DNA from: Microlunatus phosphovorus NM-1
GTDB taxonomy: Bacteria; Actinomycetota; Actinomycetes; Propionibacteriales; Propionibacteriaceae
Assembly: GCF_000270245.1 (NCBI RefSeq)
Contig: NC_015635.1
Coordinates: forward strand, 3,968,001-4,032,000
Direction of reading: 5' to 3'
DNA: 64,000 nt
In this document: positions 1 to 64,000 of the stretch, in pieces
Layout of the letters: each line of letters begins with the position of its first letter
How positions within the stretch are numbered: the first letter of the stretch is position 1
The notes under the pieces: generated by a model
What the model was told of the DNA's origin: nothing
Seen by the model: the letters and a program-made list of their open reading frames with translations, nothing else
The model's database searches: none
Program-made: the position numbers and the translations under genes

Positions 1-416
1 GTCCAGCTGAACTCGCCCGCACCCACCCCCACTCTGGCCGCGATCTGCACCGGTCCGTACGGCGCGCGCTGCGGGCCAAGCGCACAGATCGACGCCTGCA
101 TCGCCTCGGCCGCCTCGATCGCGCGTCTGCCGGGAGCCGCCAACCGCTCCTCGGCCGGAAACAGGGCGAGCACCGCGTCACCAGGGAAGGAGGCGACGAA
201 CCCGTGCTGCCGGTGGACGGCCTCGACGATCGGGATCATCACCGACTGCACGGTCGAGGCGACCGCCTCGGCACCAGGAGGCCCGGCACCGGCCAGCGCG
301 TCACCCAACGCGGTGAATCCCACGATGTCGACATAGACCGCCGCCCCGGGCGCCCGACCCGCGGTCCGTCCCTCGGCGAGGCGCTCGACCACGAAGCGCG
401 GGACTACCTCAAGCAC
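1..416 (-). CDS. class III adenylate/guanylate cyclase domain protein (partial, N-terminus)
   Basis: The gene is cut by the left window edge, so only about 138 N-terminal residues are visible. They form the start of a class III nucleotidyl cyclase domain, which would make cAMP or cGMP from the NTP. YVDIVGFT carries the first metal-binding Asp (residue 30) and FPGDAVLALF the second (residue 80). The GTG start at 416 overlaps the stop of the upstream gene by 8 nt, so translation is probably coupled and the cyclase is third in an operon. The domain begins almost at the start codon with no membrane or sensor domain before it; whether ATPase or other domains follow cannot be seen. Substrate preference (ATP or GTP) cannot be told from this fragment. 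Confidence 0.8.
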   Translation of the reverse strand, partial: MLEVVPRFVVERLAEGRTAGRAPGAAVYVDIVGFTALGDALAGAGPPGAEAVASTVQSVMIPIVEAVHRQHGFVASFPGDAVLALFPAEERLAAPGRRAIEAAEAMQASICALGPQRAPYGPVQIAARVGVGAGEFSW

Positions 417-1254
417 GGAACGGAACCGAGAGCTGGCCGCGCATGTAGGCGCACAGGGCGTCGACGTCGTAGCCACCGAGCCAGAACTCCACCGGCCACA
501 GCTGGGACCGGCCCACGGTCCCCCCGAGCCGGCCTTCCGCATCGCTGACCAGAGCCTCGCCGTTGAGCGGGAAGGCGTAGCCCGCGCGCATACCCATGAA
601 CTGCTCCGCCGCCAGCCGCTGCCCGGCCATGATCGCGTCCGCCTCGATGGCGCGGATCCGTTTGACCAGCGCCAGCTTGGCGGTGGGATCGGTGGTCTGG
701 TCCAGCTGGTGACGGAGGTCGTCACGGCGTTGCCGCCGTACCTCCGGGTAGTTCACCAGGCCGGTCGCTTCGGCCGCGATCACCGACTGAATCTCGATCG
801 TGTTGAGCCTGGGCGCGAGCAGCGCCTGGTTCAAGAACACGTCATCCAGTCGCAGCTCGGGGCGAGTCACATCCCAGAGCGCGGCGCGACGCAGCACGAT
901 CCCGTTGCCGGCGATGGTGAGGTCGAACGGGTCGATGATCACGGTGAACGCGTTCGGGACGGTGATCAGGTTGCGTTGCAGGAACTCGGCGTCGGTCAGC
1001 GAGACCGCCGCGCCCAGCAGGGGATGCTCCGGGGCGGTCGCTCCGTCGACCTCCACCCGGACGACGTTGACACCGATGTCGTCGAGATGGGGGAAGCGCG
1101 GACAGACCGGGTCCTGGAGTCGGATCAGCCGGTCGAAGGGCGGCTCCCCCGCCACAGTGAAGGTGGGGCCGCTCACCCCGTGCGGCTCGTCGGTCGGGTC
1201 CGGATCGGTGGCCATCCGGCATTGGAACCAGCCCTCGAAATGCAGCGTGATCAC
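409..1254 (-). CDS. hypothetical protein in ferritin-like/cyclase operon
   Basis: I do not recognise this 281-residue protein. It has no signal peptide and no membrane segment. The N-terminal half looks like mixed beta structure (residues 1-130). A charged helical stretch follows at about 165-215, rich in Arg, Asp and Gln and possibly a coiled coil. The C-terminus is aromatic (LWPVEFWLGGYDVDAL). The start overlaps the stop of the ferritin-like gene by 4 nt and the stop overlaps the cyclase start, so the three proteins are probably made together and may work together. No catalytic motif is evident. The whole frame is open and tightly packed, so I am confident that it is a gene, but not of any function. 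Confidence 0.7.
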   Translation of the reverse strand: MITLHFEGWFQCRMATDPDPTDEPHGVSGPTFTVAGEPPFDRLIRLQDPVCPRFPHLDDIGVNVVRVEVDGATAPEHPLLGAAVSLTDAEFLQRNLITVPNAFTVIIDPFDLTIAGNGIVLRRAALWDVTRPELRLDDVFLNQALLAPRLNTIEIQSVIAAEATGLVNYPEVRRQRRDDLRHQLDQTTDPTAKLALVKRIRAIEADAIMAGQRLAAEQFMGMRAGYAFPLNGEALVSDAEGRLGGTVGRSQLWPVEFWLGGYDVDALCAYMRGQLSVPFRA

Positions 1255-2450
1255 GGCGCACCCACCATCCCCAGCCCGGCTGACAGTCGTTGGGCGATGA
1301 GATTGAGGGACTGCGCGATGTAGCGCAGCCGCTTCGGCATCCCCGGCTCTCCTGCCGTCGCCAGGGCCCGGGCCGCCAACCCGTCCAAGGACTCCGAGAG
1401 CACCGTCCAGGCCGCCGCACGATGCGGCAGCACCAGCACCGGCCCGTGGCTGTCGAACGAGGGCCCGGCCCGCCAGCCGTCGTCGGGCAGATGTGCCGGC
1501 ATCGTGGTCAACAACTCGGCCAGTGGACGGATCCCCATCGTCATGAGTGGCATGAATGCCACCGAGCGCAACACGGCCACATCGTCCTCGGTCTCGTCGC
1601 TGTGGGAGAACATCCGGGCCAGGATCGCCAGCAGCACCCCGTACGCCTCGTCGAACAGACTGAACACGGCGCTCGCCGCCGGATTGGTGATCGCCGCGGC
1701 CGTGGGATTGGAGAGCACCTGCTCAGCTGCGGCAAACGAGTGCGCGTCGAAGTCCTGCAGGATGTCCAGGAAACGCCGGTAGTGGGAGATCTCATGGTCC
1801 ATCGGCGCACCTTCGCCCTGCTCGATCACCAGGTCGATGACGGCGAGGGCGCTGGGCAGATCGGTGACCGGACGCATGAACACGTCGTAGCCGCCGCCGA
1901 GACAGCCGAGCCGCGGGAAATCGGTGCCGAGCTGTCCGCCGACCACCTGGGCATCCGGTGGCCCGATGAACAGATCCGGCGTCTGGGCCGCCAAGGCGAT
2001 GAGCATCGTACGCAGTCGCTCATACAGCTCGCCGACCGTCTGGTAGGGCTTGGTCGTCAGCGGTGCCGCGCGACAGAAGGCATCGACGGGATGCACGGTG
2101 TCTGGACGCTCGAAGCAGACGAACTTCTGCAGCACCGGCACCGAGAACGGCTCGAGCGCCATCTCGTGGCCGAACAGCGACGTGGGATAGGGAAAAGTGG
2201 GATGACCCAGGGTCGGCGCTCCGCCGACGGCGGTGGTCAGGTTGATCACCAGCCCGAGATGCTCCATCTCCTGGCGGGCGACCAGCAGGATGGTCCGCTC
2301 CCAGTCGAAGACCAGATTCTGCTGCTCGTCGGTGAGACCTGAACGCTTCATCGAGTAGGCGGCGAACAGGTACTGGCACATCAGCGAGTGCTCGACCTCG
2401 GCGGCCTCCGCCAGGAGGGTGAGCAGGTCAGCTCGGGTGTAGGCCACCAC
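1251..2450 (-). CDS. ferritin-like domain protein (VioB/RebD-type N-terminal fold)
   Basis: This 399-residue soluble protein opens with a ferritin-like four-helix region. The residues EVEHSLMCQYLFAAYS (around 18-33) and ARQEMEHLG (58-66) supply the ExnH pattern expected of a di-iron carboxylate site: Glu20, His21, Glu61 and Glu63/His64. A second metal-ligand-like helix, MDHEISHYRRF, lies near residue 220. The family (ferritin-like domain of iminophenyl-pyruvate dimer synthases such as VioB) includes oxidative enzymes, but many members are uncharacterised. It is the first gene of a three-gene operon with an unknown protein and a nucleotide cyclase; all junctions overlap. A redox or oxygenase activity linked to cyclic nucleotide signalling is only inference. 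Confidence 0.75.
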   Translation of the reverse strand: MVAYTRADLLTLLAEAAEVEHSLMCQYLFAAYSMKRSGLTDEQQNLVFDWERTILLVARQEMEHLGLVINLTTAVGGAPTLGHPTFPYPTSLFGHEMALEPFSVPVLQKFVCFERPDTVHPVDAFCRAAPLTTKPYQTVGELYERLRTMLIALAAQTPDLFIGPPDAQVVGGQLGTDFPRLGCLGGGYDVFMRPVTDLPSALAVIDLVIEQGEGAPMDHEISHYRRFLDILQDFDAHSFAAAEQVLSNPTAAAITNPAASAVFSLFDEAYGVLLAILARMFSHSDETEDDVAVLRSVAFMPLMTMGIRPLAELLTTMPAHLPDDGWRAGPSFDSHGPVLVLPHRAAAWTVLSESLDGLAARALATAGEPGMPKRLRYIAQSLNLIAQRLSAGLGMVGAP

Positions 2451-2511
2451 ATCCGCATGCTACTCGTCTTTCCGACGGTCGGAATAAACGGCCGTCTGTC
2501 GGGCAGTTTGC

Positions 2512-4710
2512 CTACCGACGCTGCGAGGTGCGCGCGATGGTCGGGCTGACCCGCCGCGCGCGGGACCGAGATGCCTGCCGCTCTTCGTCGGGCACCACGG
2601 ACGTCGACAAGACCACGATCGAATGCGGTTGGATCGAGTGCTTCGACCGGGCTCGCCACGGATTGGCATCGGGCGGATCCACCGTGCCGTGATGCGTGTC
2701 CAGCCGGACCAGCCAGTTGTTGCCCAGGGCCGCCGGCGGCAGGGTGAAGCTGATCGCCTCGGACCAGGCGTTGAAGAGCAGCAGGAAATGATCGTCGCTG
2801 ACGCTGCGGCCGGCGGCGTCCAGCTCGGGAATGGCATCTCCGTTCAAGAACACCATCAGACTGCGGGCGAAGCCGGAGTTCCAGTCGCCTTCGTCCATCT
2901 CGTGCCCGTCGGGACGCAGCCACAAGATGTCGCCGAGCTCGCTCTTGCCGCCGTGCTTGGCATCGCCGGCGAAGAAGCGGCGCCGCCGGAAGACCGGATG
3001 CTTGCGGCGCAGCTCGATCGCGGCCGACGTGTACGCGAGCAGGTCCCGCGAGTCGGCATCGAGGTCCCAGTCCACCCAGGAGATCTCGTTGTCCTGGGCG
3101 TACACGTTGTTGTTGCCGCCCTGGGTCCGGCCCAGCTCGTCGCCGTGCGCCAGCATCGGGACACCCTGGCTGAGCATCAAGGTGGTGATGAAGTTGCGCT
3201 GCTGCTTGAGCCGCAGCGCCTCGATCTTGGGATCCTCGGTCGGCCCCTCGACGCCGCAGTTCCAGGACCGGTTGTGGCTCTCACCATCCCGGTTGTCCTC
3301 ACCATTGGCCTCGTTGTGCTTGTGGTTGTAGGACACGAGATCGCGCAGCGTGAAGCCGTCGTGGGCGATGACGAAGTTGATCGAGGCAGTGGGCCGCCGA
3401 TCGGAGTGGTTGTAGAGATCCGACGAACCGGTCAATCGCGAGGCGAACTCACCCAGGCTCCTGGGCTCGCCCCGCCAGAAATCGCGGACCGTGTCGCGGT
3501 ATTTGCCGTTCCACTCGGTCCACAGCGGCGGGAAGTTGCCGACCTGATAGCCGCCGTCGCCCAGGTCCCACGGCTCGGCGATCAGCTTCACCTGCGAGAT
3601 CACCGGGTCCTGCTGGATGATGTCGAAGAACGCCGACAGCTTGTCGACCTCATGGAACTGCCGGGCCAAGGTCGCGGCCAGGTCGAAGCGGAAGCCGTCG
3701 ACGTGCATCTCCTGGGCCCAGTAGCGCAACGAGTCCATGATCAGCTGGAGCACATGCGGGCTGCGCATCAGCAGGCTGTTGCCGGTGCCCGTGGTGTCGT
3801 AGTAGTGCGAGCGATCGGCGTCGACCAGCCGGTAGTACATGGCGTTGTCGATGCCCCGGTAGGCGATCGTCGGGCCCAGCTGACTGCCCTCGGCGGTGTG
3901 GTTGTAGACCACGTCCAAGATCACTTCGATGCCCGCCGCATGCAGCGCCTTGACCATGGCCTTGAACTCGGTGACCTGCTGACCGCGCCCCCCGCCGCTG
4001 GAGTAGGTGTTGTGCGGCGCCAGGAACCCGATGGTGTTGTAGCCCCAGTAGTTCGACAGGCCCCGTTGAACCAGGTGCGGGTCGTTGACGAACTGATGCA
4101 CCGGCAGTAGCTCAACCGCCGTCACACCCAGGCTCTTGAGGTGATCGATGATCACCGGGTGCCCGAGGGCCGCATACGTGCCGCGGATCTCCTCCGGCAC
4201 GTCCGGATGGGTCATGGTCAGACCCTTCACATGGGTCTCGTAGATCACCGACTCGTGATACTCGTGCCCCGGCGGACGATCATGGCCCCAGTCGAAGTAG
4301 GGGTTGACGACCACCGACAACATCGTGTGGCCGCGGGAGTCGTCGTCGTTGAACTGGCTCGGGTCGTCGAACCGGTACGAGTAGAGCGACTCGTCGCCGT
4401 CGATCATGCCCTCGATCGCCTTCGCGTACGGATCCAACAGCAGCTTGGCGGGATTGCAGCGCGGGCCCTGCCCAGGGTCGTACGGGCCGTGCACCCGGTA
4501 GCCGTACCGCTGCCCTGGTTGAACGCCCGGCAGGTAGGCATGCCAGACGTAGCCGTCGACCTCGGTCAGCTCGAACCGGGTCTCCTCGCCCTCGTCGTCC
4601 AGCAGGCAGAGCTCGACCCTGGTCGCCGCCTCGGAGAACATCGCGAAGTTCACGCCGCTGCCGTCGTACGTCGCTCCCAAGGGGTAGGACTTGCCCGGCC
4701 AGATGTCCAT
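2512..4710 (-). CDS. glgX: glycogen debranching protein GlgX
   Basis: GlgX hydrolyses alpha-1,6 branches of phosphorylase-limit glycogen in the cytoplasm. The 732-residue length matches the family. An N-terminal CBM48 (YPLGATYDGSGVNFAMF, about residues 8-25) precedes the GH13 barrel. Catalytic landmarks are the nucleophile Asp in VDGFRFD (near 342), the acid Glu in LIAEPWD (near 377) and the transition-state Asp in IAHDGF (near 450). The frame is open upstream to 4890, but I place the start at the ATG at 4710, where homology begins and which is preceded by GAGAGGA. The C-terminus ends in an Arg/Ser-rich tail of about 20 residues that looks unconserved. The gene is divergent from dinB across a 153-nt gap. 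Confidence 0.93.
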   Translation of the reverse strand: MDIWPGKSYPLGATYDGSGVNFAMFSEAATRVELCLLDDEGEETRFELTEVDGYVWHAYLPGVQPGQRYGYRVHGPYDPGQGPRCNPAKLLLDPYAKAIEGMIDGDESLYSYRFDDPSQFNDDDSRGHTMLSVVVNPYFDWGHDRPPGHEYHESVIYETHVKGLTMTHPDVPEEIRGTYAALGHPVIIDHLKSLGVTAVELLPVHQFVNDPHLVQRGLSNYWGYNTIGFLAPHNTYSSGGGRGQQVTEFKAMVKALHAAGIEVILDVVYNHTAEGSQLGPTIAYRGIDNAMYYRLVDADRSHYYDTTGTGNSLLMRSPHVLQLIMDSLRYWAQEMHVDGFRFDLAATLARQFHEVDKLSAFFDIIQQDPVISQVKLIAEPWDLGDGGYQVGNFPPLWTEWNGKYRDTVRDFWRGEPRSLGEFASRLTGSSDLYNHSDRRPTASINFVIAHDGFTLRDLVSYNHKHNEANGEDNRDGESHNRSWNCGVEGPTEDPKIEALRLKQQRNFITTLMLSQGVPMLAHGDELGRTQGGNNNVYAQDNEISWVDWDLDADSRDLLAYTSAAIELRRKHPVFRRRRFFAGDAKHGGKSELGDILWLRPDGHEMDEGDWNSGFARSLMVFLNGDAIPELDAAGRSVSDDHFLLLFNAWSEAISFTLPPAALGNNWLVRLDTHHGTVDPPDANPWRARSKHSIQPHSIVVLSTSVVPDEERQASRSRARRVSPTIARTSQRR

Positions 4711-4851
4711 CTGCTGGTCCTCTCGGTCGGTCGTACGTGGCCATTCTCGTCGGTGGCACCGATGCCGCGAAACCGTGGGGATGCAAGATACCCGTCCGCG
4801 CTCCGAGATGCGCAGGCCACCTTGTCGCGGACCGGTGTCGGAGGGTCCGGT

Positions 4852-4857
4852 CAGAAT
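4852..4857 (+). promoter_or_regulatory. candidate -10 box for leaderless dinB
   Basis: CAGAAT lies 6 nt before the GTG at 4864, so a transcript would start on the start codon itself. The first base is C rather than the T of the TANNNT consensus seen at other genes here, so confidence is modest. It supports the GTG start where the nearest purine-rich tract is about 20 nt away. Confidence 0.4.
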
Positions 4858-4863
4858 GGGGTC

Positions 4864-6327
4864 GTGCGCTCTCAGCCGTCTGTGCTGCACCTCGACCTCG
4901 ATGCGTTCTTCGCCGCGGTCGAGCAGCGCGACAAGCCCTCACTGCGGGGCAAGGCCGTCGTGGTCGGCGGCATCGGCCAGCGGGGAGTGGTGGCCACCGC
5001 GTCGTACGAAGCCCGCCGGTTCGGGGTGCGTTCGGCCATGCCCGCCCACGAAGCGCGGCGGCGCGCACCGCACGCGGCCTTCCTGGCCGGCCGGTTCGAG
5101 GCCTACCGGGCAGCCAGCCACGAGGTGATGAGCATCCTGCGGGAGCTCTCGCCTGCGGTCGAGCCGCTCTCGCTGGACGAGGCATTCGTCGATCTGGCCC
5201 AGGCCCGGAGACCGGTCGAGCTGACCGACGCCGGGCTGCGTCGGCTGGTCGGCGAACTGAAAGCGGAAGTCGCGGCGGCCACTGGAGGGCTGACCGCCTC
5301 GGTCGGCATCGGGTCGTCGAAGTTCATCGCCAAGCTCGCCACCGAGCTGGGCAAGCCCGACGGGCTGGTGGTGGTCGCCCCCGGCGCGGAGGTCCCACTG
5401 ATCGAACCGCTGCCGGTCAGCGTGATCCCCGGAGTCGGCCCGGTGACCGCGGAGAAGCTGCAGCGCATCGGGGTCCACACGGTGGCCGACCTGCAGCGGG
5501 TCTCGGTCGCCGAGGTGGCCCAGCTGATCGGCAAGGCACACGCCCAAGGGCTGACCGATTTGGCGTACGCGCGCGACGACCGACCCGTGGAGCCGGAGCG
5601 GGAGACCAAGTCAATCTCGATGGAGGACACCTTCGAAACCGATCTGGTGGACCGGGCGACCTTGACGGCCATCTGTGAACGTCATGCCCGCCAGGTCGCC
5701 GCGCGGCTGCGCTCGGCCGGGCTGTTCGCTCGGACGGTGACGCTGAAGCTGCGCCGCCATGACTTCTCCACCCAGACCCGGTCGACGACGCTGCGCTCCC
5801 CCATCGACACCCCGGACGAGATCGCCCGGCTGGCGCGCGGTCTGTTGGACGCCATCGACCTCACCGGCGGGATCCGGCTGCTCGGCGTCGGGGTGGCCGG
5901 ATTGACCGAGGTCGTCCAGGATCAGCTCTTCGACGAAAGCGGGAACGATCCGACCGACTCACCGGACTCCGCCGACGAGTCAGGCACGGTCAGGCAGTCA
6001 GCGGCTGGATCTGTTGCCGAGAGCGAGAGTGGCGTCGGGGGCCAGAACGGTGCCGGGGCGGAGGTGCCGGTGGCCGGTGTCACGGGCCCGGACATACCGG
6101 TAGCGGGCGTGACCGCCCGACATGGACACCGGTGGCTGCCCGGCATCGATGTCGAGCATGACGAGCACGGCCGCGGCTGGGTCTGGGGATCCGGGCTGGG
6201 CCGGGTCACCGTACGGTTCGAGAGCTGGCAGACCGGGCCCGGGCCGGTAAGGACCTTCGCCGAAGCCGACCCGGCTCTGCACCGAGCCGACCCGCTGCCG
6301 TATCGCCCACGCTGCGCGGTCGCCTAG
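4864..6327 (+). CDS. dinB: DNA polymerase IV (Y-family)
   Basis: This is a translesion polymerase of the Y family, 487 residues. Motif I LHLDLDAFFAAVEQ (residues 8-21) and motif SLDEAFVDL (Asp/Glu near 104-105) give the metal-binding carboxylates. The helix-hairpin-helix IPGVGPVTAEKLQRIGV follows near residue 185. The little-finger domain ends around 360. A 110-residue low-complexity linker then leads to a conserved actinobacterial tail (GWVWGSGLGRVTVRF ... DPLPYRPR). The frame stays open far upstream, but similarity begins at VRSQPSVLHLDLD, so the GTG at 4864 is chosen. The usual C-terminal beta-clamp motif is not obvious. Confidence 0.92.
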   Translation: MRSQPSVLHLDLDAFFAAVEQRDKPSLRGKAVVVGGIGQRGVVATASYEARRFGVRSAMPAHEARRRAPHAAFLAGRFEAYRAASHEVMSILRELSPAVEPLSLDEAFVDLAQARRPVELTDAGLRRLVGELKAEVAAATGGLTASVGIGSSKFIAKLATELGKPDGLVVVAPGAEVPLIEPLPVSVIPGVGPVTAEKLQRIGVHTVADLQRVSVAEVAQLIGKAHAQGLTDLAYARDDRPVEPERETKSISMEDTFETDLVDRATLTAICERHARQVAARLRSAGLFARTVTLKLRRHDFSTQTRSTTLRSPIDTPDEIARLARGLLDAIDLTGGIRLLGVGVAGLTEVVQDQLFDESGNDPTDSPDSADESGTVRQSAAGSVAESESGVGGQNGAGAEVPVAGVTGPDIPVAGVTARHGHRWLPGIDVEHDEHGRGWVWGSGLGRVTVRFESWQTGPGPVRTFAEADPALHRADPLPYRPRCAVA

Positions 6328-6347
6328 AGGTTTGCCGCCGGGCCGCG

Positions 6348-7097
6348 TTACCGACAAGCCGCCGTGGGTGGTGCGACTGACTCGGTGAGCGCGGTCGGGA
6401 CAGCATCGGCGCCGGTGGCGGCGACCAGTCCACGAAACAGCCCGTGGTCGTCGCCGTATTCGGGGTGCCATTGCACGGCCATCCAGAAGGGACGCTCCGG
6501 ATCTTCGATCGCCTCGATCGTGCCGTCCGCAGCCCGAGCCGTCACCTCGAAGCCGGGGTGATCGGCGACGGCCTGGTGGTGGTGGCAGGTGACCTGCACC
6601 TCGTCGCCCACCAACCGGCGCACCGTCGAACCGGCCGTGGTCCGGATCGGGGTCCACCCGAAGGCACCCGGCGCGGGTGCATGCTCGCCATGCCCGACCA
6701 CGTCCGGCAGGTGCTGCTCCAGCCTGCCACCGGCTCGCACCGCCATCAGCTGCATGCCACGGCAGATCCCCAGCACCGGGATCCGCGCCGCCTCGGCAGC
6801 GTCCAACAGTGCCCACTCCCACGCGTCTCGATCCAGCCTGTTGTGCTGGGTCATCGGGTGCCGCATCGCCCCATAGCGTGCCGGGTCGATGTCCGCCCCA
6901 CCCGCGATGATCAACGCGTCGAGCCGTCCCACGACCTCGGCCGCACCAGCACTCTGTGGCGGCAACAGCACCGCCACCGCGCCGGCGGCCTCCACGGAGC
7001 GTGCATAGTTCGCGTGCAACAGATCTGTGGTGGTGTCCCACGCGCCGAACCGGGCCTGCTCTCGGTAGGACGAGATCCCGATCACCGGTCTGGTCAT
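6348..7097 (-). CDS. class I glutamine amidotransferase, gamma-glutamyl-GABA hydrolase-like (PuuD family)
   Basis: This 249-residue protein is of the peptidase C26 / gamma-glutamyl-gamma-aminobutyrate hydrolase family, which cleaves gamma-glutamyl amides. The N-terminus PVIGISSY is typical. LIIAGGADIDP (near 70-80) is the family's glycine turn. LGICRGMQL (near 108-116) contains the nucleophile Cys, and QWHPEYGDD (near 208-216) contains the His and Glu of the triad. The start is set at the ATG at 7097, where the family N-terminus begins, although the frame is open to 7724. No puu or glutamine-synthetase neighbour is present, so the substrate is uncertain. It is convergent with dinB, 20 nt apart. 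Confidence 0.85.
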   Translation of the reverse strand: MTRPVIGISSYREQARFGAWDTTTDLLHANYARSVEAAGAVAVLLPPQSAGAAEVVGRLDALIIAGGADIDPARYGAMRHPMTQHNRLDRDAWEWALLDAAEAARIPVLGICRGMQLMAVRAGGRLEQHLPDVVGHGEHAPAPGAFGWTPIRTTAGSTVRRLVGDEVQVTCHHHQAVADHPGFEVTARAADGTIEAIEDPERPFWMAVQWHPEYGDDHGLFRGLVAATGADAVPTALTESVAPPTAACR

Positions 7098-7240
7098 GGT
7101 CCGACCGCGGGGCGCGGAGCGCGACCAGTCAACATGGTCATGAGCGCATTCTGCTGCCCCGACCGGCGGATCCGCTCGATATCCCACCATCCGCGCGCGT
7201 TGCCCGCCCGTACGCCGCGCCAGTGCTTGCCGGTGAGCGA

Positions 7241-7246
7241 TAACCT
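7241..7246 (+). promoter_or_regulatory. -10 box for leaderless DUF503 gene
   Basis: TAACCT ends 7 nt before the ATG at 7254, the spacing expected if transcription starts on the start codon. No Shine-Dalgarno sequence lies between. Confidence 0.5.
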
Positions 7247-7253
7247 GCCTGCC

Positions 7254-7553
7254 ATGTTCGCGTGGGTGGGAGTGATCGAGTTCGACCTCCTGCTCGGTGA
7301 GGTGTTCTCGCTGAAGCAGAAGCGTTCGGTGATCCGGCCGTTGATCGCCGAGTTGAAACGGACGTACGCGGTGAGCGTCGCCGAGGTCGCCCACCACGAT
7401 CTGCACCGTCGAGCGGGGATCGCCGTCGCGGTCGTGGCCGGCGACCCCGCGCATCTGACCGAGGTTCTGGACACCATCGAGCGACAGGTCAGCGGTCATC
7501 CCGAGTTCACCCTGGTCTCGGCGGAGCGCCGGCTGCGCGGACCGGAGGATTAG
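7254..7553 (+). CDS. DUF503 domain-containing protein (YlxP-like)
   Basis: This is a 99-residue protein of the DUF503/YlxP family. The N-terminal beta strand VGVIEFDLLLGEVFSLKQKRSVI and the segment VAEVAHHDLHRRAGIAVAVVAGD are the family landmarks. In many bacteria YlxP sits with infB and rbfA; here it stands alone, flanked by an amidotransferase and a tandem repeat. Function is not established in the family (a ribosome-related role is suspected from context elsewhere). The ATG at 7254 is chosen because homology and the -10 box both point to it; the upstream open frame is a shadow of the opposite-strand gene. Confidence 0.85.
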   Translation: MFAWVGVIEFDLLLGEVFSLKQKRSVIRPLIAELKRTYAVSVAEVAHHDLHRRAGIAVAVVAGDPAHLTEVLDTIERQVSGHPEFTLVSAERRLRGPED

Positions 7554-7570
7554 CGTCATCTGACGCCCAC

Positions 7571-7690
7571 GGGCCACGTACGATCGCGACTCCCGCGTGA
7601 ACCACGCACGCTTCGCGCCGCCGGGCCACATCCGATTCAAACCCCAACGTGAACCATGCACGTTTCGCGCCGCCGGGCCACGTACGACCC
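7571..7690. repeat. 52-bp tandem repeat, 2.3 copies
   Basis: Units at 7571-7622 and 7623-7674 are each 52 bp and both end in TTCGCGCCGCC; a third unit starts at 7675 (GGGCCACGTACGA) and fades by about 7690. The units share GGGCCAC at the start and CGTGAACCA.GCACG in the second half, and differ by scattered substitutions. It fills most of the gap between DUF503 and the CPBP gene. I see no open frame or clear hairpin in it. Confidence 0.8.
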
Positions 7691-7725
7691 CAGGTACCAG
7701 AACCCGGCGCCGCGAGATCACCAAC

Positions 7726-8649
7726 TCAGCGGGTCGGACCGGTCCAAAGCCCGTCGAGCTTGCCCCGGCGCTTGGCGACGGCCAGGAGGACGAGCCCGAG
7801 CATGGTCCACACCAGTCCGCAGCCGACCCAGAACGCCGGGCCGCTGCCCAGTCCGACGAACAGACCGATGAGGGATCCCACGTGCACCCCGCCGTGTACG
7901 CCGACTGCCGCCCACAGCGAGTCGAGGAGAATCATCAAGGCACCGCCGGCGATGGCAAAGCCGAACGGCATGACCAGATAGAGCATCCGCTCGAGCACAT
8001 TCTGCTGTCCTCCACTGGAAGCCAGGTGTATGACGCCGAAGACCGCGGCAGAAATGAACAGCGCGACGATCGGGCGCGTACGCAAAGCGGTCATCTGATA
8101 GCCGCGGAAGAGCAGTTCCTCGGGCAGGCCTTGGAGCAGAAACGCCTGGGCAAGTCCCGCGATCACCAATCCCCACCAGGGAAGCCCGAAGCCCGGGCTG
8201 GTTCTCAGCAAGCCCGACCAGGTCAGCGGCAGACCAACGGCCAGCACCACCGCCATGCCGACACCAACACCCACGAGCAGACTTGCCCAGCTGGTCCTCG
8301 TCCAGCACAGACCTGCATCTCGCAGCCGAAGGCCCTGGACCCGCAGCAGCAGGGCACAGAACAGGACCACCAGTGCGCAGACCGCCGCAGACTGGCCCAC
8401 CACGATGACCGTCAGGATCCAGGCCGGAGCATCCAGGTCCAGCGGGAGCAAGACCTGCATCAACCCGGCGATCGCCAGATTCGCCAACAGCAGGGCGGCC
8501 ACCGGTCCGAGCAGGATCAGGAGGTGGAGCAGCCGACCCGGTCGGCTCGGACCCTCGGCCACCGAACCACCAGGCTCGCTCGAAACCGGCTGAGTCGACG
8601 ATCGCTGGGTCGACGATGGCTGAGGTGAGATGTGCGCTGATTCGTTCAT
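7726..8649 (-). CDS. CPBP family intramembrane metalloprotease
   Basis: This is a 307-residue polytopic membrane protein of the CPBP/CAAX-protease (Abi) family. After about 40 soluble, Ser/Pro-rich residues come roughly eight hydrophobic segments. The catalytic motifs are present in order: EELLFRGYQ (motif 1, EExxxR, near residue 180), FGVIHLAS (motif 2 His, near 208) and VGVHGGVH (near 262). Bacterial members are linked to bacteriocin self-immunity or processing of membrane substrates. No bacteriocin gene is visible nearby, so the substrate is unknown. Confidence 0.88.
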   Translation of the reverse strand: MNESAHISPQPSSTQRSSTQPVSSEPGGSVAEGPSRPGRLLHLLILLGPVAALLLANLAIAGLMQVLLPLDLDAPAWILTVIVVGQSAAVCALVVLFCALLLRVQGLRLRDAGLCWTRTSWASLLVGVGVGMAVVLAVGLPLTWSGLLRTSPGFGLPWWGLVIAGLAQAFLLQGLPEELLFRGYQMTALRTRPIVALFISAAVFGVIHLASSGGQQNVLERMLYLVMPFGFAIAGGALMILLDSLWAAVGVHGGVHVGSLIGLFVGLGSGPAFWVGCGLVWTMLGLVLLAVAKRRGKLDGLWTGPTR

Positions 8650-8718
8650 GACACATACCCTGCCGAGCCGGGGACTCCGTCGCGCCCGGCCGGCGTCATG
8701 GATCGCAGGGAGGCAACC

Positions 8719-10047
8719 ATGACCACGGTCATGGGTTCAGATGTCTACCGCCACGGGTTCCCACCCCGAACGAACCCTAGGCTGACAGGCATGGTGGCTC
8801 TCGATTCGGCTCTCGCAGGGTCAACGCGCGGAGGCAACGACCAGGGTCGCCGGCGGCCGGTACGCGATCGGGCCGCGCTCGCACTCGACGTCGTGGTGAC
8901 GCTGTCGATCCTGGCCGCGGCAACGCGGATCATCGAGTTGGCGATGATGGAAAGCCAGCTCGCCCGCACGATCGGCTACGCCATCGTGCTCCTGGTCGCG
9001 ATGATCCTGTGGCTCGCCTGGCGGCGAGAGATGCAGCCGCCACCCGAACGGCCGCAACGGCTGGATGCCATCGCGATCGCCTTCACGCTGGTGGTCACCA
9101 GCCTCTTCGCCATCGGAGATCAGCCCCACCCGATGTTCCTCTTCGTCGTCGCGTTGATCCTGCTGCTGCGGTCCTATGGACTGCGGGCCGGCGTGCTCGT
9201 CGTGGTCAGCATGGTCGTCCTGCAGGCCGTGGTCTTCGTGGTCTCCGGCCGAGGTTGGCAATGGATCGCCCAGCAAGCGGTGGGCTCCTCACTGCTGTTC
9301 GGATTCGGGCTGATCGTCGCCTGGCTCTTTGCCGAGATCGACCAGCAGAGCCGCGCCAACGCAGCGCTCGCCGTCCAGGTCCGGATACGGGCCGAATCCG
9401 CGATCGAACTGGCCTCACTGCAGGAGCGGCAGCGCGTCGCCCGGGATCTCCATGACGGAATCGGGCATCAGGTCACGGTGATGATGATGTCGCTGCAATT
9501 CGCCGAACGAATGCGCGACAAGGACCCCGACCGGGCTTGGGCGGAAGTCGCCGAAGCGCGTAGCCAGGCCGCGAAGACCCTGGCCGACATCCGGCTGCTC
9601 GCGCGGGCGCTGCACCCGAGCGGTGTGTCCGAAGGCGGTGTGGCGGACCTGGCCGCGTTGGCCTCCTCGTTCGAAGGCACCGGGCTGGCGGTGCGTGTCA
9701 GCGATGACACCGCCGGTGCGGACCTCGACGGCGAACTGGCCCGGTTCCGGCAGCGGTTCGTCCAGGAGGCGCTCACCAACGTGATCCGGCACTCCTCAGC
9801 GTCCCGGGTCGAGGTCAGCCAACGGATCCACGGTTCCGAGCTCGCCCTCGCGGTGGTCGACAATGGCGGGCGAACCGCCGCGGTGACCCCGGGTTTCGGG
9901 CTCCGCTCGCTGGCCGAGCGGGCCGGCGCGCTCGGCGGACGAACCGACGTACGGGCCTCCGATACCGGTCTCGAGTTGGCCGCCACCATTCCGCTGACTG
10001 GAGTTGCGCTGACGACGGGAGCGCTGACAACGGGGGCGATGCCATGA
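8719..10047 (+). CDS. sensor histidine kinase, NarL/DesK (HisKA_3) class
   Basis: This 442-residue membrane kinase has about five hydrophobic segments between residues 40 and 210, then a short coiled coil. The HisKA_3 box RDLHDGIGHQVT places the phospho-accepting His near residue 244. The HATPase_c domain has the N-box QEALTNVIRHS and the G-box VVDNGG, ending GFGLRSLAERAGALGG. I chose the ATG at 8719 because AGGGAGG sits 5 nt before it; ATGs at 8698 and 8791 are alternatives. The stop overlaps the response regulator start (ATGA), so the two form a dedicated pair. There is no extracellular sensor domain, so the signal may be sensed in the membrane. Confidence 0.92.
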   Translation: MTTVMGSDVYRHGFPPRTNPRLTGMVALDSALAGSTRGGNDQGRRRPVRDRAALALDVVVTLSILAAATRIIELAMMESQLARTIGYAIVLLVAMILWLAWRREMQPPPERPQRLDAIAIAFTLVVTSLFAIGDQPHPMFLFVVALILLLRSYGLRAGVLVVVSMVVLQAVVFVVSGRGWQWIAQQAVGSSLLFGFGLIVAWLFAEIDQQSRANAALAVQVRIRAESAIELASLQERQRVARDLHDGIGHQVTVMMMSLQFAERMRDKDPDRAWAEVAEARSQAAKTLADIRLLARALHPSGVSEGGVADLAALASSFEGTGLAVRVSDDTAGADLDGELARFRQRFVQEALTNVIRHSSASRVEVSQRIHGSELALAVVDNGGRTAAVTPGFGLRSLAERAGALGGRTDVRASDTGLELAATIPLTGVALTTGALTTGAMP

Positions 10048-10688
10048 TCAGGATCGTCCTGGTCGATGATCAGGAACTGCTGCGGCGCGGTGTCCGGCTG
10101 CTGTTGGAGGCGGCCGGCGGGATCGAGGTGGTCGCCGAGGCCGCTGATGGCCACGAAGCGCTGGCCATGATCGCCAAGCACCATCCGGAGGTGGTGCTGG
10201 CGGACGCGCAGATGCCCGGCATGGGCGGCGTCGAGCTGGTTCGGCGATGCGGCAGCGAGCACCCCAGCCTGCCGGTGGTGATCTTGACGACCTTCGACAC
10301 CGACGAACTGGTGCGCGATGGCGTACGCGCCGGGGCGGCAGGGTTCCTGCTCAAGGATGTCTCGCCCGAACGTTTGGCGGAGGCGATCGCCGCAGTACGC
10401 GACGGCGGAGTCGTGATCGATCCACGGGTCGCCGGCGTCGCGTTGCGCAGCGCTGCTGCCCGCGGCACTGCAGCCACCGACAACGCCGACGACCCACTCG
10501 CCCTGCTCACCCGCACCGAACGGCTGGTCGCCACCCATGTCGCGGCGGGCCGCACCAACGGCGAGATCGCCGCCGAACTGGTGCTGGCCGAGGGGACGGT
10601 GAAGAACCACGTGAGCGCACTGCTGCGCAAGCTGGCGGTCCGCGACCGCACCGCGCTGGCCCTCCTGCTCAGCCGATCCGGCCTCTAG
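10044..10688 (+). CDS. response regulator, NarL/FixJ family (LuxR-type HTH)
   Basis: This is a 214-residue partner of the upstream kinase, with a 4-nt overlap. The receiver domain occupies residues 1-120, with acidic pair Asp8/Asp9, phosphorylated Asp54 (VVLADAQMPGMGG), the Thr switch in ILTTFD and Lys in GFLLKD. The LuxR-type helix-turn-helix is at about 150-212 (LTRTERLVATHVAAGRTNGEIA ... VKNHVSALLRKL). It should bind DNA as a dimer when phosphorylated. Such pairs often control a neighbouring ABC exporter or membrane protein; the divergent CPBP protease is the closest candidate, but that is inference. Confidence 0.93.
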   Translation: MIRIVLVDDQELLRRGVRLLLEAAGGIEVVAEAADGHEALAMIAKHHPEVVLADAQMPGMGGVELVRRCGSEHPSLPVVILTTFDTDELVRDGVRAGAAGFLLKDVSPERLAEAIAAVRDGGVVIDPRVAGVALRSAAARGTAATDNADDPLALLTRTERLVATHVAAGRTNGEIAAELVLAEGTVKNHVSALLRKLAVRDRTALALLLSRSGL

Positions 10689-10816
10689 CGATCTTGGTCG
10701 CCGGCCGGGTGAGTCGCACCCCAGGTCACGCTGGGTTTGGACATAGCATTGCAAGCAGATCGACCCCTCGGGGGCTCACCACACTTCCCACCACCCGAAG
10801 GCCAGCTGGACGCCAG

Positions 10817-11632
10817 ATGAAGATCTCGTTGTGCACGACCTGCATGGGTCGGGCACATCATCTGAAGCAGACGTTGCCGCGCAACCTCGCCGACAGCGTC
10901 GACTGGGCACGCCCGGACGCCGTGGAGTTCGTGGTCCTGGACTACAGCAGCCCCGATGACCTCGCCGAGTGGATCACCTCCGATCCGACGCTGCAGCCCT
11001 ACCTCGACGCCGGCATCCTCAAATTCGCCCGGTCCGAGGGGCACACCCGCTTCCGACACAGCCACGCCAAGAACATGGCGCACGCGCTGGCGACCGGTGA
11101 CTTCGTGTGCAACGTCGACGCGGACAACTTCGTCGGATTCGGCTTTGTGGAGTATCTGCGGGCGATCTTCACCCATCGACCGAACGCGATCGTTGCGACG
11201 AACCGGTTGGACAACCGGCTCAATCTCGGAGTGCACAAGGGGTCGATGGGGCGCATCGCCCTCTCGAAGGCCAACTTCGATCTGCTCGGCGGCTACGACG
11301 AGAGTGCCCGGTTCAAGGGCTGGTCCGGCGAGGACACCGACCTGCTGATCCGCAGCCTCCGGATGTTCCTGCGTCCGACGTTCATCCGGGAGCGCAAGTT
11401 CCTGCGCGTCGTGCAGCACACCGATCTGGACCGGGTGTCGCTGACCGAATGCGAGGACCTGGCTGCCGATATCGCGAAGATCGAGTCGCTGGACGGCACC
11501 GCGATGCGTCCGATCCTGAAGTATGTGGTCGGTCGAGCGGTGGCCCCACGGATCGCCAACCGGGGTACGCCGATCGGGGCCGGCCGGGTCGAACGGCTCG
11601 GCGACGGCTGGCCGGGCGAGCGCAGCGCCTGA
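10817..11632 (+). CDS. glycosyltransferase, family 2-like with galactosyltransferase-type C domain
   Basis: This 271-residue protein has a GT-A fold. The N-terminal strand MKISLCTTCMGR, a DxD-like motif in VCNVDADNF (near residue 98) and the acceptor-side motif FKGWSGEDTDLLIRSLR (near 167-183) match glycosyltransferases with a Glyco_transf_7C domain. It has no membrane segment, so it acts in the cytoplasm. The start is the ATG at 10817, where homology begins. No other polysaccharide genes are near, so the donor and acceptor are unknown. Confidence 0.8.
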   Translation: MKISLCTTCMGRAHHLKQTLPRNLADSVDWARPDAVEFVVLDYSSPDDLAEWITSDPTLQPYLDAGILKFARSEGHTRFRHSHAKNMAHALATGDFVCNVDADNFVGFGFVEYLRAIFTHRPNAIVATNRLDNRLNLGVHKGSMGRIALSKANFDLLGGYDESARFKGWSGEDTDLLIRSLRMFLRPTFIRERKFLRVVQHTDLDRVSLTECEDLAADIAKIESLDGTAMRPILKYVVGRAVAPRIANRGTPIGAGRVERLGDGWPGERSA

Positions 11633-11640
11633 GCCGCAGA

Positions 11641-11671
11641 CTCGCATCAATGAGACTCTCATCAATGCGAG
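11641..11671. terminator. hairpin after glycosyltransferase
   Basis: CTCGCAT (11641-11647) pairs with ATGCGAG (11665-11671). The loop itself holds a small TGAGA/TCTCA dyad. It lies 9 nt after a stop codon and has no T-tract, so it would be an intrinsic terminator only in the looser actinobacterial sense. Confidence 0.45.
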
Positions 11672-11722
11672 CAATCGAGTTGCGCGTGTGTCGCAGGCGG
11701 GACGGCTGGAATGGGCGGGCGA

Positions 11723-12622
11723 CTATGACCGCTCGGTGCGTTCGGCAATGACGGCCAGGACCTGCTCGGTAGCCGAGGCGATCCTGTGCGGCTCGTCGAG
11801 CATGACCAGATGCCGTGAATCTGGCAGCACCGTCTGATTGCCGCCCAGCAGCTCGGCCAGTTCACGCTGAGCGGCGACCCAGCGCCCTCCCCCGGCTCTC
11901 CCGGCAGTGATCACCTCGACCGGCAGTCCGATCGGCCACCGGGTCTCGGCACGGAGCTGGAGCAGGTCGTTGGCCTGCCGCCGGTAACCGGCCCACTCCG
12001 TGATCACACTGGCGACGGCGTCGGCGCTGGCGTAGGTGGTCAGCGACCGGGAGTCCATCGGGTCGAGCAGCCGGCGCCGGCTCTGCGCGGTCACGGTGAT
12101 CCGGTCCACGACCGGACCGAGCGCCGCCAACGGCCGGTGCTGCGCGGCCCATTCGGCAGCCCGAGCGACGGCCAACCAGGCCCCTTCGCCGATCGGCTTC
12201 CGCACGGCCGGCTCGGCGCTGCCGTCGACCAGCACCAGTCCGGCGACCAGCTCGGGGCGTCGCCGAACGGCCGCCTCCGCATGGAAGGAAGCCATCGAGT
12301 GGGCGACAAAGACACCACCTGGATGCTGCTCGGCAAGCCCGATCAGAGTGTCGGTCTCCTCCGCCAGCGTCGGCAGCTGATCGGGCCAGGGCGTGCCGCC
12401 CATCCCAGGGCGATCGAGCCGCACGATCTGACGGCCGGGCAGGTGGCGCACCACTGGATCCCATACATAGGACGGCATCCCACAACCGCTGATCAGGATC
12501 AGTGGTGGTCCCTCGCCGCGCTCGATGGTGAGGTGCGCCGTCCGGGCTCCCAGCACCGCATCGCACTCCAGGATGGCTCCGGGCTGGGCACCGTCCATCG
12601 CCCCGGCAGGTGCCTCAGCCAT
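11723..12622 (-). CDS. alpha/beta hydrolase
   Basis: This 299-residue alpha/beta hydrolase has the oxyanion turn ISGCGMP in place of the usual HGxG, the nucleophile elbow VAHSMAS (Ser109), an acid expected in the EVITAG strand region and a late His in DSRHLVMLDEP (near 275). The unusual GCG turn resembles other actinobacterial hydrolases of unknown substrate. Its start overlaps the end of the upstream gene by 8 nt, so it is probably cotranscribed with the 575-residue unknown protein and nei. Confidence 0.8.
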   Translation of the reverse strand: MAEAPAGAMDGAQPGAILECDAVLGARTAHLTIERGEGPPLILISGCGMPSYVWDPVVRHLPGRQIVRLDRPGMGGTPWPDQLPTLAEETDTLIGLAEQHPGGVFVAHSMASFHAEAAVRRRPELVAGLVLVDGSAEPAVRKPIGEGAWLAVARAAEWAAQHRPLAALGPVVDRITVTAQSRRRLLDPMDSRSLTTYASADAVASVITEWAGYRRQANDLLQLRAETRWPIGLPVEVITAGRAGGGRWVAAQRELAELLGGNQTVLPDSRHLVMLDEPHRIASATEQVLAVIAERTERS

Positions 12623-14342
12623 GACGCTGCACCAAGGCGAGCCACGCAGCAGCCGCGGCGATCTCCGAACTCGGGTCGAGGTGCGCGACCGGGTCGGTGC
12701 CCACCTCCGTGCCCAGCGTCAGGCGATCGAGCACCTGCAGAGTGGCCTGTTGGGCCAACAAGGCCGCCGGCGCTCCCCAGGACCGAGTGACCTCGGGGTA
12801 GCCGTCTTCGGGCAGCATCCGGAGCACCGCGACCAGGTACGCGTGCTCGGTCACCGGTGGCGGTCGAAGCAGTCTCCCGGGCAGTCCGCCGCCCAGCGCG
12901 GCCCCCAGCACGCGTACCAGCTCGGATATCCGCTGATGGTGTCCCGGATCGGGTGGCAACAGCGGCAGGACGGCCAACAGCAGCTCCAGCTCGGCGGCCC
13001 GCCGAACCGCACTGATCCCAGGGTCCTGTTCCTCGCCACCCCGGTCGTCACGGCCCCTGTCGTCACCGTCACCCGTGTGCTGCGCAGCCCGCGCCACACA
13101 CTGGGCAACCACGCTCGACACTCGACCGGCCGTCGACGATCCGAGCTCGCCGCTGGCCGTCGCCAGCACCATCCGCAGCACGGCCAGGCCGAGTCCTGGC
13201 ATCGGCGGAGCGCCTTGGGCCAGCAGGATCTCTGCTTGCCGCACCGCTGCATCGACGACGTCGAGGTCACCGGTACGCCCGTGCTCGCCCAGCAGATAGA
13301 GCACGGATTGCGGGTTGGCGCCTCCGCCAGGAGCTGGGCCGTCGAGCAGTCGGGCGGTCAGCAGATCCAGCGCGTCGGACGCATCGTCGGCGTCCTCGAG
13401 TCCACCCGCGCCGAGCGCGGCCTGGAGCACGATCGCCGACGGCAGATCCTCGATCGCCACCACGCCGGCGGACGTCCGTGGTCGAGCCAGCATCGTGTCG
13501 GCCCAAGCCTGCAGCTGATCCGCCAGTGGACGCACCCAGCTGAGCTCCCACCGCACATCGCCCTCGGCCGAACGAAGCTCGATCTCATGACGGCCGGGGC
13601 TGGTGACGAAGACCTCCCGGCCCGCGAGGTCGGCCTCCTCGATGCTGTCCACCGCCACGTCGGGCGGCACGACAAGCGCCGCGTCGGGGTCATCGGGGAG
13701 CAGCGCGGACTCCCCGACCTCATAGACCGCGCGGGCAACGAGCACGTCCCGGCCCGGTCCAACGACTACCGACCGTGGTGTGGCGAGCAGTTCCCAGCGC
13801 AATTGCGCCACGTAGCGCTGGCCCGGCGTCAGCCGCAACCCACCGAACTCGATGTGTTCGGCCCCGATGCTCGCGGCAGCGCCGGCCGTCAGGCGCACGG
13901 TCAGCAGCGGGCCGTGGCCGTCCTCGGCTTGCGCGGTCCAGCAGATCCGAGAGCCGGCGGCGAGTGCCGAGACCCGGTGTCCCGGGGCCGGTCGCACTCG
14001 GAGCGGCAGCCGCTCCACCACCAGCGGCTCGGCTCCTGTGTTCACGATCAGCAGCCTGCTCGCCCATCCTGTGCTCAGGCTGTGCCGGAGATTGACACTG
14101 AGTGAGTTTTCGCGCCGTACGGTGATGTCGATCTCGTCGTCATCGATACCGACCTCCCGATCGAGCCAAGACTCGACCCCTCCCGCCACGATCGCCGGCG
14201 CGAGATCGACCTCGGCCAGAAAGGGCCGTTCCAGATGTCGGCGCTCGGCCACGGAGGTGATCCGACCCGTCTCGTCGACCGTCAAGCGCAGTCGGCCGGC
14301 CTGGCGTACGGTCGTGGCCGCACTCACCCGCGCCGCTGACAT
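12615..14342 (-). CDS. conserved hypothetical protein of about 575 residues
   Basis: I do not recognise a family. The protein has no signal peptide and no membrane segment. Residues 1-270 look beta-rich, with Gly, Val and Arg-rich strands (DETGRITSVAERRHLERPFLAE and following), like a glycoside-hydrolase-type N-terminal beta-sandwich. Residues 290-575 look helical and repetitive in Leu/Ala, resembling an alpha-helical toroid. Such a beta-sandwich plus helical half is seen in some carbohydrate-active proteins, but no catalytic residues can be named. An acidic loop rich in Asp/Gly/Arg lies near 450. The ATG at 14342 is preferred to the GTG at 14351. It overlaps nei by 19 nt. Confidence 0.65.
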   Translation of the reverse strand: MSAARVSAATTVRQAGRLRLTVDETGRITSVAERRHLERPFLAEVDLAPAIVAGGVESWLDREVGIDDDEIDITVRRENSLSVNLRHSLSTGWASRLLIVNTGAEPLVVERLPLRVRPAPGHRVSALAAGSRICWTAQAEDGHGPLLTVRLTAGAAASIGAEHIEFGGLRLTPGQRYVAQLRWELLATPRSVVVGPGRDVLVARAVYEVGESALLPDDPDAALVVPPDVAVDSIEEADLAGREVFVTSPGRHEIELRSAEGDVRWELSWVRPLADQLQAWADTMLARPRTSAGVVAIEDLPSAIVLQAALGAGGLEDADDASDALDLLTARLLDGPAPGGGANPQSVLYLLGEHGRTGDLDVVDAAVRQAEILLAQGAPPMPGLGLAVLRMVLATASGELGSSTAGRVSSVVAQCVARAAQHTGDGDDRGRDDRGGEEQDPGISAVRRAAELELLLAVLPLLPPDPGHHQRISELVRVLGAALGGGLPGRLLRPPPVTEHAYLVAVLRMLPEDGYPEVTRSWGAPAALLAQQATLQVLDRLTLGTEVGTDPVAHLDPSSEIAAAAAWLALVQRHG

Positions 14343-15130
14343 CGCCCGCACCAGAACAGGTTCCGAGCGGCCAGCACCTCGGTGCGCACTCGGCTGCCGC
14401 AGATGAAGCAGGCCTGGCCCGCCCGGCGATAGACATACACCTCACCGCCGTGGTCGTCGACTCGCGGTGGTCGCCCCATCGCCTCCGGCGTCTGCTCGGG
14501 CCGGACCGTGTCGATCCGTCCATCCCGGACGCCGATCGGCATCAGTTCGACCAGGTCGGACCAGATCGCCCGCCAGCTGCGCCGGGACAGCTGCTTGCCG
14601 GGCCGGTGCGGGTCGATCCGGTTCCGGAACAGCACCTCTGCCCGGTAGACGTTCCCGACGCCCGAGAGCACCGACTGATCCATCAGCAGGGCCGCGATGG
14701 GGCGGCCCGACCGGTTGATCTTCGCCCAAGCCAGCTCGGGGTCGGCCCCGGCCTGCAGCGGATCCGGCCCGAGCTTGGCGGTCATCGCCGCGACCTCCTC
14801 CGGCGTGACGAGAGCGCAGGCCTGCGGTCCCCGTAGATCGGCGACCGCGTCATCGGTGGCCAGTCGTACGCGGACCTCGCCTCGGACCGGAGCCGGCGGC
14901 CCGATGTCGAGTCCGCCGATCAGACCGAGATGGATGTACAGCGTGCGATCGTGCTCGAAATCACAGAACAGCTGCTTCCCGTGGGCCCACGCAGCGACCA
15001 TGGTCGTGCCGTCGAGCAGAGCTGCGCTTGCAGCGAAGCGGCCCTGGGGACTGCTGACGCGTACGCTGCGCCCGCCGAAGCTGTCATTGAGCAGTCCGGC
15101 GAGGCGGTGCAGGGTGTGACCTTCGGGCAT
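14324..15130 (-). CDS. nei: Fpg/Nei family DNA glycosylase (endonuclease VIII-like)
   Basis: This base-excision glycosylase/AP lyase has 268 residues. Mature Pro2 and Glu3 (MPEGHTLHRL) are the catalytic N-terminus, so the ATG at 15130 is certain despite an open frame upstream. Lys52 in AHGKQLF is the beta-clamp lysine. The helix-two-turn-helix with LLMDQSVLSGVGNVYRAE lies at about 165-185. The zinc finger is the C-terminal CFICGSR ... FWCGRCQ. Short spacing and the GHTLHR sequence match Nei (pyrimidine lesions) rather than Fpg. It is divergent from a small gene with 40 nt between them. Confidence 0.92.
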   Translation of the reverse strand: MPEGHTLHRLAGLLNDSFGGRSVRVSSPQGRFAASAALLDGTTMVAAWAHGKQLFCDFEHDRTLYIHLGLIGGLDIGPPAPVRGEVRVRLATDDAVADLRGPQACALVTPEEVAAMTAKLGPDPLQAGADPELAWAKINRSGRPIAALLMDQSVLSGVGNVYRAEVLFRNRIDPHRPGKQLSRRSWRAIWSDLVELMPIGVRDGRIDTVRPEQTPEAMGRPPRVDDHGGEVYVYRRAGQACFICGSRVRTEVLAARNLFWCGRCQRRG

Positions 15131-15157
15131 CTCACTGAATCTGTCGGTCTGAGGCCA

Positions 15158-15163
15158 TAGGCT
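15158..15163 (+). promoter_or_regulatory. -10 box for leaderless small gene
   Basis: TAGGCT is separated by 7 nt from the ATG at 15171, with no Shine-Dalgarno sequence between. Confidence 0.5.
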
Positions 15164-15170
15164 GACAACT

Positions 15171-15368
15171 ATGACAGGTGCTCCTGCCCGCGGGGTCGAC
15201 CCCCGCGAGCTCTGGCCCCGCGATTTCGGCCGCGACGGAGTCTCCGGACTTCTCACCCTGGATCGCGCGATGCGGGCGCGCGACATCTCCCGGCCCGATG
15301 ACGAAGACGAGCGGATGGCCCTCGACGTGCTCGAGAAGCTACTGGCCCGCGTCGACGGCCGCCGCTAG
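15171..15368 (+). CDS. small hypothetical protein (65 aa)
   Basis: This is a 65-residue charged protein without a recognised family. The middle segment (VSGLLTLDRAMRARDISRP) and acidic helix (DDEDERMALDVLEKLLARV) look like a compact two-helix protein. Three things support a real gene: its own -10 box at leaderless spacing, divergence from nei, and a stop just before the convergent PIN gene. It could be a DNA-binding or protein-interaction peptide, but nothing shows this. Confidence 0.6.
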   Translation: MTGAPARGVDPRELWPRDFGRDGVSGLLTLDRAMRARDISRPDDEDERMALDVLEKLLARVDGRR

Positions 15369-15378
15369 ACCCACCCCA

Positions 15379-15813
15379 CTAGGTGACGACCACCTCGACA
15401 GCAACACCCAACGCCTCGTACGTCGCCCGCGCCCGCGCGTCCCTGGTCGCCAGGGTCGCGCCATGCTCACGAGCAGCCAGTGCCATCAAGCCGTCATAGG
15501 TGGCGCCTCCGGCAATCCCGCTGCCGGACAGCTCTCGGTGAACCGTCTGTGCTGCATCGGCGGACAACACCAGCACCCCGCCGAAGCTCTCGTCGATAAG
15601 CACGACGGCATCGCCGGGGGCGACGCGTGAATTGCCAGGAAGCCTGGTCAGAACGGAATACGTCTCGGCGAGTGCGTGGCCGCTGACACTCAGTGCGCGA
15701 CCACGCGCCCACTCAGCGACGGCGTCGTGGTGCTGGTGGGAAGCTACCAGCAGTGGCACCGCGACACTCGTGTCCACCGACACTGGTGGATCGGTCACCG
15801 GTGAATCGGTCAC
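15379..15813 (-). CDS. PIN-domain toxin (VapC family)
   Basis: This 144-residue PIN-domain endoribonuclease is the likely toxin of a toxin-antitoxin pair. The four acidic active-site residues are in place: Asp14 (SVDTSV), Glu50 (ALAETYSVLTRL), Asp107 (GGATYDGLMALAA) and Asp125 (LATRDARA). The GTG start at 15813 overlaps the antitoxin stop (GTGA), giving the usual antitoxin-then-toxin order. The RNA target (tRNA or rRNA) cannot be inferred. Confidence 0.88.
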   Translation of the reverse strand: MTDSPVTDPPVSVDTSVAVPLLVASHQHHDAVAEWARGRALSVSGHALAETYSVLTRLPGNSRVAPGDAVVLIDESFGGVLVLSADAAQTVHRELSGSGIAGGATYDGLMALAAREHGATLATRDARARATYEALGVAVEVVVT

Positions 15814-16049
15814 CGCCGACCTGAGTCGATCAGCGCGTACATCAGATCGTCGGTGACCTCCACGTCGCCGCGCGCCACGAGCCGACCGTCTGGCTCCCGC
15901 TCCAATCGGGCCGTCCGCCCGCCAGGTGTCACCTGCACACCGGTCCCGTACGGCGAGATGTCAACCTTGGTGCCGGGCGTCAGGCCGAGCGCGTCACGAA
16001 GATGCTTGGGAAGCACGATGCGTCCCCCGGAGTCGATGATGGCCTCCAT
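15810..16049 (-). CDS. AbrB/MazE-type antitoxin (VapB family)
   Basis: This 79-residue protein has an N-terminal SpoVT/AbrB swapped-hairpin DNA-binding fold (IDSGGRIVLPKHLRDALGL, residues 5-23) and a C-terminal tail expected to neutralise the PIN toxin encoded next. It should dimerise and repress its own promoter. The ATG at 16049 has a TAGCCT box 6 nt upstream, so the mRNA is probably leaderless. Confidence 0.88.
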   Translation of the reverse strand: MEAIIDSGGRIVLPKHLRDALGLTPGTKVDISPYGTGVQVTPGGRTARLEREPDGRLVARGDVEVTDDLMYALIDSGRR

Positions 16050-16055
16050 GGGAAC

Positions 16056-16061
16056 AGGCTA
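16056..16061 (-). promoter_or_regulatory. -10 box for leaderless antitoxin-toxin operon
   Basis: On the minus strand TAGCCT is followed by 6 nt and then the ATG at 16049. The AbrB antitoxin would be expected to bind here. Confidence 0.5.
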
Positions 16062-16105
16062 CCAGCGAGATCCCAGCGGCTCCCGGTCGCTGGCGAGGCG
16101 ATCCG

Positions 16106-16555
16106 CTAGCGGCCCGCCTCGTAGTCGGCGAGCAGGTCGATCCGGCGCTGATGTCGGGCGTCCCCGCTGAAGGCCGTCTCCAGGAACAGCTCGATGAATC
16201 CGGTCGCCTCTTCCGGGGTGTGCATCCGGCCTCCGACCGAGATCACGTTGGCGTCGTTGTGCAACCGGCCGAGCTTGGCGGTCTCTTCGCTCCAGGCCAG
16301 CGCGCAGCGCACGCCGTCGACCTTGTTGGCTGCGATCGCCTCGCCGTTGCCCGAGCCGCCGATCACGATGCCGAGCGAGCCGGGATCGTCGACGACCGCC
16401 TGCGCCGCCGGGAGGCAGTAGACCGGATAGTCGTCCTCCGGGTCGTACTCCGCCGGCCCGTGGTCGACGACCTCGTATCCCTTGGCGGTCAGCTCACTCA
16501 CCAAGTGCTGCTTGAGTTCGAATCCGGCGTGGTCGGTGCCGATGTGTACGCGCAT
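16106..16555 (-). CDS. rpiB: ribose-5-phosphate isomerase B
   Basis: RpiB interconverts ribulose-5-phosphate and ribose-5-phosphate in the pentose phosphate pathway. The protein has 149 residues. TDHAGFELK (7-15), IGGSGNGEAIAANK (65-78), RCALAWS and HNDANVISVGGR are family motifs. The Cys that serves as base in Escherichia coli RpiB is absent. Instead the sequence is GSGNGE with Glu72, the arrangement of the Mycobacterium tuberculosis enzyme. The ATG at 16555 is chosen at the family N-terminus; the frame is open to 16690. Confidence 0.93.
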   Translation of the reverse strand: MRVHIGTDHAGFELKQHLVSELTAKGYEVVDHGPAEYDPEDDYPVYCLPAAQAVVDDPGSLGIVIGGSGNGEAIAANKVDGVRCALAWSEETAKLGRLHNDANVISVGGRMHTPEEATGFIELFLETAFSGDARHQRRIDLLADYEAGR

Positions 16556-16695
16556 GGCAGCAGTGTGCCAGGTGGATCCGACGCGCCCGTTCAGAGGTGC
16601 CCGCCCGAGCCGACGACGCTGCCGAGGCCCGACGCCGACAGCCGGACGTCCGGGCGAGGTGAGCAGGGCCACCCCGGTGGGTGGTGTCACCCTCC

Positions 16696-16701
16696 TACAG
16701 T
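16696..16701 (+). promoter_or_regulatory. -10 box for leaderless Tat lipoprotein gene
   Basis: TACAGT, then 6 nt, then GTG at 16708. This spacing decides for the GTG at 16708 over the in-frame GTG at 16681. Confidence 0.55.
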
Positions 16702-16707
16702 TGCGAG

Positions 16708-17538
16708 GTGTCAGGTCAGCCCATCTCGCGCCGGCAGCTGCTGGGACTCGGCGCGACCATCGGGCTGAGCAGCCTGGCCGGTCTGTCAGGCTGCACCGTC
16801 ACTGATCTCGGGCTCCCCGACCGGCCGGTCGACCGAGCCAGGAACGGCCCGACCTGCGTCGCCCGTGCGTCGCTGCCCCGCTTCGGCAGGCTCGCCTCAT
16901 TGCCTCTGGTGTACGAGGTGAATCGCCGGCGCAGCGAGTTCGCCATCGAGCAGGGTTTCGCGGAACAGCTGGCGGCCTGGCTGGCCGACCTCGCTGAGCT
17001 CACCGGGTGGGACCTCCGCCAACTGTGGACGTACGGCACCTGGACCGACGGCACGGACCGTTGCTCGTCGTGGCACAACGCAGGCCGAGCCTTCGACCTC
17101 GCGCGGCTGCGACTCGGCGACGGGCAGCAGGTCTCATGCCGCTACGACCAATGGCGCACCGGTCCGGACCGCACCATGGCAGCTGTCCGGCGGCGCTACT
17201 GGGCACTGGCGGCCTCCGCGCACAAACACTTCGCGTACGTGCTGACCTATCTCTACGACGACCGGCACCACAACCACATCCATCTCGACAACGGACGCTC
17301 CGGGTCGGCGATGTCGTCCTTCAGCACGCGCTCGCCGGCCCAGGTGCAGGCCGTCCAGGGGATGCTCACGCACCTGTGGGACTCCCCGGTGGAGATCACC
17401 GGCCGGTACGACGCGGCAACCCGAGGCACCGTCGCGACCGTGCTCGACGGCCTGGAGGTGAGCGGTGAGCTGACCGACCAGCCGACCTGGATGGCCCTGC
17501 TGGACGCCAGCACCCGCCGCGGCGCCGGACCGGACTGA
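16708..17538 (+). CDS. Tat-exported lipoprotein with extensin-like / M15-type domain and peptidoglycan-binding tail
   Basis: This 276-residue exported protein has a twin-arginine signal, SRRQLLGLG (residues 7-15), followed by a hydrophobic core and lipobox LSGC, so it should be lipid-anchored on the outer face of the membrane. The body matches extensin-like C-terminal domains, related to D-Ala-D-Ala carboxypeptidases. The conserved His/Asp ligands appear in SSWHNAGRAFDLARL (near 113-127) and HHNHIHLDNG (near 185-194). The last 75 residues (VQAVQGMLTHLWD ... RYDAATRGTVATVLDGL) look like a peptidoglycan-binding repeat. A cell-wall-trimming role is likely; the exact bond is unknown. Confidence 0.82.
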   Translation: MSGQPISRRQLLGLGATIGLSSLAGLSGCTVTDLGLPDRPVDRARNGPTCVARASLPRFGRLASLPLVYEVNRRRSEFAIEQGFAEQLAAWLADLAELTGWDLRQLWTYGTWTDGTDRCSSWHNAGRAFDLARLRLGDGQQVSCRYDQWRTGPDRTMAAVRRRYWALAASAHKHFAYVLTYLYDDRHHNHIHLDNGRSGSAMSSFSTRSPAQVQAVQGMLTHLWDSPVEITGRYDAATRGTVATVLDGLEVSGELTDQPTWMALLDASTRRGAGPD

Positions 17539-17542
17539 GGGG

Positions 17543-18247
17543 TTAGCCGAAGATCGGCCCGACGGTCCGGGTCCGCTTGAGCTCGTAGAAGCCCTCGAAA
17601 CTGGCCAGCGCGACCACGGCATCGAACAGCTTGCCGGCTGCCTCGCCCTTCGGAGCGGGGGTGATGACCGGACCGAAGAATGCCGCGCCGTTGACATGCA
17701 GCACCGGCGTACCGACGTCCATGCCGACCGGGTCCATCCCGGCATGGTGCGAGGCACGGAGGGCCGCGTCGTTGGCATCGGTATCGCCCCGATCCGCCAG
17801 GCTGACGGGCAGGCCGACCTCGGCGAGCGCCGCCTCGATGGTGGCTCGATCCCGCTCCGCCTGGCCCGGGTGAATCCGGGTCCCGATGGCGGTGTAGAAC
17901 TCCCGCAACTTCTCCGAGCCGTACTCCTCGTCAACCGCCAGCGCGACCCGGACCGGGGCCCAGTTGGTGTCCAGAAATTCGCGGTAGCCGGCGTCGAGAT
18001 CACGTCCCTCGTTGAGCACCGACAGGCTCATCACATGGAAGGTCGTCCGTACCGGCCGGACCTTCTCCACCTCCAGCATCCAGCGCGAGGTGAGCCAGGC
18101 CCAGGGGCACGCCGGGTCGAACCAGAAGTCGACGGTGTCCAGAGCGGTGTCTTCGTCGCGGCCCGAGTCAGTCTCACGAGAGGGGTCAGTCCCAAGAGCG
18201 GTGTCAACGATGTCAACAGTTGCCACCGCAGTGTTGTCAGATGTCAT
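17543..18247 (-). CDS. DsbA-family thioredoxin-fold protein, Rv2466c-like (mycothiol-dependent nitroreductase family)
   Basis: This 234-residue cytoplasmic protein resembles mycobacterial Rv2466c, a mycothiol-dependent reductase with a thioredoxin fold and helical insert. The signature is [18 protein letters not shown]; the active-site motif is CPWA (47-50). Rv2466c has CPWC, so the resolving Cys is missing here and chemistry would need one Cys plus mycothiol. [18 protein letters not shown] contains the cis-Pro loop. The first 37 residues are low-complexity and Asp/Thr-rich. The ATG at 18247 is preferred, with a TATGGT box 6 nt upstream. It is convergent with the Tat lipoprotein gene. Confidence 0.8.
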
Positions 18248-18253
18248 AGTCAC

Positions 18254-18259
18254 ACCATA
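18254..18259 (-). promoter_or_regulatory. -10 box for leaderless DsbA-like gene
   Basis: On the minus strand TATGGT, 6-nt spacer, ATG at 18247. The box supports this start over the upstream alternative at 18280. Confidence 0.5.
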
Positions 18260-18311
18260 AGCGCCCCACTCGGGCCCCAACGGCCCCCTACTTCATGACA
18301 GGATCGCCCTC

Positions 18312-20879
<2,568 letters not shown>

Positions 20880-20885
20880 GTTCTC

Positions 20886-21018
20886 GTCGACACCCGTCGC
20901 GAGCGGCCGTGAGGCGGAGCGCCCGGTCCTGTCTGGACTGAGGAGAGAGCAGACAACGCTTTATCGTCTGCGATCGACGAGGGAAGACAGGACCAATCGG
21001 CGCGCAGCGGAGCAGCGA
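20886..21018 (+). repeat. structured intergenic repeat, copy 1
   Basis: This is the first of two adjacent 133-bp units, both opening GTCGAC and containing CGTCGCGAGCGGCCGTGAGG. Inside it an outer stem GGTCCTGTCT (20925-20934) pairs perfectly with AGACAGGACC (20985-20994). Nested within, GCAGAC (20949-20954) pairs with GTCTGC (20966-20971) around loop AACGCTTTATC. No open frame fits. The unit follows the pepN stop by 6 nt and might act on pepN mRNA. Confidence 0.85.
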
Positions 21019-21151
21019 GTCGACGACTCCCGTCGCGAGCGGCCGTGAGGCGGAGCGAGGGCTCCGTCTGGAACGACGAGAGAGCAAACACGTCTTTCCG
21101 TTTGCGAACGAGGAGCGAAGACGGAGTCTTGGGAGCGCAGCCGAACAGCGA
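21019..21151 (+). repeat. structured intergenic repeat, copy 2
   Basis: This second 133-bp unit is directly abutting. The outer stem is CTCCGTCT (21062-21069) with AGACGGAG (21119-21126); the inner stem is GCAAAC (21084-21089) with GTTTGC (21100-21105), loop ACGTCTTTCC. Stem bases differ from copy 1 on both sides, so pairing is kept by paired changes. The unit ends at another GTCGACGAC. Confidence 0.85.
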
Positions 21152-21162
21152 GTCGACGACTA

Positions 21163-21555
21163 CTACAACAAACCGGCGGCGTGCAGGGTCTCGGGGTGAT
21201 GGGCGATCTCGCCGAGCTGGGAGATGCCGCGAGCCAGACCGTTGACGAACAGCCCGGCCAGGAACGAGGAAGTCATCGTCGCGACAGCAAGCCGGCAGTC
21301 GGCATCGCTGAGATACTGGCGAGTGTCCTGCCCGGTCACGATCTCGAGCGCCCGCGCATCCGGGTCACACAGCACCAGCACCGAGTTGTCGGGTCGTGCC
21401 AGCTGACCGTGCAACGCCAGTGCGTATGCCCGGGCGTCGGCACCCGCCGGTCCGATGTAGGCCTCGAAGTCGAGATCGCTGACCCGCCTGGCCATGGCCA
21501 GGGCGTTCTCGATCTGCCGACGGTCGCTGAAACTCAGACCTTCACCACCGAGCAC
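21163..21555 (-). CDS. DUF5130 family protein (TPM-like)
   Basis: This 130-residue protein of the actinobacterial DUF5130 family, related to TPM domains, has [20 protein letters not shown] at the N-terminus, then FEAYIGPAGADARAYALALHG and VLVLCDPDARALEIVTG. The start is the GTG at 21555, preceded by AGGGGGC at 5 nt; the frame is open to 21615. It overlaps the end of the upstream membrane-protein gene by 14 nt and is probably coupled to it. Function is unknown in the family. Confidence 0.8.
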   Translation of the reverse strand: MLGGEGLSFSDRRQIENALAMARRVSDLDFEAYIGPAGADARAYALALHGQLARPDNSVLVLCDPDARALEIVTGQDTRQYLSDADCRLAVATMTSSFLAGLFVNGLARGISQLGEIAHHPETLHAAGLL

Positions 21556-21832
21556 TGGTGCCCCCTGTCTCTGTGTCGATACCGGCCGAGGCTTCGATGC
21601 TCGCCGGCCCGGCACCGGTGCCGCCTTCCACCGCGACGGGGTCGGCGTAGGTCTTGACGGGATGAACCGCCGGACCGAATCGGCGCAGGTCGCTGCCGGT
21701 GCCTACATAGGACAGGCCGGCGATCACCAGCCCGATGAGGATCGGCACTCCGAAGATCAGTCCCAAAGCGTGGAGCAGCGACGGATTCGGGGCCGGCGGC
21801 CAACCCTGTAGCGTTTCCAGGGGCACTAGCAT
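21542..21832 (-). CDS. small single-pass membrane protein paired with DUF5130
   Basis: This 96-residue protein starts at the ATG at 21832. Residues 20-43 ([22 protein letters not shown]) form one hydrophobic helix, followed by a Pro/Glu/Gly-rich tail. The same small membrane protein commonly precedes DUF5130 in actinobacteria, as far as I recall, which fits the overlap here. It may anchor its partner at the membrane; that is inference. Confidence 0.7.
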
Positions 21833-21917
21833 GCTCAGCAGTCCACTCACCCTCCATACCGTAGCGGTAATGGACCGGTGCGCCCACAGCAGCACGCCAC
21901 TATCAGGAGGATCCTGC

Positions 21918-22565
21918 GTGTCAGAGACGTCGCCCACGCCCGCGACCGGCCTGTCCGGCGACCCAGTTCCCGGCACGGAGAGCACCCGAGTCGTGATGGA
22001 CGCCGACCGGATCGCCCGGGCATGCGCCCGGATGGCGCACCAGATCCTGGAGGCGAATCGGGGCGCGAAGGACCTGATGCTGCTCGGTATCCCGACCCGC
22101 GGCGTGCACCTGGCCCACCGACTGGCCGCGGCGATGGCCGATGTCGAGGGGGTGGCGATTCCTACCGGATCGCTGGACATCACCATGTATCGCGACGACC
22201 TGCGCCGCCAGCCGACCCGCGCGGTCGGCCACACCCACCTGCCGGGGCCCATCGACGATGCCGTCGTGGTGCTGGTCGACGACGTCCTCTACTCCGGGCG
22301 TACGGTCCGGGCAGCGCTGGATGCCCTCGGCGACATCGGCCGGCCGCGCGTGGTCCGGTTGGCCGTGCTCGTGGATCGCGGTCACCGGCAGCTCCCGATC
22401 CGTGCCGATCACGTCGGCAAGAACCTGCCCACGGCCGCCTCCGAGCGGGTCCGCGTACGGCTGGAAGAATCCGATGGCGTGACCGAGGTGACCATCTCCC
22501 GACCACCGGGAAGCATCGCGGCCGACTCGCCCGCCGATCCCGCCGACTTCTCCGAGGAGGCCTGA
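21918..22565 (+). CDS. pyrR: bifunctional pyr operon regulator / uracil phosphoribosyltransferase PyrR
   Basis: PyrR senses UMP and regulates pyrimidine genes by binding mRNA, and has uracil phosphoribosyltransferase activity. It has 215 residues, about 25 longer than Bacillus PyrR because of N- and C-terminal tails. The PRPP loop [21 protein letters not shown] lies near 111-131. The GTG start at 21918 has a strong AGGAGG at 21905-21910. In the 85-nt leader a dyad TACCG-TAG-CGGTA (21857-21869) could take part in autoregulation. It is followed by pyrB with a 1-nt overlap. Confidence 0.95.
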
Positions 22566-23527
22566 TGCGTCACCTGTTGTCCGCCGGCGATCTCAGCCTG
22601 GCCGAGATCACCGAGATCTGCGACCTGGCGGAGGAGATGTCGGCGGTGCAGAGCCGGCCGGTCAAGAAGCTGCCTGCACTGCGCGGTCGGACGGTCGTGA
22701 ACCTGTTCTTCGAGGACTCGACCCGCACCCGCTCGTCCTTCGAGATCGCGGGCAAGTGGCTGTCGGCCGACGTCATCAACGTGTCGGCCAAGGGGTCGTC
22801 GGTGTCCAAGGGCGAGTCGCTGCGCGACACGGTGATGACGGTCGCGGCCATGGGCGTCGATGCTCTCGTCATCCGACACATGGCCTCCGGTGCTCCCTGG
22901 CAGGTCACCAACTGGATCGGCGCCCATGTCCTCAACGCCGGCGACGGCACCCACGAGCACCCGACGCAGGCGCTGCTCGATGCGTTCACCATGCGGCGTC
23001 ACTTCCGTGGCCTCGACGGCGGCGATCTGGCCGGGCGTACCGTCGCCATCGTCGGCGACATCACCCACTCTCGCGTTGCCCGCAGCAACGTGCTGCTCCT
23101 GCAGACCCTGGGCGCGAAGGTGGTGCTGGTGGCGCCGCCGACCTTGCTCCCGTCCGGGGTCGACACCTGGCCGGTCTCGGTCAGCACCGACCTGGATGCG
23201 GTGCTTCCTGCAGCGGATGCGGTGATGATGCTGCGCGTTCAACGGGAGCGGATGAGCGGCGGCTACTTCCCCACGGCGCGGGAGTACACGATCGGGTACG
23301 GGCTCACCCGGGACCGACTCGCGACCTTGCGACCAGGCGTGCCGATCTGCCACCCGGGACCGATGAACCGAGGTCTGGAGATCTCGGCCGAGGCCGCCGA
23401 CGCCGCATCGTCATTGGTGCTCGATCAGGTGGCCGCCGGCGTCGCGGTGCGGATGGCGGTGCTCTATCAACTGCTGGGCGGGGCGGATGAGATGCCCCTG
23501 GCCCGCGTACGAGAGGTTGTTGCGTGA
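22565..23527 (+). CDS. pyrB: aspartate carbamoyltransferase catalytic subunit
   Basis: PyrB makes carbamoyl-aspartate in the second step of pyrimidine synthesis; it has 320 residues. The carbamoyl-phosphate motif [12 protein letters not shown] (49-60), the [11 protein letters not shown] segment and [12 protein letters not shown] near 273 are all intact. The ATG at 22565 shares one base with the pyrR stop (TGATG), so translation is coupled. No regulatory chain gene (pyrI) follows. Confidence 0.97.
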
Positions 23528-24816
23528 GTGGGGTGAGTGAGTTGCTGATCGTCGGAGCGGACCTGGTCGGCGCGGGGCGGGCAGATCTGTATGTCCGCGA
23601 CGGGGTGTTCGCCGATCCGGCGGAGGCCGGTTCTGACGTCGAGCGGATCGACGCCGACGGGCTGATCGCGCTGCCTGGTCTGGTGGATCTGCACACCCAT
23701 CTCCGGGAGCCGGGTCGGGAGGACGCGGAGACGATCGCCACCGGCACCCAGGCAGCGGCGCGCGGCGGTTTCACCGCCGTGCTCGCGATGGCCAACACGA
23801 CGCCGGTGACCGACACCGCCGAGGCCGCCGAGCATGTGTGGGCGGTCGGCCGTCGGGAAGGATCCGCCGAGGTCGTACCGGTCGGTGCGGTGAGCAAGGG
23901 ACTGGCCGGCGCTGAGCTGGCCGAGCTGGGGCTGATGGCCCGTTCCGCGGCCGGCGTACGGGTGTTCTCCGACGACGGCCGCTGCGTGTCCGATGCCCGG
24001 CTGATGCGACGCGCCCTGGAGTATGTCCGCGCCTTCGGCGGGGTGATCGCCCAGCACGCCCAGGATCCGCGACTGGCCGGCAGCGACGCCTGCTGTCATG
24101 AGGGTGAGCTGTCCGGCAAGCTCGGGCTGCCCGGCTGGCCGCCGGCGGCGGAGGCGACCATCGTCGCCCGAGACGCCGAGCTCGCCAAGCTGACCGGTTC
24201 CCGGGTGCACGTGTGCCACGTGTCGACCGCCGAGACCGTCGACGTGCTCCGCTGGGCCCACAAACGCGGCATCCCGATCAGCGCCGAGGTCACCCCGCAT
24301 CACCTGATGCTCACCACCTCGGAAGTCGTGGGCTACGACCCGACGTACAAGGTCAATCCGCCGCTGCGGCCCGACGAGCATGTCACCGTGCTCCGGGAGG
24401 CGCTGGCCGACGGCACCATCGCCGCGGTCGGCACCGACCATGCGCCGCACGCCCGGCACGACAAGGAGCACGCCTTCGTCGACGCCGCCCCCGGCATGCT
24501 GGGTCTGGAGGCGGCACTGGCGGTGGTGATCGAGACGATGGTGAAGCCAGGGCTGCTGGACTGGGCGGGCGTGGCGGAGCGGATGTCGTACGAGCCTGCG
24601 CGGATCGCTCGGCTGGCGCACCAGGGCCGTCCACTGCGGATCGGGGAACCGGCCAACCTGGTGCTGGTCGATCCGTCTGCCAGGGCGGTCGTGGACCGGA
24701 ATGCGTCGGCTTCGCTGTCCCGCAACAACCCGTGGCACGGCCGCGACCTGCCGGACCCAGTGGCGGCGACGGTGTGGCGGGGCCGGGTGACCTACTCGCG
24801 CGAGCCAAAGGGCTAG
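23524..24816 (+). CDS. pyrC: dihydroorotase
   Basis: Dihydroorotase carries out the third step of pyrimidine synthesis; it has 430 residues and is of class I. Zinc ligands are in [10 protein letters not shown] (His57, His59), followed by the His in [10 protein letters not shown] and the Asp in GTDHAPH (near 305). The GTG start overlaps the pyrB stop by 4 nt (GTGA). After it the next gene is an MscS channel, not carA; the rest of the pyrimidine operon, if contiguous, has been split here. Confidence 0.96.
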
Positions 24817-24819
24817 GCC

Positions 24820-25497
24820 ATGCCTGAATGGCTGCAGACGATCATCGACAACGTGATCGTGGTCAAGACGACCAGGATCACTTTCCTGCTCCTCTTCGCC
24901 ATTTTGGCCCGTTGGCTCGTGCACAAGCTGATCAACCGGGCCGTCGAGCAGGCGATCCGGCGACCCGTGAAGTCCCGGGCCGCCGAGATCCTGGAGGATG
25001 CCTCCGGACTGCCTGCCCAGCGTCGTGCCCAGCGGCTGCGTGCCCTCGGCTCGCTGGGCACGAGCATCGTCACGGTGGTGATCTTGATCATCACCGCGGT
25101 CGCCGTGCTGTCGGAGCTGGGGTTCAACGTGACGACTCTCGTCGCGGGCACCTCGGTGGTGGCTGCCGCGATCGCTTTCGGCACGCAGAGCATCGTGAAG
25201 GACCTGGTGTCCGGCGTCTTCCTGCTGCTCGAGGACGAGTTCGGCGTCGGCGACTACGTGGACATGCAACTGGCGTCAGGGACCGTGGAAGACATCGGGC
25301 TGCGGGTCACTCAACTGCGTGCCGATGACGGCACCGTCTGGTACGTCCGCAACGGCGAGGTGCTCCGGCTGGCCAACTACAGCAAGGGTGGCCCGAAGCG
25401 GCCGCCGACCACGTTCCAGCACCTGAACGTGCACCTCATGGAGCCTGATCCGCCTGCCGAGTCGGATCAGGACACCAAGGCTCCGGCGACCGACTGA
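24820..25497 (+). CDS. mechanosensitive ion channel family protein (MscS-like)
   Basis: This 225-residue MscS-family channel has three hydrophobic segments (near 15-35, 75-97 and 103-120). The last has the small-residue pattern of the MscS pore helix (VAGTSVVAAAIAFGTQSIVKDLVSGVF). The beta domain with FGVGDYV follows, and the protein is shorter than MscS because most of the C-terminal alpha/beta cage is missing. It sits 3 nt after pyrC and is probably in the same transcript, though a functional link is not expected. Confidence 0.87.
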   Translation: MPEWLQTIIDNVIVVKTTRITFLLLFAILARWLVHKLINRAVEQAIRRPVKSRAAEILEDASGLPAQRRAQRLRALGSLGTSIVTVVILIITAVAVLSELGFNVTTLVAGTSVVAAAIAFGTQSIVKDLVSGVFLLLEDEFGVGDYVDMQLASGTVEDIGLRVTQLRADDGTVWYVRNGEVLRLANYSKGGPKRPPTTFQHLNVHLMEPDPPAESDQDTKAPATD

Positions 25498-25542
25498 GCA
25501 AACCCGGTGGCAATCTCCGTCGGATCGGACCACGATGGCGAT

Positions 25543-26103
25543 ATGGCAGGTCAACCCGAACGCTGGACGAAATCAACCGTGTACGCCGACATGTGGCTCG
25601 ACCCGGACGACGATCCCCGCAACAACGAGGACCCCAGTCCCGATGGCGAGTTGCCAACCCTGCTGGACTATCTCACCAGCTATCGCCTGACGCTGCTGCT
25701 GAAGTGTGAAGGCCTCGACGCTGAGCAACTGGCTCGGCGATCAGTGCCGCCGTCGACCATGTCGCTGCTCGGTCTGGTCCGACATCTCGCCTCGGCCGAG
25801 CGGGATTGGCGCAACTGGATCACGCCCGGTGATCCGCTGCCCAAGCTCTATGGTCAGCGAGATGCGGACTTCGATGGCGCCGTCCCCGATGACGCAGTCG
25901 TCGCCGCGGCGTACGCCGACCTGGCCCGCGAGCAGGCCGCGACCGACGCCGTTCTCGCCGAACACCCGGATCTGGGTGAGCGACTGGGGTCTGACGGCAT
26001 CGCTGTTCGCGAACTGCACGTGCACCGAGTCGAGGAGTACGCCCGGCACTGCGGCCACGCCGATCTGTTGCGTGAGTGCATCGACGGTCGCGTCGGTCAG
26101 TAG
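25543..26103 (+). CDS. DinB-family protein (DUF664, mycothiol S-transferase type)
   Basis: This 186-residue four-helix DinB/DUF664 protein belongs to a family of metal-dependent thiol S-transferases using mycothiol in actinobacteria. The three metal ligands should be His in LVRHLASAERDW (near 81), and two in VRELHVHRVEEYARHCGHADLLRE (near 155-175). The start is ambiguous: ATG at 25543 is preferred to GTG at 25507. The substrate is unknown. The stop codon is part of a short tandem repeat. Confidence 0.8.
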   Translation: MAGQPERWTKSTVYADMWLDPDDDPRNNEDPSPDGELPTLLDYLTSYRLTLLLKCEGLDAEQLARRSVPPSTMSLLGLVRHLASAERDWRNWITPGDPLPKLYGQRDADFDGAVPDDAVVAAAYADLAREQAATDAVLAEHPDLGERLGSDGIAVRELHVHRVEEYARHCGHADLLRECIDGRVGQ

Positions 26104-26130
26104 CTCCGTGGTCAGTAGCTCGGTGGTCAG
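26095..26130. repeat. 15-bp tandem repeat carrying the DinB-like stop codon
   Basis: GGTCAGTAGCTC(C/G)GT is repeated at 26095 and 26110, with a partial third GGTCAG at 26125. The first TAG (26101-26103) is the stop codon of the upstream gene, so a repeat change would not easily extend the protein. Confidence 0.7.
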
Positions 26131-26197
26131 ATCTGCTCGATCTTGTCGGATCTGCACTACCAGAAGATAGAGCGACACCGACAAGATCGAGCAGATC
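26130..26197. terminator. 20-bp inverted repeat, likely bidirectional terminator
   Basis: Perfect 20-bp arms at 26130-26149 and 26178-26197 (GATCTGCTCG ... CGAGCAGATC) around a 28-nt loop. It lies between the ends of two convergent genes, so either transcript would fold it. No T-run follows. Confidence 0.7.
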
Positions 26198-26238
26198 CGG
26201 GGGCCCAGGTCGGGCAAGCGTCCCGCCTGCTCGATCCG

Positions 26239-27003
26239 TTACTCGATCCCGGCCAGAGCCGCGAGCTCGGTGATGATGTCGGGATGGGCGACAAGCACGA
26301 TCTCGCCGTCGGCTGAGGTCAGGACGTCTGCGCCGGCTTCGCGGGCGATCAGGGCACCACCGACGAGGTCCCACGGCTCGTTGCGATAGGCGATCATTGC
26401 CGCGACCCTGCCTACGGCGATCAGACCCCAGTCGATGGAGGGAGCCCAGGTACGCAAGACTCGTTTGCAGCTGCGCTCCAGGCTGCGAAACATACGCTGA
26501 CCAGCAGGATCGTCGGCACCGACCGCGTACCCCTGAAGCCAGGAGACGGTGACTCGATCCAGTGGTTCCGGCGCCAACATCCGCACCGGAGTGCCGTTGA
26601 GGGTCGCTCCGTGGCCGACGATCGCGGCGTAGGAGCGACCGCGGGCCGAGTCGTGAACCACGGCCACCAGCGGCTCCCCGCGCCGACACAAGGTGATGCA
26701 GACGCCGTACAGGTCAAGTCCGAGCACGTAGTTGTTGGTGCCGTCCAGCGGATCGACCAACCAGCGGTACTCCGCGTCCGGATCGCCCTGCAGGCCGAAC
26801 TCCTCGCCGAGGACAGCGTGATCGGGATAGACAGCGTTGATGACGGCGGCGATGAGGCGTTCGGCCTCCTGGTCGACATGGGTGACGACATCACCAGCGT
26901 GGCCCTTGGGCAGCGCCGCTGCGCTGGCAGCGTGTTGAACCGCCAGGTCGCCGGCTTTCTGGGCCAGCTCGATCGCAAGGTCACGGGCTGCTGCGAGATC
27001 CAC
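26239..27003 (-). CDS. inositol monophosphatase family protein
   Basis: This 254-residue Mg-dependent phosphatase of the IMPase fold has the metal/phosphate motifs VLGEEFG (near 67), WLVDPLDGTNNYVLG (near 82-96) and PWDLVGGALIAREAGA (near 207-222). It could act on inositol-1-phosphate (mycothiol and phosphatidylinositol need inositol), histidinol phosphate or fructose-1,6-bisphosphate; the sequence does not decide. I prefer the GTG at 27003 because TAGGGT lies 7 nt before it; GTG at 27036 is the longest alternative. Confidence 0.88.
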   Translation of the reverse strand: MDLAAARDLAIELAQKAGDLAVQHAASAAALPKGHAGDVVTHVDQEAERLIAAVINAVYPDHAVLGEEFGLQGDPDAEYRWLVDPLDGTNNYVLGLDLYGVCITLCRRGEPLVAVVHDSARGRSYAAIVGHGATLNGTPVRMLAPEPLDRVTVSWLQGYAVGADDPAGQRMFRSLERSCKRVLRTWAPSIDWGLIAVGRVAAMIAYRNEPWDLVGGALIAREAGADVLTSADGEIVLVAHPDIITELAALAGIE

Positions 27004-27010
27004 ATCCGGC

Positions 27011-27016
27011 ACCCTA
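27011..27016 (-). promoter_or_regulatory. -10 box for leaderless inositol monophosphatase gene
   Basis: On the minus strand TAGGGT, 7-nt spacer, GTG at 27003. It lies inside the longer candidate frame, which is why the shorter start is preferred. Confidence 0.45.
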
Positions 27017-27066
27017 GTGCTCACGGGCGCGACCACGTACCAGTCGGAAACGAACCAAATCGAACG

Positions 27067-27621
27067 TCAGCGACCGGTGAGTGCGAAGACCTGTCGGCGT
27101 TGCCAGCGACGGTCGGGCAGCTCGACCATCAGCGTCACTGCGTCTGCGGTGGCCTGGATCGGCAGGCCTCGCCGGAGCTCATCCTCAGCTCGGCGAAGCT
27201 CCGAGCTCGTGCCCCGCGTAGCGACCGTGAGATGCGGCGTCAGCCCGTCGAACTCTCCGCCATACGGCGGATACTCGGGGAATGCCTGCGCCAAAGCAGC
27301 AGTGATCTGCTGGAACGGCTCGACCGGATCTGGCGCCAGCCAGAGGACACTGCGATCGCCGAACCAGTCGATGCGCGCCAACTCGAAGTCGAATGACCTG
27401 ACTGGAGCGAGAGCGCGTTCGACGGCAGTAATGGTCGTGGCATCGATCTGGTCGGGCGCGACGAAGGGATACAGCACCGTCAGGTGGGGCGGCACTCCGA
27501 GCACCGCCTGAGGATCCAGCTGTCGACGCCATTCCCCGGTCGCGGGCTCGGCTGCCGAGACTTCGATGATCAGCCCGCTGCGCAGCACGTCAAGAGCATA
27601 GGGGTATTGGCTTGAAACCAT
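27067..27621 (-). CDS. 2'-5' RNA ligase family protein (2H phosphoesterase)
   Basis: This 184-residue 2H phosphoesterase has both HxTx motifs: PPHLTVLYPF (His46) and TPHLTVATRG (near 129). Family members ligate or hydrolyse 2'-5' linked RNA or cyclic phosphates; this subclass is usually annotated only by family. No tRNA-splicing or RNA-repair partner is next to it. Upstream, TAGATAAT a few bases before the ATG at 27621 suggests another near-leaderless promoter. Confidence 0.82.
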   Translation of the reverse strand: MVSSQYPYALDVLRSGLIIEVSAAEPATGEWRRQLDPQAVLGVPPHLTVLYPFVAPDQIDATTITAVERALAPVRSFDFELARIDWFGDRSVLWLAPDPVEPFQQITAALAQAFPEYPPYGGEFDGLTPHLTVATRGTSSELRRAEDELRRGLPIQATADAVTLMVELPDRRWQRRQVFALTGR

Positions 27622-27718
27622 GTTGATTATCTACTCGACGTGCATCTCGGACATTGCCTTGGCCAAGGGCATGCGAGCATCACCAACGTCCGATTCGTCA
27701 CAGCGAGGAGGTTTCTGA

Positions 27719-28033
27719 ATGGACGCCGTCGAACGACCCAAGGTGGTGTGCCTTTGCGGCTCGCTGCGCTTCCAGAGCCTGTTCCAGTCGGAGCGGCAAC
27801 GGCTGACCTCCCAAGGGGTGATCGTGCTCGGTCCCGAAGCGATCAGCGAAGAACTGACGCCATCCAGGCGCGCGGCTCTGGGCGAGCTGCACCTGCGGCG
27901 GATCGATCTCGCGGACGAGATCCGTGTGGTGAGCGAGGGCGGCTATGTCGGACCAGCGACACGACGCGAGATCGAGTACGCACGGGAGAAGCGCAAAGTC
28001 ATCAGCTCGGTGGAGCTGACTCTCGACCTGTGA
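27719..28033 (+). CDS. nucleoside 2-deoxyribosyltransferase-like protein
   Basis: This 104-residue Rossmann-like protein has the glycine-rich start KVVCLCGSLRFQ (8-19) and RRIDLADEIRVVSEGGYVGPATRREIEYA (60-88). The fold and the GGYxGxxTRREIxYA motif match nucleoside 2-deoxyribosyltransferase / DUF4406-like proteins, which exchange bases on deoxyribonucleosides or bind nucleotides. The ATG follows GAGGAGG by about 11 nt. The biochemical role is not certain. Confidence 0.78.
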   Translation: MDAVERPKVVCLCGSLRFQSLFQSERQRLTSQGVIVLGPEAISEELTPSRRAALGELHLRRIDLADEIRVVSEGGYVGPATRREIEYAREKRKVISSVELTLDL

Positions 28034-28151
28034 TGTCACACCGAGCCGGGTCCCGAACACGGTCGTTTCCGATGAGCCGTGTGGGCTGACCGTGAGACCG
28101 CCAGAGGGAGCCCGCGAGACGAGACGCAGTGCTCGACTGCAGTTAGTGCGG

Positions 28152-28688
28152 TCAGGTATTCGCGGCCCATTCGCTGCGCAAGATGCTGAAGACCTGGGAG
28201 TCGCGCCATCCATCGCGAATCAGCTGGACATGCCGAAGGGTTCCTTCGTAAGTCATGCCGACGTGCCTGAGCACCGATGCCGAGGCACTGTTACGCGGAT
28301 CGCACGTGGCTTCCAGTCGCTCCAACCCGGCCAGGTGCGTGAAGGCCCAGCCTGTCAACTGATCCCCGATTGCTGAACCGATACCCTTGCCCCACAGTTC
28401 GATGTGGACGACGTACGAGATCTCAGCGCGGCCGTGCCCACGAAGGTTCACTTCTCCGTTGCCGACAACGATGTCTGACGGATCAACGGCTACCCACGCC
28501 CATCGTCGTTGAGGGCGAACCTCCCAGGCTTTGACCGCTTCGGCGACGAACGCCTCCGTGTCGGCGCGAGTGTTGGGGCCCCACGGCTGATACCGACACA
28601 CCTCCGGCTGCGCCGCCCACTCATGAATCCGATCAGCGTCGGAATGGACGATAGGGCGAAGACGCACCGAAGACCGTTCGTGGTTCAC
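28152..28688 (-). CDS. GNAT family N-acetyltransferase (RimJ/RimL type)
   Basis: This 178-residue acetyltransferase of the RimJ/RimL branch (COG1670) has a beta strand pair at RLRPIVHSDADRIHEW, the acetyl-CoA loop ELWGKGIGSAIGDQL (Q/RxxGxG/A, near 100-114) and NSASASVLRHVGMTYEG (near 128-144). The acceptor is unknown: ribosomal protein, aminoglycoside or metabolite are all possible. It is divergent from the HNH gene. Confidence 0.88.
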   Translation of the reverse strand: MNHERSSVRLRPIVHSDADRIHEWAAQPEVCRYQPWGPNTRADTEAFVAEAVKAWEVRPQRRWAWVAVDPSDIVVGNGEVNLRGHGRAEISYVVHIELWGKGIGSAIGDQLTGWAFTHLAGLERLEATCDPRNSASASVLRHVGMTYEGTLRHVQLIRDGWRDSQVFSILRSEWAANT

Positions 28689-28868
28689 CTCGGCGAAGGT
28701 ACTCCGTCTCCACCGACAGCTCTATTCGGATGGCAGTGGGCACCGTCAGGTCATGCCGCTGCTGCCAGAACCATCTGATCAATCGTGCACCACCAATCAC
28801 GTCCGTAACTTTGTTATCTGGTTGGGAAATCTCTGGATTCAGGTCTTGTGGTCGAACACGTACACGAT

Positions 28869-28874
28869 TAGAAT
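28869..28874 (+). promoter_or_regulatory. -10 box directly before the DUF222/HNH start
   Basis: TAGAAT abuts the ATG at 28875 and lies 6 nt before a second in-frame ATG at 28881, which would therefore be the first codon of a leaderless transcript. Confidence 0.5.
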
Positions 28875-28880
28875 ATGAAC

Positions 28881-30335
28881 ATGTATTCGACAGAAGCGGC
28901 GCAGGCGGACAGTCATCCACTGCACGCCGCGGTCGATACCGTCCGCACCTCGCTGCAGCACCTGATCAAGCTGATCGACGACGGCGCCCACACCGACCTG
29001 GGTGCACTCAGCCTGGTCGAGACCCTGCAACAGTGGGAAACCCTGCGTAACACCCTGCCCGTGGTGGATCGGGCGTTGATCCAGCACGGCACCGAGCAAG
29101 GCCACCCGAATGTGTTGTCGGAACGGTCGATGGTCGGGGTGTTGAAGAACGGACTCCGGATCTCGACCGGGGAAGCGGTGCGTCGAGTCAAAGCCGCCGA
29201 GCAGTTGGCCGATCGGACCTCGATGCTCGGCGAACCATTGCCGCCGATCCGGGAACACCTCGCACAGGCGCAACGCGACGGTGCGGTGACCCCGGAACAG
29301 GTGTCGTTGATCGATCAGACGTTGCGCAAGGTCGGGCACTGCGACCCGGAGTCGATCACCGCAGGGGAAGTGATGCTGATCGAGCAGGCCAGCCGACTCG
29401 GCTACCAGGATTTGACCGTGTTCGCGGCGAGACTGGCCGAGGCGATCGACCCCGACGGGATCCTGCCCTGCGATGACGCTGCGCAACGGGAGCGCCGGTT
29501 CCTGCGGGTCCGGCACCGCAAGGACGGCTGCTGGGCCGGCGAGTTCATCCTCACCGGCACCGCCGGGCAGAAACTCGCCGCGCTGCTCGACCCGTTGACC
29601 ACACCCCAACCCACCACCGTTCAACCCGACCATGCTGACGGCAGCCGTAGCAAGAAGGGGAAGCGGGTGATCGAGGACAAGCGGAGCGTCGGGCAACGCC
29701 AACATGACGCCTTGGAAACCCTGCTGGACGCGTTGCTGCGTGGGCAAGAGGTGCCGGCATCGGGCGGGACACCGGCGACGGTGTTGGTCCACATCAGCTG
29801 GGAAGAATTCCTGCGCGAGTTCGGTATCGGCAGCTACGCCGACGGCACCCCCGCCTCTGCGGACACCGTCCGCGACCTCGCCGATCAAGCCGACATCGCC
29901 TGGTGTGTGAAAACCCCCAAAGGTGCGGTGCTGAACCTGTACCGCAGCCGACGGATCGCCTCCACCGCCCAAACCCTGGCGTTGTATGCCCGAGATTCCG
30001 GATGCACCTTCCCGGGCTGCGATGTCGCCCCGCAATGGTGCGAACGACACCACGTGATCGCCTGGCAAGACGGCGGGAACACCAATATCGGCAACCTCAC
30101 CCTGGTCTGTGCGTTTCACCACCACCAATTCGCCAAACGCGGCTGGCAATGCCAGATCAACAGCGATGGACTCCCCGTCTGGATCCCACCCCGCTGGATC
30201 GACCCACAACAGCGACCGATCCTGAACCACCGCATCACCATCAACAACTGGCACCCCCAAGACCCGCTGGACCTCAACCCGGCAACCGAACCAGAACCGC
30301 CGCCAGACCCTGGTGCCGAAGGACCACCAGGCTGA
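28881..30335 (+). CDS. DUF222 / HNH endonuclease domain protein (13E12-type)
   Basis: This is a member of the large actinobacterial DUF222 plus HNH family, 484 residues from the ATG at 28881 (486 from 28875). Residues 20-310 are the helical DUF222 region. The C-terminal HNH nuclease has CTFPGCDVAPQWCERHHVIAWQDGG (near 378-402) and NLTLVCAFHHH (near 410-420), with the zinc Cys pairs and catalytic His present. It ends in a Pro-rich acidic tail. These genes are often repeated in a genome and behave as mobile or domesticated nucleases; their role is unsettled. The third-base usage and CCACC-rich wording differ a little from the neighbours, by eye. Confidence 0.88.
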   Translation: MYSTEAAQADSHPLHAAVDTVRTSLQHLIKLIDDGAHTDLGALSLVETLQQWETLRNTLPVVDRALIQHGTEQGHPNVLSERSMVGVLKNGLRISTGEAVRRVKAAEQLADRTSMLGEPLPPIREHLAQAQRDGAVTPEQVSLIDQTLRKVGHCDPESITAGEVMLIEQASRLGYQDLTVFAARLAEAIDPDGILPCDDAAQRERRFLRVRHRKDGCWAGEFILTGTAGQKLAALLDPLTTPQPTTVQPDHADGSRSKKGKRVIEDKRSVGQRQHDALETLLDALLRGQEVPASGGTPATVLVHISWEEFLREFGIGSYADGTPASADTVRDLADQADIAWCVKTPKGAVLNLYRSRRIASTAQTLALYARDSGCTFPGCDVAPQWCERHHVIAWQDGGNTNIGNLTLVCAFHHHQFAKRGWQCQINSDGLPVWIPPRWIDPQQRPILNHRITINNWHPQDPLDLNPATEPEPPPDPGAEGPPG

Positions 30336-30376
30336 CGGTTTCCATTCGCTCCGCCTTTCCACTCGCTTCGCCTCGA

Positions 30377-30402
30377 CCGCCGCAGATCCATACCTGCGGC
30401 GG
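30377..30402. terminator. hairpin 1 after DUF222/HNH gene
   Basis: CCGCCGCAG (30377-30385) pairs perfectly with CTGCGGCGG (30394-30402) around an 8-nt loop, about 40 nt after the stop codon. No T-run. Confidence 0.6.
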
Positions 30403-30454
30403 CATGCGGTCGTTCAGGAACGACGCAAGCAAGTGAGACCAGCGAATGAGACAC

Positions 30455-30492
30455 ATCGAGGCATCGTCCCCGTCTGGGCACGATGCCTCGAT
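30455..30492. terminator. hairpin 2 after DUF222/HNH gene
   Basis: A perfect 13-bp stem, ATCGAGGCATCGT (30455-30467) with ACGATGCCTCGAT (30480-30492), around 12 nt. It lies between convergent genes (HNH and OsmC) and may terminate both. Confidence 0.65.
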
Positions 30493-30566
30493 AGATAGTC
30501 ACGACCCGGTGATCGGCAGACTCAACTCAGTTCAGAGCGAGGCTGCTCAAGCAGGATCGGATCCGA

Positions 30567-30995
30567 TCACTCGACCAGGGTGGCGTCCAAGGTGATGGTG
30601 GTGCCGGTAAGGGCGGCCGAGACCGGGCAGTTCTTCTTGGCGTTCTCGGCGGCCTCAGCGAACTGCTCGGCGGTCAGGCCGGGAACAGCGGCCTTTACCG
30701 TCAGGTGGATGCCGGTGATGCCCTGGCCCGGCTGGAAGGTGACGTCGGCGCTGGTGTCGACGGTGGTCGGCGGGGTGCCAGCGCCGGCGAGTCCGTGCGA
30801 CAGCGCCATCGAGTAGCACGTCGAGTGGGCCGCGGCGATCAGCTCCTCCGGGCTGGTCTTGCCGTTCGCTGCCTCGGATCTAGCTGGCCAGCTCACATCG
30901 AAGGTGGCCAGGCCCGAGGAGGCGAGCTCGACGGTGCCGGAGCCCTCCAGAAGCGAACCTTCCCAATGGGCGTTGGCGGTGCGGACTGTTGCCAT
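30567..30995 (-). CDS. OsmC family peroxiredoxin
   Basis: OsmC-type thiol peroxidases reduce organic hydroperoxides. The 142-residue length and both redox cysteines fit: [13 protein letters not shown] (near 57) and [10 protein letters not shown] (near 121). The N-terminus [13 protein letters not shown] is typical of actinobacterial OsmC/OhrB-like proteins annotated OsmC. GGGAG lies 7 nt before the ATG. It is divergent from glbO, so an oxidative or nitrosative stress region is plausible, without proof. Confidence 0.9.
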
Positions 30996-31188
30996 GCTGA
31001 CACTCCCTTATGACGATCTAGACGGTATGAACGAGGTGGGTAGGACGTACGCGAACCTCACCCATACTGCCAGCGCCCCTCGCCGAGTGGACCAGCCGGG
31101 GTCCGACCCGGACATCGATGCGCGTCACCCTGCGCTGGAGAGAGACTTGCAGAGACACCTGCGACCGGTGGGAGACAATGGGTCCATC

Positions 31189-31674
31189 ATGTCCACCTCC
31201 CCTGCTCCTGCTTCCGCCGGCTCCGCCGGCGGCCCTGCGACCCCCGAGCCCGGCGCCGCGACACCCGCCACGTTCTACGACGCCGTCGGCGGACACCCGA
31301 CGTTCGAGAAGCTGATCCGGCGCTTCTATCAGGGTGTGGCCGGCGATCCGCCGTTGCGCGCGCTCTATCCCGAAGAGGATCTGGGCCCGGCGGAGGATCG
31401 TTTCCGGATGTTTCTGGAGCAGTATTGGGGCGGCCCGACCACCTACAGCGATCAGCGCGGTCACCCCCGACTGCGGATGCGGCACGCCCCGTTCCTCATC
31501 ACTCCGACTCAGCGTGATCGTTGGCTGCGGCACATGCGCGATGCCATTGATTCGATCGACCTAGCCCCTGAGCACGAAGCCGAGCTCTGGGCATACATGG
31601 AGCGGGTTGCCCACTTCATGGTGAACACACTGGACGAAGATCCCGGGCCCTCCCAGGGACTTCGGATCGTCTGA
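31189..31674 (+). CDS. glbO: group II truncated haemoglobin
   Basis: This is a 2-on-2 globin of 161 residues with a 27-residue Ala/Pro/Ser-rich N-terminal extension. [28 protein letters not shown] is helix [30 protein letters not shown] contains the CD1/E region and proximal His in RMRHAPF, and RDRWLRHM contains the Trp that marks group II (TrpG8). It binds O2 or NO and is thought to support oxygen or redox chemistry. The ATG at 31189 is weakly served by GTGGGAGA upstream. Confidence 0.9.
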
Positions 31675-31754
31675 CCGCGACAGCCGTACACCGAGTAGGA
31701 CGATCCGTCGCACCGCTCAGGTTCGCCGGGTGGCTCAGTGCCGCTGTCAGGGTC

Positions 31755-32447
31755 CTACCGTCGCTTCGACTCGCGTCGGCGACGCGACTCTCGTACGGCC
31801 AGCCATCCCGCGAAAACGACCGGTGCCACGAACTTGGCCGCATCCAGCACCGTGCCCAGCCAGTCAGGCAGATTGATGTCGGGGAGGCCGGGCCAGGGAA
31901 TGCTTGGCCAGGGAATATCCGGCCACGGAATCCGTGGCAGCTTGATCTGCGGCACCCAGTCCCAGGGGATGAGGTGCCAAAGACGACCCAGGAGCCAGGT
32001 GACCAGAACGCCGGCCGCCAGACCTATTGCCGCGAGGACGATCTGCCGACCGGCGTACAAGCGCGGGTGCTGGTGCATCCAGATCCGGCGCCGAGCCGCT
32101 TTCGAACCCGCCTCCGGTTCGAGATCCACCCCGCCGACCAGCGTCTTGTTCGCTGCCAGCGCAGCCGGAGCGTTGGTGTGCTCGAACCAGGTCACTCGCC
32201 TCGTGCCGGCGAACGTACGGAAGTGGAGTCCAATCGATCCGTGACCATCGGCCACCAACACGGCCCGCTCGTCGTAGGACTTGCCCTCCGCCACAGTCTC
32301 ACCGTCCACGCGCCAGACGATCCGCCGGTGGAGACCGAGCTCTCGAATCTCCACCTCATGCAGACACCCATCCCGGTTCAGCGACCAGCAATCGGCCGCA
32401 CGGGCCGCTTGATCAACGCTCGATTGATCGATTGGTAGAGTGCTCAC
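31755..32447 (-). CDS. membrane protein with Pro-Trp-rich linker, TetR-linked
   Basis: I do not recognise a family for this 230-residue protein. Residues 1-130 are soluble and beta-rich (EVEIRELGLHRRIVWRVDG ... TRRVTWFEHTN). Residues 133-156 form a membrane helix. Residues 157-195 are a low-complexity linker built on IPWP: IPWDW, IPWPD, IPWPS, IPWPG, LPDINLPDW. A second hydrophobic helix (196-214) and an Arg/Lys-rich tail (RESRRRRESKRR) end it. The GTG start at 32447 lies inside an operator-like palindrome and 6 nt after TATATT, so the mRNA is probably leaderless and repressed by the divergent TetR. Function unknown. Confidence 0.72.
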   Translation of the reverse strand: MSTLPIDQSSVDQAARAADCWSLNRDGCLHEVEIRELGLHRRIVWRVDGETVAEGKSYDERAVLVADGHGSIGLHFRTFAGTRRVTWFEHTNAPAALAANKTLVGGVDLEPEAGSKAARRRIWMHQHPRLYAGRQIVLAAIGLAAGVLVTWLLGRLWHLIPWDWVPQIKLPRIPWPDIPWPSIPWPGLPDINLPDWLGTVLDAAKFVAPVVFAGWLAVRESRRRRESKRR

Positions 32448-32451
32448 TCTA
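32436..32451. promoter_or_regulatory. operator site 1, TetR-like
   Basis: TAGAGTG-CT-CACTCTA is a perfect palindrome with 7-bp arms. It covers the GTG start codon of the minus-strand membrane protein. A repressor bound here would block a leaderless transcript at its first base. Confidence 0.65.
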
Positions 32452-32453
32452 CT

Positions 32454-32459
32454 AATATA
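32454..32459 (-). promoter_or_regulatory. -10 box for leaderless membrane protein gene
   Basis: On the minus strand TATATT, then AGTAGA, then GTG at 32447. The box lies between the two palindromes. Confidence 0.55.
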
Positions 32460-32466
32460 GCTATAG

Positions 32467-32482
32467 CGGAGTGCACACTCTA
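32467..32482. promoter_or_regulatory. operator site 2, TetR-like
   Basis: CGGAGTG-CA-CACTCTA matches site 1 in 5 of 7 left-arm and all right-arm bases. The two centres are 31 bp apart, about three helical turns, so two dimers would sit on the same face of the DNA. Confidence 0.6.
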
Positions 32483-32579
32483 GGAATAAGGGCCGGGATC
32501 GGCACGCATTGGACTCACCTGTCGGCTGTGCCTGGTGGTGAAGTCGGAACCAATTTGGTCGAAGAAGGAGGTGACGAGG

Positions 32580-33206
32580 GTGGCGCGTACGGTCGACCCA
32601 GCCCGCCACGCCGCCCGCCGGCTCCGGATCATCGATGCTGCGCTGACTCGGTTCGCCGCCGACGGCTATGAGGCAACGACAACTGCCGCCATTTGCGCAG
32701 AAGCACGGATCGGCTCGGGCACCTTCTTCCACTACTTTCCGACGAAGGCGGACGTACTGCTGGGGATCCTGGAACTCGGGACCGCCGAAACCACCGCCTG
32801 GTTCGACGAGCAGTCCGGCCGCGAGGACGCCGTGGGTGTCTTGCGAGACTGGATCGACCAGACCATCGAGGACTTCTCCGATCGACGGATGGCCGGTTTC
32901 GTCCGAGCGGTCGGCGCGGTGATGTCGCGTCCCGAGTTTGCGGCAGCCCTTGCTGCCGATGATCGGGCGACCCAGACCGGGCTGCTCGGCTGGGTCGAGC
33001 TGGCACAACAGCAAGGCAGCATCCGCACCGACCTCACCGCTGCCCGGCTGACGTCGTGGCTGACGGTGCTGACCGACGGCTTCGCCGACCGGATCGCCAC
33101 CGACGATGGCTTCACAGCGGGTGCCGAGGGACCGGTGCTCCGCGACGCGGTTCACCGGCTGCTGGGGCCTGAAGCGGACGAGTCAGGCGACGTCCCACTC
33201 CGTTGA
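32580..33206 (+). CDS. TetR/AcrR family transcriptional regulator
   Basis: This 208-residue regulator has an N-terminal TetR helix-turn-helix (RLRIIDAALTRFAADGYEATTTAAICAEARIGSGTFFHYFPTKADVLLGI, residues 14-63). The C-terminal helices form the ligand and dimer domain; the ligand is unknown. The GTG start at 32580 is set by AAGGAGGTGA 5-8 nt upstream. It is divergent from the Pro-Trp membrane protein, with paired palindromes between them, so autoregulation and control of that gene are likely. Confidence 0.9.
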   Translation: MARTVDPARHAARRLRIIDAALTRFAADGYEATTTAAICAEARIGSGTFFHYFPTKADVLLGILELGTAETTAWFDEQSGREDAVGVLRDWIDQTIEDFSDRRMAGFVRAVGAVMSRPEFAAALAADDRATQTGLLGWVELAQQQGSIRTDLTAARLTSWLTVLTDGFADRIATDDGFTAGAEGPVLRDAVHRLLGPEADESGDVPLR

Positions 33207-33264
33207 TTCGAGGCATCCGGGCGACCGCCTGCCTGCTCCTACGGGAACCGCGACGCGAGTGAGC

Positions 33265-34344
33265 TCAGGGAATCAGCGACACCTTGACCGACTCCGCACC
33301 GCTGCCCACCAGGTCCAGACCGCGCTGGAACTCGGCCAGCGGCAGTTGATGGGTGCAGATGTCATCCATCGGCAAGATCCCGGACTCGAGCAGACGTACC
33401 GCGGCCGGCCAGGTGTGCGGGCCGAGATGAGCACCCAGCACGTCCAGCTCCTTGTCGTCGCTGATGATCGACCAGTCGACGCTGACGTCACTGCCGAACA
33501 CGCTGTACTCGACGTACGTGCCGAGCTTGCGAAGCAGACTCAGCCCCTGCCCGACCGCAGACGGATGCCCGCTGCCCTCCAGATAGACATCGGCTCCGTA
33601 GCCATCGGTGAGATCGCGCACGGCGGCCACCACGTCGGTCTCCGCAATGTTCAACGCCTCATCGGCACCGCAGCGCAGGGCCAGGTCGAGCTTCTGAGGT
33701 GCGAGGTCGAGGGCGATGACCCGGCGCGGGAACCTGGCGCGGGCGCCGGCGATCATGCCCAGTCCGATCGGCCCGCAGCCGGCCACCACGACGACGTCGT
33801 CGAATCGCATCCCCGACCGCTCGACCGCGTGCAGCGCACACGACAACGGCTCCACGAACGCGGCGTGAGCCGGCGGCAGCTCGGCGCTGATCTTGTGCAC
33901 CAGCGCATCCGCCGGGAAGATCATGTACGCCGCCATCGCTCCCGGCGTACGCCGCTTGAAGCCGTAGATCGCATGCGGTGCACACATGTGGTACTGGCCG
34001 CGTACGCAGTAGCGACACTCCCAGCAGGGCACGATCTGCTCGCTAGTGACTCGGTCCCCCACCTCGACGCTCCACCGCTGACGGGCCGTGTCGTCCAGCG
34101 CGACCACCCTGCCGACGAACTCATGTCCCGGCGTCACGGGGGTCTCGACGTACGCCGCTCGGTCTCCGTCTCCCCAGAACTTGGTGGCGCCGTGGTAGCA
34201 CTTCAGATCGCTGGCGCAGATTCCCACGGCCTCGACCTGCACCAGTGCCTCACCGGGCCCGGGGGTCGGCACCGGCACCTCCGCCAGCCGGTAGTCCTCC
34301 GGACCGTGGCAGACGACGGCTTGCATGCTGGTAGGTACGTTCAT
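33265..34344 (-). CDS. eltD: zinc-dependent alcohol dehydrogenase, threitol/erythritol dehydrogenase-like
   Basis: This 359-residue MDR-family dehydrogenase has catalytic zinc ligands in GICASDLKCYHG (Cys43) and TPGHEFVGRV (His, near 74), and structural-zinc Cys residues in VPCWECRYCVRGQYHMC (near 107-123). The Rossmann motif is VVVAGCGPIGLGMIAGA (near 184). The overall sequence, including FKRRTPGAMAAYM and WSIISDDKELDVLGAHLGPHTWPAA, closely follows mycobacterial EltD (L-threitol dehydrogenase), as I remember it. No tetritol kinase is nearby, so the exact polyol is uncertain; the symbol is offered on overall similarity. Confidence 0.75.
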   Translation of the reverse strand: MNVPTSMQAVVCHGPEDYRLAEVPVPTPGPGEALVQVEAVGICASDLKCYHGATKFWGDGDRAAYVETPVTPGHEFVGRVVALDDTARQRWSVEVGDRVTSEQIVPCWECRYCVRGQYHMCAPHAIYGFKRRTPGAMAAYMIFPADALVHKISAELPPAHAAFVEPLSCALHAVERSGMRFDDVVVVAGCGPIGLGMIAGARARFPRRVIALDLAPQKLDLALRCGADEALNIAETDVVAAVRDLTDGYGADVYLEGSGHPSAVGQGLSLLRKLGTYVEYSVFGSDVSVDWSIISDDKELDVLGAHLGPHTWPAAVRLLESGILPMDDICTHQLPLAEFQRGLDLVGSGAESVKVSLIP

Positions 34345-34471
34345 GCCGCAAGCCTCTCGCAGGCCAGATAGTGGCCGCCAGGTGGGCCTGAACCAGAGTC
34401 ACCTGGAGTTAGTTGCCGGATTGTCCCCGACATCGGTGGTTCAGCCAGAAACTAATGCCCCGGCACAAGGG

Positions 34472-35311
34472 TCAGCGCGGAACCAGCTCCGCCAGGGCAG
34501 CCCGCTGAGTCTCATCCAGGGGCTGGGGGCCCACCAGCACGGTTCGCGCCTGCGCGTAGACGGTCCCGGACTCCGGATCATCGATCTGCGCCGCCAGCCT
34601 GATCGATCGGTTGCCCACGTCGGTCACCACCGTGTTGACCCGATAGGGCGTCACCCGGAAGTCCAGCGGCCGGCGGTAGTCCATGTCCTGGCGAACGACG
34701 ACCCAGACATCATCGGCGTCGGGAGAGTTCCGTGACGACCAGCGCAGCGTCTGGGTCATCAGCGCGACCCGCGCCTCTTGGATGTAGTCGTAGTACTTCA
34801 CGTTGTTGGCGTGTGCATAGGAGTCGAGGTCGGACCAGCGCACCTGGAGCGGATAGTCGTGACCGCCAGCGGTCCAGGTCTGCTTGGGCAGCACCCGCAG
34901 CGACTCGTGATCGGTCTCGACGCCCTCGAGGAAGACCGCTCGCTCCTCGGCGGTCAGCCGACGCAGCCCGGCGCCGGCCAGATCGTAGGGCGCACCCGTT
35001 GTCCGCGCTCGGACAGCCACCCGATCACCGTCGCGCATCTCATAGCCGATCACGAACCGACTCGCGCCGACTGAGTCCACCCACAAGTCGATGGCCAGCC
35101 CACGATCGTGGAACCGGACCGGTGACAGGTACTCGACCTGATGTTGGACGACGAGTACGCCGGTATCGAGCAGCCGGTGCATCACCGGCGGTCCGTTCAG
35201 CAGGAAGTCGACCCGGGCTTCCTGCAGATAATCGACGAACGCGGCGTTGTTGACATGCGCCTGCGCGTCCATGTCGCCCCAGCGCATCGGACACAGGTAG
35301 CGGTACACCAC
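34472..35311 (-). CDS. acyl-CoA thioesterase with tandem hotdog domains
   Basis: This 279-residue protein carries two 4-hydroxybenzoyl-CoA thioesterase-like hotdog domains. Each opens with the same signature: RWGDMDAQAHVNNAAFVDYLQEAR (near 10-33) and RWSDLDSYAHANNVKYYDYIQEAR (near 160-183), where the Asp and the His-x-Asn are the active-site region. It should release free acids from acyl-CoA. It lies beside an acyl-CoA synthetase, thiolase and acyl-CoA dehydrogenase, consistent with fatty-acid metabolism. The start is a GTG at 35311. Confidence 0.87.
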   Translation of the reverse strand: MVYRYLCPMRWGDMDAQAHVNNAAFVDYLQEARVDFLLNGPPVMHRLLDTGVLVVQHQVEYLSPVRFHDRGLAIDLWVDSVGASRFVIGYEMRDGDRVAVRARTTGAPYDLAGAGLRRLTAEERAVFLEGVETDHESLRVLPKQTWTAGGHDYPLQVRWSDLDSYAHANNVKYYDYIQEARVALMTQTLRWSSRNSPDADDVWVVVRQDMDYRRPLDFRVTPYRVNTVVTDVGNRSIRLAAQIDDPESGTVYAQARTVLVGPQPLDETQRAALAELVPR

Positions 35312-35336
35312 AGGTCCATGCCTATCAGCAACCCAC

Positions 35337-35342
35337 TACTCT
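35337..35342 (+). promoter_or_regulatory. -10 box for leaderless FabG-like gene
   Basis: TACTCT, 6-nt spacer, ATG at 35349; no Shine-Dalgarno sequence. Confidence 0.5.
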
Positions 35343-35348
35343 CCTGCC

Positions 35349-36104
35349 ATGACGACATCCAGAGTTGCTGTGGTGACCGGTGCTGCCCGTGGAATCGGCG
35401 CGGCGATCGCCCGTCGACTGGCTGCGGGAGGTGCCGCGGTGGCTGCGGTGGATCTGAACACCGACGGTGCCGCCCGGACCGCCAATGCCATCGCCGAGTC
35501 CGGTGGCAGGGCCATCGCGATCGGCGCGGATGTCGGCGACGAGGACGCCGCGTCTCGAGCCGTCGAGCGGGCCGCCGCTGAACTCGGGCCGGTGACGATC
35601 CTGGTCAACAACGCCGGGATCATCCGCGACAACCTGCTGTTCAAGATGACCAGCGACGACTGGGACGCGGTGATGAACGTCCATCTCCGGGGCGCCTTCT
35701 TGATGACCAGGGCGGCTCAGGCACACATGATCGAGGCCAAGTGGGGCCGGATCGTCAACCTGTCCTCGACCTCTGCGCTGGGCAACCGCGGCCAGGTCAA
35801 TTACGCTGCCGCGAAGGCGGGCATCCAGGGCTTCACCAAGACGCTGGCCTTGGAGCTGGGCAAGTTCGGCGTCACCGCCAATGCGATCGCGCCGGGCTTC
35901 ATCGACACCGAAATGACCCAGGCGACCGCTGACCGGCTCGGCGTCGACTTCGAGGACTGGAAGGCGGCCGTCAGCCGCGAGATCCCGGTCGGCCGGGTGG
36001 GCACGCCGGACGACATCGCCGCGGTCGCCGCCTTCCTCTGCGGCGAGGACGCCGGCTACGTCTCCGGTCAGGTCATCTATGTCGCCGGAGGCCCCAGGGC
36101 CTAG
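35349..36104 (+). CDS. SDR-family 3-oxoacyl-ACP/CoA reductase (FabG-like)
   Basis: This 251-residue short-chain dehydrogenase has the cofactor motif TGAARGIG (10-17), the NNAG tetrad (near 89) and the catalytic Ser-Tyr-Lys in NLSSTSA and VNYAAAKAG (Tyr near 156, Lys 160). The IRDNLLFKM and NAIAPGFIDTEMT segments match FabG-type reductases of actinobacterial beta-oxidation clusters, so it may act on 3-oxoacyl-CoA rather than ACP. It is divergent from the thioesterase and convergent with the acyl-CoA synthetase. Confidence 0.88.
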   Translation: MTTSRVAVVTGAARGIGAAIARRLAAGGAAVAAVDLNTDGAARTANAIAESGGRAIAIGADVGDEDAASRAVERAAAELGPVTILVNNAGIIRDNLLFKMTSDDWDAVMNVHLRGAFLMTRAAQAHMIEAKWGRIVNLSSTSALGNRGQVNYAAAKAGIQGFTKTLALELGKFGVTANAIAPGFIDTEMTQATADRLGVDFEDWKAAVSREIPVGRVGTPDDIAAVAAFLCGEDAGYVSGQVIYVAGGPRA

Positions 36105-36141
36105 GGCGCCCAAAAACTAGCATCGCCCCAGCGGCGGCAAC

Positions 36142-37959
36142 TCAATCCTCGTAGAGGGTGTTCAGGGTGTCGCCGTACTTCTTCTCGACCGCCTTGCGCC
36201 GGATCTTCAGGCTCGGGGTGACCTCGCCGCCGTCGACGGTGAACTCCTGCGGGAGGATCTCGAACTTCTTGATCGTCTCCCAGCGTTCGAGCTTGCGATT
36301 GGCCTGAGCAACCTGGCCGTTGATCAACTCCTTCACCGCTGGTGACGCTGACAGCGCGGTGAGGTCAGCAGACTCCTGCCCGTTCTCCTTCGCCCAGGTC
36401 GTGATCGCCTCGGGATCGAGGGTGACCAACGCACTGATGTACTTGCGGCCCTCGCCGTGGACCAGCACCTGCGACACGTACGGGCTGGCGGCCTTCACCG
36501 CGGCCTCGACCTTCTGCGGTGCCACATACTTGCCGCCGGAGGTCTTGATCAGGTCCTTCTTGCGATCGGTGATCCGGAGGTAGCCGTGATCGTCGAGCTC
36601 GCCGATGTCGCCGGTGGAGAACCAACCGTCGGCAGTGAGCACCTCCGCAGTGGCCTCGTCGTTGCCGTGATAGCCGCTCATCACACCAGCCCCGCGCACC
36701 AGAATCTCGCCGTCGTCGGCGATCTTGACCTCGGTGCCGGGCACGGCCGGGCCGACGGTGCCGAACCGGGTCGCCCGCGGGTCGTTGACGAAGGTCGCCG
36801 CACTGGTCTCGGTGAGCCCATAGCCTTCCAGGATCAGCAGTCCGGCGGCATAGAACCACTCCTGCACCTCGCGACTGAGCGCCGCGGAACCGGAGACGAA
36901 GAACTTGATGTTGCCGCCCATCCGCGCCTTGAGCTTGCTGAACACCAGCTTGTCCGCGAGCGCGTACTGGATGCCGAGCAGGCCGGCCGGCTCGCTGCCT
37001 GCCAACCGACCAGGGATCGTCTTGTAGCCGACACTGAAAGCCCAGTTGAAGATCTTGCCCTTCACGCCGCTCTGCGCGCCGGTCATCACCTTGGCGCGGA
37101 CCTTCTCGAAGATCCGCGGTGCCCCCGCCATGAAGGTCGGCTTCACCACCCCGAGGTTGTCGACGATGTTCTCGATCACGCCGTCCACCGCGGTGGTGAA
37201 GCCGATCTTGAGCTGGATGGCGATCAGCGCCTTGCCGAACACATGCGACAGCGGTAGCCACAGGTACTGCAGGTCGTCCGGGCTGATGATGTCGTACGCC
37301 TCGACCGCAGCACCTTCGTACGTCCACGCGTCTTGGGTCAGCCGGACACCCTTCGGGCGGCCAGTGGTGCCGGAGGTGTAGATCAAGGTGGCCAGCGTGT
37401 CCGGCCGGGTAGCCGCAATGGCGTTGTCCACCGACCCCGGCTGCTCCACCAGATGGCTGCGCCCCAGTTCACGGAACTCGGTCCAGGACACGACCAGCTC
37501 ATGGTCGGCCTTGCCGGAGAACTGCACGATCTTGACCACCGACAACTCGTCGAGATGATCGACGACCTTGGCCACCTGGAAGTCGTCCTCGGCGAAGACG
37601 ACCTTGGACTCGGAGTCGCGCAGGATGTAGGCGACATCCTCGTGCTGGGTGGTCGGGTAGACCGTCGTCGTCGCCCCGCCGGCGCACATGATGCCTAGGT
37701 CGGCGAGGATCCACTCCATCCGGGTACCGGAGGCGATGGCGACTCGATCCTCGAGCTGTAGGCCCAGCGCGAGCAGCCCGGCGGCCACCTCGTAGACCGC
37801 GGTCTTGGTCTCGTTCCAGGTCAGCGAGATCCAGCGACCGCCGTCGAGATAGCGGAACGCCTCGCGCGGGCCGGAGGCCGCGACCCGGTCCTGGAGCATC
37901 GCTCCGACACTGCTGGGTCGGTTGGCCAGCACTTCCTGCTGCTGCTCGAGGGGCATCAT
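36142..37959 (-). CDS. long-chain fatty acid--CoA ligase (FadD15-like)
   Basis: This 605-residue ANL-superfamily enzyme activates fatty acids to acyl-CoA through an acyl-AMP. P-loop motif IYTSGTTGRPKGV (near 191-203), LEGYGLTETSA (near 376-386), STGDIGELDDHGYLRITDRKKDLIKTSGGKYVAP (near 450-483) and the late catalytic Lys region (PSLKIRRKAVEKKY) are intact. The sequence is closest in feel to the AMP-dependent synthetases of the FadD15/AasS type. The start is MMPL at 37959, with AAGGTGA upstream. Confidence 0.9.
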   Translation of the reverse strand: MMPLEQQQEVLANRPSSVGAMLQDRVAASGPREAFRYLDGGRWISLTWNETKTAVYEVAAGLLALGLQLEDRVAIASGTRMEWILADLGIMCAGGATTTVYPTTQHEDVAYILRDSESKVVFAEDDFQVAKVVDHLDELSVVKIVQFSGKADHELVVSWTEFRELGRSHLVEQPGSVDNAIAATRPDTLATLIYTSGTTGRPKGVRLTQDAWTYEGAAVEAYDIISPDDLQYLWLPLSHVFGKALIAIQLKIGFTTAVDGVIENIVDNLGVVKPTFMAGAPRIFEKVRAKVMTGAQSGVKGKIFNWAFSVGYKTIPGRLAGSEPAGLLGIQYALADKLVFSKLKARMGGNIKFFVSGSAALSREVQEWFYAAGLLILEGYGLTETSAATFVNDPRATRFGTVGPAVPGTEVKIADDGEILVRGAGVMSGYHGNDEATAEVLTADGWFSTGDIGELDDHGYLRITDRKKDLIKTSGGKYVAPQKVEAAVKAASPYVSQVLVHGEGRKYISALVTLDPEAITTWAKENGQESADLTALSASPAVKELINGQVAQANRKLERWETIKKFEILPQEFTVDGGEVTPSLKIRRKAVEKKYGDTLNTLYED

Positions 37960-37976
37960 CGTTGAGTCACCTTCGG

Positions 37977-38003
37977 GTTCAGGGATCAGGGTTCAGGGAT
38001 CGG
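37977..38003. repeat. 13-bp tandem repeat upstream of acyl-CoA ligase
   Basis: GTTCAGGGATC(A/G)GG is repeated twice just upstream of the ligase start. It could be an operator for the lipid genes or chance. The rest of the 211-nt gap (37960-38170) shows nothing clear. Confidence 0.5.
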
Positions 38004-38170
38004 ACCGACGCTGTGTGGCGACAGTCACCCAGTAAGCCTAGTGGGCAGTGGCCAGTGTCGGGGATGGCAAAGGTCCCGCATCGAGCCTCAGCGCGCAATA
38101 TGGGGTCAGGACCCCAATATCCAACACACCGAGATCCAGGCACCAGAGCCCGGGAAGAGCAGGACCGGGA

Positions 38171-39427
38171 TCAGGAGAGTCGTTGCAGGATGATCGCCAT
38201 GCCCTGACCACCGCCGACGCACATCGTCTCCAGACCGAACTCGACATCGTGTCGCTGCATGGCGTTGATCAGGGTCGTCATGATCCGGGCACCGGTCGAG
38301 CCGAAGGGGTGGCCCAGAGCAATCGCGCCGCCGTGGATGTTGAGCCGGTCCTCGTCCAACCCCATAGCGCGCGCTGACGCGATCACCTGGACCGCGAAGG
38401 CCTCATTGATCTCGACCAGCCCGATGTCGGACAGCGAGAGCCCGGTCTGAGCGAGCACCTTGCGGGTCGCCTCGATCGGGCCGACACCCATGATCTCCGG
38501 GCTCAGTCCGGTCGCGGCCGAGCCGACGATCCGGGCCAGCGGCGTCAGCCCGAGCTCGGCGGCCCGGGCCGCGCTCATGATCACCACGGCGGCGGCTCCG
38601 TCGTTCAGCGGGCAGCAGTTGCCGGCCGTGACGATGCCGTCGGCTCTAAACACTGGCTTGAGCGCCGAGACGGCCGCCAGCGTGGTGCCCGGCCGGGGTC
38701 CGTCGTCGGTGCTGATCACGGTCCCGTCGGCCAGGGTGACCGGCGCGATCTCGGACGCTAAGACACCTGCGGCGATGGCCCGTTCGGCCAGATTCTGGGA
38801 GCGGACCCCGAAGGCGTCGGCGTCGGCTCTCGTGATCCCGTACGCGGTCGCGACGTTCTCCGCGGTCTGCCCCATCGCGATATAGATGTCCGGCAGTTCC
38901 CCGTCGATGCGCGGATCGTGCCAGCTCTCGTTGGTCTCAGCCATCCGCCGGGTGCGTTCGCCGGCCTCCGCGAACAGCGGGTTCTGGGTGTCAGCGGGAT
39001 CGACCCCGGCCGAACCGAAGCCGCGGTAGCGCGAGACGCACTCCACTCCGCCGGAGACGTACGCGTCCCCCTCCCCCGCCCAGATGGCATGCGCGGCCAT
39101 CCGCGCGGTCTGGACGCTGGAGGCGCAGAACCTGTTGACGGTCGCAGCGGGCACGGTGTCGAGACCCAACTGGACGGCGACCCGGCGGGCCATATTGCCG
39201 CCGTGCTCGTCCCGAGGTTCGGCACAGCCGAGGTAGATGTCGTCGAGGGTGGCCGGATCGAGAGCCGGGATCTTGGCCAAGGCCGCCGAGAACACGCCGG
39301 CGGCCAGATCATCGGGCCGAACGCTGGCGAGCGAGCCCTTCACCGCCCGCCCGATCGGCGTCCGCGCGGTGGCGACAATCACGGCGTCGCGGTCAGCAGG
39401 GCGAGAATCAAAGGGCACGGTGTTCAT
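38171..39427 (-). CDS. acetyl-CoA C-acyltransferase (thiolase)
   Basis: This 418-residue thiolase II-fold enzyme cleaves 3-oxoacyl-CoA in beta-oxidation or condenses acetyl-CoA. Nucleophile Cys is in VNRFCASSVQTA (near 95), His in ALGHPFGSTGARI (near 374) and the second Cys in ETMCVGGGQGMAI (near 404). The ATG at 39427 has GAGGG 7 nt upstream; a GTG at 39433 is possible. It lies 10 nt after the acyl-CoA dehydrogenase and is surely cotranscribed with it. Confidence 0.92.
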   Translation of the reverse strand: MNTVPFDSRPADRDAVIVATARTPIGRAVKGSLASVRPDDLAAGVFSAALAKIPALDPATLDDIYLGCAEPRDEHGGNMARRVAVQLGLDTVPAATVNRFCASSVQTARMAAHAIWAGEGDAYVSGGVECVSRYRGFGSAGVDPADTQNPLFAEAGERTRRMAETNESWHDPRIDGELPDIYIAMGQTAENVATAYGITRADADAFGVRSQNLAERAIAAGVLASEIAPVTLADGTVISTDDGPRPGTTLAAVSALKPVFRADGIVTAGNCCPLNDGAAAVVIMSAARAAELGLTPLARIVGSAATGLSPEIMGVGPIEATRKVLAQTGLSLSDIGLVEINEAFAVQVIASARAMGLDEDRLNIHGGAIALGHPFGSTGARIMTTLINAMQRHDVEFGLETMCVGGGQGMAIILQRLS

Positions 39428-39437
39428 CACCACACCC

Positions 39438-40598
39438 TCACAATCCCAGATCCCGGCCGATGAGCTCTTTCATGATCTCGTTGGAGCCGGCCCAGATCCG
39501 GGTGACGCGGGCGTCGGTCCAGGCCCGAGCGACCCGATATTCGTTCATGTAGCCGTAGCCACCCCAAAGCTGGACGCAGGCATCAAGCACCGAGTTCTGC
39601 ACCTCCGCCGACCACCACTTCGCCTTCGCCGCGTCGACAGCGCTGAGCGACTTGTCGACCTGCTGCATGACGCAGGCGTCGACGAAGGCCTGGGTGACCT
39701 CGCACTGGGTGACCAGCTCGGCCAGTTTGTGCTTATTGGCCTGGAACGAGCCGATCGGCTGACCGAATGCCTGCCGCTCTTTCACGTACGCAATGGTCTC
39801 GTCGAGGATCTGCCGCGCATGGGCGATGTTGCTGACCGCGGCACCGATCCGCTCGGCCACCAGCCGCTCCATCAGGTAGATGAAGCCCTGGTCCACCTCG
39901 CCGATCACATTGGCGGCGGGCACCCGCACGTCGGCGAAGAACAGCTCGGCCGTGTCGGACTCGGGCTGACCGATCTTGTCGAGCTTGCGGCCGCGTTCGA
40001 AGCCCGGCATGCCGGTCTCCACGGCGAACAGGGTGATGCCGCGGGCCTTCTTCTCCGGGCTGGTCCGGGCGGCCACCACGACCAGGTCGGCGGAATAGCC
40101 GTTGGTGATGAAGGTCTTGGACCCATTCAGGATCCAGCCGCCCTCGCCATCCGACCCGCCATCGCGTACCGCGGCGGTCTTGAGATTGGCCAGATCCGAG
40201 CCACCGGACGGCTCGGTCATGGCGATGGCGGTCAGCAGCTCACCGGTGCAGAACTTCGGCAGCCAGCGCTGCTTCTGCTCTTCGGTGCACAGATCCACCA
40301 GGTAGGGCGCGACGCAGTCGGCATGGATACCGACACACGAGGAGTACGCGAAGGCCAGCTTGGACAGTTCCTCGGCCAGCACCATCGAGAAGCGCGGGTC
40401 GTCGGCGCCGGCGCCCCCGTACTCGGCGGGGATGTTCAGCCCGAGCAGATCCTGCTTCCCCAGCTCCAGCCACATCTCGCGACCGAACTCGTGGTTCGCG
40501 ATGTGCTTCTCCTGCTGGGGACGGAGCCGCCGATCCACGAAGGTCCGACAACTGTCGCGGAACGCCTCGTGGTCGTCATCGAAGATGGTGCGCTGCAT
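39438..40598 (-). CDS. acyl-CoA dehydrogenase
   Basis: This FAD-dependent acyl-CoA dehydrogenase has 386 residues. Family signature AIAMTEPSGGSDLANLKT (near 124-141) and LWGGYGYMNEYRVARAWTDARV (near 343-364) are present. The C-terminal motif reads IWAGSNEI, so the Glu of the YEG motif used by medium-chain enzymes is Ala; the catalytic base may be elsewhere, as in long-chain and isovaleryl types. The ATG at 40598 is chosen because AGGGGGG lies 8 nt upstream. It is first in an operon with the thiolase. Confidence 0.92.
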   Translation of the reverse strand: MQRTIFDDDHEAFRDSCRTFVDRRLRPQQEKHIANHEFGREMWLELGKQDLLGLNIPAEYGGAGADDPRFSMVLAEELSKLAFAYSSCVGIHADCVAPYLVDLCTEEQKQRWLPKFCTGELLTAIAMTEPSGGSDLANLKTAAVRDGGSDGEGGWILNGSKTFITNGYSADLVVVAARTSPEKKARGITLFAVETGMPGFERGRKLDKIGQPESDTAELFFADVRVPAANVIGEVDQGFIYLMERLVAERIGAAVSNIAHARQILDETIAYVKERQAFGQPIGSFQANKHKLAELVTQCEVTQAFVDACVMQQVDKSLSAVDAAKAKWWSAEVQNSVLDACVQLWGGYGYMNEYRVARAWTDARVTRIWAGSNEIMKELIGRDLGL

Positions 40599-40682
40599 GC
40601 GTGTGCCCCCCTGCATCGGTGCCCGGCGAGATCCCTTAGGTTACTCGCCAGTAGCAACTTGCACACGCCAGTCGGCCAGACT

Positions 40683-40785
40683 TTTGTTCCACCGTCCGCG
40701 CCTGACGGGGACAGTGGAACAAACCGTGGGCGGCCGAGACTCCCCGACAATCTCGGCCACCCCGCACAGGGACCCCGCGGGGGTC
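40683..40785 (-). terminator. three successive hairpins after yceI-like gene
   Basis: Stem 1: TTTGTTCCAC (40683-40692) with GTGGAACAAA (40714-40723). Stem 2: GGCCGAGA (40732-40739) with TCTCGGCC (40751-40758). Stem 3: GACCCC (40771-40776) with GGGGTC (40780-40785). Stem 1 ends in a T/A run, so reading minus-strand it is the most terminator-like. They separate the YceI transcript from the acyl-CoA dehydrogenase promoter. Confidence 0.6.
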
Positions 40786-40792
40786 GCAGGCG

Positions 40793-41344
40793 TCAGGCCT
40801 TGACAGCCTCGATGGCCAGCGTGATGTCGACCTTGTCGCCGATCAGCAGCTTGCCGCCGTCCAGCGGGATGTTGAAGGTGACGTTGAAGTCCTTGCGATC
40901 GATCGAGGTGGTCGCCTCGGCCCCGAGCCGGGTGGCACCGAAGGCGTCGACCGCGACGCCGAGGAACTCGGCGGCCAGCTTGACCGGCTTGGTGATGCCG
41001 TTGATGGTGAGGTCGCCGGAGATGACGTAGCCGTCCGCGTCACCGGAGATGCCGGTGCTGGTGAAGGCCAGGGTGCCACCGTTGGTCGGGTCGAAGAAGT
41101 CGGCCGACTGCAGGTGGGCATCGCGCTGGGCATTGCCGGTGGTGATGGAAGCGGAGGTGATGGTCACCTCGACGCTGGCCTCGGTCGGATCCTCCGAGCG
41201 GGTGACGATGGTGCCACTGAACTCGGTGAACCGGCCTTTGACCTTGCTCATCAGGTGGCGGACGCTGAAGCCCACCTCGGAGTGCGAGGCGTCGATGGTC
41301 CAGGTGCCGGCAACGAGACCGGTGGTCGCAATCTGCTGAGTCAT
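40793..41344 (-). CDS. YceI family protein
   Basis: This 183-residue lipocalin-like YceI protein binds an isoprenoid-like lipid in a beta barrel. GTWTIDASHSEVGFSVRHLMSKVKGRF (14-40) and GDLTINGITKPVKLAAEF are family motifs. There is no signal peptide, so unlike E. coli YceI this one is cytoplasmic, the common actinobacterial form. AAGGAGAC lies about 9 nt before the ATG. It is divergent from a MarR gene that probably controls it. Confidence 0.9.
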   Translation of the reverse strand: MTQQIATTGLVAGTWTIDASHSEVGFSVRHLMSKVKGRFTEFSGTIVTRSEDPTEASVEVTITSASITTGNAQRDAHLQSADFFDPTNGGTLAFTSTGISGDADGYVISGDLTINGITKPVKLAAEFLGVAVDAFGATRLGAEATTSIDRKDFNVTFNIPLDGGKLLIGDKVDITLAIEAVKA

Positions 41345-41370
41345 AATGAGGCGTCTCCTTCGGGGCGAAA

Positions 41371-41420
41371 GTTGATTGTTCAGCTAACGTCAACTCTAGC
41401 ACCTTTAGTTGAATTGTCAA
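41371..41420. promoter_or_regulatory. candidate MarR operator region
   Basis: Between yceI and marR lie GTTGA-N14-TCAAC (41371-41394) and TTGA-ATTG-TCAA (41409-41420). Both are AT-rich against a GC-rich background and share the TTGA half-site. The dyads are short, so this is a moderate call. Confidence 0.4.
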
Positions 41421-41429
41421 TAACCCTGT

Positions 41430-41435
41430 TAGGCT
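41430..41435 (+). promoter_or_regulatory. -10 box for leaderless marR
   Basis: TAGGCT, 7-nt spacer, GTG at 41443. Confidence 0.5.
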
Positions 41436-41442
41436 AAGGTCC

Positions 41443-41901
41443 GTGGCTGTGCAATGGCTGACCGAAGAGCAGCAGCGCGTCTGGCGGACCTACCTGCTCG
41501 GCGTGGCGCGTTTGACCGAGGAACTGGACGCCGATCTGCGCCGCTCGGGACTCGATCTGCCGGAGTACGAGATCCTCGTCGTGCTGGAGGAGTCGCCGGA
41601 TCGACGGCTGCGGATGTCGGAGTTGGCTGATGCCGTCCACCAGTCCCGGTCACGACTGACGCACACCATCGCGCGGATGGAGAAGACCGGCCTGGTCGAA
41701 CGTGAGACCTGCCCGACCGACCGACGCGGCGTGTGGGCTCAGCTGACCGAGACCGGGTACGAGATGCTGCGGCAGACCGCGCCGAGTCATGTCAAGGCCG
41801 TCCGGCGGTTCTTCGTCGATGCCGTCGACCCCGAGGACTACGAAGCACTCGGCCGAGCCTTCGCCGCCGTGCTCGCCGTCGACTCGGACGACGACCAGTA
41901 A
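41443..41901 (+). CDS. MarR family transcriptional regulator
   Basis: This 152-residue winged-helix regulator has dimer helices at both ends. DLPEYEILVVLEESPDRRLRMSELADAV (near 37-64) leads to the recognition helix SRSRLTHTIARMEKTGLVERE and the wing PTDRRGVWAQLTETG. The ligand is unknown. It is divergent from the YceI gene across 98 nt, suggesting direct control. The GTG start is supported by the -10 box; no other in-frame start keeps the N-terminal helix. Confidence 0.88.
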   Translation: MAVQWLTEEQQRVWRTYLLGVARLTEELDADLRRSGLDLPEYEILVVLEESPDRRLRMSELADAVHQSRSRLTHTIARMEKTGLVERETCPTDRRGVWAQLTETGYEMLRQTAPSHVKAVRRFFVDAVDPEDYEALGRAFAAVLAVDSDDDQ

Positions 41902-41939
41902 CCGTCGCAGCGCAGCCGGCGCGGCCGGGAGTGCAGGAG

Positions 41940-41981
41940 CGGATCTAGCCGAGACACGTCTTTCCGTCTCGGGTCGATCCG
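41940..41981 (+). repeat. structured intergenic repeat, copy 3
   Basis: Outer stem CGGATC (41940-41945) with GATCCG (41976-41981); inner stem CCGAGAC (41949-41955) with GTCTCGG (41966-41972); loop ACGTCTTTCC, identical to copy 2. The stem bases are different again. It lies 39 nt after the marR stop. The surrounding 158-nt gap contains no other obvious feature. Confidence 0.8.
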
Positions 41982-42059
41982 TGACGAACGAGCGGCCCCC
42001 GAGCGCCGGCGAGCAGCGCAGTACGTAGAGACCCCGCTCCCGTACGATCGGCATCGACC

Positions 42060-44960
42060 ATGCCGACGACACTCGCCATCTCCGCTCCCGCCGCCGATCT
42101 CACCGCCGCGCTGCGCCGCCGAGGTGTTGGTGAGGTACTGGACACGACGAAGCTCACCCGGGCGCTGTACTCCTCCGACGCCTCGCTCTATCGGGTGGTG
42201 CCCCAGGCGGTAGCCAGGCCGCGTACCGTCGAGGAGCTCTTGACGGTGCTCGACGGTGCTCGTTCGATTGGCATGCCGGTGACGACCCGGGGCGCTGGCA
42301 CCTCGTGTGCCGGCAATGCCGTTGGCCCTGGTCTAGTCGTCGATGTCGCCCAGCACCTGAACCGGGTGCACGCCGTCGACCCGGAGCAGCGCACCGCCGT
42401 CGTGGACCCGGGCGTGGTGCAGGCGATGCTGCAACGCGAGGCGGCCCCGTACGGGCTGCGCTTCGGCCCGGATCCTTCGACACACACCCGATGCACCATC
42501 GGCGGGATGATCGGCAACAACGCGTGCGGCCCGCGGGCGCTGGGCTATGGCAAGACCGCGGACAACGTGATCGCCCTGGAGGTGGTCACCGGCTCCGGCG
42601 AGCAGTTGGTGCTCGACAGTCGGACGGGGGTCGACGCCAACTCCTCGGCCGCGCTGCATGCCCTGCAGTCGACGGTGGCGGGCAATCTGGCCACCATCCG
42701 GACCGAGTTCGGCCGGTTCGGCCGGCAGGTGTCGGGTTACAGCCTGGAGCATCTGTTGCCGGAGAACCGGTTCAACGTCGCCCGGTTCCTGACCGGCACC
42801 GAGGGCACGCTCGCCGTGATCACCAAGGCGACCGTACGACTCGTCGCCGATGCCCCGCACAAGATCATGATCGCGCTCGGCTATCCGTCGATGGCCGACG
42901 CCGCCGACGCCACCCCGGTGCTGCTGGAGTTCACTCCGACGGCCATCGAAGGACTGGGCCGCCAGATCGTCGACGTCGTCCGGCGGACCCGTGGCGACAG
43001 CGCGGTGCCACCACTGCCCCGCGGCGACGGCTGGGTGTTCGCCGAACTGGTCGGCACCGATCCCCGCGAGCTGGAGTCACGGGCAACCGCGCTGCTGGCC
43101 GCCTCCGGCTGCCTGGCCGGTGAGGTCGTCACCGATCCGGCGCAGGCGACGGCGCTGTGGAAGATCCGCGAGGACGGCGCCGGTCTGGCCGGGGTGTCGC
43201 TGCCCGACCCCGCGTACGGCGGCTGGGAGGACGCCGCCGTCCCGCCGGCCATGCTGGGCCGCTACCTGCGCGACTTCGAAGCCCTGTTGGACTCCCATGG
43301 ACTGCTCGGCCTGCCGTACGGGCATTTCGGCGACGGCTGTGTCCACATTCGGATCAATTTCCCGCTGACCTCGGCCGACGGTCCGGCCCGTTATCGCGCC
43401 TTCGTCGAGGACGGGGCACGGCTGGTCGCCGGGTATGGCGGCTCGATGTCGGGCGAGCACGGCGACGGGCGAGCCCGTTCGGCGCTGTTGCCGGCCATGT
43501 ACTCCCCCGCGGCGATCGCGCTGTTCGGCGAGGTCAAGGCCGCCTTCGATCCCGACAATCTGCTCAATCCCGGGGTGCTGGTCGACCCGCGGCCGGTCGA
43601 CGCCGATCTCCGCGCTGCCGCCCTAGCCGGACGCGCCCCGTCCCGCTTCAGCAACGAGGTGCACCAGTGCTCCGGCGTGGGCAAGTGCCTGGCGGACACG
43701 ACCGGCAGCCTCGGGGTGATGTGCCCGTCCTATCAGGCCACCCGCAACGAGAAGGACTCCACTCGCGGCCGGGCCCGGGTGCTGCAGGAGATGGTCAACG
43801 GCGAGCTCGTCCAGCTCGGCTGGAAGTCGCCGGCCGTGCACAGCGCACTGGATCTGTGCTTGTCCTGCAAGGGTTGCGCGCGCGACTGCCCGACCGGGAT
43901 CGACATGGCGGCGTACAAGTCCGAAGTGCTGGATCACACGTACGCGGGCAAGCTGCGGCCGCGTTCGCACTATGCGCTCGGCTGGCTGCCGCGCTGGGGA
44001 CGGCTGATCACCAAGTCTCCGATGCTGGCGAAGCTGGTGAACCTGACCACCTCGTTGCCCGGGCTGCGCTGGCTGGTCCGCTGGACCGCAGGGGTGGACC
44101 AGCGGCGGCAGTTGCCGCGGTTCGCCGATCGTCCAGCTCGGCAGCGGGTGCCCCTGACCTCAACGGCGCCCGGCAGCGAGCCCGGCCTGAATGGTGGGTC
44201 GGCGCTGAATGGCGGGCCGGAGACCCCGGAGCAGGCCAAGCCGGTCCTGGTCTGGGTCGATTCGTTCTCCGACTGCTTCACCGGGGGCGGTGTGGAGGCC
44301 ATGGTCGAAGTGCTGCGATCGGCTGGCTACACGCCGCAGTTCCCTGATCGAAGCGTCTGCTGCGGGCTGACCTGGATCTCGACCGGCCAGCGGGAAGGGG
44401 CCCGGCGCCAGCTCCGCGCCAGTCTGGACGTGCTGCACCCTTACGTCGCCGCGGGCGTACCCGTGGTCGGTTTGGAACCGTCCTGCACCGCGGTGTGGCG
44501 CAGCGACGCCCGCGAACTGTTGCCCGATGATCCGCGAGTGGCAGAGGTGGCCTCGGGCGTGCTCACCCTGGCCGAGCTGCTGGCTCGAACCGACGGCTGG
44601 ACTCCCCCGAATCTGACCGGCGTCGAGCTCGTGGTGCAGCCGCACTGCCATCACGCCTCGGTGCTGGGCTGGCAGGCCGATGCTGCGCTGCTGAAGCGAT
44701 CCGGGGCGACGGTGACCACACTCGGCGGCTGCTGTGGCCTGGCAGGGAACTTCGGAGTCGAGAAGGGCCACTACGAGGTCTCGGTGAAGGTGGCCGAACA
44801 CGATCTGCTGCCCGCCGTCGAGGCCCATCCGGACGCAATCGTGCTCGCCGACGGGTTCTCCTGTCGTACCCAGCTCGCCGAGCTCGCCGGACGCACCGGG
44901 ATCACGCTCGCCGAGCTGCTGGCCCCGCACCGGGGATCTTCTGGCGCAAACCCCACGTGA
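42060..44960 (+). CDS. FAD-binding and Fe-S-binding oxidoreductase (D-lactate dehydrogenase-like, GlcD-GlcF fusion)
   Basis: This is a 966-residue fusion. Residues 30-480 form a GlcD-type FAD-binding dehydrogenase (PCMH FAD fold TTRGAGTSCAGNAVGPGLVVD; C-terminal YGGSMSGEHGDGRARSALLP). Residues 540-680 hold two 4Fe-4S clusters (CSGVGKC ... CPSYQAT and CLSCKGCARDCPTGID). The C-terminal GlcF-like domain has two CCG motifs (CCGLTW and CCGLAGNFG). Such single-chain enzymes oxidise D-2-hydroxy acids such as D-lactate and pass electrons on, probably to quinone. A 40-residue Gly/Pro/Glu linker near 715-740 joins the domains. Substrate is not proven by sequence. Confidence 0.9.
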   Translation: MPTTLAISAPAADLTAALRRRGVGEVLDTTKLTRALYSSDASLYRVVPQAVARPRTVEELLTVLDGARSIGMPVTTRGAGTSCAGNAVGPGLVVDVAQHLNRVHAVDPEQRTAVVDPGVVQAMLQREAAPYGLRFGPDPSTHTRCTIGGMIGNNACGPRALGYGKTADNVIALEVVTGSGEQLVLDSRTGVDANSSAALHALQSTVAGNLATIRTEFGRFGRQVSGYSLEHLLPENRFNVARFLTGTEGTLAVITKATVRLVADAPHKIMIALGYPSMADAADATPVLLEFTPTAIEGLGRQIVDVVRRTRGDSAVPPLPRGDGWVFAELVGTDPRELESRATALLAASGCLAGEVVTDPAQATALWKIREDGAGLAGVSLPDPAYGGWEDAAVPPAMLGRYLRDFEALLDSHGLLGLPYGHFGDGCVHIRINFPLTSADGPARYRAFVEDGARLVAGYGGSMSGEHGDGRARSALLPAMYSPAAIALFGEVKAAFDPDNLLNPGVLVDPRPVDADLRAAALAGRAPSRFSNEVHQCSGVGKCLADTTGSLGVMCPSYQATRNEKDSTRGRARVLQEMVNGELVQLGWKSPAVHSALDLCLSCKGCARDCPTGIDMAAYKSEVLDHTYAGKLRPRSHYALGWLPRWGRLITKSPMLAKLVNLTTSLPGLRWLVRWTAGVDQRRQLPRFADRPARQRVPLTSTAPGSEPGLNGGSALNGGPETPEQAKPVLVWVDSFSDCFTGGGVEAMVEVLRSAGYTPQFPDRSVCCGLTWISTGQREGARRQLRASLDVLHPYVAAGVPVVGLEPSCTAVWRSDARELLPDDPRVAEVASGVLTLAELLARTDGWTPPNLTGVELVVQPHCHHASVLGWQADAALLKRSGATVTTLGGCCGLAGNFGVEKGHYEVSVKVAEHDLLPAVEAHPDAIVLADGFSCRTQLAELAGRTGITLAELLAPHRGSSGANPT

Positions 44961-45090
44961 CAGGTGGATCCCGGACCAGAACTGCGGCTGTGCTCTAGGT
45001 GACAGCCAGGGTGTCACACAGGTGACAGCGAGGCCTGCGGAGGCTGCGTACTGTCATGAGTACGGCTTCTGGTGATTCGGGGTTCACATC

Positions 45091-46383
45091 GTGGCTGTAT
45101 CGGGGTGGCTGATGGGGGCGACAGGGGCGCTGGCTGCGGGGGCGCCAGCGGCCTCCTCGGCCCGGACCGGCACCACCTGGACTTGGACTTGGCACCAGCC
45201 GCACCGCGCCGCACGACGCGTGTGGTGGCTGACGGCGCTCGCCCTCAATGTCACGCTGCTGCCGCTGGCTGTCAGCGGACGCGCGACCGAGGCATCGCTG
45301 GCTGCGCTGCTGGTCGCGGTGCTGGCCCGCCATGACGCACTGCTCTCGGCCGTGGGCAGGAAGATCGGCGCCCGGCCGGGCTATCGGCGACACCAGCTCC
45401 TCAACCACCTCGGTCAGCTCCATCGGGCCATGGCGCTGGCGGCCATCGGCTGGCTCGTCCTGGCGGCCACCCAGCACCTGGCCAGGCCGCCGGCGGTCGC
45501 GGTCGTCCTGTTCATCCTGGTCATAGCTCTGCTGGCGATGTCCTGGGCGGCTCGCGATGCGGTTCGGCCCACCCGGCACGAGCGCTTCGAGCTGATCCAC
45601 CGTGTCGTGGGTTGGTCGGCGCTGGCAGTGCTGATCGCGCTCGTGGTGCAACGCTTCGCCAGCGCCGCGGCGGCCGATCGATCCGCCGAGATGATCCCGA
45701 CGCTGCTGCTCCTCGCGGCGGTCGTGGCGGCGGTGGCCCAGCCCTGGCTGAGCGTACGCCGCCTTCCGGTCGAGGTGCTGGAGGTGACGCCCGGCCTGGT
45801 GGTGCTCGCCCTCCCCGGCCAGCGGCGGGTCGGCGACTTCCTTCGGGTCAGTATCGAGGGCCGCGAGTGGCACGCGTTCGCAGTGTCGACCTGTGGCCGG
45901 GAAGGACCCGACCGGTTCTGCCTGGTGATTCGTCGCGCCGGCGACTGGACCGAGCGGCTCGGTAGGCGCTGTGAGGAGGGGCGTCCGCCGACCTCGCTCC
46001 TGGTGCGGACGATGCGTGGCTACGGGTTCATGGGAAACGCGCGGGCCTATCGGCAGGTTCTCGTGATCGCGACCGGCGCGGGCATCGGTCCGGTGCTGCT
46101 CTATCTGCTCGATCGGCGGCAGCCGGGACTGCGCTGCCTGTGGATCGCTCGTGATCACCGGGCGACCATCGGCGACGCGCTCGTCGACCAGGTGCTGGCC
46201 GGTGGTCAGACCACGCTGATCGACACGACCGACGCCCGACCAGATCTCGGCAGGCTCGTGACCGCGACCGCCCTCGGGACGGGAGCCGTCTTCGTGGTCG
46301 GCAACCCAGGAGCACGAGACCGGGTCGCGGCAGCCTGTGCCGATCTCGGGCTTCGCTGGTACGGGCCGACGTTCGATTCCTGA
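45091..46383 (+). CDS. multi-pass membrane protein with flavoreductase-like C-terminus
   Basis: This 430-residue protein has about six hydrophobic helices in residues 1-235, several with paired His residues (RRHQLLNHLGQLHRAM; ELIHRVVGW) that could ligate haem. Residues 235-430 resemble a ferredoxin-NADP reductase fold: a flavin-barrel-like part (PGQRRVGDFLRVSIEGREWHAFAVST), then a nucleotide-binding part (VLVIATGAGIGPVLLYLL, near 324-341). A ferric or quinone reductase linking NAD(P)H to membrane haem is the likely role. The GTG at 45091 is the longest start; an ATG at 45112 is also possible. Confidence 0.65.
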   Translation: MAVSGWLMGATGALAAGAPAASSARTGTTWTWTWHQPHRAARRVWWLTALALNVTLLPLAVSGRATEASLAALLVAVLARHDALLSAVGRKIGARPGYRRHQLLNHLGQLHRAMALAAIGWLVLAATQHLARPPAVAVVLFILVIALLAMSWAARDAVRPTRHERFELIHRVVGWSALAVLIALVVQRFASAAAADRSAEMIPTLLLLAAVVAAVAQPWLSVRRLPVEVLEVTPGLVVLALPGQRRVGDFLRVSIEGREWHAFAVSTCGREGPDRFCLVIRRAGDWTERLGRRCEEGRPPTSLLVRTMRGYGFMGNARAYRQVLVIATGAGIGPVLLYLLDRRQPGLRCLWIARDHRATIGDALVDQVLAGGQTTLIDTTDARPDLGRLVTATALGTGAVFVVGNPGARDRVAAACADLGLRWYGPTFDS

Positions 46384-46484
46384 GACCGGCTCGTGAGAGA
46401 TCAGTCTGCGCGTGACCTGCCGACATCGTCGGAGGGTCGCTTCCCGATGACCGCGCCCGACCGCTCCGTTTGTCGGCTCCTCGT

Positions 46485-48167
<1,683 letters not shown>

Positions 48168-48224
48168 ACCTCGTACGAACCTTCGCGTTGGGTGGCGCCG
48201 GGAACCTCACCGGCTCGGCCCAAC

Positions 48225-48243
48225 CTACCCGAAAGCCGGGTAG
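48225..48243. terminator. short hairpin between CBS-domain gene and ettA
   Basis: CTACCCG (48225-48231) with CGGGTAG (48237-48243) around 5 nt. It lies downstream of the CBS gene on the minus strand and just upstream of ettA, so it may end the CBS transcript. The remaining 154-nt gap has nothing else clear. Confidence 0.5.
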
Positions 48244-48321
48244 GAGGGTGACGTCAAACGCCGACCTACTGCGCGGACACCTAGACACCGCTCACAACGG
48301 CCGCCGTTCGACACGACCCTC

Positions 48322-48996
48322 CTAGCGATGCGTCTCGGCAACCCGGAGCGCGGCGTACGGCCGTCGACCGGCCGAACTCATCGGCTTCGGGCCCATCAAC
48401 CCGGTCCGAGGCGGTCCGGTGACCGTCACCCGGATCACCCCGGGAACCGACTCGGCCACCAGGGTCGCCTCCTGCTGATGCTTGAGATCGCTGTCACCGA
48501 AGAGGTGCACCACCCCGGCCTGCACTCGGACCAGCCACCGCTGCCGGAGTCCGGCGCGCTCCAGGCCCTTGCGCACGCCCGTCAGGATCATGTCGTCGCT
48601 GCGAGCCATCGTCTCCACCACATCACGCCGGGTGACCATGCCGACCACCAGGCTGCCTTCGACGACCGGCATGCTGCGACGCCGCCCACTGATCATGCAC
48701 TTGGCCAACGCGGACAGCGTCGCCTCGGGCCGGACGAACTCGACCGGTGAGGTCATGACCTGTGCCGCCATCGTCTTCGGCGGTCGGTCGCGACCGCTCG
48801 TCGGCGGCTGTGGGTGAAGTCCGAACCGCTCCCTGATCAGATCGGTCTCGGTTACCAGGCCCACCAGCTGGTCGTCGTCATCGATGACCGGCACCGCGCA
48901 GAACCCACGCTGGGCGAGGATCGCAGCGACCTCGGCGATCGGGGTCGACGGCCGCACACAGACAGCCGGGGTCGTCATGATGTCCTTCGCGCGCAT
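48322..48996 (-). CDS. CBS-domain pair protein with BON-like C-terminus
   Basis: This 224-residue protein has two CBS domains, at about 1-60 (MRAKDIMTTPAVCVRPSTPIAEVAAILAQRG) and 80-145 (MAAQVMTSPVEFVRPEATLSALAKCMISG), forming a Bateman module that usually binds adenine nucleotides. Residues 150-205 resemble a BON domain (GVVHLFGDSDLKHQQEATLVAESVPGVIRVTV). The start ATG at 48996 has GAGGAGG 5 nt upstream. The regulatory partner is unknown. Confidence 0.87.
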   Translation of the reverse strand: MRAKDIMTTPAVCVRPSTPIAEVAAILAQRGFCAVPVIDDDDQLVGLVTETDLIRERFGLHPQPPTSGRDRPPKTMAAQVMTSPVEFVRPEATLSALAKCMISGRRRSMPVVEGSLVVGMVTRRDVVETMARSDDMILTGVRKGLERAGLRQRWLVRVQAGVVHLFGDSDLKHQQEATLVAESVPGVIRVTVTGPPRTGLMGPKPMSSAGRRPYAALRVAETHR

Positions 48997-49183
48997 CGCA
49001 GCCTCCTCGCCAGAGTTTGACCAAGCCTGGCAAGTCGGCGCGCCGACCGCTAGCCCCCTCCGGTCCCAGGAGATAGGGACCAAAGTCCTCAGCCCGACGC
49101 CAGCGGCGCCCTTTCAGCCGAAGTCTTGACGCAGGCAGTCCACTCCGCAGCAGTCCGGCGCCGTCAGCCCACGCCCGGCACCG

Positions 49184-49771
49184 TCAGCCCACGCCGGCGA
49201 CCACTCCGTCCTCCTCGATCCGTGCCCAAGGGTCCGCACCGACCCGGTTCCCGGTGGCGGAGTCGCCTCCACCGGTCTCGTCCGTGCTGGACCCATCGGC
49301 ACATCCCGCGCCGGGCGATTCAGGGTCTTCGTCCTCCATGCCGGAATCGCGGTGCTGATTCTCGATGTGATGGAGCATCTCCCCCAGGCTGTCGGCACGC
49401 TCATCCGTCGGGCTCTCGGTCGCGGTCTTGGTGAAGCTCGCCGTCCCTCGCGACAGGTCATGACCGACGGTCATCGCCTCGAGCATCAGTCGCTCGTAGG
49501 TGACGCCGTCCTTCTCCCACACGTTGGTCCGCAGCCGTCCGGCGACCAGGACCGGCTGGCCGCGGTGCAGGCTGGCCGCCACGTTCTCGGCGAGTGCCCG
49601 GAAGCAGGTGACCGAGATCCACGTGGTCGGGCCGTCGACCCACTCTCCGTTCCGCCGGATCCGCGGTGTGTGAGCCAGCCGAAAGCTGGCGATCGGCACC
49701 GCGTTCAGGCGGCCGGTGCGGAACTCCACCGCTCCACCGACGTTGCCGGTCAACTGCACGTACGCGTCCAT
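49184..49771 (-). CDS. single-stranded DNA-binding protein (SSB paralogue)
   Basis: This 195-residue OB-fold SSB has VQLTGNVGGAVEFRTGRL (5-22), WISVTCFRALAENVAASLHRGQPVLVAGRL (51-80) and YERLMLEAMTVGHDL. The C-terminal tail is acidic but ends IEEDGVVAGVG instead of the DDDIPF tip that recruits partner proteins, so it is likely the secondary SSB of actinobacteria (SsbB-like) rather than the essential one. It is preceded by two DnaA boxes. Confidence 0.87.
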   Translation of the reverse strand: MDAYVQLTGNVGGAVEFRTGRLNAVPIASFRLAHTPRIRRNGEWVDGPTTWISVTCFRALAENVAASLHRGQPVLVAGRLRTNVWEKDGVTYERLMLEAMTVGHDLSRGTASFTKTATESPTDERADSLGEMLHHIENQHRDSGMEDEDPESPGAGCADGSSTDETGGGDSATGNRVGADPWARIEEDGVVAGVG

Positions 49772-49861
49772 GTCCTGAGTCCTCTCTCGGGCCCGGACCT
49801 CCCGGCGCCCTGTCTAGACACAAAGGACGTCAGGCGTTTTCGTACGGGCCTTTCGCAGATC

Positions 49862-49900
49862 TGTGGACAACGCTCGAGGTCGAATCCGGCCTGTGGACAA
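49862..49900. promoter_or_regulatory. two DnaA boxes upstream of the SSB paralogue
   Basis: TGTGGACAA occurs at 49862-49870 and at 49892-49900, exactly 30 bp apart and in the same orientation. Its complement TTGTCCACA is the preferred DnaA box of Streptomyces and mycobacteria. The 202-nt gap has no other origin-like clusters or AT-rich unwinding element. Confidence 0.6.
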
Positions 49901-49973
49901 CTCGCACACCGCCGAGCGATCGCAAGAACCGCATCAGGTGTCGATGTCTCGAGCGGAAGCCCACCGATGCCGC

Positions 49974-50966
49974 TCAGGTCTGGTTCTGCGCCGCTCGTTC
50001 TTGACGCTTCTGACGAGCCCAGGCGACGAGTTCTGCGTTGAAATCATCCTTGCTCTCGTAGTTGGCCTTGACCTGCTGTGTATGTGCCGAACCGTCGAGC
50101 ACGTCAGCGATGTGGAGATCTCCGACCTTCCAGACACCCTTCTGGCCGGAGAACTCCGCCGCGAGGCCCATCATCGTTGACCTGGCGGTGCGCATCTCGT
50201 GGGCCAAGTTGGTCGAGCCTGGAAAGCCGACTGCCTTCGCCAGCGGGGCGGCCAGCTGCTTGACCGGACCATTGGCATCGCGTAGGAACTCCAGCGCCTG
50301 GCGCCTCTTGCTCGCGGTCGACACGGCGGCCAGGAATGCCTTCTCGATGCGTTCGACGCTCTGGAAGACGTCTTTGACAGCGCTGTTCACTTCGGGGGTC
50401 TGCGTAGCTTGCCAGGCACGCTCGGTCCTCGTCTTGTACTTGACGAGCTTCCTGAAGTCCTGATCGATGAACGTCCGCAGCCCCGATCCGTTGACTCCAC
50501 TGGCGACGAGCATGTCAGCCGCCTGCGCCGTACGTTCGTACTGACCGATGAGCATCGCGGCGGCGTGAGCAGCCCGAAACTCCATCAGGTCTGCGTTTGC
50601 GTCGCGCCCAGGCTGCGCCTGAGCGCGGGCTCGACGACCGGGGACGGCCATGTGCAGGTCCGGGAACTCGGCCTCTGTCCAGTAGTTGGTACTGCCGGTC
50701 ATCTCCCTGCAAAATGCCTTCTCGACCGGCCGGCGCTTATCGCTCTGCGTGTGGGTCTCGCCCACGACGTTGAGCTTGCCGGCCACCAACGCCCGCTGGA
50801 GCACCACCGGACTGGCGCTGAATGAGCTATGCAGGGCACGGGCGGTCGCGGCATTACCGGCCTGCCGTTGCAGCATGAGGAGCTGAGAGGCACCGGGAAT
50901 GTCTACCGCCGACCGCCGCAAGACCGTTGGCAGGGTGCGCTTCGGATCATGTACGTACTCGAACAT
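49974..50966 (-). CDS. hypothetical protein with contractile-injection-cargo-like N-terminus
   Basis: This 330-residue protein has no signal peptide or membrane helix. The N-terminal segment LLMLQRQAGNAATARAL (29-45) matches a short motif seen at the start of many proteins linked to extracellular contractile injection systems (DUF4157-associated cargo). The following NVVGETHTQSDKRRPVEKAF and YWTEAEFPDLHM resemble regions of the same protein group, as I recall. The rest is helical. Start ATG 50966 has AGGAGG at 6-7 nt. No sheath, tube or baseplate gene is within the window, so it is either an orphan effector or works elsewhere in the genome. No catalytic site can be named. Confidence 0.6.
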   Translation of the reverse strand: MFEYVHDPKRTLPTVLRRSAVDIPGASQLLMLQRQAGNAATARALHSSFSASPVVLQRALVAGKLNVVGETHTQSDKRRPVEKAFCREMTGSTNYWTEAEFPDLHMAVPGRRARAQAQPGRDANADLMEFRAAHAAAMLIGQYERTAQAADMLVASGVNGSGLRTFIDQDFRKLVKYKTRTERAWQATQTPEVNSAVKDVFQSVERIEKAFLAAVSTASKRRQALEFLRDANGPVKQLAAPLAKAVGFPGSTNLAHEMRTARSTMMGLAAEFSGQKGVWKVGDLHIADVLDGSAHTQQVKANYESKDDFNAELVAWARQKRQERAAQNQT

Positions 50967-51103
50967 CCCTGCCTCCTGCGCTGACCGGGCCCACGGGAGA
51001 TCTAACCAGCGTAAGTTTCCGCGCCAGACAAAGACAAGGCTTGACAGTTGCCCCTTCGGGCAGAGTCCCAACCGACAATCGGCTGTGCCGGCTTGGACGG
51101 CAA

Positions 51104-52792
51104 TCAGCGGCGAGTGGCGCGTTCCAGGGCCGTACGGGCACGGGCATAGCGATCCAGCTCGGCTTGGATGGGTTGCACCACAAGCTCGTTGGTCACTCCC
51201 GCTACGGACCGGCGGAGTGCCGTCCGAGCGGTCCGTTCGCGGCGGCCGGCACCGACCACCACCCCGATCCGGCTGGCGCCGGCCAGCAGCAGTCCGGCGA
51301 GAATGCCGCCGAGCACCAGCACAGTCGGCGCCGGCAGCCGGGCCCAGGTCACGTCCGGCAGCGGGGGGAGTTGCAGATAGGCCAGCACGAACGCCGAGCC
51401 CAGCCAGAGCAGGCCAGCCACCACCGCCGCCAGCAGCACCCACTGCAGCACCCGCACCAACTGCCACCAGCGGCGGCGCCGGTCGATGTCGAGATCGGTC
51501 CGAGCCACGGCACGGTCCAGGCGGTCGGCCAGTCGCGGTTCCTCGGCACGTGCGGCGTTTCGCACCGCATCGGCCCAGCCCCGAGACAGGCCCGCAGACG
51601 CCTCATCCGCCAACGCACGCACCGCCGTGTCGACCCGCGCCGCCTGTACTCCCGACCGGGCCGGCAGCGAGGTCCGGCCCACCGCGGTCGGGTCGATCGC
51701 CTTCGGCGGCCCCTTCGCTGACGTCGGCAGCCGGTCCAGGTGCAGGCGACGCAGCGGATCAGGCTTGAGTCGGCCCACCCAGGCCACCACCGGCCAGCCG
51801 GTCGCGGCGGCGCCCCGCACCCGCCAGGCGTCGCGGACCGCCTCGGCGACCGCCTCCGCACCAGCCGCCTCGGCCATCGCCGCATTCATGGCCGAGACAC
51901 TGCGTTTGCTCAGTTCCGGCGCGGCGGCGGAGCCCGAGGCCGCAGCCAGCCGGTCCGCGACCGTCGCGACATCGGCGGAGAGCCGACGTGCGGCGGCCAG
52001 CTTGCCGGCAACCCGGTCCGCGATCAACTGGCGGAGCTCCACCAGGCCTTCGCCGGTCTCGGCTGACACCGCGCGGATCTCGGTCCGGGTCAGTCCTTCC
52101 GAATCCAGCAGCCGGCGCAGGTCCCGCAGACAGGCCTTCCGCTGCGCAGCGTCGAGCCGGTCGACCTGGTTCAGCACCACCACCATCACCGGCGCGTGCT
52201 CGACCAGCGGCTTGAGATAGCGATCGTGCAGCACGGCATCGGCGTACTTCTGCGGGTCGACCACCCACACCATCACGTCGACCAGCCGGACCATCCGATC
52301 CACCTGCAGCTGATTGCCCTTCTCGGTGGAGTCATGATCGGGCAGATCCAGCAGCACGAGCCCATCTAGTCCACCCGACCCACCCGGGCCGTCCAGTCGG
52401 GCGCCGGCAGCGTTTCCCTCAGTAGCAATGGCGTGACGGCGGGACACCTGCAGCCAGTCCAGCAGGTCCTCGGTCGGCTCGTCGCCCCAGGTCACCGCCA
52501 ACGGTTCGGAGGTCGTCGGTCGGCGTACGCCCACGCGGGCGAGATCGGTCCCTGAGACCGCGTTGAACAGCGAGGACTTGCCCGAACCGGTTGCCCCGGC
52601 CAAAGCCACGACCGTGGCCGATCCCGACAGCGCCAGCCGCTGATCGACCTGCTGGGTCACCCGGCGCGCCTCGGCGACGATCTCCTCGTCAACCCGTCCC
52701 TGACATGCCTCGACGGCCTCAGCCAGGGCCCGGACCCGGTCAGCCAGGCCCGCAGTCGGCTCCGCTGCCTGCTTGCGCCCGAAGATCCCCAT
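51104..52792 (-). CDS. dynamin-like / YfjP-type GTPase, second of pair
   Basis: This 562-residue GTPase is anchored by two hydrophobic helices near the C-terminus (about 447-470 and 485-510). The G domain has P-loop VALAGATGSGKSSLF (near 62-76), switch-2 LLDLPDHDST and a full G4 motif VVLNQVD (near 206-212). The helical middle and C-terminal helices fit bacterial dynamin-like proteins. Its ATG shares one base with the stop of the upstream GTPase gene, so the two should be made in fixed ratio and may act as a heteropair in membrane remodelling. Confidence 0.83.
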   Translation of the reverse strand: MGIFGRKQAAEPTAGLADRVRALAEAVEACQGRVDEEIVAEARRVTQQVDQRLALSGSATVVALAGATGSGKSSLFNAVSGTDLARVGVRRPTTSEPLAVTWGDEPTEDLLDWLQVSRRHAIATEGNAAGARLDGPGGSGGLDGLVLLDLPDHDSTEKGNQLQVDRMVRLVDVMVWVVDPQKYADAVLHDRYLKPLVEHAPVMVVVLNQVDRLDAAQRKACLRDLRRLLDSEGLTRTEIRAVSAETGEGLVELRQLIADRVAGKLAAARRLSADVATVADRLAAASGSAAAPELSKRSVSAMNAAMAEAAGAEAVAEAVRDAWRVRGAAATGWPVVAWVGRLKPDPLRRLHLDRLPTSAKGPPKAIDPTAVGRTSLPARSGVQAARVDTAVRALADEASAGLSRGWADAVRNAARAEEPRLADRLDRAVARTDLDIDRRRRWWQLVRVLQWVLLAAVVAGLLWLGSAFVLAYLQLPPLPDVTWARLPAPTVLVLGGILAGLLLAGASRIGVVVGAGRRERTARTALRRSVAGVTNELVVQPIQAELDRYARARTALERATRR

Positions 52793-54717
52793 CAGCGATA
52801 CCCGTCCGAGGTCCGGTCCTCGCCGTCGGCGACCAGCTCGGCATCGACGATGTCCTCGTCGTCATCGTCGCCTCGCCCATACGGGATCTGCTGCACCCTC
52901 AGCCCTTCCAGACCCGGTCGCGTCTGGGGAGTCTGCGGAAGCGCGGGCACCTCCGGCACCGACGAACCCAGACTGGAGACACCGGGATCTGAAACGGTGG
53001 GACCCGACGCTCCTGGTCCGTCGACCGATGCCGCGCCCAGCTCTCGCTCCACGGCCGATACGGCAGCACGCAGTCGATCAGCCGCCTCGGGATCACCCAA
53101 CGTCTCGTCCAGCACCTGGTGATAGCGCACCAGCTCCTCCGACATCAACGCCTCGACGCGGCTGTCCAACTCGTCCTTGGCGGTCTTGGCGAGGGTACGG
53201 ACGGCCTGATCGCCGAAGACTCCCTCCAGCACCCGCTGAGCCAGCACCGAGGTGCCACCTGCGATGCCGATCTCGGCCCCGGTGACCCCGCCGGTCTGGG
53301 CGAACACGACGATCATCAGTGCGACGCCGACGCCGTTCACGCCGAGCGCCATGAACCGAGCGCGTGACCGCTTGCTCATCCCGGTGTCGGCGACCAGCTC
53401 TAACACCGCACCCTGCCAGTCACGGATCACCCATGCCGCGCGCTCGTCGAAGTCGGCCGTCGCGCGACCAAGATCGGTATGCGCGCGAGCGAGCAGCTGG
53501 CGCCCGGCGCTGTTGGCCCGCCACGATGCCTCGGCCCGTTCGGCGGCCGCGTCGGCCTCGCTACGGAGCAACGCCTCCAGCCCGGAACCGACCGCGACCT
53601 TGAGGTTGTTGGCACCGGGCGGCTCGCCCCGGAACACCGAACCGATCTTGTCCCGCAGCCAGCTGATCTTCTCCTCGACCGCACGGAAGAACTCCCCCGT
53701 GCCGACGAACTCCTGCCAGCGGGCCAGCACCTCACCACGCAGCAACGTGCCGTCCGCGGACTGGACGCCGACCGTGCGGACCGCCTCCGCGTACGACTGA
53801 TCCGCCTCGGCCCGCAGCTGGCTGAGGGTGGCGGCCTGCTCGTCGACGGCATCCGCCAAGGTCGGGCCACGACGTACGACAGAGAAGATCGCACCATCCA
53901 GGGTCTGCCGGACCACTGCAGCACGGCTGGCCTGATCGGCGGCCAACCGCGCCAGCCACGACCGGATCGGCTGGATCGCCGAGACCGGCAACAGACCTTC
54001 GGCGTCGACATCGGTCTCGGGTACCGCGAACAGCGGGGAACGGCCGAGCCCACGCTCCCCCATCAGCCGGCCCAAGTGCGCCGGCACCTCCGCCATGGCG
54101 CGCGGCGGCACCCGGTCGAGAACGACCGCCACCGCGGCGCTGCGGTCGGCTGCGGCGAGCAGGAAGTCCCACGGCACAGCATCGGCATAGCGCGCGGCCG
54201 AGGTGACGAACAGCCACAGATCGGCGGCGGCGAGCAGTTGAGTAGCCAGTTGGCGGTTCTCGGCCACGACCGAGTCGATGTCGGGCGCATCGAGGATGGC
54301 CAATCCCGGCGGGACGTTGGGCTCGGTGACCAGCTGGAGGGAACGGGTGTCGCTGGTCACCCCGGACGAGCGCGCCAGACCGGGCAGGATGCGCAGGTCG
54401 GCAAACCACTTCGCGTCGTCGGGGTGATGCACCAGGACCGGCGCGCGTGTGGTCGGACGGATCACGCCGGGCGCGGACACGCGGCGACCGACCACGGAGT
54501 TCACCAGGGTCGACTTTCCGGCGCCCGTGGAGCCGCCGACGACGGCCAGCAACGGCGCATCGATCGTCGCCAGCCGCGGCAGGATGTAGTCATCGAGCTG
54601 CTTGGCCGCCTCCGTCGCGGCCTGCCGCTGCTCGCCGGTGCCGGGCAGGTCGATGGGCAGCCGCACGGCGGCGAGGGCATCTCGCAGGCTCAGCAGCGCC
54701 CCGTCCAGACCAACCAC
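52792..54717 (-). CDS. dynamin-like GTPase, first of pair
   Basis: This 641-residue dynamin-family GTPase has P-loop VVGGSTGAGKSTLVNSVVG (near 53-71), switch-2 AILDAPDIDSV, a degenerate G4 (VLDRVPP instead of NKxD), two hydrophobic helices (near 442-462 and 468-490) and an acidic, disordered C-terminus (DDDDEDIVDAELV). I chose the GTG at 54717 because AGGAGG lies 5 nt upstream; ATG 54741 is the next option, while the longer frame runs into the PrsW gene. Together with its overlapping partner it resembles the paired dynamins of other actinobacteria, where one chain has an incomplete G domain. Confidence 0.8.
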   Translation of the reverse strand: MVGLDGALLSLRDALAAVRLPIDLPGTGEQRQAATEAAKQLDDYILPRLATIDAPLLAVVGGSTGAGKSTLVNSVVGRRVSAPGVIRPTTRAPVLVHHPDDAKWFADLRILPGLARSSGVTSDTRSLQLVTEPNVPPGLAILDAPDIDSVVAENRQLATQLLAAADLWLFVTSAARYADAVPWDFLLAAADRSAAVAVVLDRVPPRAMAEVPAHLGRLMGERGLGRSPLFAVPETDVDAEGLLPVSAIQPIRSWLARLAADQASRAAVVRQTLDGAIFSVVRRGPTLADAVDEQAATLSQLRAEADQSYAEAVRTVGVQSADGTLLRGEVLARWQEFVGTGEFFRAVEEKISWLRDKIGSVFRGEPPGANNLKVAVGSGLEALLRSEADAAAERAEASWRANSAGRQLLARAHTDLGRATADFDERAAWVIRDWQGAVLELVADTGMSKRSRARFMALGVNGVGVALMIVVFAQTGGVTGAEIGIAGGTSVLAQRVLEGVFGDQAVRTLAKTAKDELDSRVEALMSEELVRYHQVLDETLGDPEAADRLRAAVSAVERELGAASVDGPGASGPTVSDPGVSSLGSSVPEVPALPQTPQTRPGLEGLRVQQIPYGRGDDDDEDIVDAELVADGEDRTSDGYR

Positions 54718-54766
54718 CAACACCTCCTGTTCGGCCCACATCGGCGAAAGCACGGACTGGGTCAGG

Positions 54767-56329
54767 TCACTGACCGGGCGGCTTCCAGGTGGGGTCGACC
54801 TCGGAGTAATGGATAGCAGTCTGGCCTTGCAGACCGTTGACCGGGTAGCTCTGGGGCGGTGGCGCCGGATAGTTGCCACCGAGTCCGGCCGGTCCGGGGA
54901 AGCCCGCGGGCGCGTACGCAGGCGTGGCCGGGATCGTCCGACGGCGCCGGAACGCCGGGTACGCCGCCCGAGCGGCCGGTTGGACGACCGCCAGCCCCTG
55001 CAGGGCATACATCCGGTGCAACAACAGCTTCTCCCGCTCCGCTCCCGCAGTGTCCACGATGCCCCGCACCACCGAGTCCCGCAAGTAGGCCAGCTCGGTC
55101 GCCGTCCGCTGCATCCGCACCGTGGCCAGGAAGGCGGCCGAGCCGAGGAACATCGCCTGCCACAGGGCCCGCCCTCTGGTCCGCACCCTCGACAGCGCGG
55201 CTGGGTCGGCTTCCGGGAGCCAGCCCAGCCGTACGTAGTCCACCAGCCGGGTCCGGATCAGCCGGCCCTCCCGCAGGATCTGCCGGATGAGGAAGATCAC
55301 CATGCCGATCACCAGGGGGATCGCCACCAGCAGATAGATCAGCAACAGCTGCCGGCCTTGCAGCAAGGACGCGGAGGCGTTGAAGCACATGTGGAGGAAC
55401 GCCGCCGCCGTGTAGCCGGCGAGCGGCGCCACCACCCGGACGACCTTGCTCTTGGACCGCACCGCGACCGCGAGCCCGATCCCGGTCATCGCGGTGAACA
55501 GCGGGTGGGCGAAGAAGGTCATCACCCCGCGCAGCATGAACAGGTCCTGGAGCGCGTCGAGGGGTGCCACCTCACCGAAGGTGCGGGCGGCGTACCGGTA
55601 GGCACGGCCGTAATAGAGGATGTTCTCCACGAAGGCGAACGCGGCTCCGGACAGACCGGCGAGCACGATCCCGCTGACCCGGCTGACCCACTGGTAGCGC
55701 ATCAGGATGACCAGCCAGAACAGCACAGTTGCCTTGGCGGCCTCTTCCACGAACGGGGCGACATAGATGGCCGCTCGCGCGCCGGTCGCCGGATCACCGT
55801 CCCCGACGATGCTGAGATGAGAGGCGGCCCAGGTGTTGATCTGCGCAGAAAAGAAGGTCGCCACGCAGGCGCCCCAGCCGAAGGTCATCAGCCAGACCCA
55901 GAAGCGCTGCGGCCGGAAACGGTCCGCCCACAAGAAGAGCAGTGACAACGGGATCGCGGTGATGGCGGCATAGCGGGCAGCGATCGGAATCGCCTCGGTG
56001 CCCAGACCAGGGATCAGACCACCGGGCACCTGCTGGTCGGGGACCACCTGTCGATAGAGCAGCACCAGGCACACCGCGTACGCCAGCAGCATGACCACGC
56101 TCAGCCACACCAGCGGCGAGCGCAGGATCCTTTTCGGAATGGGCTCAGCGGCGTTCGGCTCGGCTGGAATGTTGTTTCGGCGACGAGCCTTCCGCGCCGC
56201 GACGACGGGATCGGCGGGCCTGCGACGCTTCTTCATGCGTGTGGGGCCTTCGCGACCGTCAGTCTTGGGCGCTACTGGGGGTGCCGACGAGGCGTCCCCA
56301 GGGGCAGGGGTCGCAGTGGTGGCCGGCAT
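54767..56329 (-). CDS. PrsW family intramembrane metalloprotease
   Basis: This 520-residue polytopic protein has motifs of PrsW/PCPE-type glutamic or metallo-intramembrane proteases: FVEEAAKA (near 191), FAFVENILYYG (near 230), FAHPLFTAMTGIGLAV (near 270) and FLHMCFNASA (near 310). About eight helices lie between 75 and 350; the long soluble C-terminus (PAPPPQSYPVN and on) is Pro-rich. PrsW in Bacillus cleaves an anti-sigma factor. Here it is 49 nt upstream of two dynamin-like GTPases and likely cotranscribed. The ATG at 56329 has a TACGCT box 7 nt upstream. Confidence 0.87.
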   Translation of the reverse strand: MPATTATPAPGDASSAPPVAPKTDGREGPTRMKKRRRPADPVVAARKARRRNNIPAEPNAAEPIPKRILRSPLVWLSVVMLLAYAVCLVLLYRQVVPDQQVPGGLIPGLGTEAIPIAARYAAITAIPLSLLFLWADRFRPQRFWVWLMTFGWGACVATFFSAQINTWAASHLSIVGDGDPATGARAAIYVAPFVEEAAKATVLFWLVILMRYQWVSRVSGIVLAGLSGAAFAFVENILYYGRAYRYAARTFGEVAPLDALQDLFMLRGVMTFFAHPLFTAMTGIGLAVAVRSKSKVVRVVAPLAGYTAAAFLHMCFNASASLLQGRQLLLIYLLVAIPLVIGMVIFLIRQILREGRLIRTRLVDYVRLGWLPEADPAALSRVRTRGRALWQAMFLGSAAFLATVRMQRTATELAYLRDSVVRGIVDTAGAEREKLLLHRMYALQGLAVVQPAARAAYPAFRRRRTIPATPAYAPAGFPGPAGLGGNYPAPPPQSYPVNGLQGQTAIHYSEVDPTWKPPGQ

Positions 56330-56336
56330 GCGGGCC

Positions 56337-56342
56337 AGCGTA
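56337..56342 (-). promoter_or_regulatory. -10 box for leaderless PrsW-GTPase operon
   Basis: On the minus strand TACGCT, 7-nt spacer, ATG at 56329. Confidence 0.5.
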
Positions 56343-56418
56343 CCTGCGGTCCAGGCCGGTTCGGGTCCGCGAGATCCGGGACCGCTGCCGCAGACGATCC
56401 CTTGGCTTCGGGGCGGAT

Positions 56419-56475
56419 CGAGAAGGAGGTTTGGCACCCAATCCGTCGCGATCTTGGTGCCAGACCTCCTTCTCG
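56419..56475 (-). terminator. 20-bp hairpin with a Shine-Dalgarno-like arm
   Basis: The arms at 56419-56438 and 56456-56475 pair over 20 bp with one G-T type mismatch around 17 nt. The stem arms contain AGAAGGAGG and CCTCCTTCT. It lies 17 nt after the hydrolase stop on the minus strand, so it is most likely its terminator. Confidence 0.6.
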
Positions 56476-56491
56476 CGGTCTTCAGCCGGCG

Positions 56492-57205
56492 TCAGCGGAT
56501 AGCGCCGTCGAGGAACGGGGTGACGACGGAGAGGAACTCACCCGGCCGCTCGGCATGGACGCAGTGGCCGGTGTCGAGCGAGGTGAGGCTGCTGCGAGGA
56601 ATCAGTGCAGCGAGCTCGGCGAGGCGGTCCTGTGGCAGGTCGGATCGGTCCCCTCCCACCACGAGGGTCTGGGCGCTGATCTCGGCTGCGTAGTCCCACC
56701 AGATCGGATCGGGGTCGTTGCGCCACACTCGAAGCGCGGCAACAGCCTCCCAGTCGGTCATCTCGCCCGGCTCGGGGCCCTCAGGGATCTCGCGCGGCGG
56801 GTCGGCCGGCACCGGAGCGGGCATGTCCTCCAGGACCAGAGCGCGTACCCGATCAGGATGAGTCGCGGCCAGCAGATAGGCGACCACACCGCCCATGGAG
56901 TGACCCACGACAGCCGCGGCGACGACTCCGAGGGCATCCATCGCGGCGAGTACGTCGTCGCGGAGACTGGTCAGCTCGTAGGAGTCCGCCCAGTTACTCT
57001 GCCCGTGCCCCCGGGCGTCCAGCGCGATCACCCGGAAACGCCGACCGAGGCCAGGGCCGGCCAGCGCCCAGTCATCGGCGTCAGATCCGAGGCCGTGCAA
57101 CAAGATCACCACCGGACCGTCGGGACGGCCCCACTCGCGATAGCCCAGGGTGAGTCCACCTGAGATCGTCAACTGTCTTCTCACCACGGCGGGCGCGATG
57201 CTCAT
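56492..57205 (-). CDS. alpha/beta hydrolase
   Basis: This 237-residue alpha/beta hydrolase has the oxyanion motif LLHGLGSDADDW (35-46), nucleophile elbow VVGHSMGG (Ser near 102) and His in DTGHCVHAERP (near 215). The Asp should be in the VVGGDRSDLP loop. A cap domain is short. The substrate is not indicated. Expression appears leaderless from TAGCCT 6 nt upstream. It is separated from the tRNA-Arg gene by 45 nt, divergently. Confidence 0.87.
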   Translation of the reverse strand: MSIAPAVVRRQLTISGGLTLGYREWGRPDGPVVILLHGLGSDADDWALAGPGLGRRFRVIALDARGHGQSNWADSYELTSLRDDVLAAMDALGVVAAAVVGHSMGGVVAYLLAATHPDRVRALVLEDMPAPVPADPPREIPEGPEPGEMTDWEAVAALRVWRNDPDPIWWDYAAEISAQTLVVGGDRSDLPQDRLAELAALIPRSSLTSLDTGHCVHAERPGEFLSVVTPFLDGAIR

Positions 57206-57211
57206 AACGGG

Positions 57212-57217
57212 AGGCTA
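57212..57217 (-). promoter_or_regulatory. -10 box for leaderless alpha/beta hydrolase gene
   Basis: On the minus strand TAGCCT, 6-nt spacer, ATG at 57205. Confidence 0.55.
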
Positions 57218-57250
57218 CCGAGTCCCGAGCGAACTATGATGCCGGTCCCG

Positions 57251-57323
57251 GCCCTCGTAGCTCAGCGGATAGAGCAGGAGCCTTCTAATCTCTTGGTCGT
57301 AGGTTCGATTCCTACCGGGGGCG
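57251..57323 (+). tRNA. tRNA-Arg (anticodon UCU)
   Basis: The cloverleaf folds: acceptor GCCCTCG with CGGGGGC, D arm GCTC/GAGC, anticodon arm with loop CTTCTAA giving anticodon TCT, and T arm GTAGG-TTCGATT-CCTAC. The discriminator base is G and CCA is not encoded. The last pair of the anticodon stem (C31-U39) is a mismatch. It reads AGA, a rare codon in a GC-rich genome. Confidence 0.93.
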
Positions 57324-57361
57324 CTGGCTGTCGTCACTCGCTGTTCGCGACGCGCTCAAGA

Positions 57362-57425
57362 CTCTGCCTTCCCTCGTCGACCGCAGACGAAGAGCGTGTC
57401 TGCGTTCTCCTCAGTCCAGGCAGAG
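57362..57425 (-). repeat. structured intergenic repeat, copy 4 (inverted)
   Basis: It is in the opposite orientation to copies 1-3. Outer stem CTCTGCCT (57362-57369) with AGGCAGAG (57418-57425); inner stem CGCAGAC (57382-57388) with GTCTGCG (57398-57404). On the minus strand the loop is ACGCTCTTC, and the GGACTGAGGAGA and CGACGAGGGAAG flanks match copy 1 almost base for base. Two copies of GGTCGCTCGCGACG follow to 57516, echoing the flank of copies 1 and 2. It occupies most of the gap between tRNA-Arg and the DUF2200 gene. Confidence 0.85.
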
Positions 57426-57528
57426 CCGCGCTCTGCTCTCGGTCGCTCGCGACGGGGCTCGCTCGCTAACGCTCGCTCGGGGAAACGGGCGCTCCGCTGC
57501 GTGGTCGCTCGCGACGGGCTCGCTCAGG

Positions 57529-57876
57529 TCAGGAGCGGAGGATCTTCTCCATTGACTTGCCCTTGGCGAGTTCGTCGACCAGCTTGTCCAGGTAGCGGAT
57601 CTTCTGCATCAGGGGGTCGTCGATGGACTCCACGCGGATCCCGCAGACGACGCCGGTGATCAACGAGGCGTTCGGATTGAGTCGAGCAGCAGCGAAGAAG
57701 TCCTGGAGCGTGGTGCCTGCGTCGAGATGCTCGATGAGCTCAGACTCGTCGAAGCCGGTGAGCCAGCCGATGACCTGGTCCAGTTCATCCTTGGTGCGGC
57801 CCTTCTTCTCCACCTTGGCCACGTAGAGGGGATAGACCGAGGAGAAGCTGATGCCGAAGACCCTGCTCACCTTCAT
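57529..57876 (-). CDS. DUF2200 domain-containing protein
   Basis: This 115-residue protein matches DUF2200 along its whole length: RVFGISFSSVYPLYVAKVEKKGRTKDELD at the N-terminus, then LITGVVCGIRVESIDDPLMQKIRYLDKLVDELAKGK. It is well conserved among bacteria but unassigned. TACCCT lies 1 nt before this ATG but 7 nt before an in-frame GTG at 57870, so a leaderless product two residues shorter is equally possible. Confidence 0.9.
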   Translation of the reverse strand: MKVSRVFGISFSSVYPLYVAKVEKKGRTKDELDQVIGWLTGFDESELIEHLDAGTTLQDFFAAARLNPNASLITGVVCGIRVESIDDPLMQKIRYLDKLVDELAKGKSMEKILRS

Positions 57877-57947
57877 CAGGGTAGGCGAACGCTGACCTAC
57901 TGCGCCTGGAGATACGCGAGGCCCGATCCCCGTAGGATGGTCCGGCT

Positions 57948-59165
57948 ATGCAACCCGATCCCGCCGAGACGTTCAGTTGGCGGCAGGTCGCGATTCCGGT
58001 CTACGGGCCCACATTGCTGGTGTCGATCGGGGCAGGCGCGATCCTGCCGTTGGTCGCTCTCTCAGCTCGTGAGCTGGGTGCAAGCATCGGGGTCGCCGCG
58101 CTGGTCGTCGCGATGCTCGGGATCGGGCAGTTGGTCGGCGACCTGCCGGCGGGCGCGTTGGCCGCGCGGATCGGTGAGCGGCGGGCGCTGATACTCGCGT
58201 GCCTGATCGATGTGTGCGCGCTGATCGGAGCGTTCCTCGCGCCGACGGTAGTCCTGCTCTCCGCAGCCGTATTCGTCGCCGGCCTGGCCAACGCGGTCTT
58301 CAGCCTGGCCCGGCAGACCTACCTGACGGCGGCCGTACCGCTGCGCATCCGAGCCCGGGCGATGTCGACCTTGGGCGGGGTGTTCCGGATCGGCAGCTTC
58401 GTCGGACCGTTCGTCGGCGCGATCATTGTCACTAGGTCGAACATCGCCAGCGCGTACGTGTTCGCCGCCGTGATGAGCCTGCTCGCCGCCGGCCTGTCCG
58501 CTCTGCTGCCGGACCTGGCTCCGCCGGCAGACAAGCCTGGCAGTGACGAGCGCGGCGGCCGCCAGGATCCCAGCCAGGCGCAGCCGACCGTCTTCTCGGT
58601 GCTGGCGAAACACCGACGCATCCTGCTCACCCTGGGCACCGGGGTCTTGGTACTCTCCGCAGCCCGCGCGACTCGACAGGCGATCATCCCGCTGTGGGCC
58701 GAGGCCCAAGGCATCGATGCGGCCACCACCAGCATTATCTTCGGCATCTCCGCGGGCGTCGACATCCTGCTGTTCTATCCGGGCGGAGCGATCATGGACC
58801 GGTACGGCCGCGCCGCGGTGGCCATTCCCGCCATGATCACCCTGGGTGTCGGATTCGTCCTGCTGCCGCTGACCGACACCGCCGTGACGGTGGGAACGGT
58901 CGCCTGCCTGATGGGGCTGGGCAACGGAATCTCCTCTGGTGTGGTCCTCACTCTGGGGGCGGATGCAGCGCCGGTCGAAGGACGTTCGCAATTCCTCGGT
59001 GGGTGGCGACTGTGCGCCGATCTGGGCAACGCGCTGGGCCCGCTGGCGATCGGCGCCATCAGCGCGATTGCCACGCTGGGCCTGGCCACCGTCGTGATGG
59101 GAGCGATCACCTGGCTCGGCTCCGCGTGGCTGGCCCGCTGGATACCCGTAAAATCTCAGCGGTGA
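57948..59165 (+). CDS. MFS transporter
   Basis: This 405-residue major facilitator has about twelve hydrophobic helices and a central charged loop near 192-212 ([12 protein letters not shown]). The motif-A-like sequence in helix 2-3 ([20 protein letters not shown]) and its echo between helices 8 and 9 ([16 protein letters not shown]) place it in the drug/sugar exporter part of the family. The substrate is not clear. Its stop overlaps the orn start (GTGA), an unusual partner that would tie the two in translation. Confidence 0.9.
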
Positions 59166-59818
59166 GCGACGAACTGGTCTGGATCGACTGCGAGATGACT
59201 GGTCTCGACCTCATCAACGATGCGCTGATCGAGGTCGCCGCCGTCGTCACCGATGGCGAGTTGAACGTGCTCGGCGAAGGCGTCGACGTGGTGATCAAGC
59301 CGTCGGACGAGGCGCTGACGCAGATGGGCGACTTCGTCCGCAACATGCACCAGACCTCAGGGCTTCTCGAGCTGCTCGCCGATGGTCTGTCGATGCAGCA
59401 CGCGGAAGAACTGGTCCTCGACTACATCCGCGCACACGTGCCAGACGGCCGCAAGGCCCCGCTGGCCGGCAACACCATCGGCACCGACCGCGCCTTCCTG
59501 GCCCGGGACATGCCGACGCTGGAGAGCCACGTGCACTACCGCAACGTGGATGTCTCCTCGATCAAGGAGCTGGCCCGACGCTGGTATCCGCGGGTCTACT
59601 TCCACTCCCCCGCCAAGTCCGGCAATCACCGAGCGCTGGCTGACATCCGGGAGTCGATCGAGGAGCTGCGCTACTACCGCGAGGCGCTCTTCGTCCCGCT
59701 GCCTGGGCCCGACTCATCGACCTGCAAGGAAATCGCGGCCCGGCACCAAGGCACCCTGAATCTGGGTCCGGACGGACCGAGCGAGCCGGTCCTGCCGGAG
59801 CCAGCCACCACCGAATGA
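59162..59818 (+). CDS. orn: oligoribonuclease
   Basis: Orn degrades RNA dinucleotides and pGpG to mononucleotides in the cytoplasm. It is a DEDDh exonuclease with 218 residues: Exo[14 protein letters not shown] (5-17), Exo[17 protein letters not shown] (near 100-114), Exo[20 protein letters not shown] (His and Asp near 158-163). The C-terminal 25 residues are Pro/Gly/Glu-rich and unconserved. The GTG start at 59162 overlaps the upstream MFS stop. Confidence 0.95.
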
Positions 59819-59902
59819 GTTCGATTCTGAACTCGTTTCGTCCAGACGCCCCGTGACCGCTATGCTTCACGTCGCTGTTGACGCCAAGGTGTCAGCCGCA
59901 AT

Positions 59903-59979
59903 GGTGGGTGTAGCTCAGCTGGTAGAGCACCTGGTTGTGGTCCAGGAAGTCGCGGGTTCGAGTCCCGTCACTCACCCCA
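59903..59979 (+). tRNA. tRNA-His (anticodon GUG), with encoded CCA
   Basis: The characteristic extra G at -1 (59903) pairs with C73 (59976). The acceptor stem is GTGGGTG with CACTCAC, the anticodon loop TTGTGGT gives GTG, and the T arm GCGGG-TTCGAGT-CCCGT follows. CCA is encoded (59977-59979). The 3' end is the integration site of the element to the right; the recombinase stop codon lies within its acceptor stem. Confidence 0.96.
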
Positions 59980-61651
59980 GATGGGTCAGGTTTGAACTTT
60001 CGACCAAGGGGCCACCCTTGGTCGAGGTTCCAACCTGGCCCTCTTTCTTTGCTTGGGCGGCCCAGCTCAGGGCGTCGGCCTGCAAGTCCGGGATGCTGAG
60101 CCCGTCGTAGGGGGTCCGGTAGCCGACGCGCACGTCGTTGTCCTCGTCGATGTAGATCGCCTTGAACAGTGCCTGATTGAGGAGCCGACGGTTTGCGTCG
60201 TCGGCGCGGGCGTAGATGTCAGCGGCGTTCGACAGTAACGTCAGCGAGTCATTGAGGTTCGCTCGTGCGTCGGCGTAGTGGCCGTGGTGCGCGTTGATCC
60301 GGTACTCGATGGTCTCCAGCGACGCGGTGATTCGGTCCTGCTCCCGCTTGAGAAGGTCGAGTGGAATGGCGCCGGCGTAGTGTGCCTGGAGCAGCTTCTG
60401 CTGCTCGCCTTCGAGCTGAGTTCTACGGTTCGCGAGGCCGCCGAGTTCCGCTGCTCCCTCGGACATCATCTCGTCGAACCTGGCATGGAGCATCGCCGAG
60501 AGCGCCTGCTTCGTTTCGGGGTCGATCTGGACCCGCGCGTAGAAGCGTTCGACGAGTCGTTCGACCTGCTCGATGAGCATCGCCTGCCGGGTGCAGTCGC
60601 CCCTGCCACCATGGCGGCTGGCGCATACGAAGTACGGGTAGATCGTGCCCTGGCTGCTCTTGGCGTTGCACACGATCAGACGCGCGCCGCACTGCCCGCA
60701 GAAGACGGTGCCCTTCAGGTAGTGATCGTGCACCTGGGTGGCGTCCGCCGCGGATCGGTGTGTGCCGAGCACGGTCTGCACCTGGTCCCACACCTCGCCC
60801 GGGACGATGGCCTCGTGCGCACCCGCGTAGGTCACGCCCTGGTAGCGCACGCTGCCCTTGTAGTACGGGTTCGTCAGCATCCGGTGCACCGACGACTTCG
60901 CGATGGGTCGGGAGGGCCGTCGAGGTGTCGCGGCGCTGGTCAGCCCGCGCGCCACCAGCTCTTGGTGGAGTTGGCTTGTCGTCCAGTCGCCGGAGGCGAA
61001 CACCTGGAACGCCCACCGGATCAGTGGGGCTCGTTCCTCGTCGATCTCGACAGTGCGTATCTCCCTTCCGAACTCGTCGCGTACGCCGACGTTGCGGTAG
61101 CCGATGGGTGCCTTCGTCACGGTGCCGCCCTGCGCGGCCTTCTGTGACAGGCCCTTGACGACCTCGGTGGCGAGGTTGCGGGAGTAGAACTCGGCAATCG
61201 ACGACATGATGCCGTGCAGCAGCATCCCCGATGGGGTCTCGTCGATGTTCTCCGTGGCCGACACCAGTGTGACCCCGGCGTCCTTGAGCGCGAGGTGGAT
61301 GGTCACGTCGTCGGCTCGGTTGCGGGCGAGCCGGTCGACCTTGTGGACGATGCAGTAGTTCGTCTTGTGCTTCGTGACGTACTGGATCATGCGCATCAGC
61401 TCGGGTCGGTCGGCCTTGCGCGCGGACTCGCCGGCGTCGACGAACTCCTCGATGATCGTTGCGCCGAGCTGGTCGGCCTTGCGCTGGTTGGCCTCGCGCT
61501 GCGCCGGGATCGAGAAGCCCTCGGCCTGACCGCCCTTCTCCGCCTGCTCCTTCGTGGAGACCCGCAGGTAGGAGACGGCGAACGATCCGGGGAACGGGGT
61601 TGGCGCTACGAGGCTGTCTATCGCGGTGCGGTTCGCGTCGATGATCGTCAT
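59972..61651 (-). CDS. large serine recombinase (integrase)
   Basis: This is a site-specific recombinase of 559 residues that integrates and excises the element. The resolvase domain has catalytic Ser in SYLRVSTKEQAEKG (Ser32) and Arg residues in VDRLARNRADD. The recombinase domain spans about 180-290 (APIGYRNVGVRDEFGREIRTVEIDEERAP and RMLTNPYYKGSVRYQG). The zinc ribbon has CGQCGARLIVC (near 314-324) and a late CASRHGGRGDC. A coiled coil lies at about 395-470. GGAGAAG lies 5 nt before the ATG. The final two residues and the stop are encoded by the tRNA-His 3' end. Confidence 0.93.
   Translation of the reverse strand: MTIIDANRTAIDSLVAPTPFPGSFAVSYLRVSTKEQAEKGGQAEGFSIPAQREANQRKADQLGATIIEEFVDAGESARKADRPELMRMIQYVTKHKTNYCIVHKVDRLARNRADDVTIHLALKDAGVTLVSATENIDETPSGMLLHGIMSSIAEFYSRNLATEVVKGLSQKAAQGGTVTKAPIGYRNVGVRDEFGREIRTVEIDEERAPLIRWAFQVFASGDWTTSQLHQELVARGLTSAATPRRPSRPIAKSSVHRMLTNPYYKGSVRYQGVTYAGAHEAIVPGEVWDQVQTVLGTHRSAADATQVHDHYLKGTVFCGQCGARLIVCNAKSSQGTIYPYFVCASRHGGRGDCTRQAMLIEQVERLVERFYARVQIDPETKQALSAMLHARFDEMMSEGAAELGGLANRRTQLEGEQQKLLQAHYAGAIPLDLLKREQDRITASLETIEYRINAHHGHYADARANLNDSLTLLSNAADIYARADDANRRLLNQALFKAIYIDEDNDVRVGYRTPYDGLSIPDLQADALSWAAQAKKEGQVGTSTKGGPLVESSNLTHLG
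59987..60037. repeat. 51-bp imperfect dyad beside tRNA-His, possible att site or terminator
   Basis: CAGGTTTGAACTTTCGACCAAGGG pairs as arms 59987-60010 and 60015-60037 around GCCA; the inner 10 bp (CGACCAAGGG/CCCTTGGTCG) are perfect, the outer part has two mismatches and one extra base. A CTCTTTCTTT tract follows at 60040. It codes for the last residues of the recombinase, so it lies inside that gene. It may be a serine-integrase attachment half/core or the tRNA terminator. Confidence 0.6.
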
Positions 61652-61722
61652 GGCTCTTCTCCACAGTCACTGGTCTTGTCGACGCGGACTTGTGTGAGCG
61701 GATGTTGATCGTGAGAAGAGCC
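61652..61722. repeat. 10-bp inverted repeat spanning the recombinase ribosome-binding site
   Basis: GGCTCTTCTC (61652-61661) and GAGAAGAGCC (61713-61722) are perfect inverted copies, 51 nt apart. The arm next to the gene contains its Shine-Dalgarno sequence, so pairing would hide it. Confidence 0.6.
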
Positions 61723-61816
61723 CGAAGGCTGTAGGACTAGGCCAAGTCGGCCACGTTTACTTTGCCCCGCCGAGGCGAAGCGCTAGGACCACAACATCCG
61801 CCATCCGCGACGGATG
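61698..61816. repeat. repeated GGATG/CATCC dyads upstream of the recombinase
   Basis: GCGGATGTTG (61698-61707) is the inverse of CAACATCCGC (61792-61801), and a second small dyad CATCCG-CGA-CGGATG lies at 61802-61816. These look like binding sites for a recombination directionality factor or regulator. No gene lies in 61652-61824. Confidence 0.5.
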
Positions 61817-61824
61817 CCTACATT

Positions 61825-62037
61825 CTACGACGACGCGCTCGCCCCGGCACGAGGGCGCTTCGGTCGCGTCGCGGCTTCCGAGCGGCACGAGCCTGACTGC
61901 TGGAGTCCGAGGCGGATCAGCAGCTCGCAGAGCTTGTCCAGGTCGGGCGGCTCATGGAACTCGGCACGGACCGTCAGCTCGCGCTCGCTCTGCTGGCGCT
62001 GCCCGGTCTTCCGCTCATAGCGACGCGCCACCCTCAC
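61825..62037 (-). CDS. small hypothetical protein of the element
   Basis: This 70-residue basic protein (RRYERKTGQRQQSE ... TRPKRPR) with a Leu-rich helix in the middle (LDKLCELLIRLGL) has no recognised family. Its GTG start overlaps the stop of the gene before (GTGA), which argues that it is translated. The position between the accessory genes and the recombinase is where excision factors (RDF) often lie, but no helix-turn-helix is obvious. Confidence 0.5.
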   Translation of the reverse strand: MRVARRYERKTGQRQQSERELTVRAEFHEPPDLDKLCELLIRLGLQQSGSCRSEAATRPKRPRAGASASS

Positions 62038-62612
62038 ACCTCGCCGGTCTCCAGATCGACGCCTGCGAAGAAGGCATCCTCTGCCTCCTGCCGTGCCGCC
62101 ACCGTATCGATCACGAACCGTACGAAGTCCTCGTCGCGATCAGTGATCGGTGAGTCCTCGATGGACGGCGCAGGGTCTTCCCCCGGCCAGCTCGTCTGGC
62201 GAGTCGGGCGGTCCCGGTCGAGCCGAGTGCCGCAGGCCGCCACCCAATCGCGGAGACGAGCGCGGGTATCGGCGAAGTCGCGATGCCAGCCGAGCGGTGC
62301 CGAGCCGTTCTGCTCCGGGTCGTACGCGCACAGCCAGTGCAGGTGCAGTGCCGACAGCTCCCAGAGGAGTTCGGGGTGCCGATGCCAGTAGGGCGGCACG
62401 ACACTGGCCGGAAGACCGTAGGTGTGGCGAAGCCAGTCCACCCATCGGTTCAGTTCAAGCAATTCGGCTTCGAGATCGTTGGCGGTCAGCAGGTTCCAGT
62501 TCACTGGATGCGGCGGCTCAGGTACGTCGAATCGTGGTGATGCCGGGCCTGCCTCGGGCGGCGCGTCGCCGTGCTCTTGGAAGAACTGATCGCTCATGGT
62601 GGCGTCGCTCAC
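62034..62612 (-). CDS. conserved mobile-element protein, DUF4913-like
   Basis: This 192-residue acidic soluble protein has a Trp-rich middle, WNLLTANDLEAELLELNRWVDWLRHTYG (39-66) and PPYWHRHPELLWELSALHLHWLCAY (73-97). This Trp/His pattern resembles DUF4913-type proteins found in actinobacterial plasmids and conjugative elements, from memory. The tail is acidic (DRDEDFVRFVIDT). GTG start overlaps the SSB stop; it is part of a chained operon. Function unknown. Confidence 0.6.
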   Translation of the reverse strand: MSDATMSDQFFQEHGDAPPEAGPASPRFDVPEPPHPVNWNLLTANDLEAELLELNRWVDWLRHTYGLPASVVPPYWHRHPELLWELSALHLHWLCAYDPEQNGSAPLGWHRDFADTRARLRDWVAACGTRLDRDRPTRQTSWPGEDPAPSIEDSPITDRDEDFVRFVIDTVAARQEAEDAFFAGVDLETGEV

Positions 62613-63046
62613 ATTCCAATGGCGGTCGCGGTGGACGGCGCAGCCTGCTGAGGGGTGGCGAAGGCCGTGGCATCGCGGCCGGAAGCGCGTTCGCTTCGGT
62701 CCACCTGGTAGCGGGTTCGGGCCAGGTCGTGACCGATGCGCGTCGCGATGAACTCCTCGCCCTCGTACCGCTGGCCGTCTCGCTCGTAGGAGTAGCCGCG
62801 CACCCGTCCGTCGGCGATGATGTTGTCGCCCTTGGCGAGCCGCGCAGCTCCCTGCTCGGCGGCGCCGCGATACGCGATGAGGTCGTGGAAGGTCGTCTCC
62901 AACTGCGTGAAGGAGTTGTCGGGCTCCTTGCGGTAGTGCTCTATCCCGACCTTCATGTACAGGCGCGCGTCACCGCGCTCGGTGTAGCTGAGCTGCGGGT
63001 CCGAGGCAACGAAACCGGAGATGGACTGGTGGGTGCGAATGGCCAT
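62609..63046 (-). CDS. single-stranded DNA-binding protein of the element
   Basis: This 145-residue OB-fold SSB-like protein has GFVASDPQLSYTERGDARLYMKVGIE (11-36), then FHDLIAYRGAAEQGAARLAKGDNIIADGRVRGYSYE (53-88). It lacks an acidic DDDIPF tip, as do many plasmid SSBs. It should coat the transferred single strand after conjugation. It is 48 nt downstream of the coupling protein gene. Confidence 0.78.
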   Translation of the reverse strand: MAIRTHQSISGFVASDPQLSYTERGDARLYMKVGIEHYRKEPDNSFTQLETTFHDLIAYRGAAEQGAARLAKGDNIIADGRVRGYSYERDGQRYEGEEFIATRIGHDLARTRYQVDRSERASGRDATAFATPQQAAPSTATAIGM

Positions 63047-63094
63047 GATGGCCTCCTCCTGAACTCGGGCGACCAGCCGTGCGTGGCCGCTGTG

Positions 63095-64000
63095 TCAGGC
63101 AGGTGCGCTCCCGCGCCCAGGTCCGCGCTCAGGAGACGGGACGGCGAGGAGGGCTTCGAGTTCGTCGCGATCACTGCGGAGCTGTGCGGCGTCGGGCCGG
63201 GTCGGCCAGGCGCGGAGGTCGGTGACGATGGGCGGCGCTGAGCGGAGCATCGTTATGCCGGTGCCGAAAGGCAGGGTGCGGATGCGGTCTGGCGGCAGGA
63301 TCGGGACGCGGCGGATCGAGCGCTGGTTGGAGCGGGTGCCGTGGTCGCCGAGGGTCACGCTGTCGGTGTACTCGTCGCGTTCACCGATGAGCGTGGACAG
63401 GTCTTGGAGGTCGCGGCTGTTCGACGCGCCCCCGAGGATGATCTTGACGATGCTGGCGTCCCAGATCGCGCTGGCCTGGTGCTCGCTCCACCGGTCGCGG
63501 GCTTGGGCGAGGGACTGCAAGACCGGCATGGTCGTGATGCCGGTGCCGCCGCCTTCGGCCATGAGCGTCGGAAGGGACGGCAGTGGGGCGAGGTTGCCGA
63601 TCTCGTCGAGTGCGAGCAGCAGTGGCGGGTCGAGCCGGGCTCCGGGTGAGCGGGAGGCGAGTCGTCGGGCGGTTTCGATGAGGTCTTCGACGAACGCTGC
63701 TACCAGCGATGCGGAGGCTCCTGCTCCGGCGCCGGTGGCGAGCAGGTACAGGCTGCCTTGCTCGGTGAGGAAGGTTTCGGGGTCGAAGTGTTCGTTCGGG
63801 CCTGGTGTGACGGCATCGAGTACGCGAGGGTCGGCGAGGGCGGCGAGGGCGAGGGAGACGCCTTGCCAGATGCTGTCGCGGGTCTTGGGGTCGGCGTCGA
63901 TCATCGCGGCCAGTGAGTCGTCCCAGCCCATCGCCGCGTTCGGGTGGGAGTTGAGGATCGCGACGGCCTCGGATGCGGCGCTGGGGTCAAGAGTCCACCT
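63095..64000 (-). CDS. type IV coupling protein, VirD4/TraG family (partial, C-terminal part)
   Basis: The gene runs off the right edge; about 301 C-terminal residues are visible. The Walker B region LLLALDEIGNLAPLPSLPTLMAEGGGTGITTMPVLQSLAQARDRW and IVKIILGGASNSRDLQDLSTLIGERDEY match the TraM-recognition/TraD-type domain of coupling ATPases that bring relaxase-DNA to a type IV secretion channel. The ATG at 63931 is internal: the frame continues upstream to position 64000 without a stop. Its presence shows the element is, or was, conjugative. Confidence 0.88.
   Translation of the reverse strand, partial: RWTLDPSAASEAVAILNSHPNAAMGWDDSLAAMIDADPKTRDSIWQGVSLALAALADPRVLDAVTPGPNEHFDPETFLTEQGSLYLLATGAGAGASASLVAAFVEDLIETARRLASRSPGARLDPPLLLALDEIGNLAPLPSLPTLMAEGGGTGITTMPVLQSLAQARDRWSEHQASAIWDASIVKIILGGASNSRDLQDLSTLIGERDEYTDSVTLGDHGTRSNQRSIRRVPILPPDRIRTLPFGTGITMLRSAPPIVTDLRAWPTRPDAAQLRSDRDELEALLAVPSPERGPGRGSAPA

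Follow-up and report, generated by a model that had tools for sequence, protein, structure and literature searches.

The elements described here are members of a large family of hairpin repeats, about 110–135 bases long, which is apparently undescribed. One strand of the unit can form a single long hairpin, and this fold is kept while the letters of its stems vary. The units lie mostly between genes and are multiplied head to tail, and they form genome-specific groups that are present at some sites which are empty in related genomes. What evolution maintains seems to be the shape of the single strand, and not its sequence. Such a family is probably a mobile non-coding repeat, spread by an enzyme that would act on the folded single strand, likelier as DNA than as RNA.

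The analysis started from the window, which is the whole stretch of 64 kb covering positions 3,968,001–4,032,000 of the single-contig Microlunatus phosphovorus genome (5,683,123 bases). A preliminary description of this stretch had proposed four elements of one family in intergenic gaps. The stems and loops it quoted are all found in the window sequence, and the neighbouring genes are indeed those of aminopeptidase N (Peptidase_M1), a MarR regulator and tRNA-Arg. The sites are real as well; the lengths assigned to them were too short, and the true units are longer (Table 1). An example of this is the span 41940–41981, which holds only the inner hairpin of the copy 3 unit. The grouping into a single family holds: copies 1, 2 and 4 are members of subfamily A, and copy 3 belongs to a sister subfamily, D.

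Table 1. Repeat units and their parts in the 64-kb window (window coordinates; R1 and R2, covariance models of the unit and of its core)
Feature	Position	Strand	Basis
Copy 1, subfamily A, full unit	20894–21027	+	R1 135.5 bits; R2 core 20925–20994, 74 bits
Copy 1, 10-bp stem P4, 5′ side	20925–20934	+	Partner 20985–20994; core extraction, covariation
Copy 1, apical hairpin P5 (GCAGAC/GTCTGC), loop AACGCTTTATC	20949–20971	+	Sequence and fold
Copy 2, subfamily A, head-to-tail with copy 1	21030–21160	+	R1 134.4 bits; R2 core 21060–21128
Copy 3, subfamily D	~41907–42019 (ends approximate)	+	Fold and sequence type as in L334, L335 and L336
Copy 4, subfamily A	57330–57455	−	R1 135.6 bits; R2 core 57360–57427, 83.9 bits
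Further copy, truncated 5′ end, upstream of copy 4	57486–57518	−	By eye, resembles the subfamily A 5′ end

Over the window, R2 recovers copy 1 (E 6.9e-16), copy 2 (E 9e-14) and copy 4 (E 2.6e-18), and its alignment (A6) included copy 4 and not copies 1 and 2. Copy 3, without the conserved arms of the other three, scores 11.7 bits with R2 and is absent from the R2 matches at E ≤ 1 across the whole window. Its reading as a chance look-alike was withdrawn, as a minimum of four other copies, including a tandem pair, share sister subfamily D with it. A short GAGCGAGCGTTAGCGAGCGAG stretch separates the truncated copy from copy 4, and a similar stretch precedes other copies. The 3′ ends of several units abut a convergent gene and seem to provide its stop codon (CTA on the + strand; window 21159–21161); in the window, the stop codon of the DUF5130 gene lies at the 3′ edge of the element.

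The genome holds many more copies of these units. Thirty genome loci were reached through a 13-base core of copy 1, among them 23 true copies by eye, and these 23 together with copy 2 formed the model R1. The genome search with R1 gave at least 115 places at E ≤ 1 among the 150 candidates scored out of 6233 at first look. Subfamily A accounts for at least 81 units at 66 bits or more, 108–135 nt long, with three shorter than 120 nt. The sister subfamilies, at E ≤ 0.0062, add at least 14 units of the same general design (12 of B and two of C), and the remainder consists of four short derivatives and 16 weaker, unclassified matches. Subfamily D, found by its loop only and possibly larger, occupies at least five places including copy 3, and its two tandem units are 121 bp apart. 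E-values from models built in this way are approximate, and the sequences that went into R1 and R2 are among their matches. Two derivatives of about 63 nt (L135 and L136, near 1501) are without the P4–P5 hairpin, as a deletion at the hairpin would give.

The unit folds into a rod with a 10-bp stem, an apical hairpin and purine-rich internal loops, most of them tandem G-A, that alternate with one or two base pairs. The order of its parts, common to most relatives, was obtained by walking minimum-energy folds outward from the apex; 10 of 43 such folds gave none or another hairpin, window copy 2 included. The apical loop (ACGYNYUUC or near it in Microlunatus) is followed by the apical stem P5 of 6–13 pairs, below which come two to four GA/GA internal loops with, for the most part, one or two Watson-Crick pairs between them. 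Next outward come an asymmetric GGA/GA loop and the stem P4 of about 10 pairs. Outside P4 there is a 3′-side bulge, mostly of three to six bases, then stem P3 and, in many units, a terminal stem interrupted by GA/GA. The unit ends are able to pair, with G-A interruptions. Subfamilies B and C have further GA/GA loops in place of GGA/GA; in subfamily D, one GA/GA and two asymmetric purine-rich loops lie outside the apical stem. The RNA fold z-scores of the four element strands range from −2.97 to −0.51, and the minimum-energy fold of copy 2, which carries a G-C to C-G swap inside the GA region (alignment columns 49 and 88), differs from the others. Such single folds are weak evidence, and the proof is comparative.

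The comparative evidence comes from compensating changes in the stems. In alignment A1, which was not chosen for pairing, double changes occur in 7 of 31 predicted pairs. Across the 66 cores of alignment A5, double changes are seen in 8 of the 10 pairs of P4, and 97.1% of the P4 cells are paired, a figure biased upward because the cores were preselected for P4 pairing. The preselection required at least seven of the ten pairs: from 108 elements, 28 were dropped and eight duplicates merged, and the 72 left, minus eight and plus two dropped ones restored (window copy 2 and L102), make up A5. The covariation score of P4 in A5 is 0.437, against 0.147 for shuffled and at most 0.108 for slid controls. 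Because A5 misaligns P5 in part, the 27 sequences of A6 were hand-picked; over their whole 20-pair core the score reaches 0.467, with the shuffled control at 0.163 and the slid ones no higher than 0.104. A set of elements from GTDB genomes is free of the pairing-selection bias, as the search pattern lay outside the eight pairs tested. The set analysed comprises 122 matches at 119 loci, and in its 92 distinct arm pairs 82.6% of the cells are Watson-Crick, against a mean of 46.1% and a maximum of 51.9% in 1000 shuffles. The unpaired GGA/GA and tandem G-A positions change little across genera, which in the GTDB sets is partly required by the search pattern. The paired stem changes with a conserved structure which the preliminary description had read from four copies are therefore upheld, with covariation far above both the shuffled and the slid controls.

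The fold belongs to one strand. With RNA parameters, the better fold is that of the element strand, and not of its complement, in 77 of 78 distinct units of subfamily A, in all 11 of subfamilies B and C, in 24 of 27 units from genus relatives and in 79 of 82 GTDB units; DNA parameters give 70 of 78, 11 of 11, 26 of 27 and 71 of 82, respectively. In the GTDB elements, G-T mismatches are more frequent than A-C mismatches, at 37 against 20 (p = 0.033), and the inner six pairs alone have 29 against 9 (p = 0.0017). A folded single strand is favoured over a duplex cruciform because the strand energies differ and G-T exceeds A-C. This asymmetry fits RNA as well as single-stranded DNA; GNA triloops and G-U pairs occur in RNA too. 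Of the two, single-stranded DNA is the likelier folded molecule, since the units often lie against transcription, have no recurrent neighbour and carry, outside Microlunatus, a heptamer that is stable as DNA. This heptamer, GCGNAGC, stands between the arms in 78 of 122 GTDB cores, with a density of 6.6 per kb on the element strand and 0.32 on the other; 34 further cores have the less strict form G-GNA-C or C-GNA-G, perhaps by chance, and the last 10 have none. In PMC4686876, GNA mini-hairpins of d(GCGNAGC) are described as extraordinarily stable DNA structures, that is, as a structural motif and not an element family, and the Microlunatus apical loop ACGYNYUUC differs from them in not being of the GNA type.

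The family occurs in many actinobacteria. R1 at E ≤ 0.01 matches 10 of 147 genomes of the bacterial family, all of them Microlunatus (15 genus members were seen in the set, including the window's own genome). At the same threshold, R2 matches 13 of 20 genus genomes, again with the window's own; 12 of these have five or more matches, and six carry 40 to 97 core matches each. In a class-wide sample (R2, E ≤ 0.001, strict filters), 9 of 394 genomes were positive: two of the genus, one of another family of the order and six of one further family. The pattern scan of GTDB genomes gave at least 119 further stretches, and the 80 matches listed are all Actinomycetes by title. The genera among the matches listed include Kribbella, Actinomadura, Herbidospora, Nocardioides, Streptosporangium, Nonomuraea, Amycolatopsis, Virgisporangium, Williamsia and Gordonia. 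With about 100 units in the genome, matches in most of the genus genomes and many other actinobacterial genera, the search for further copies speaks for the new family that had been proposed. Six IMG/VR contigs labelled viral (L339–L344) have the core pattern, and plasmids gave no match for the two elements searched.

The placement of the units in the genome is mostly intergenic: 62 of the 64 arrays of subfamilies A to C lie between genes, and 20 of the 64 hold two or more units. Compared with control gaps of at least 120 bp, the elements prefer convergent over divergent gaps, 22:10 against 7:22 in the genome (p = 0.0008) and 13:11 against 9:46 in the GTDB loci among the matches listed (p = 0.001). 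The GTDB orientation set consisted of 82 cores, of which 8 could not be resolved and 2 overlap a gene call, and all gene calls came from a codon-usage finder trained on the window and applied to the other genera too. Within gaps between co-oriented genes, 22 genome copies run with the genes and 8 against them (p = 0.016); the GTDB set gives 28 with and 20 against (p = 0.31), and the pooled count is 50 with and 28 against (p = 0.017). The orientation is thus moderately biased toward transcription, yet more than a third of the copies in such gaps oppose it. The neighbouring proteins have little in common: no Pfam family occurs in more than 3 of the 124 scanned (out of 125), and a regulon reading was rejected on this ground. 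A 3′ flank near CAACACTGTCAGTGG is common by eye to seven copies (L035, L057, L090, L092, L096, L097 and L114), and in several of these flanks a TANGAT-like hexamer and a start codon follow about 11 bases on, an arrangement suggestive of a promoter or of a preferred target.

The spread of the units can be followed in their sequences and at matching sites. When 27 units of relatives and 16 of the genome's own were compared, in 28 of 42 cases the nearest neighbour was a unit of the same genome, against a permutation mean of 7.1 and a maximum of 16. At one site in a genus other than Microlunatus, both flanks were matched in 16 of 16 genomes. By R2, G472 has four units at this site and G551 one; G551, with flanks that share 98% identity with the G472 flanks, also retains the stub of another unit. 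The other 14 genomes have no R2 unit at this site at E ≤ 0.1 (the best match, E 0.63, lies outside the gap); by eye, the gap is without a unit in 13 of them, and in G553 the flanks are about 6.3 kb apart. Such presence and absence at matching sites is a trait of miniature inverted-repeat transposable elements (MITEs). For the window site, a relative of pepN is found in 18 of 20 genus genomes, and among these 18 R2 matches the window's own locus only. In G149, the nearest relative, the convergent gap between pepN and DUF5130 measures 64 bp and has no model match, compared with 290 bp in the window, and the same genome has five R2 matches elsewhere. The remaining pepN loci say less because the gap is long (418–1174 bp in the other eight loci with DUF5130 seen) or DUF5130 was not seen (eight loci). 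A target site duplication is not visible at the window site in comparison with G149, where the spacers are not alignable. In the GTDB set, both flanks match in four locus pairs (L193/L211, L220/L233, L235/L263 and L246/L284), and elements are kept there between some species.

The comparison with known RNA families gave no name for these units. In the window, Rfam yields only two tRNAs; six element-holding loci gave three matches at E ≤ 5, none at the element, and a riboswitch or ribozyme known to Rfam was rejected accordingly. A hammerhead-like core, with CTGANGA as its core letters, was dropped, there being no room for stem I. The family is not described in the open-licence literature found, and an earlier report in subscription papers may exist; at least one of four core letter strings occurs in 37 papers, and none of the 15 of these that were listed is on bacterial repeats by title.

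REP elements are handled strand-specifically as single-stranded DNA, and the gene of their IS200/IS605-like Y1 transposase is flanked by inverted REPs. REP and BIME sequences resemble the family in being intergenic, palindromic and high in copy number and in keeping their pairing under change. PMC2817692 describes REP elements as associated with a Y1 transposase and as short palindromes that have GT(A/G)G as a head at their foot. Compared with that account of gammaproteobacterial repeats, the units are about 110–135 nt and not short palindromes, they stand head to tail and not in alternating arrays, they are without a GT(A/G)G head, and they occur in Actinomycetes, in the window's case in a genome without Y1_Tnp. 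The conserved 5′ end of subfamily A is CCGTCGCGAGCG, with no such head. The Y1_Tnp domain (PF01797) has 0 matches in the M. phosphovorus genome, compared with matches in 5 of 14 control genomes, and an IS200/RAYT system was rejected for this genome, no Y1 transposase having been found.

ERIC and bcr1 are further bacterial repeats of similar size. MITEs and the 100–170-bp repeats (RU-1/2/3, ERIC and bcr1) are like the family in size, in being non-coding and intergenic and in looking mobile, but the conserved unit is a rod interrupted by G-A, and no clean terminal inverted repeats, target duplication or parent insertion sequence were found for it. Integron attC sites are mobilised as a folded single strand that has extrahelical bases, and their core boxes are not apparent by eye in the family. 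For the RU-1/2/3 repeats, the comparison is with the listing entry of PMC2759123. The available text of a MITE review (PMC10969869) has no occurrence of 'Actinobact' or 'Actinomycet', and that of a stem-loop survey (PMC2267715), which includes Mycobacterium and Corynebacterium, none of 'Streptomyces' or 'Actinobact'. Because the features of the known kinds differ and the surveys are silent, the family is placed among dispersed structured intergenic repeats outside any named family. A transposase, an autonomous copy or a target duplication was not found, and exact end-motif lists inspected by eye gave no orphan 5′/3′ end pair at a spacing suitable for an autonomous element. The reverse-transcriptase domain RVT_1 is present in 12 of 20 genus genomes, four domains lying in the M. 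phosphovorus genome (G000:C1:2024196-2024858, 1243088-1243687, 2866414-2867049 and 5232631-5233086). It is absent in G041, which has 51 core matches, and present in G059, which has none; a simple SINE-like spread driven by reverse transcriptase was rejected, as RVT_1 does not follow the elements across the genus.

The mobile repeat is probably moved by an enzyme supplied in trans, which would recognise the folded purine-rich strand by its internal loops and apical loop and would move or copy that strand. The folding strand could be single-stranded DNA exposed during replication or strand processing, and tandem arrays might arise from repeated insertion beside a copy or from slippage at the hairpin. 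The chief rival, which we regard as distinctly less likely though worth serious attention, is a duplicated and dispersed functional RNA, acting in transcript 3′ ends or as a small RNA, with its fold kept by a role in stability, termination or protein binding. A strand-specific fold with covariation that tolerates G-U pairs is what such an RNA would have, and the enrichment in convergent gaps in both sets, the co-oriented upstream gene in 44 of 64 arrays, the 22 of 30 genome copies that run with their genes in co-oriented gaps and the sites common to different species agree with it; the orientation bias in the genome leaves room for a transcript-level role. Against it stand the 28 of 78 copies in co-oriented gaps that are antisense to both neighbours, the lack of a recurrent neighbour gene family and the empty sites in relatives, and the stretch 20700–21400, inspected as one stretch and for one promoter type, has no sigma-70-like promoter and no T-run terminator. 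From the functional RNA first suggested, the covarying single-strand fold is retained, and the copies behave as a spreading repeat and not as a fixed regulatory RNA.

The other structure suggested at the outset, a DNA cruciform, belongs with a more general reading of the units as double-stranded elements of chromosome architecture, either extruded as cruciforms or bound, like BIME, by a nucleoid or topology protein. The mostly intergenic position, both orientations, tandem arrays and many copies would suit it, but G-A loops on one strand become T-C mismatches on the other, the folding energies of the strands differ, and G-T exceeds A-C mismatches. A symmetric cruciform is accordingly unlikely, as one strand folds better, and the double-stranded reading as a whole appears improbable. 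Still less credible is neutral debris, in which hairpin-prone, GC-rich intergenic DNA grows by slippage and the pairing comes from palindrome formation instead of selection. Tandem arrays and deletion derivatives do exist, as it would expect; yet the stems change in matched pairs, the unpaired GGA/GA and tandem G-A stay (partly as the pattern requires), and a conserved asymmetric internal loop is not predicted by slippage.

The preferred reading, a mobile repeat that spreads as a folded single strand, may extend beyond this genus. We tentatively consider that the repeats could represent a widespread class of actinobacterial mobile elements, in which the unit of heredity would be a folded strand of Watson-Crick steps and tandem G-A with a small hairpin cap. 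An enzyme family so far unconnected with such repeats, and not of the Y1 type in the window's genome, would recognise that strand in the form of single-stranded DNA (or RNA). If this is true, a class of spreading repeats has been overlooked in the intergenic gaps of actinomycetes, a group of soil bacteria and major producers of antibiotics. The strict single-strand fold would define what the missing enzyme must recognise and thereby guide a search for a strand-specific transposase or copying system of a new kind. Annotators would gain a starting covariance model.
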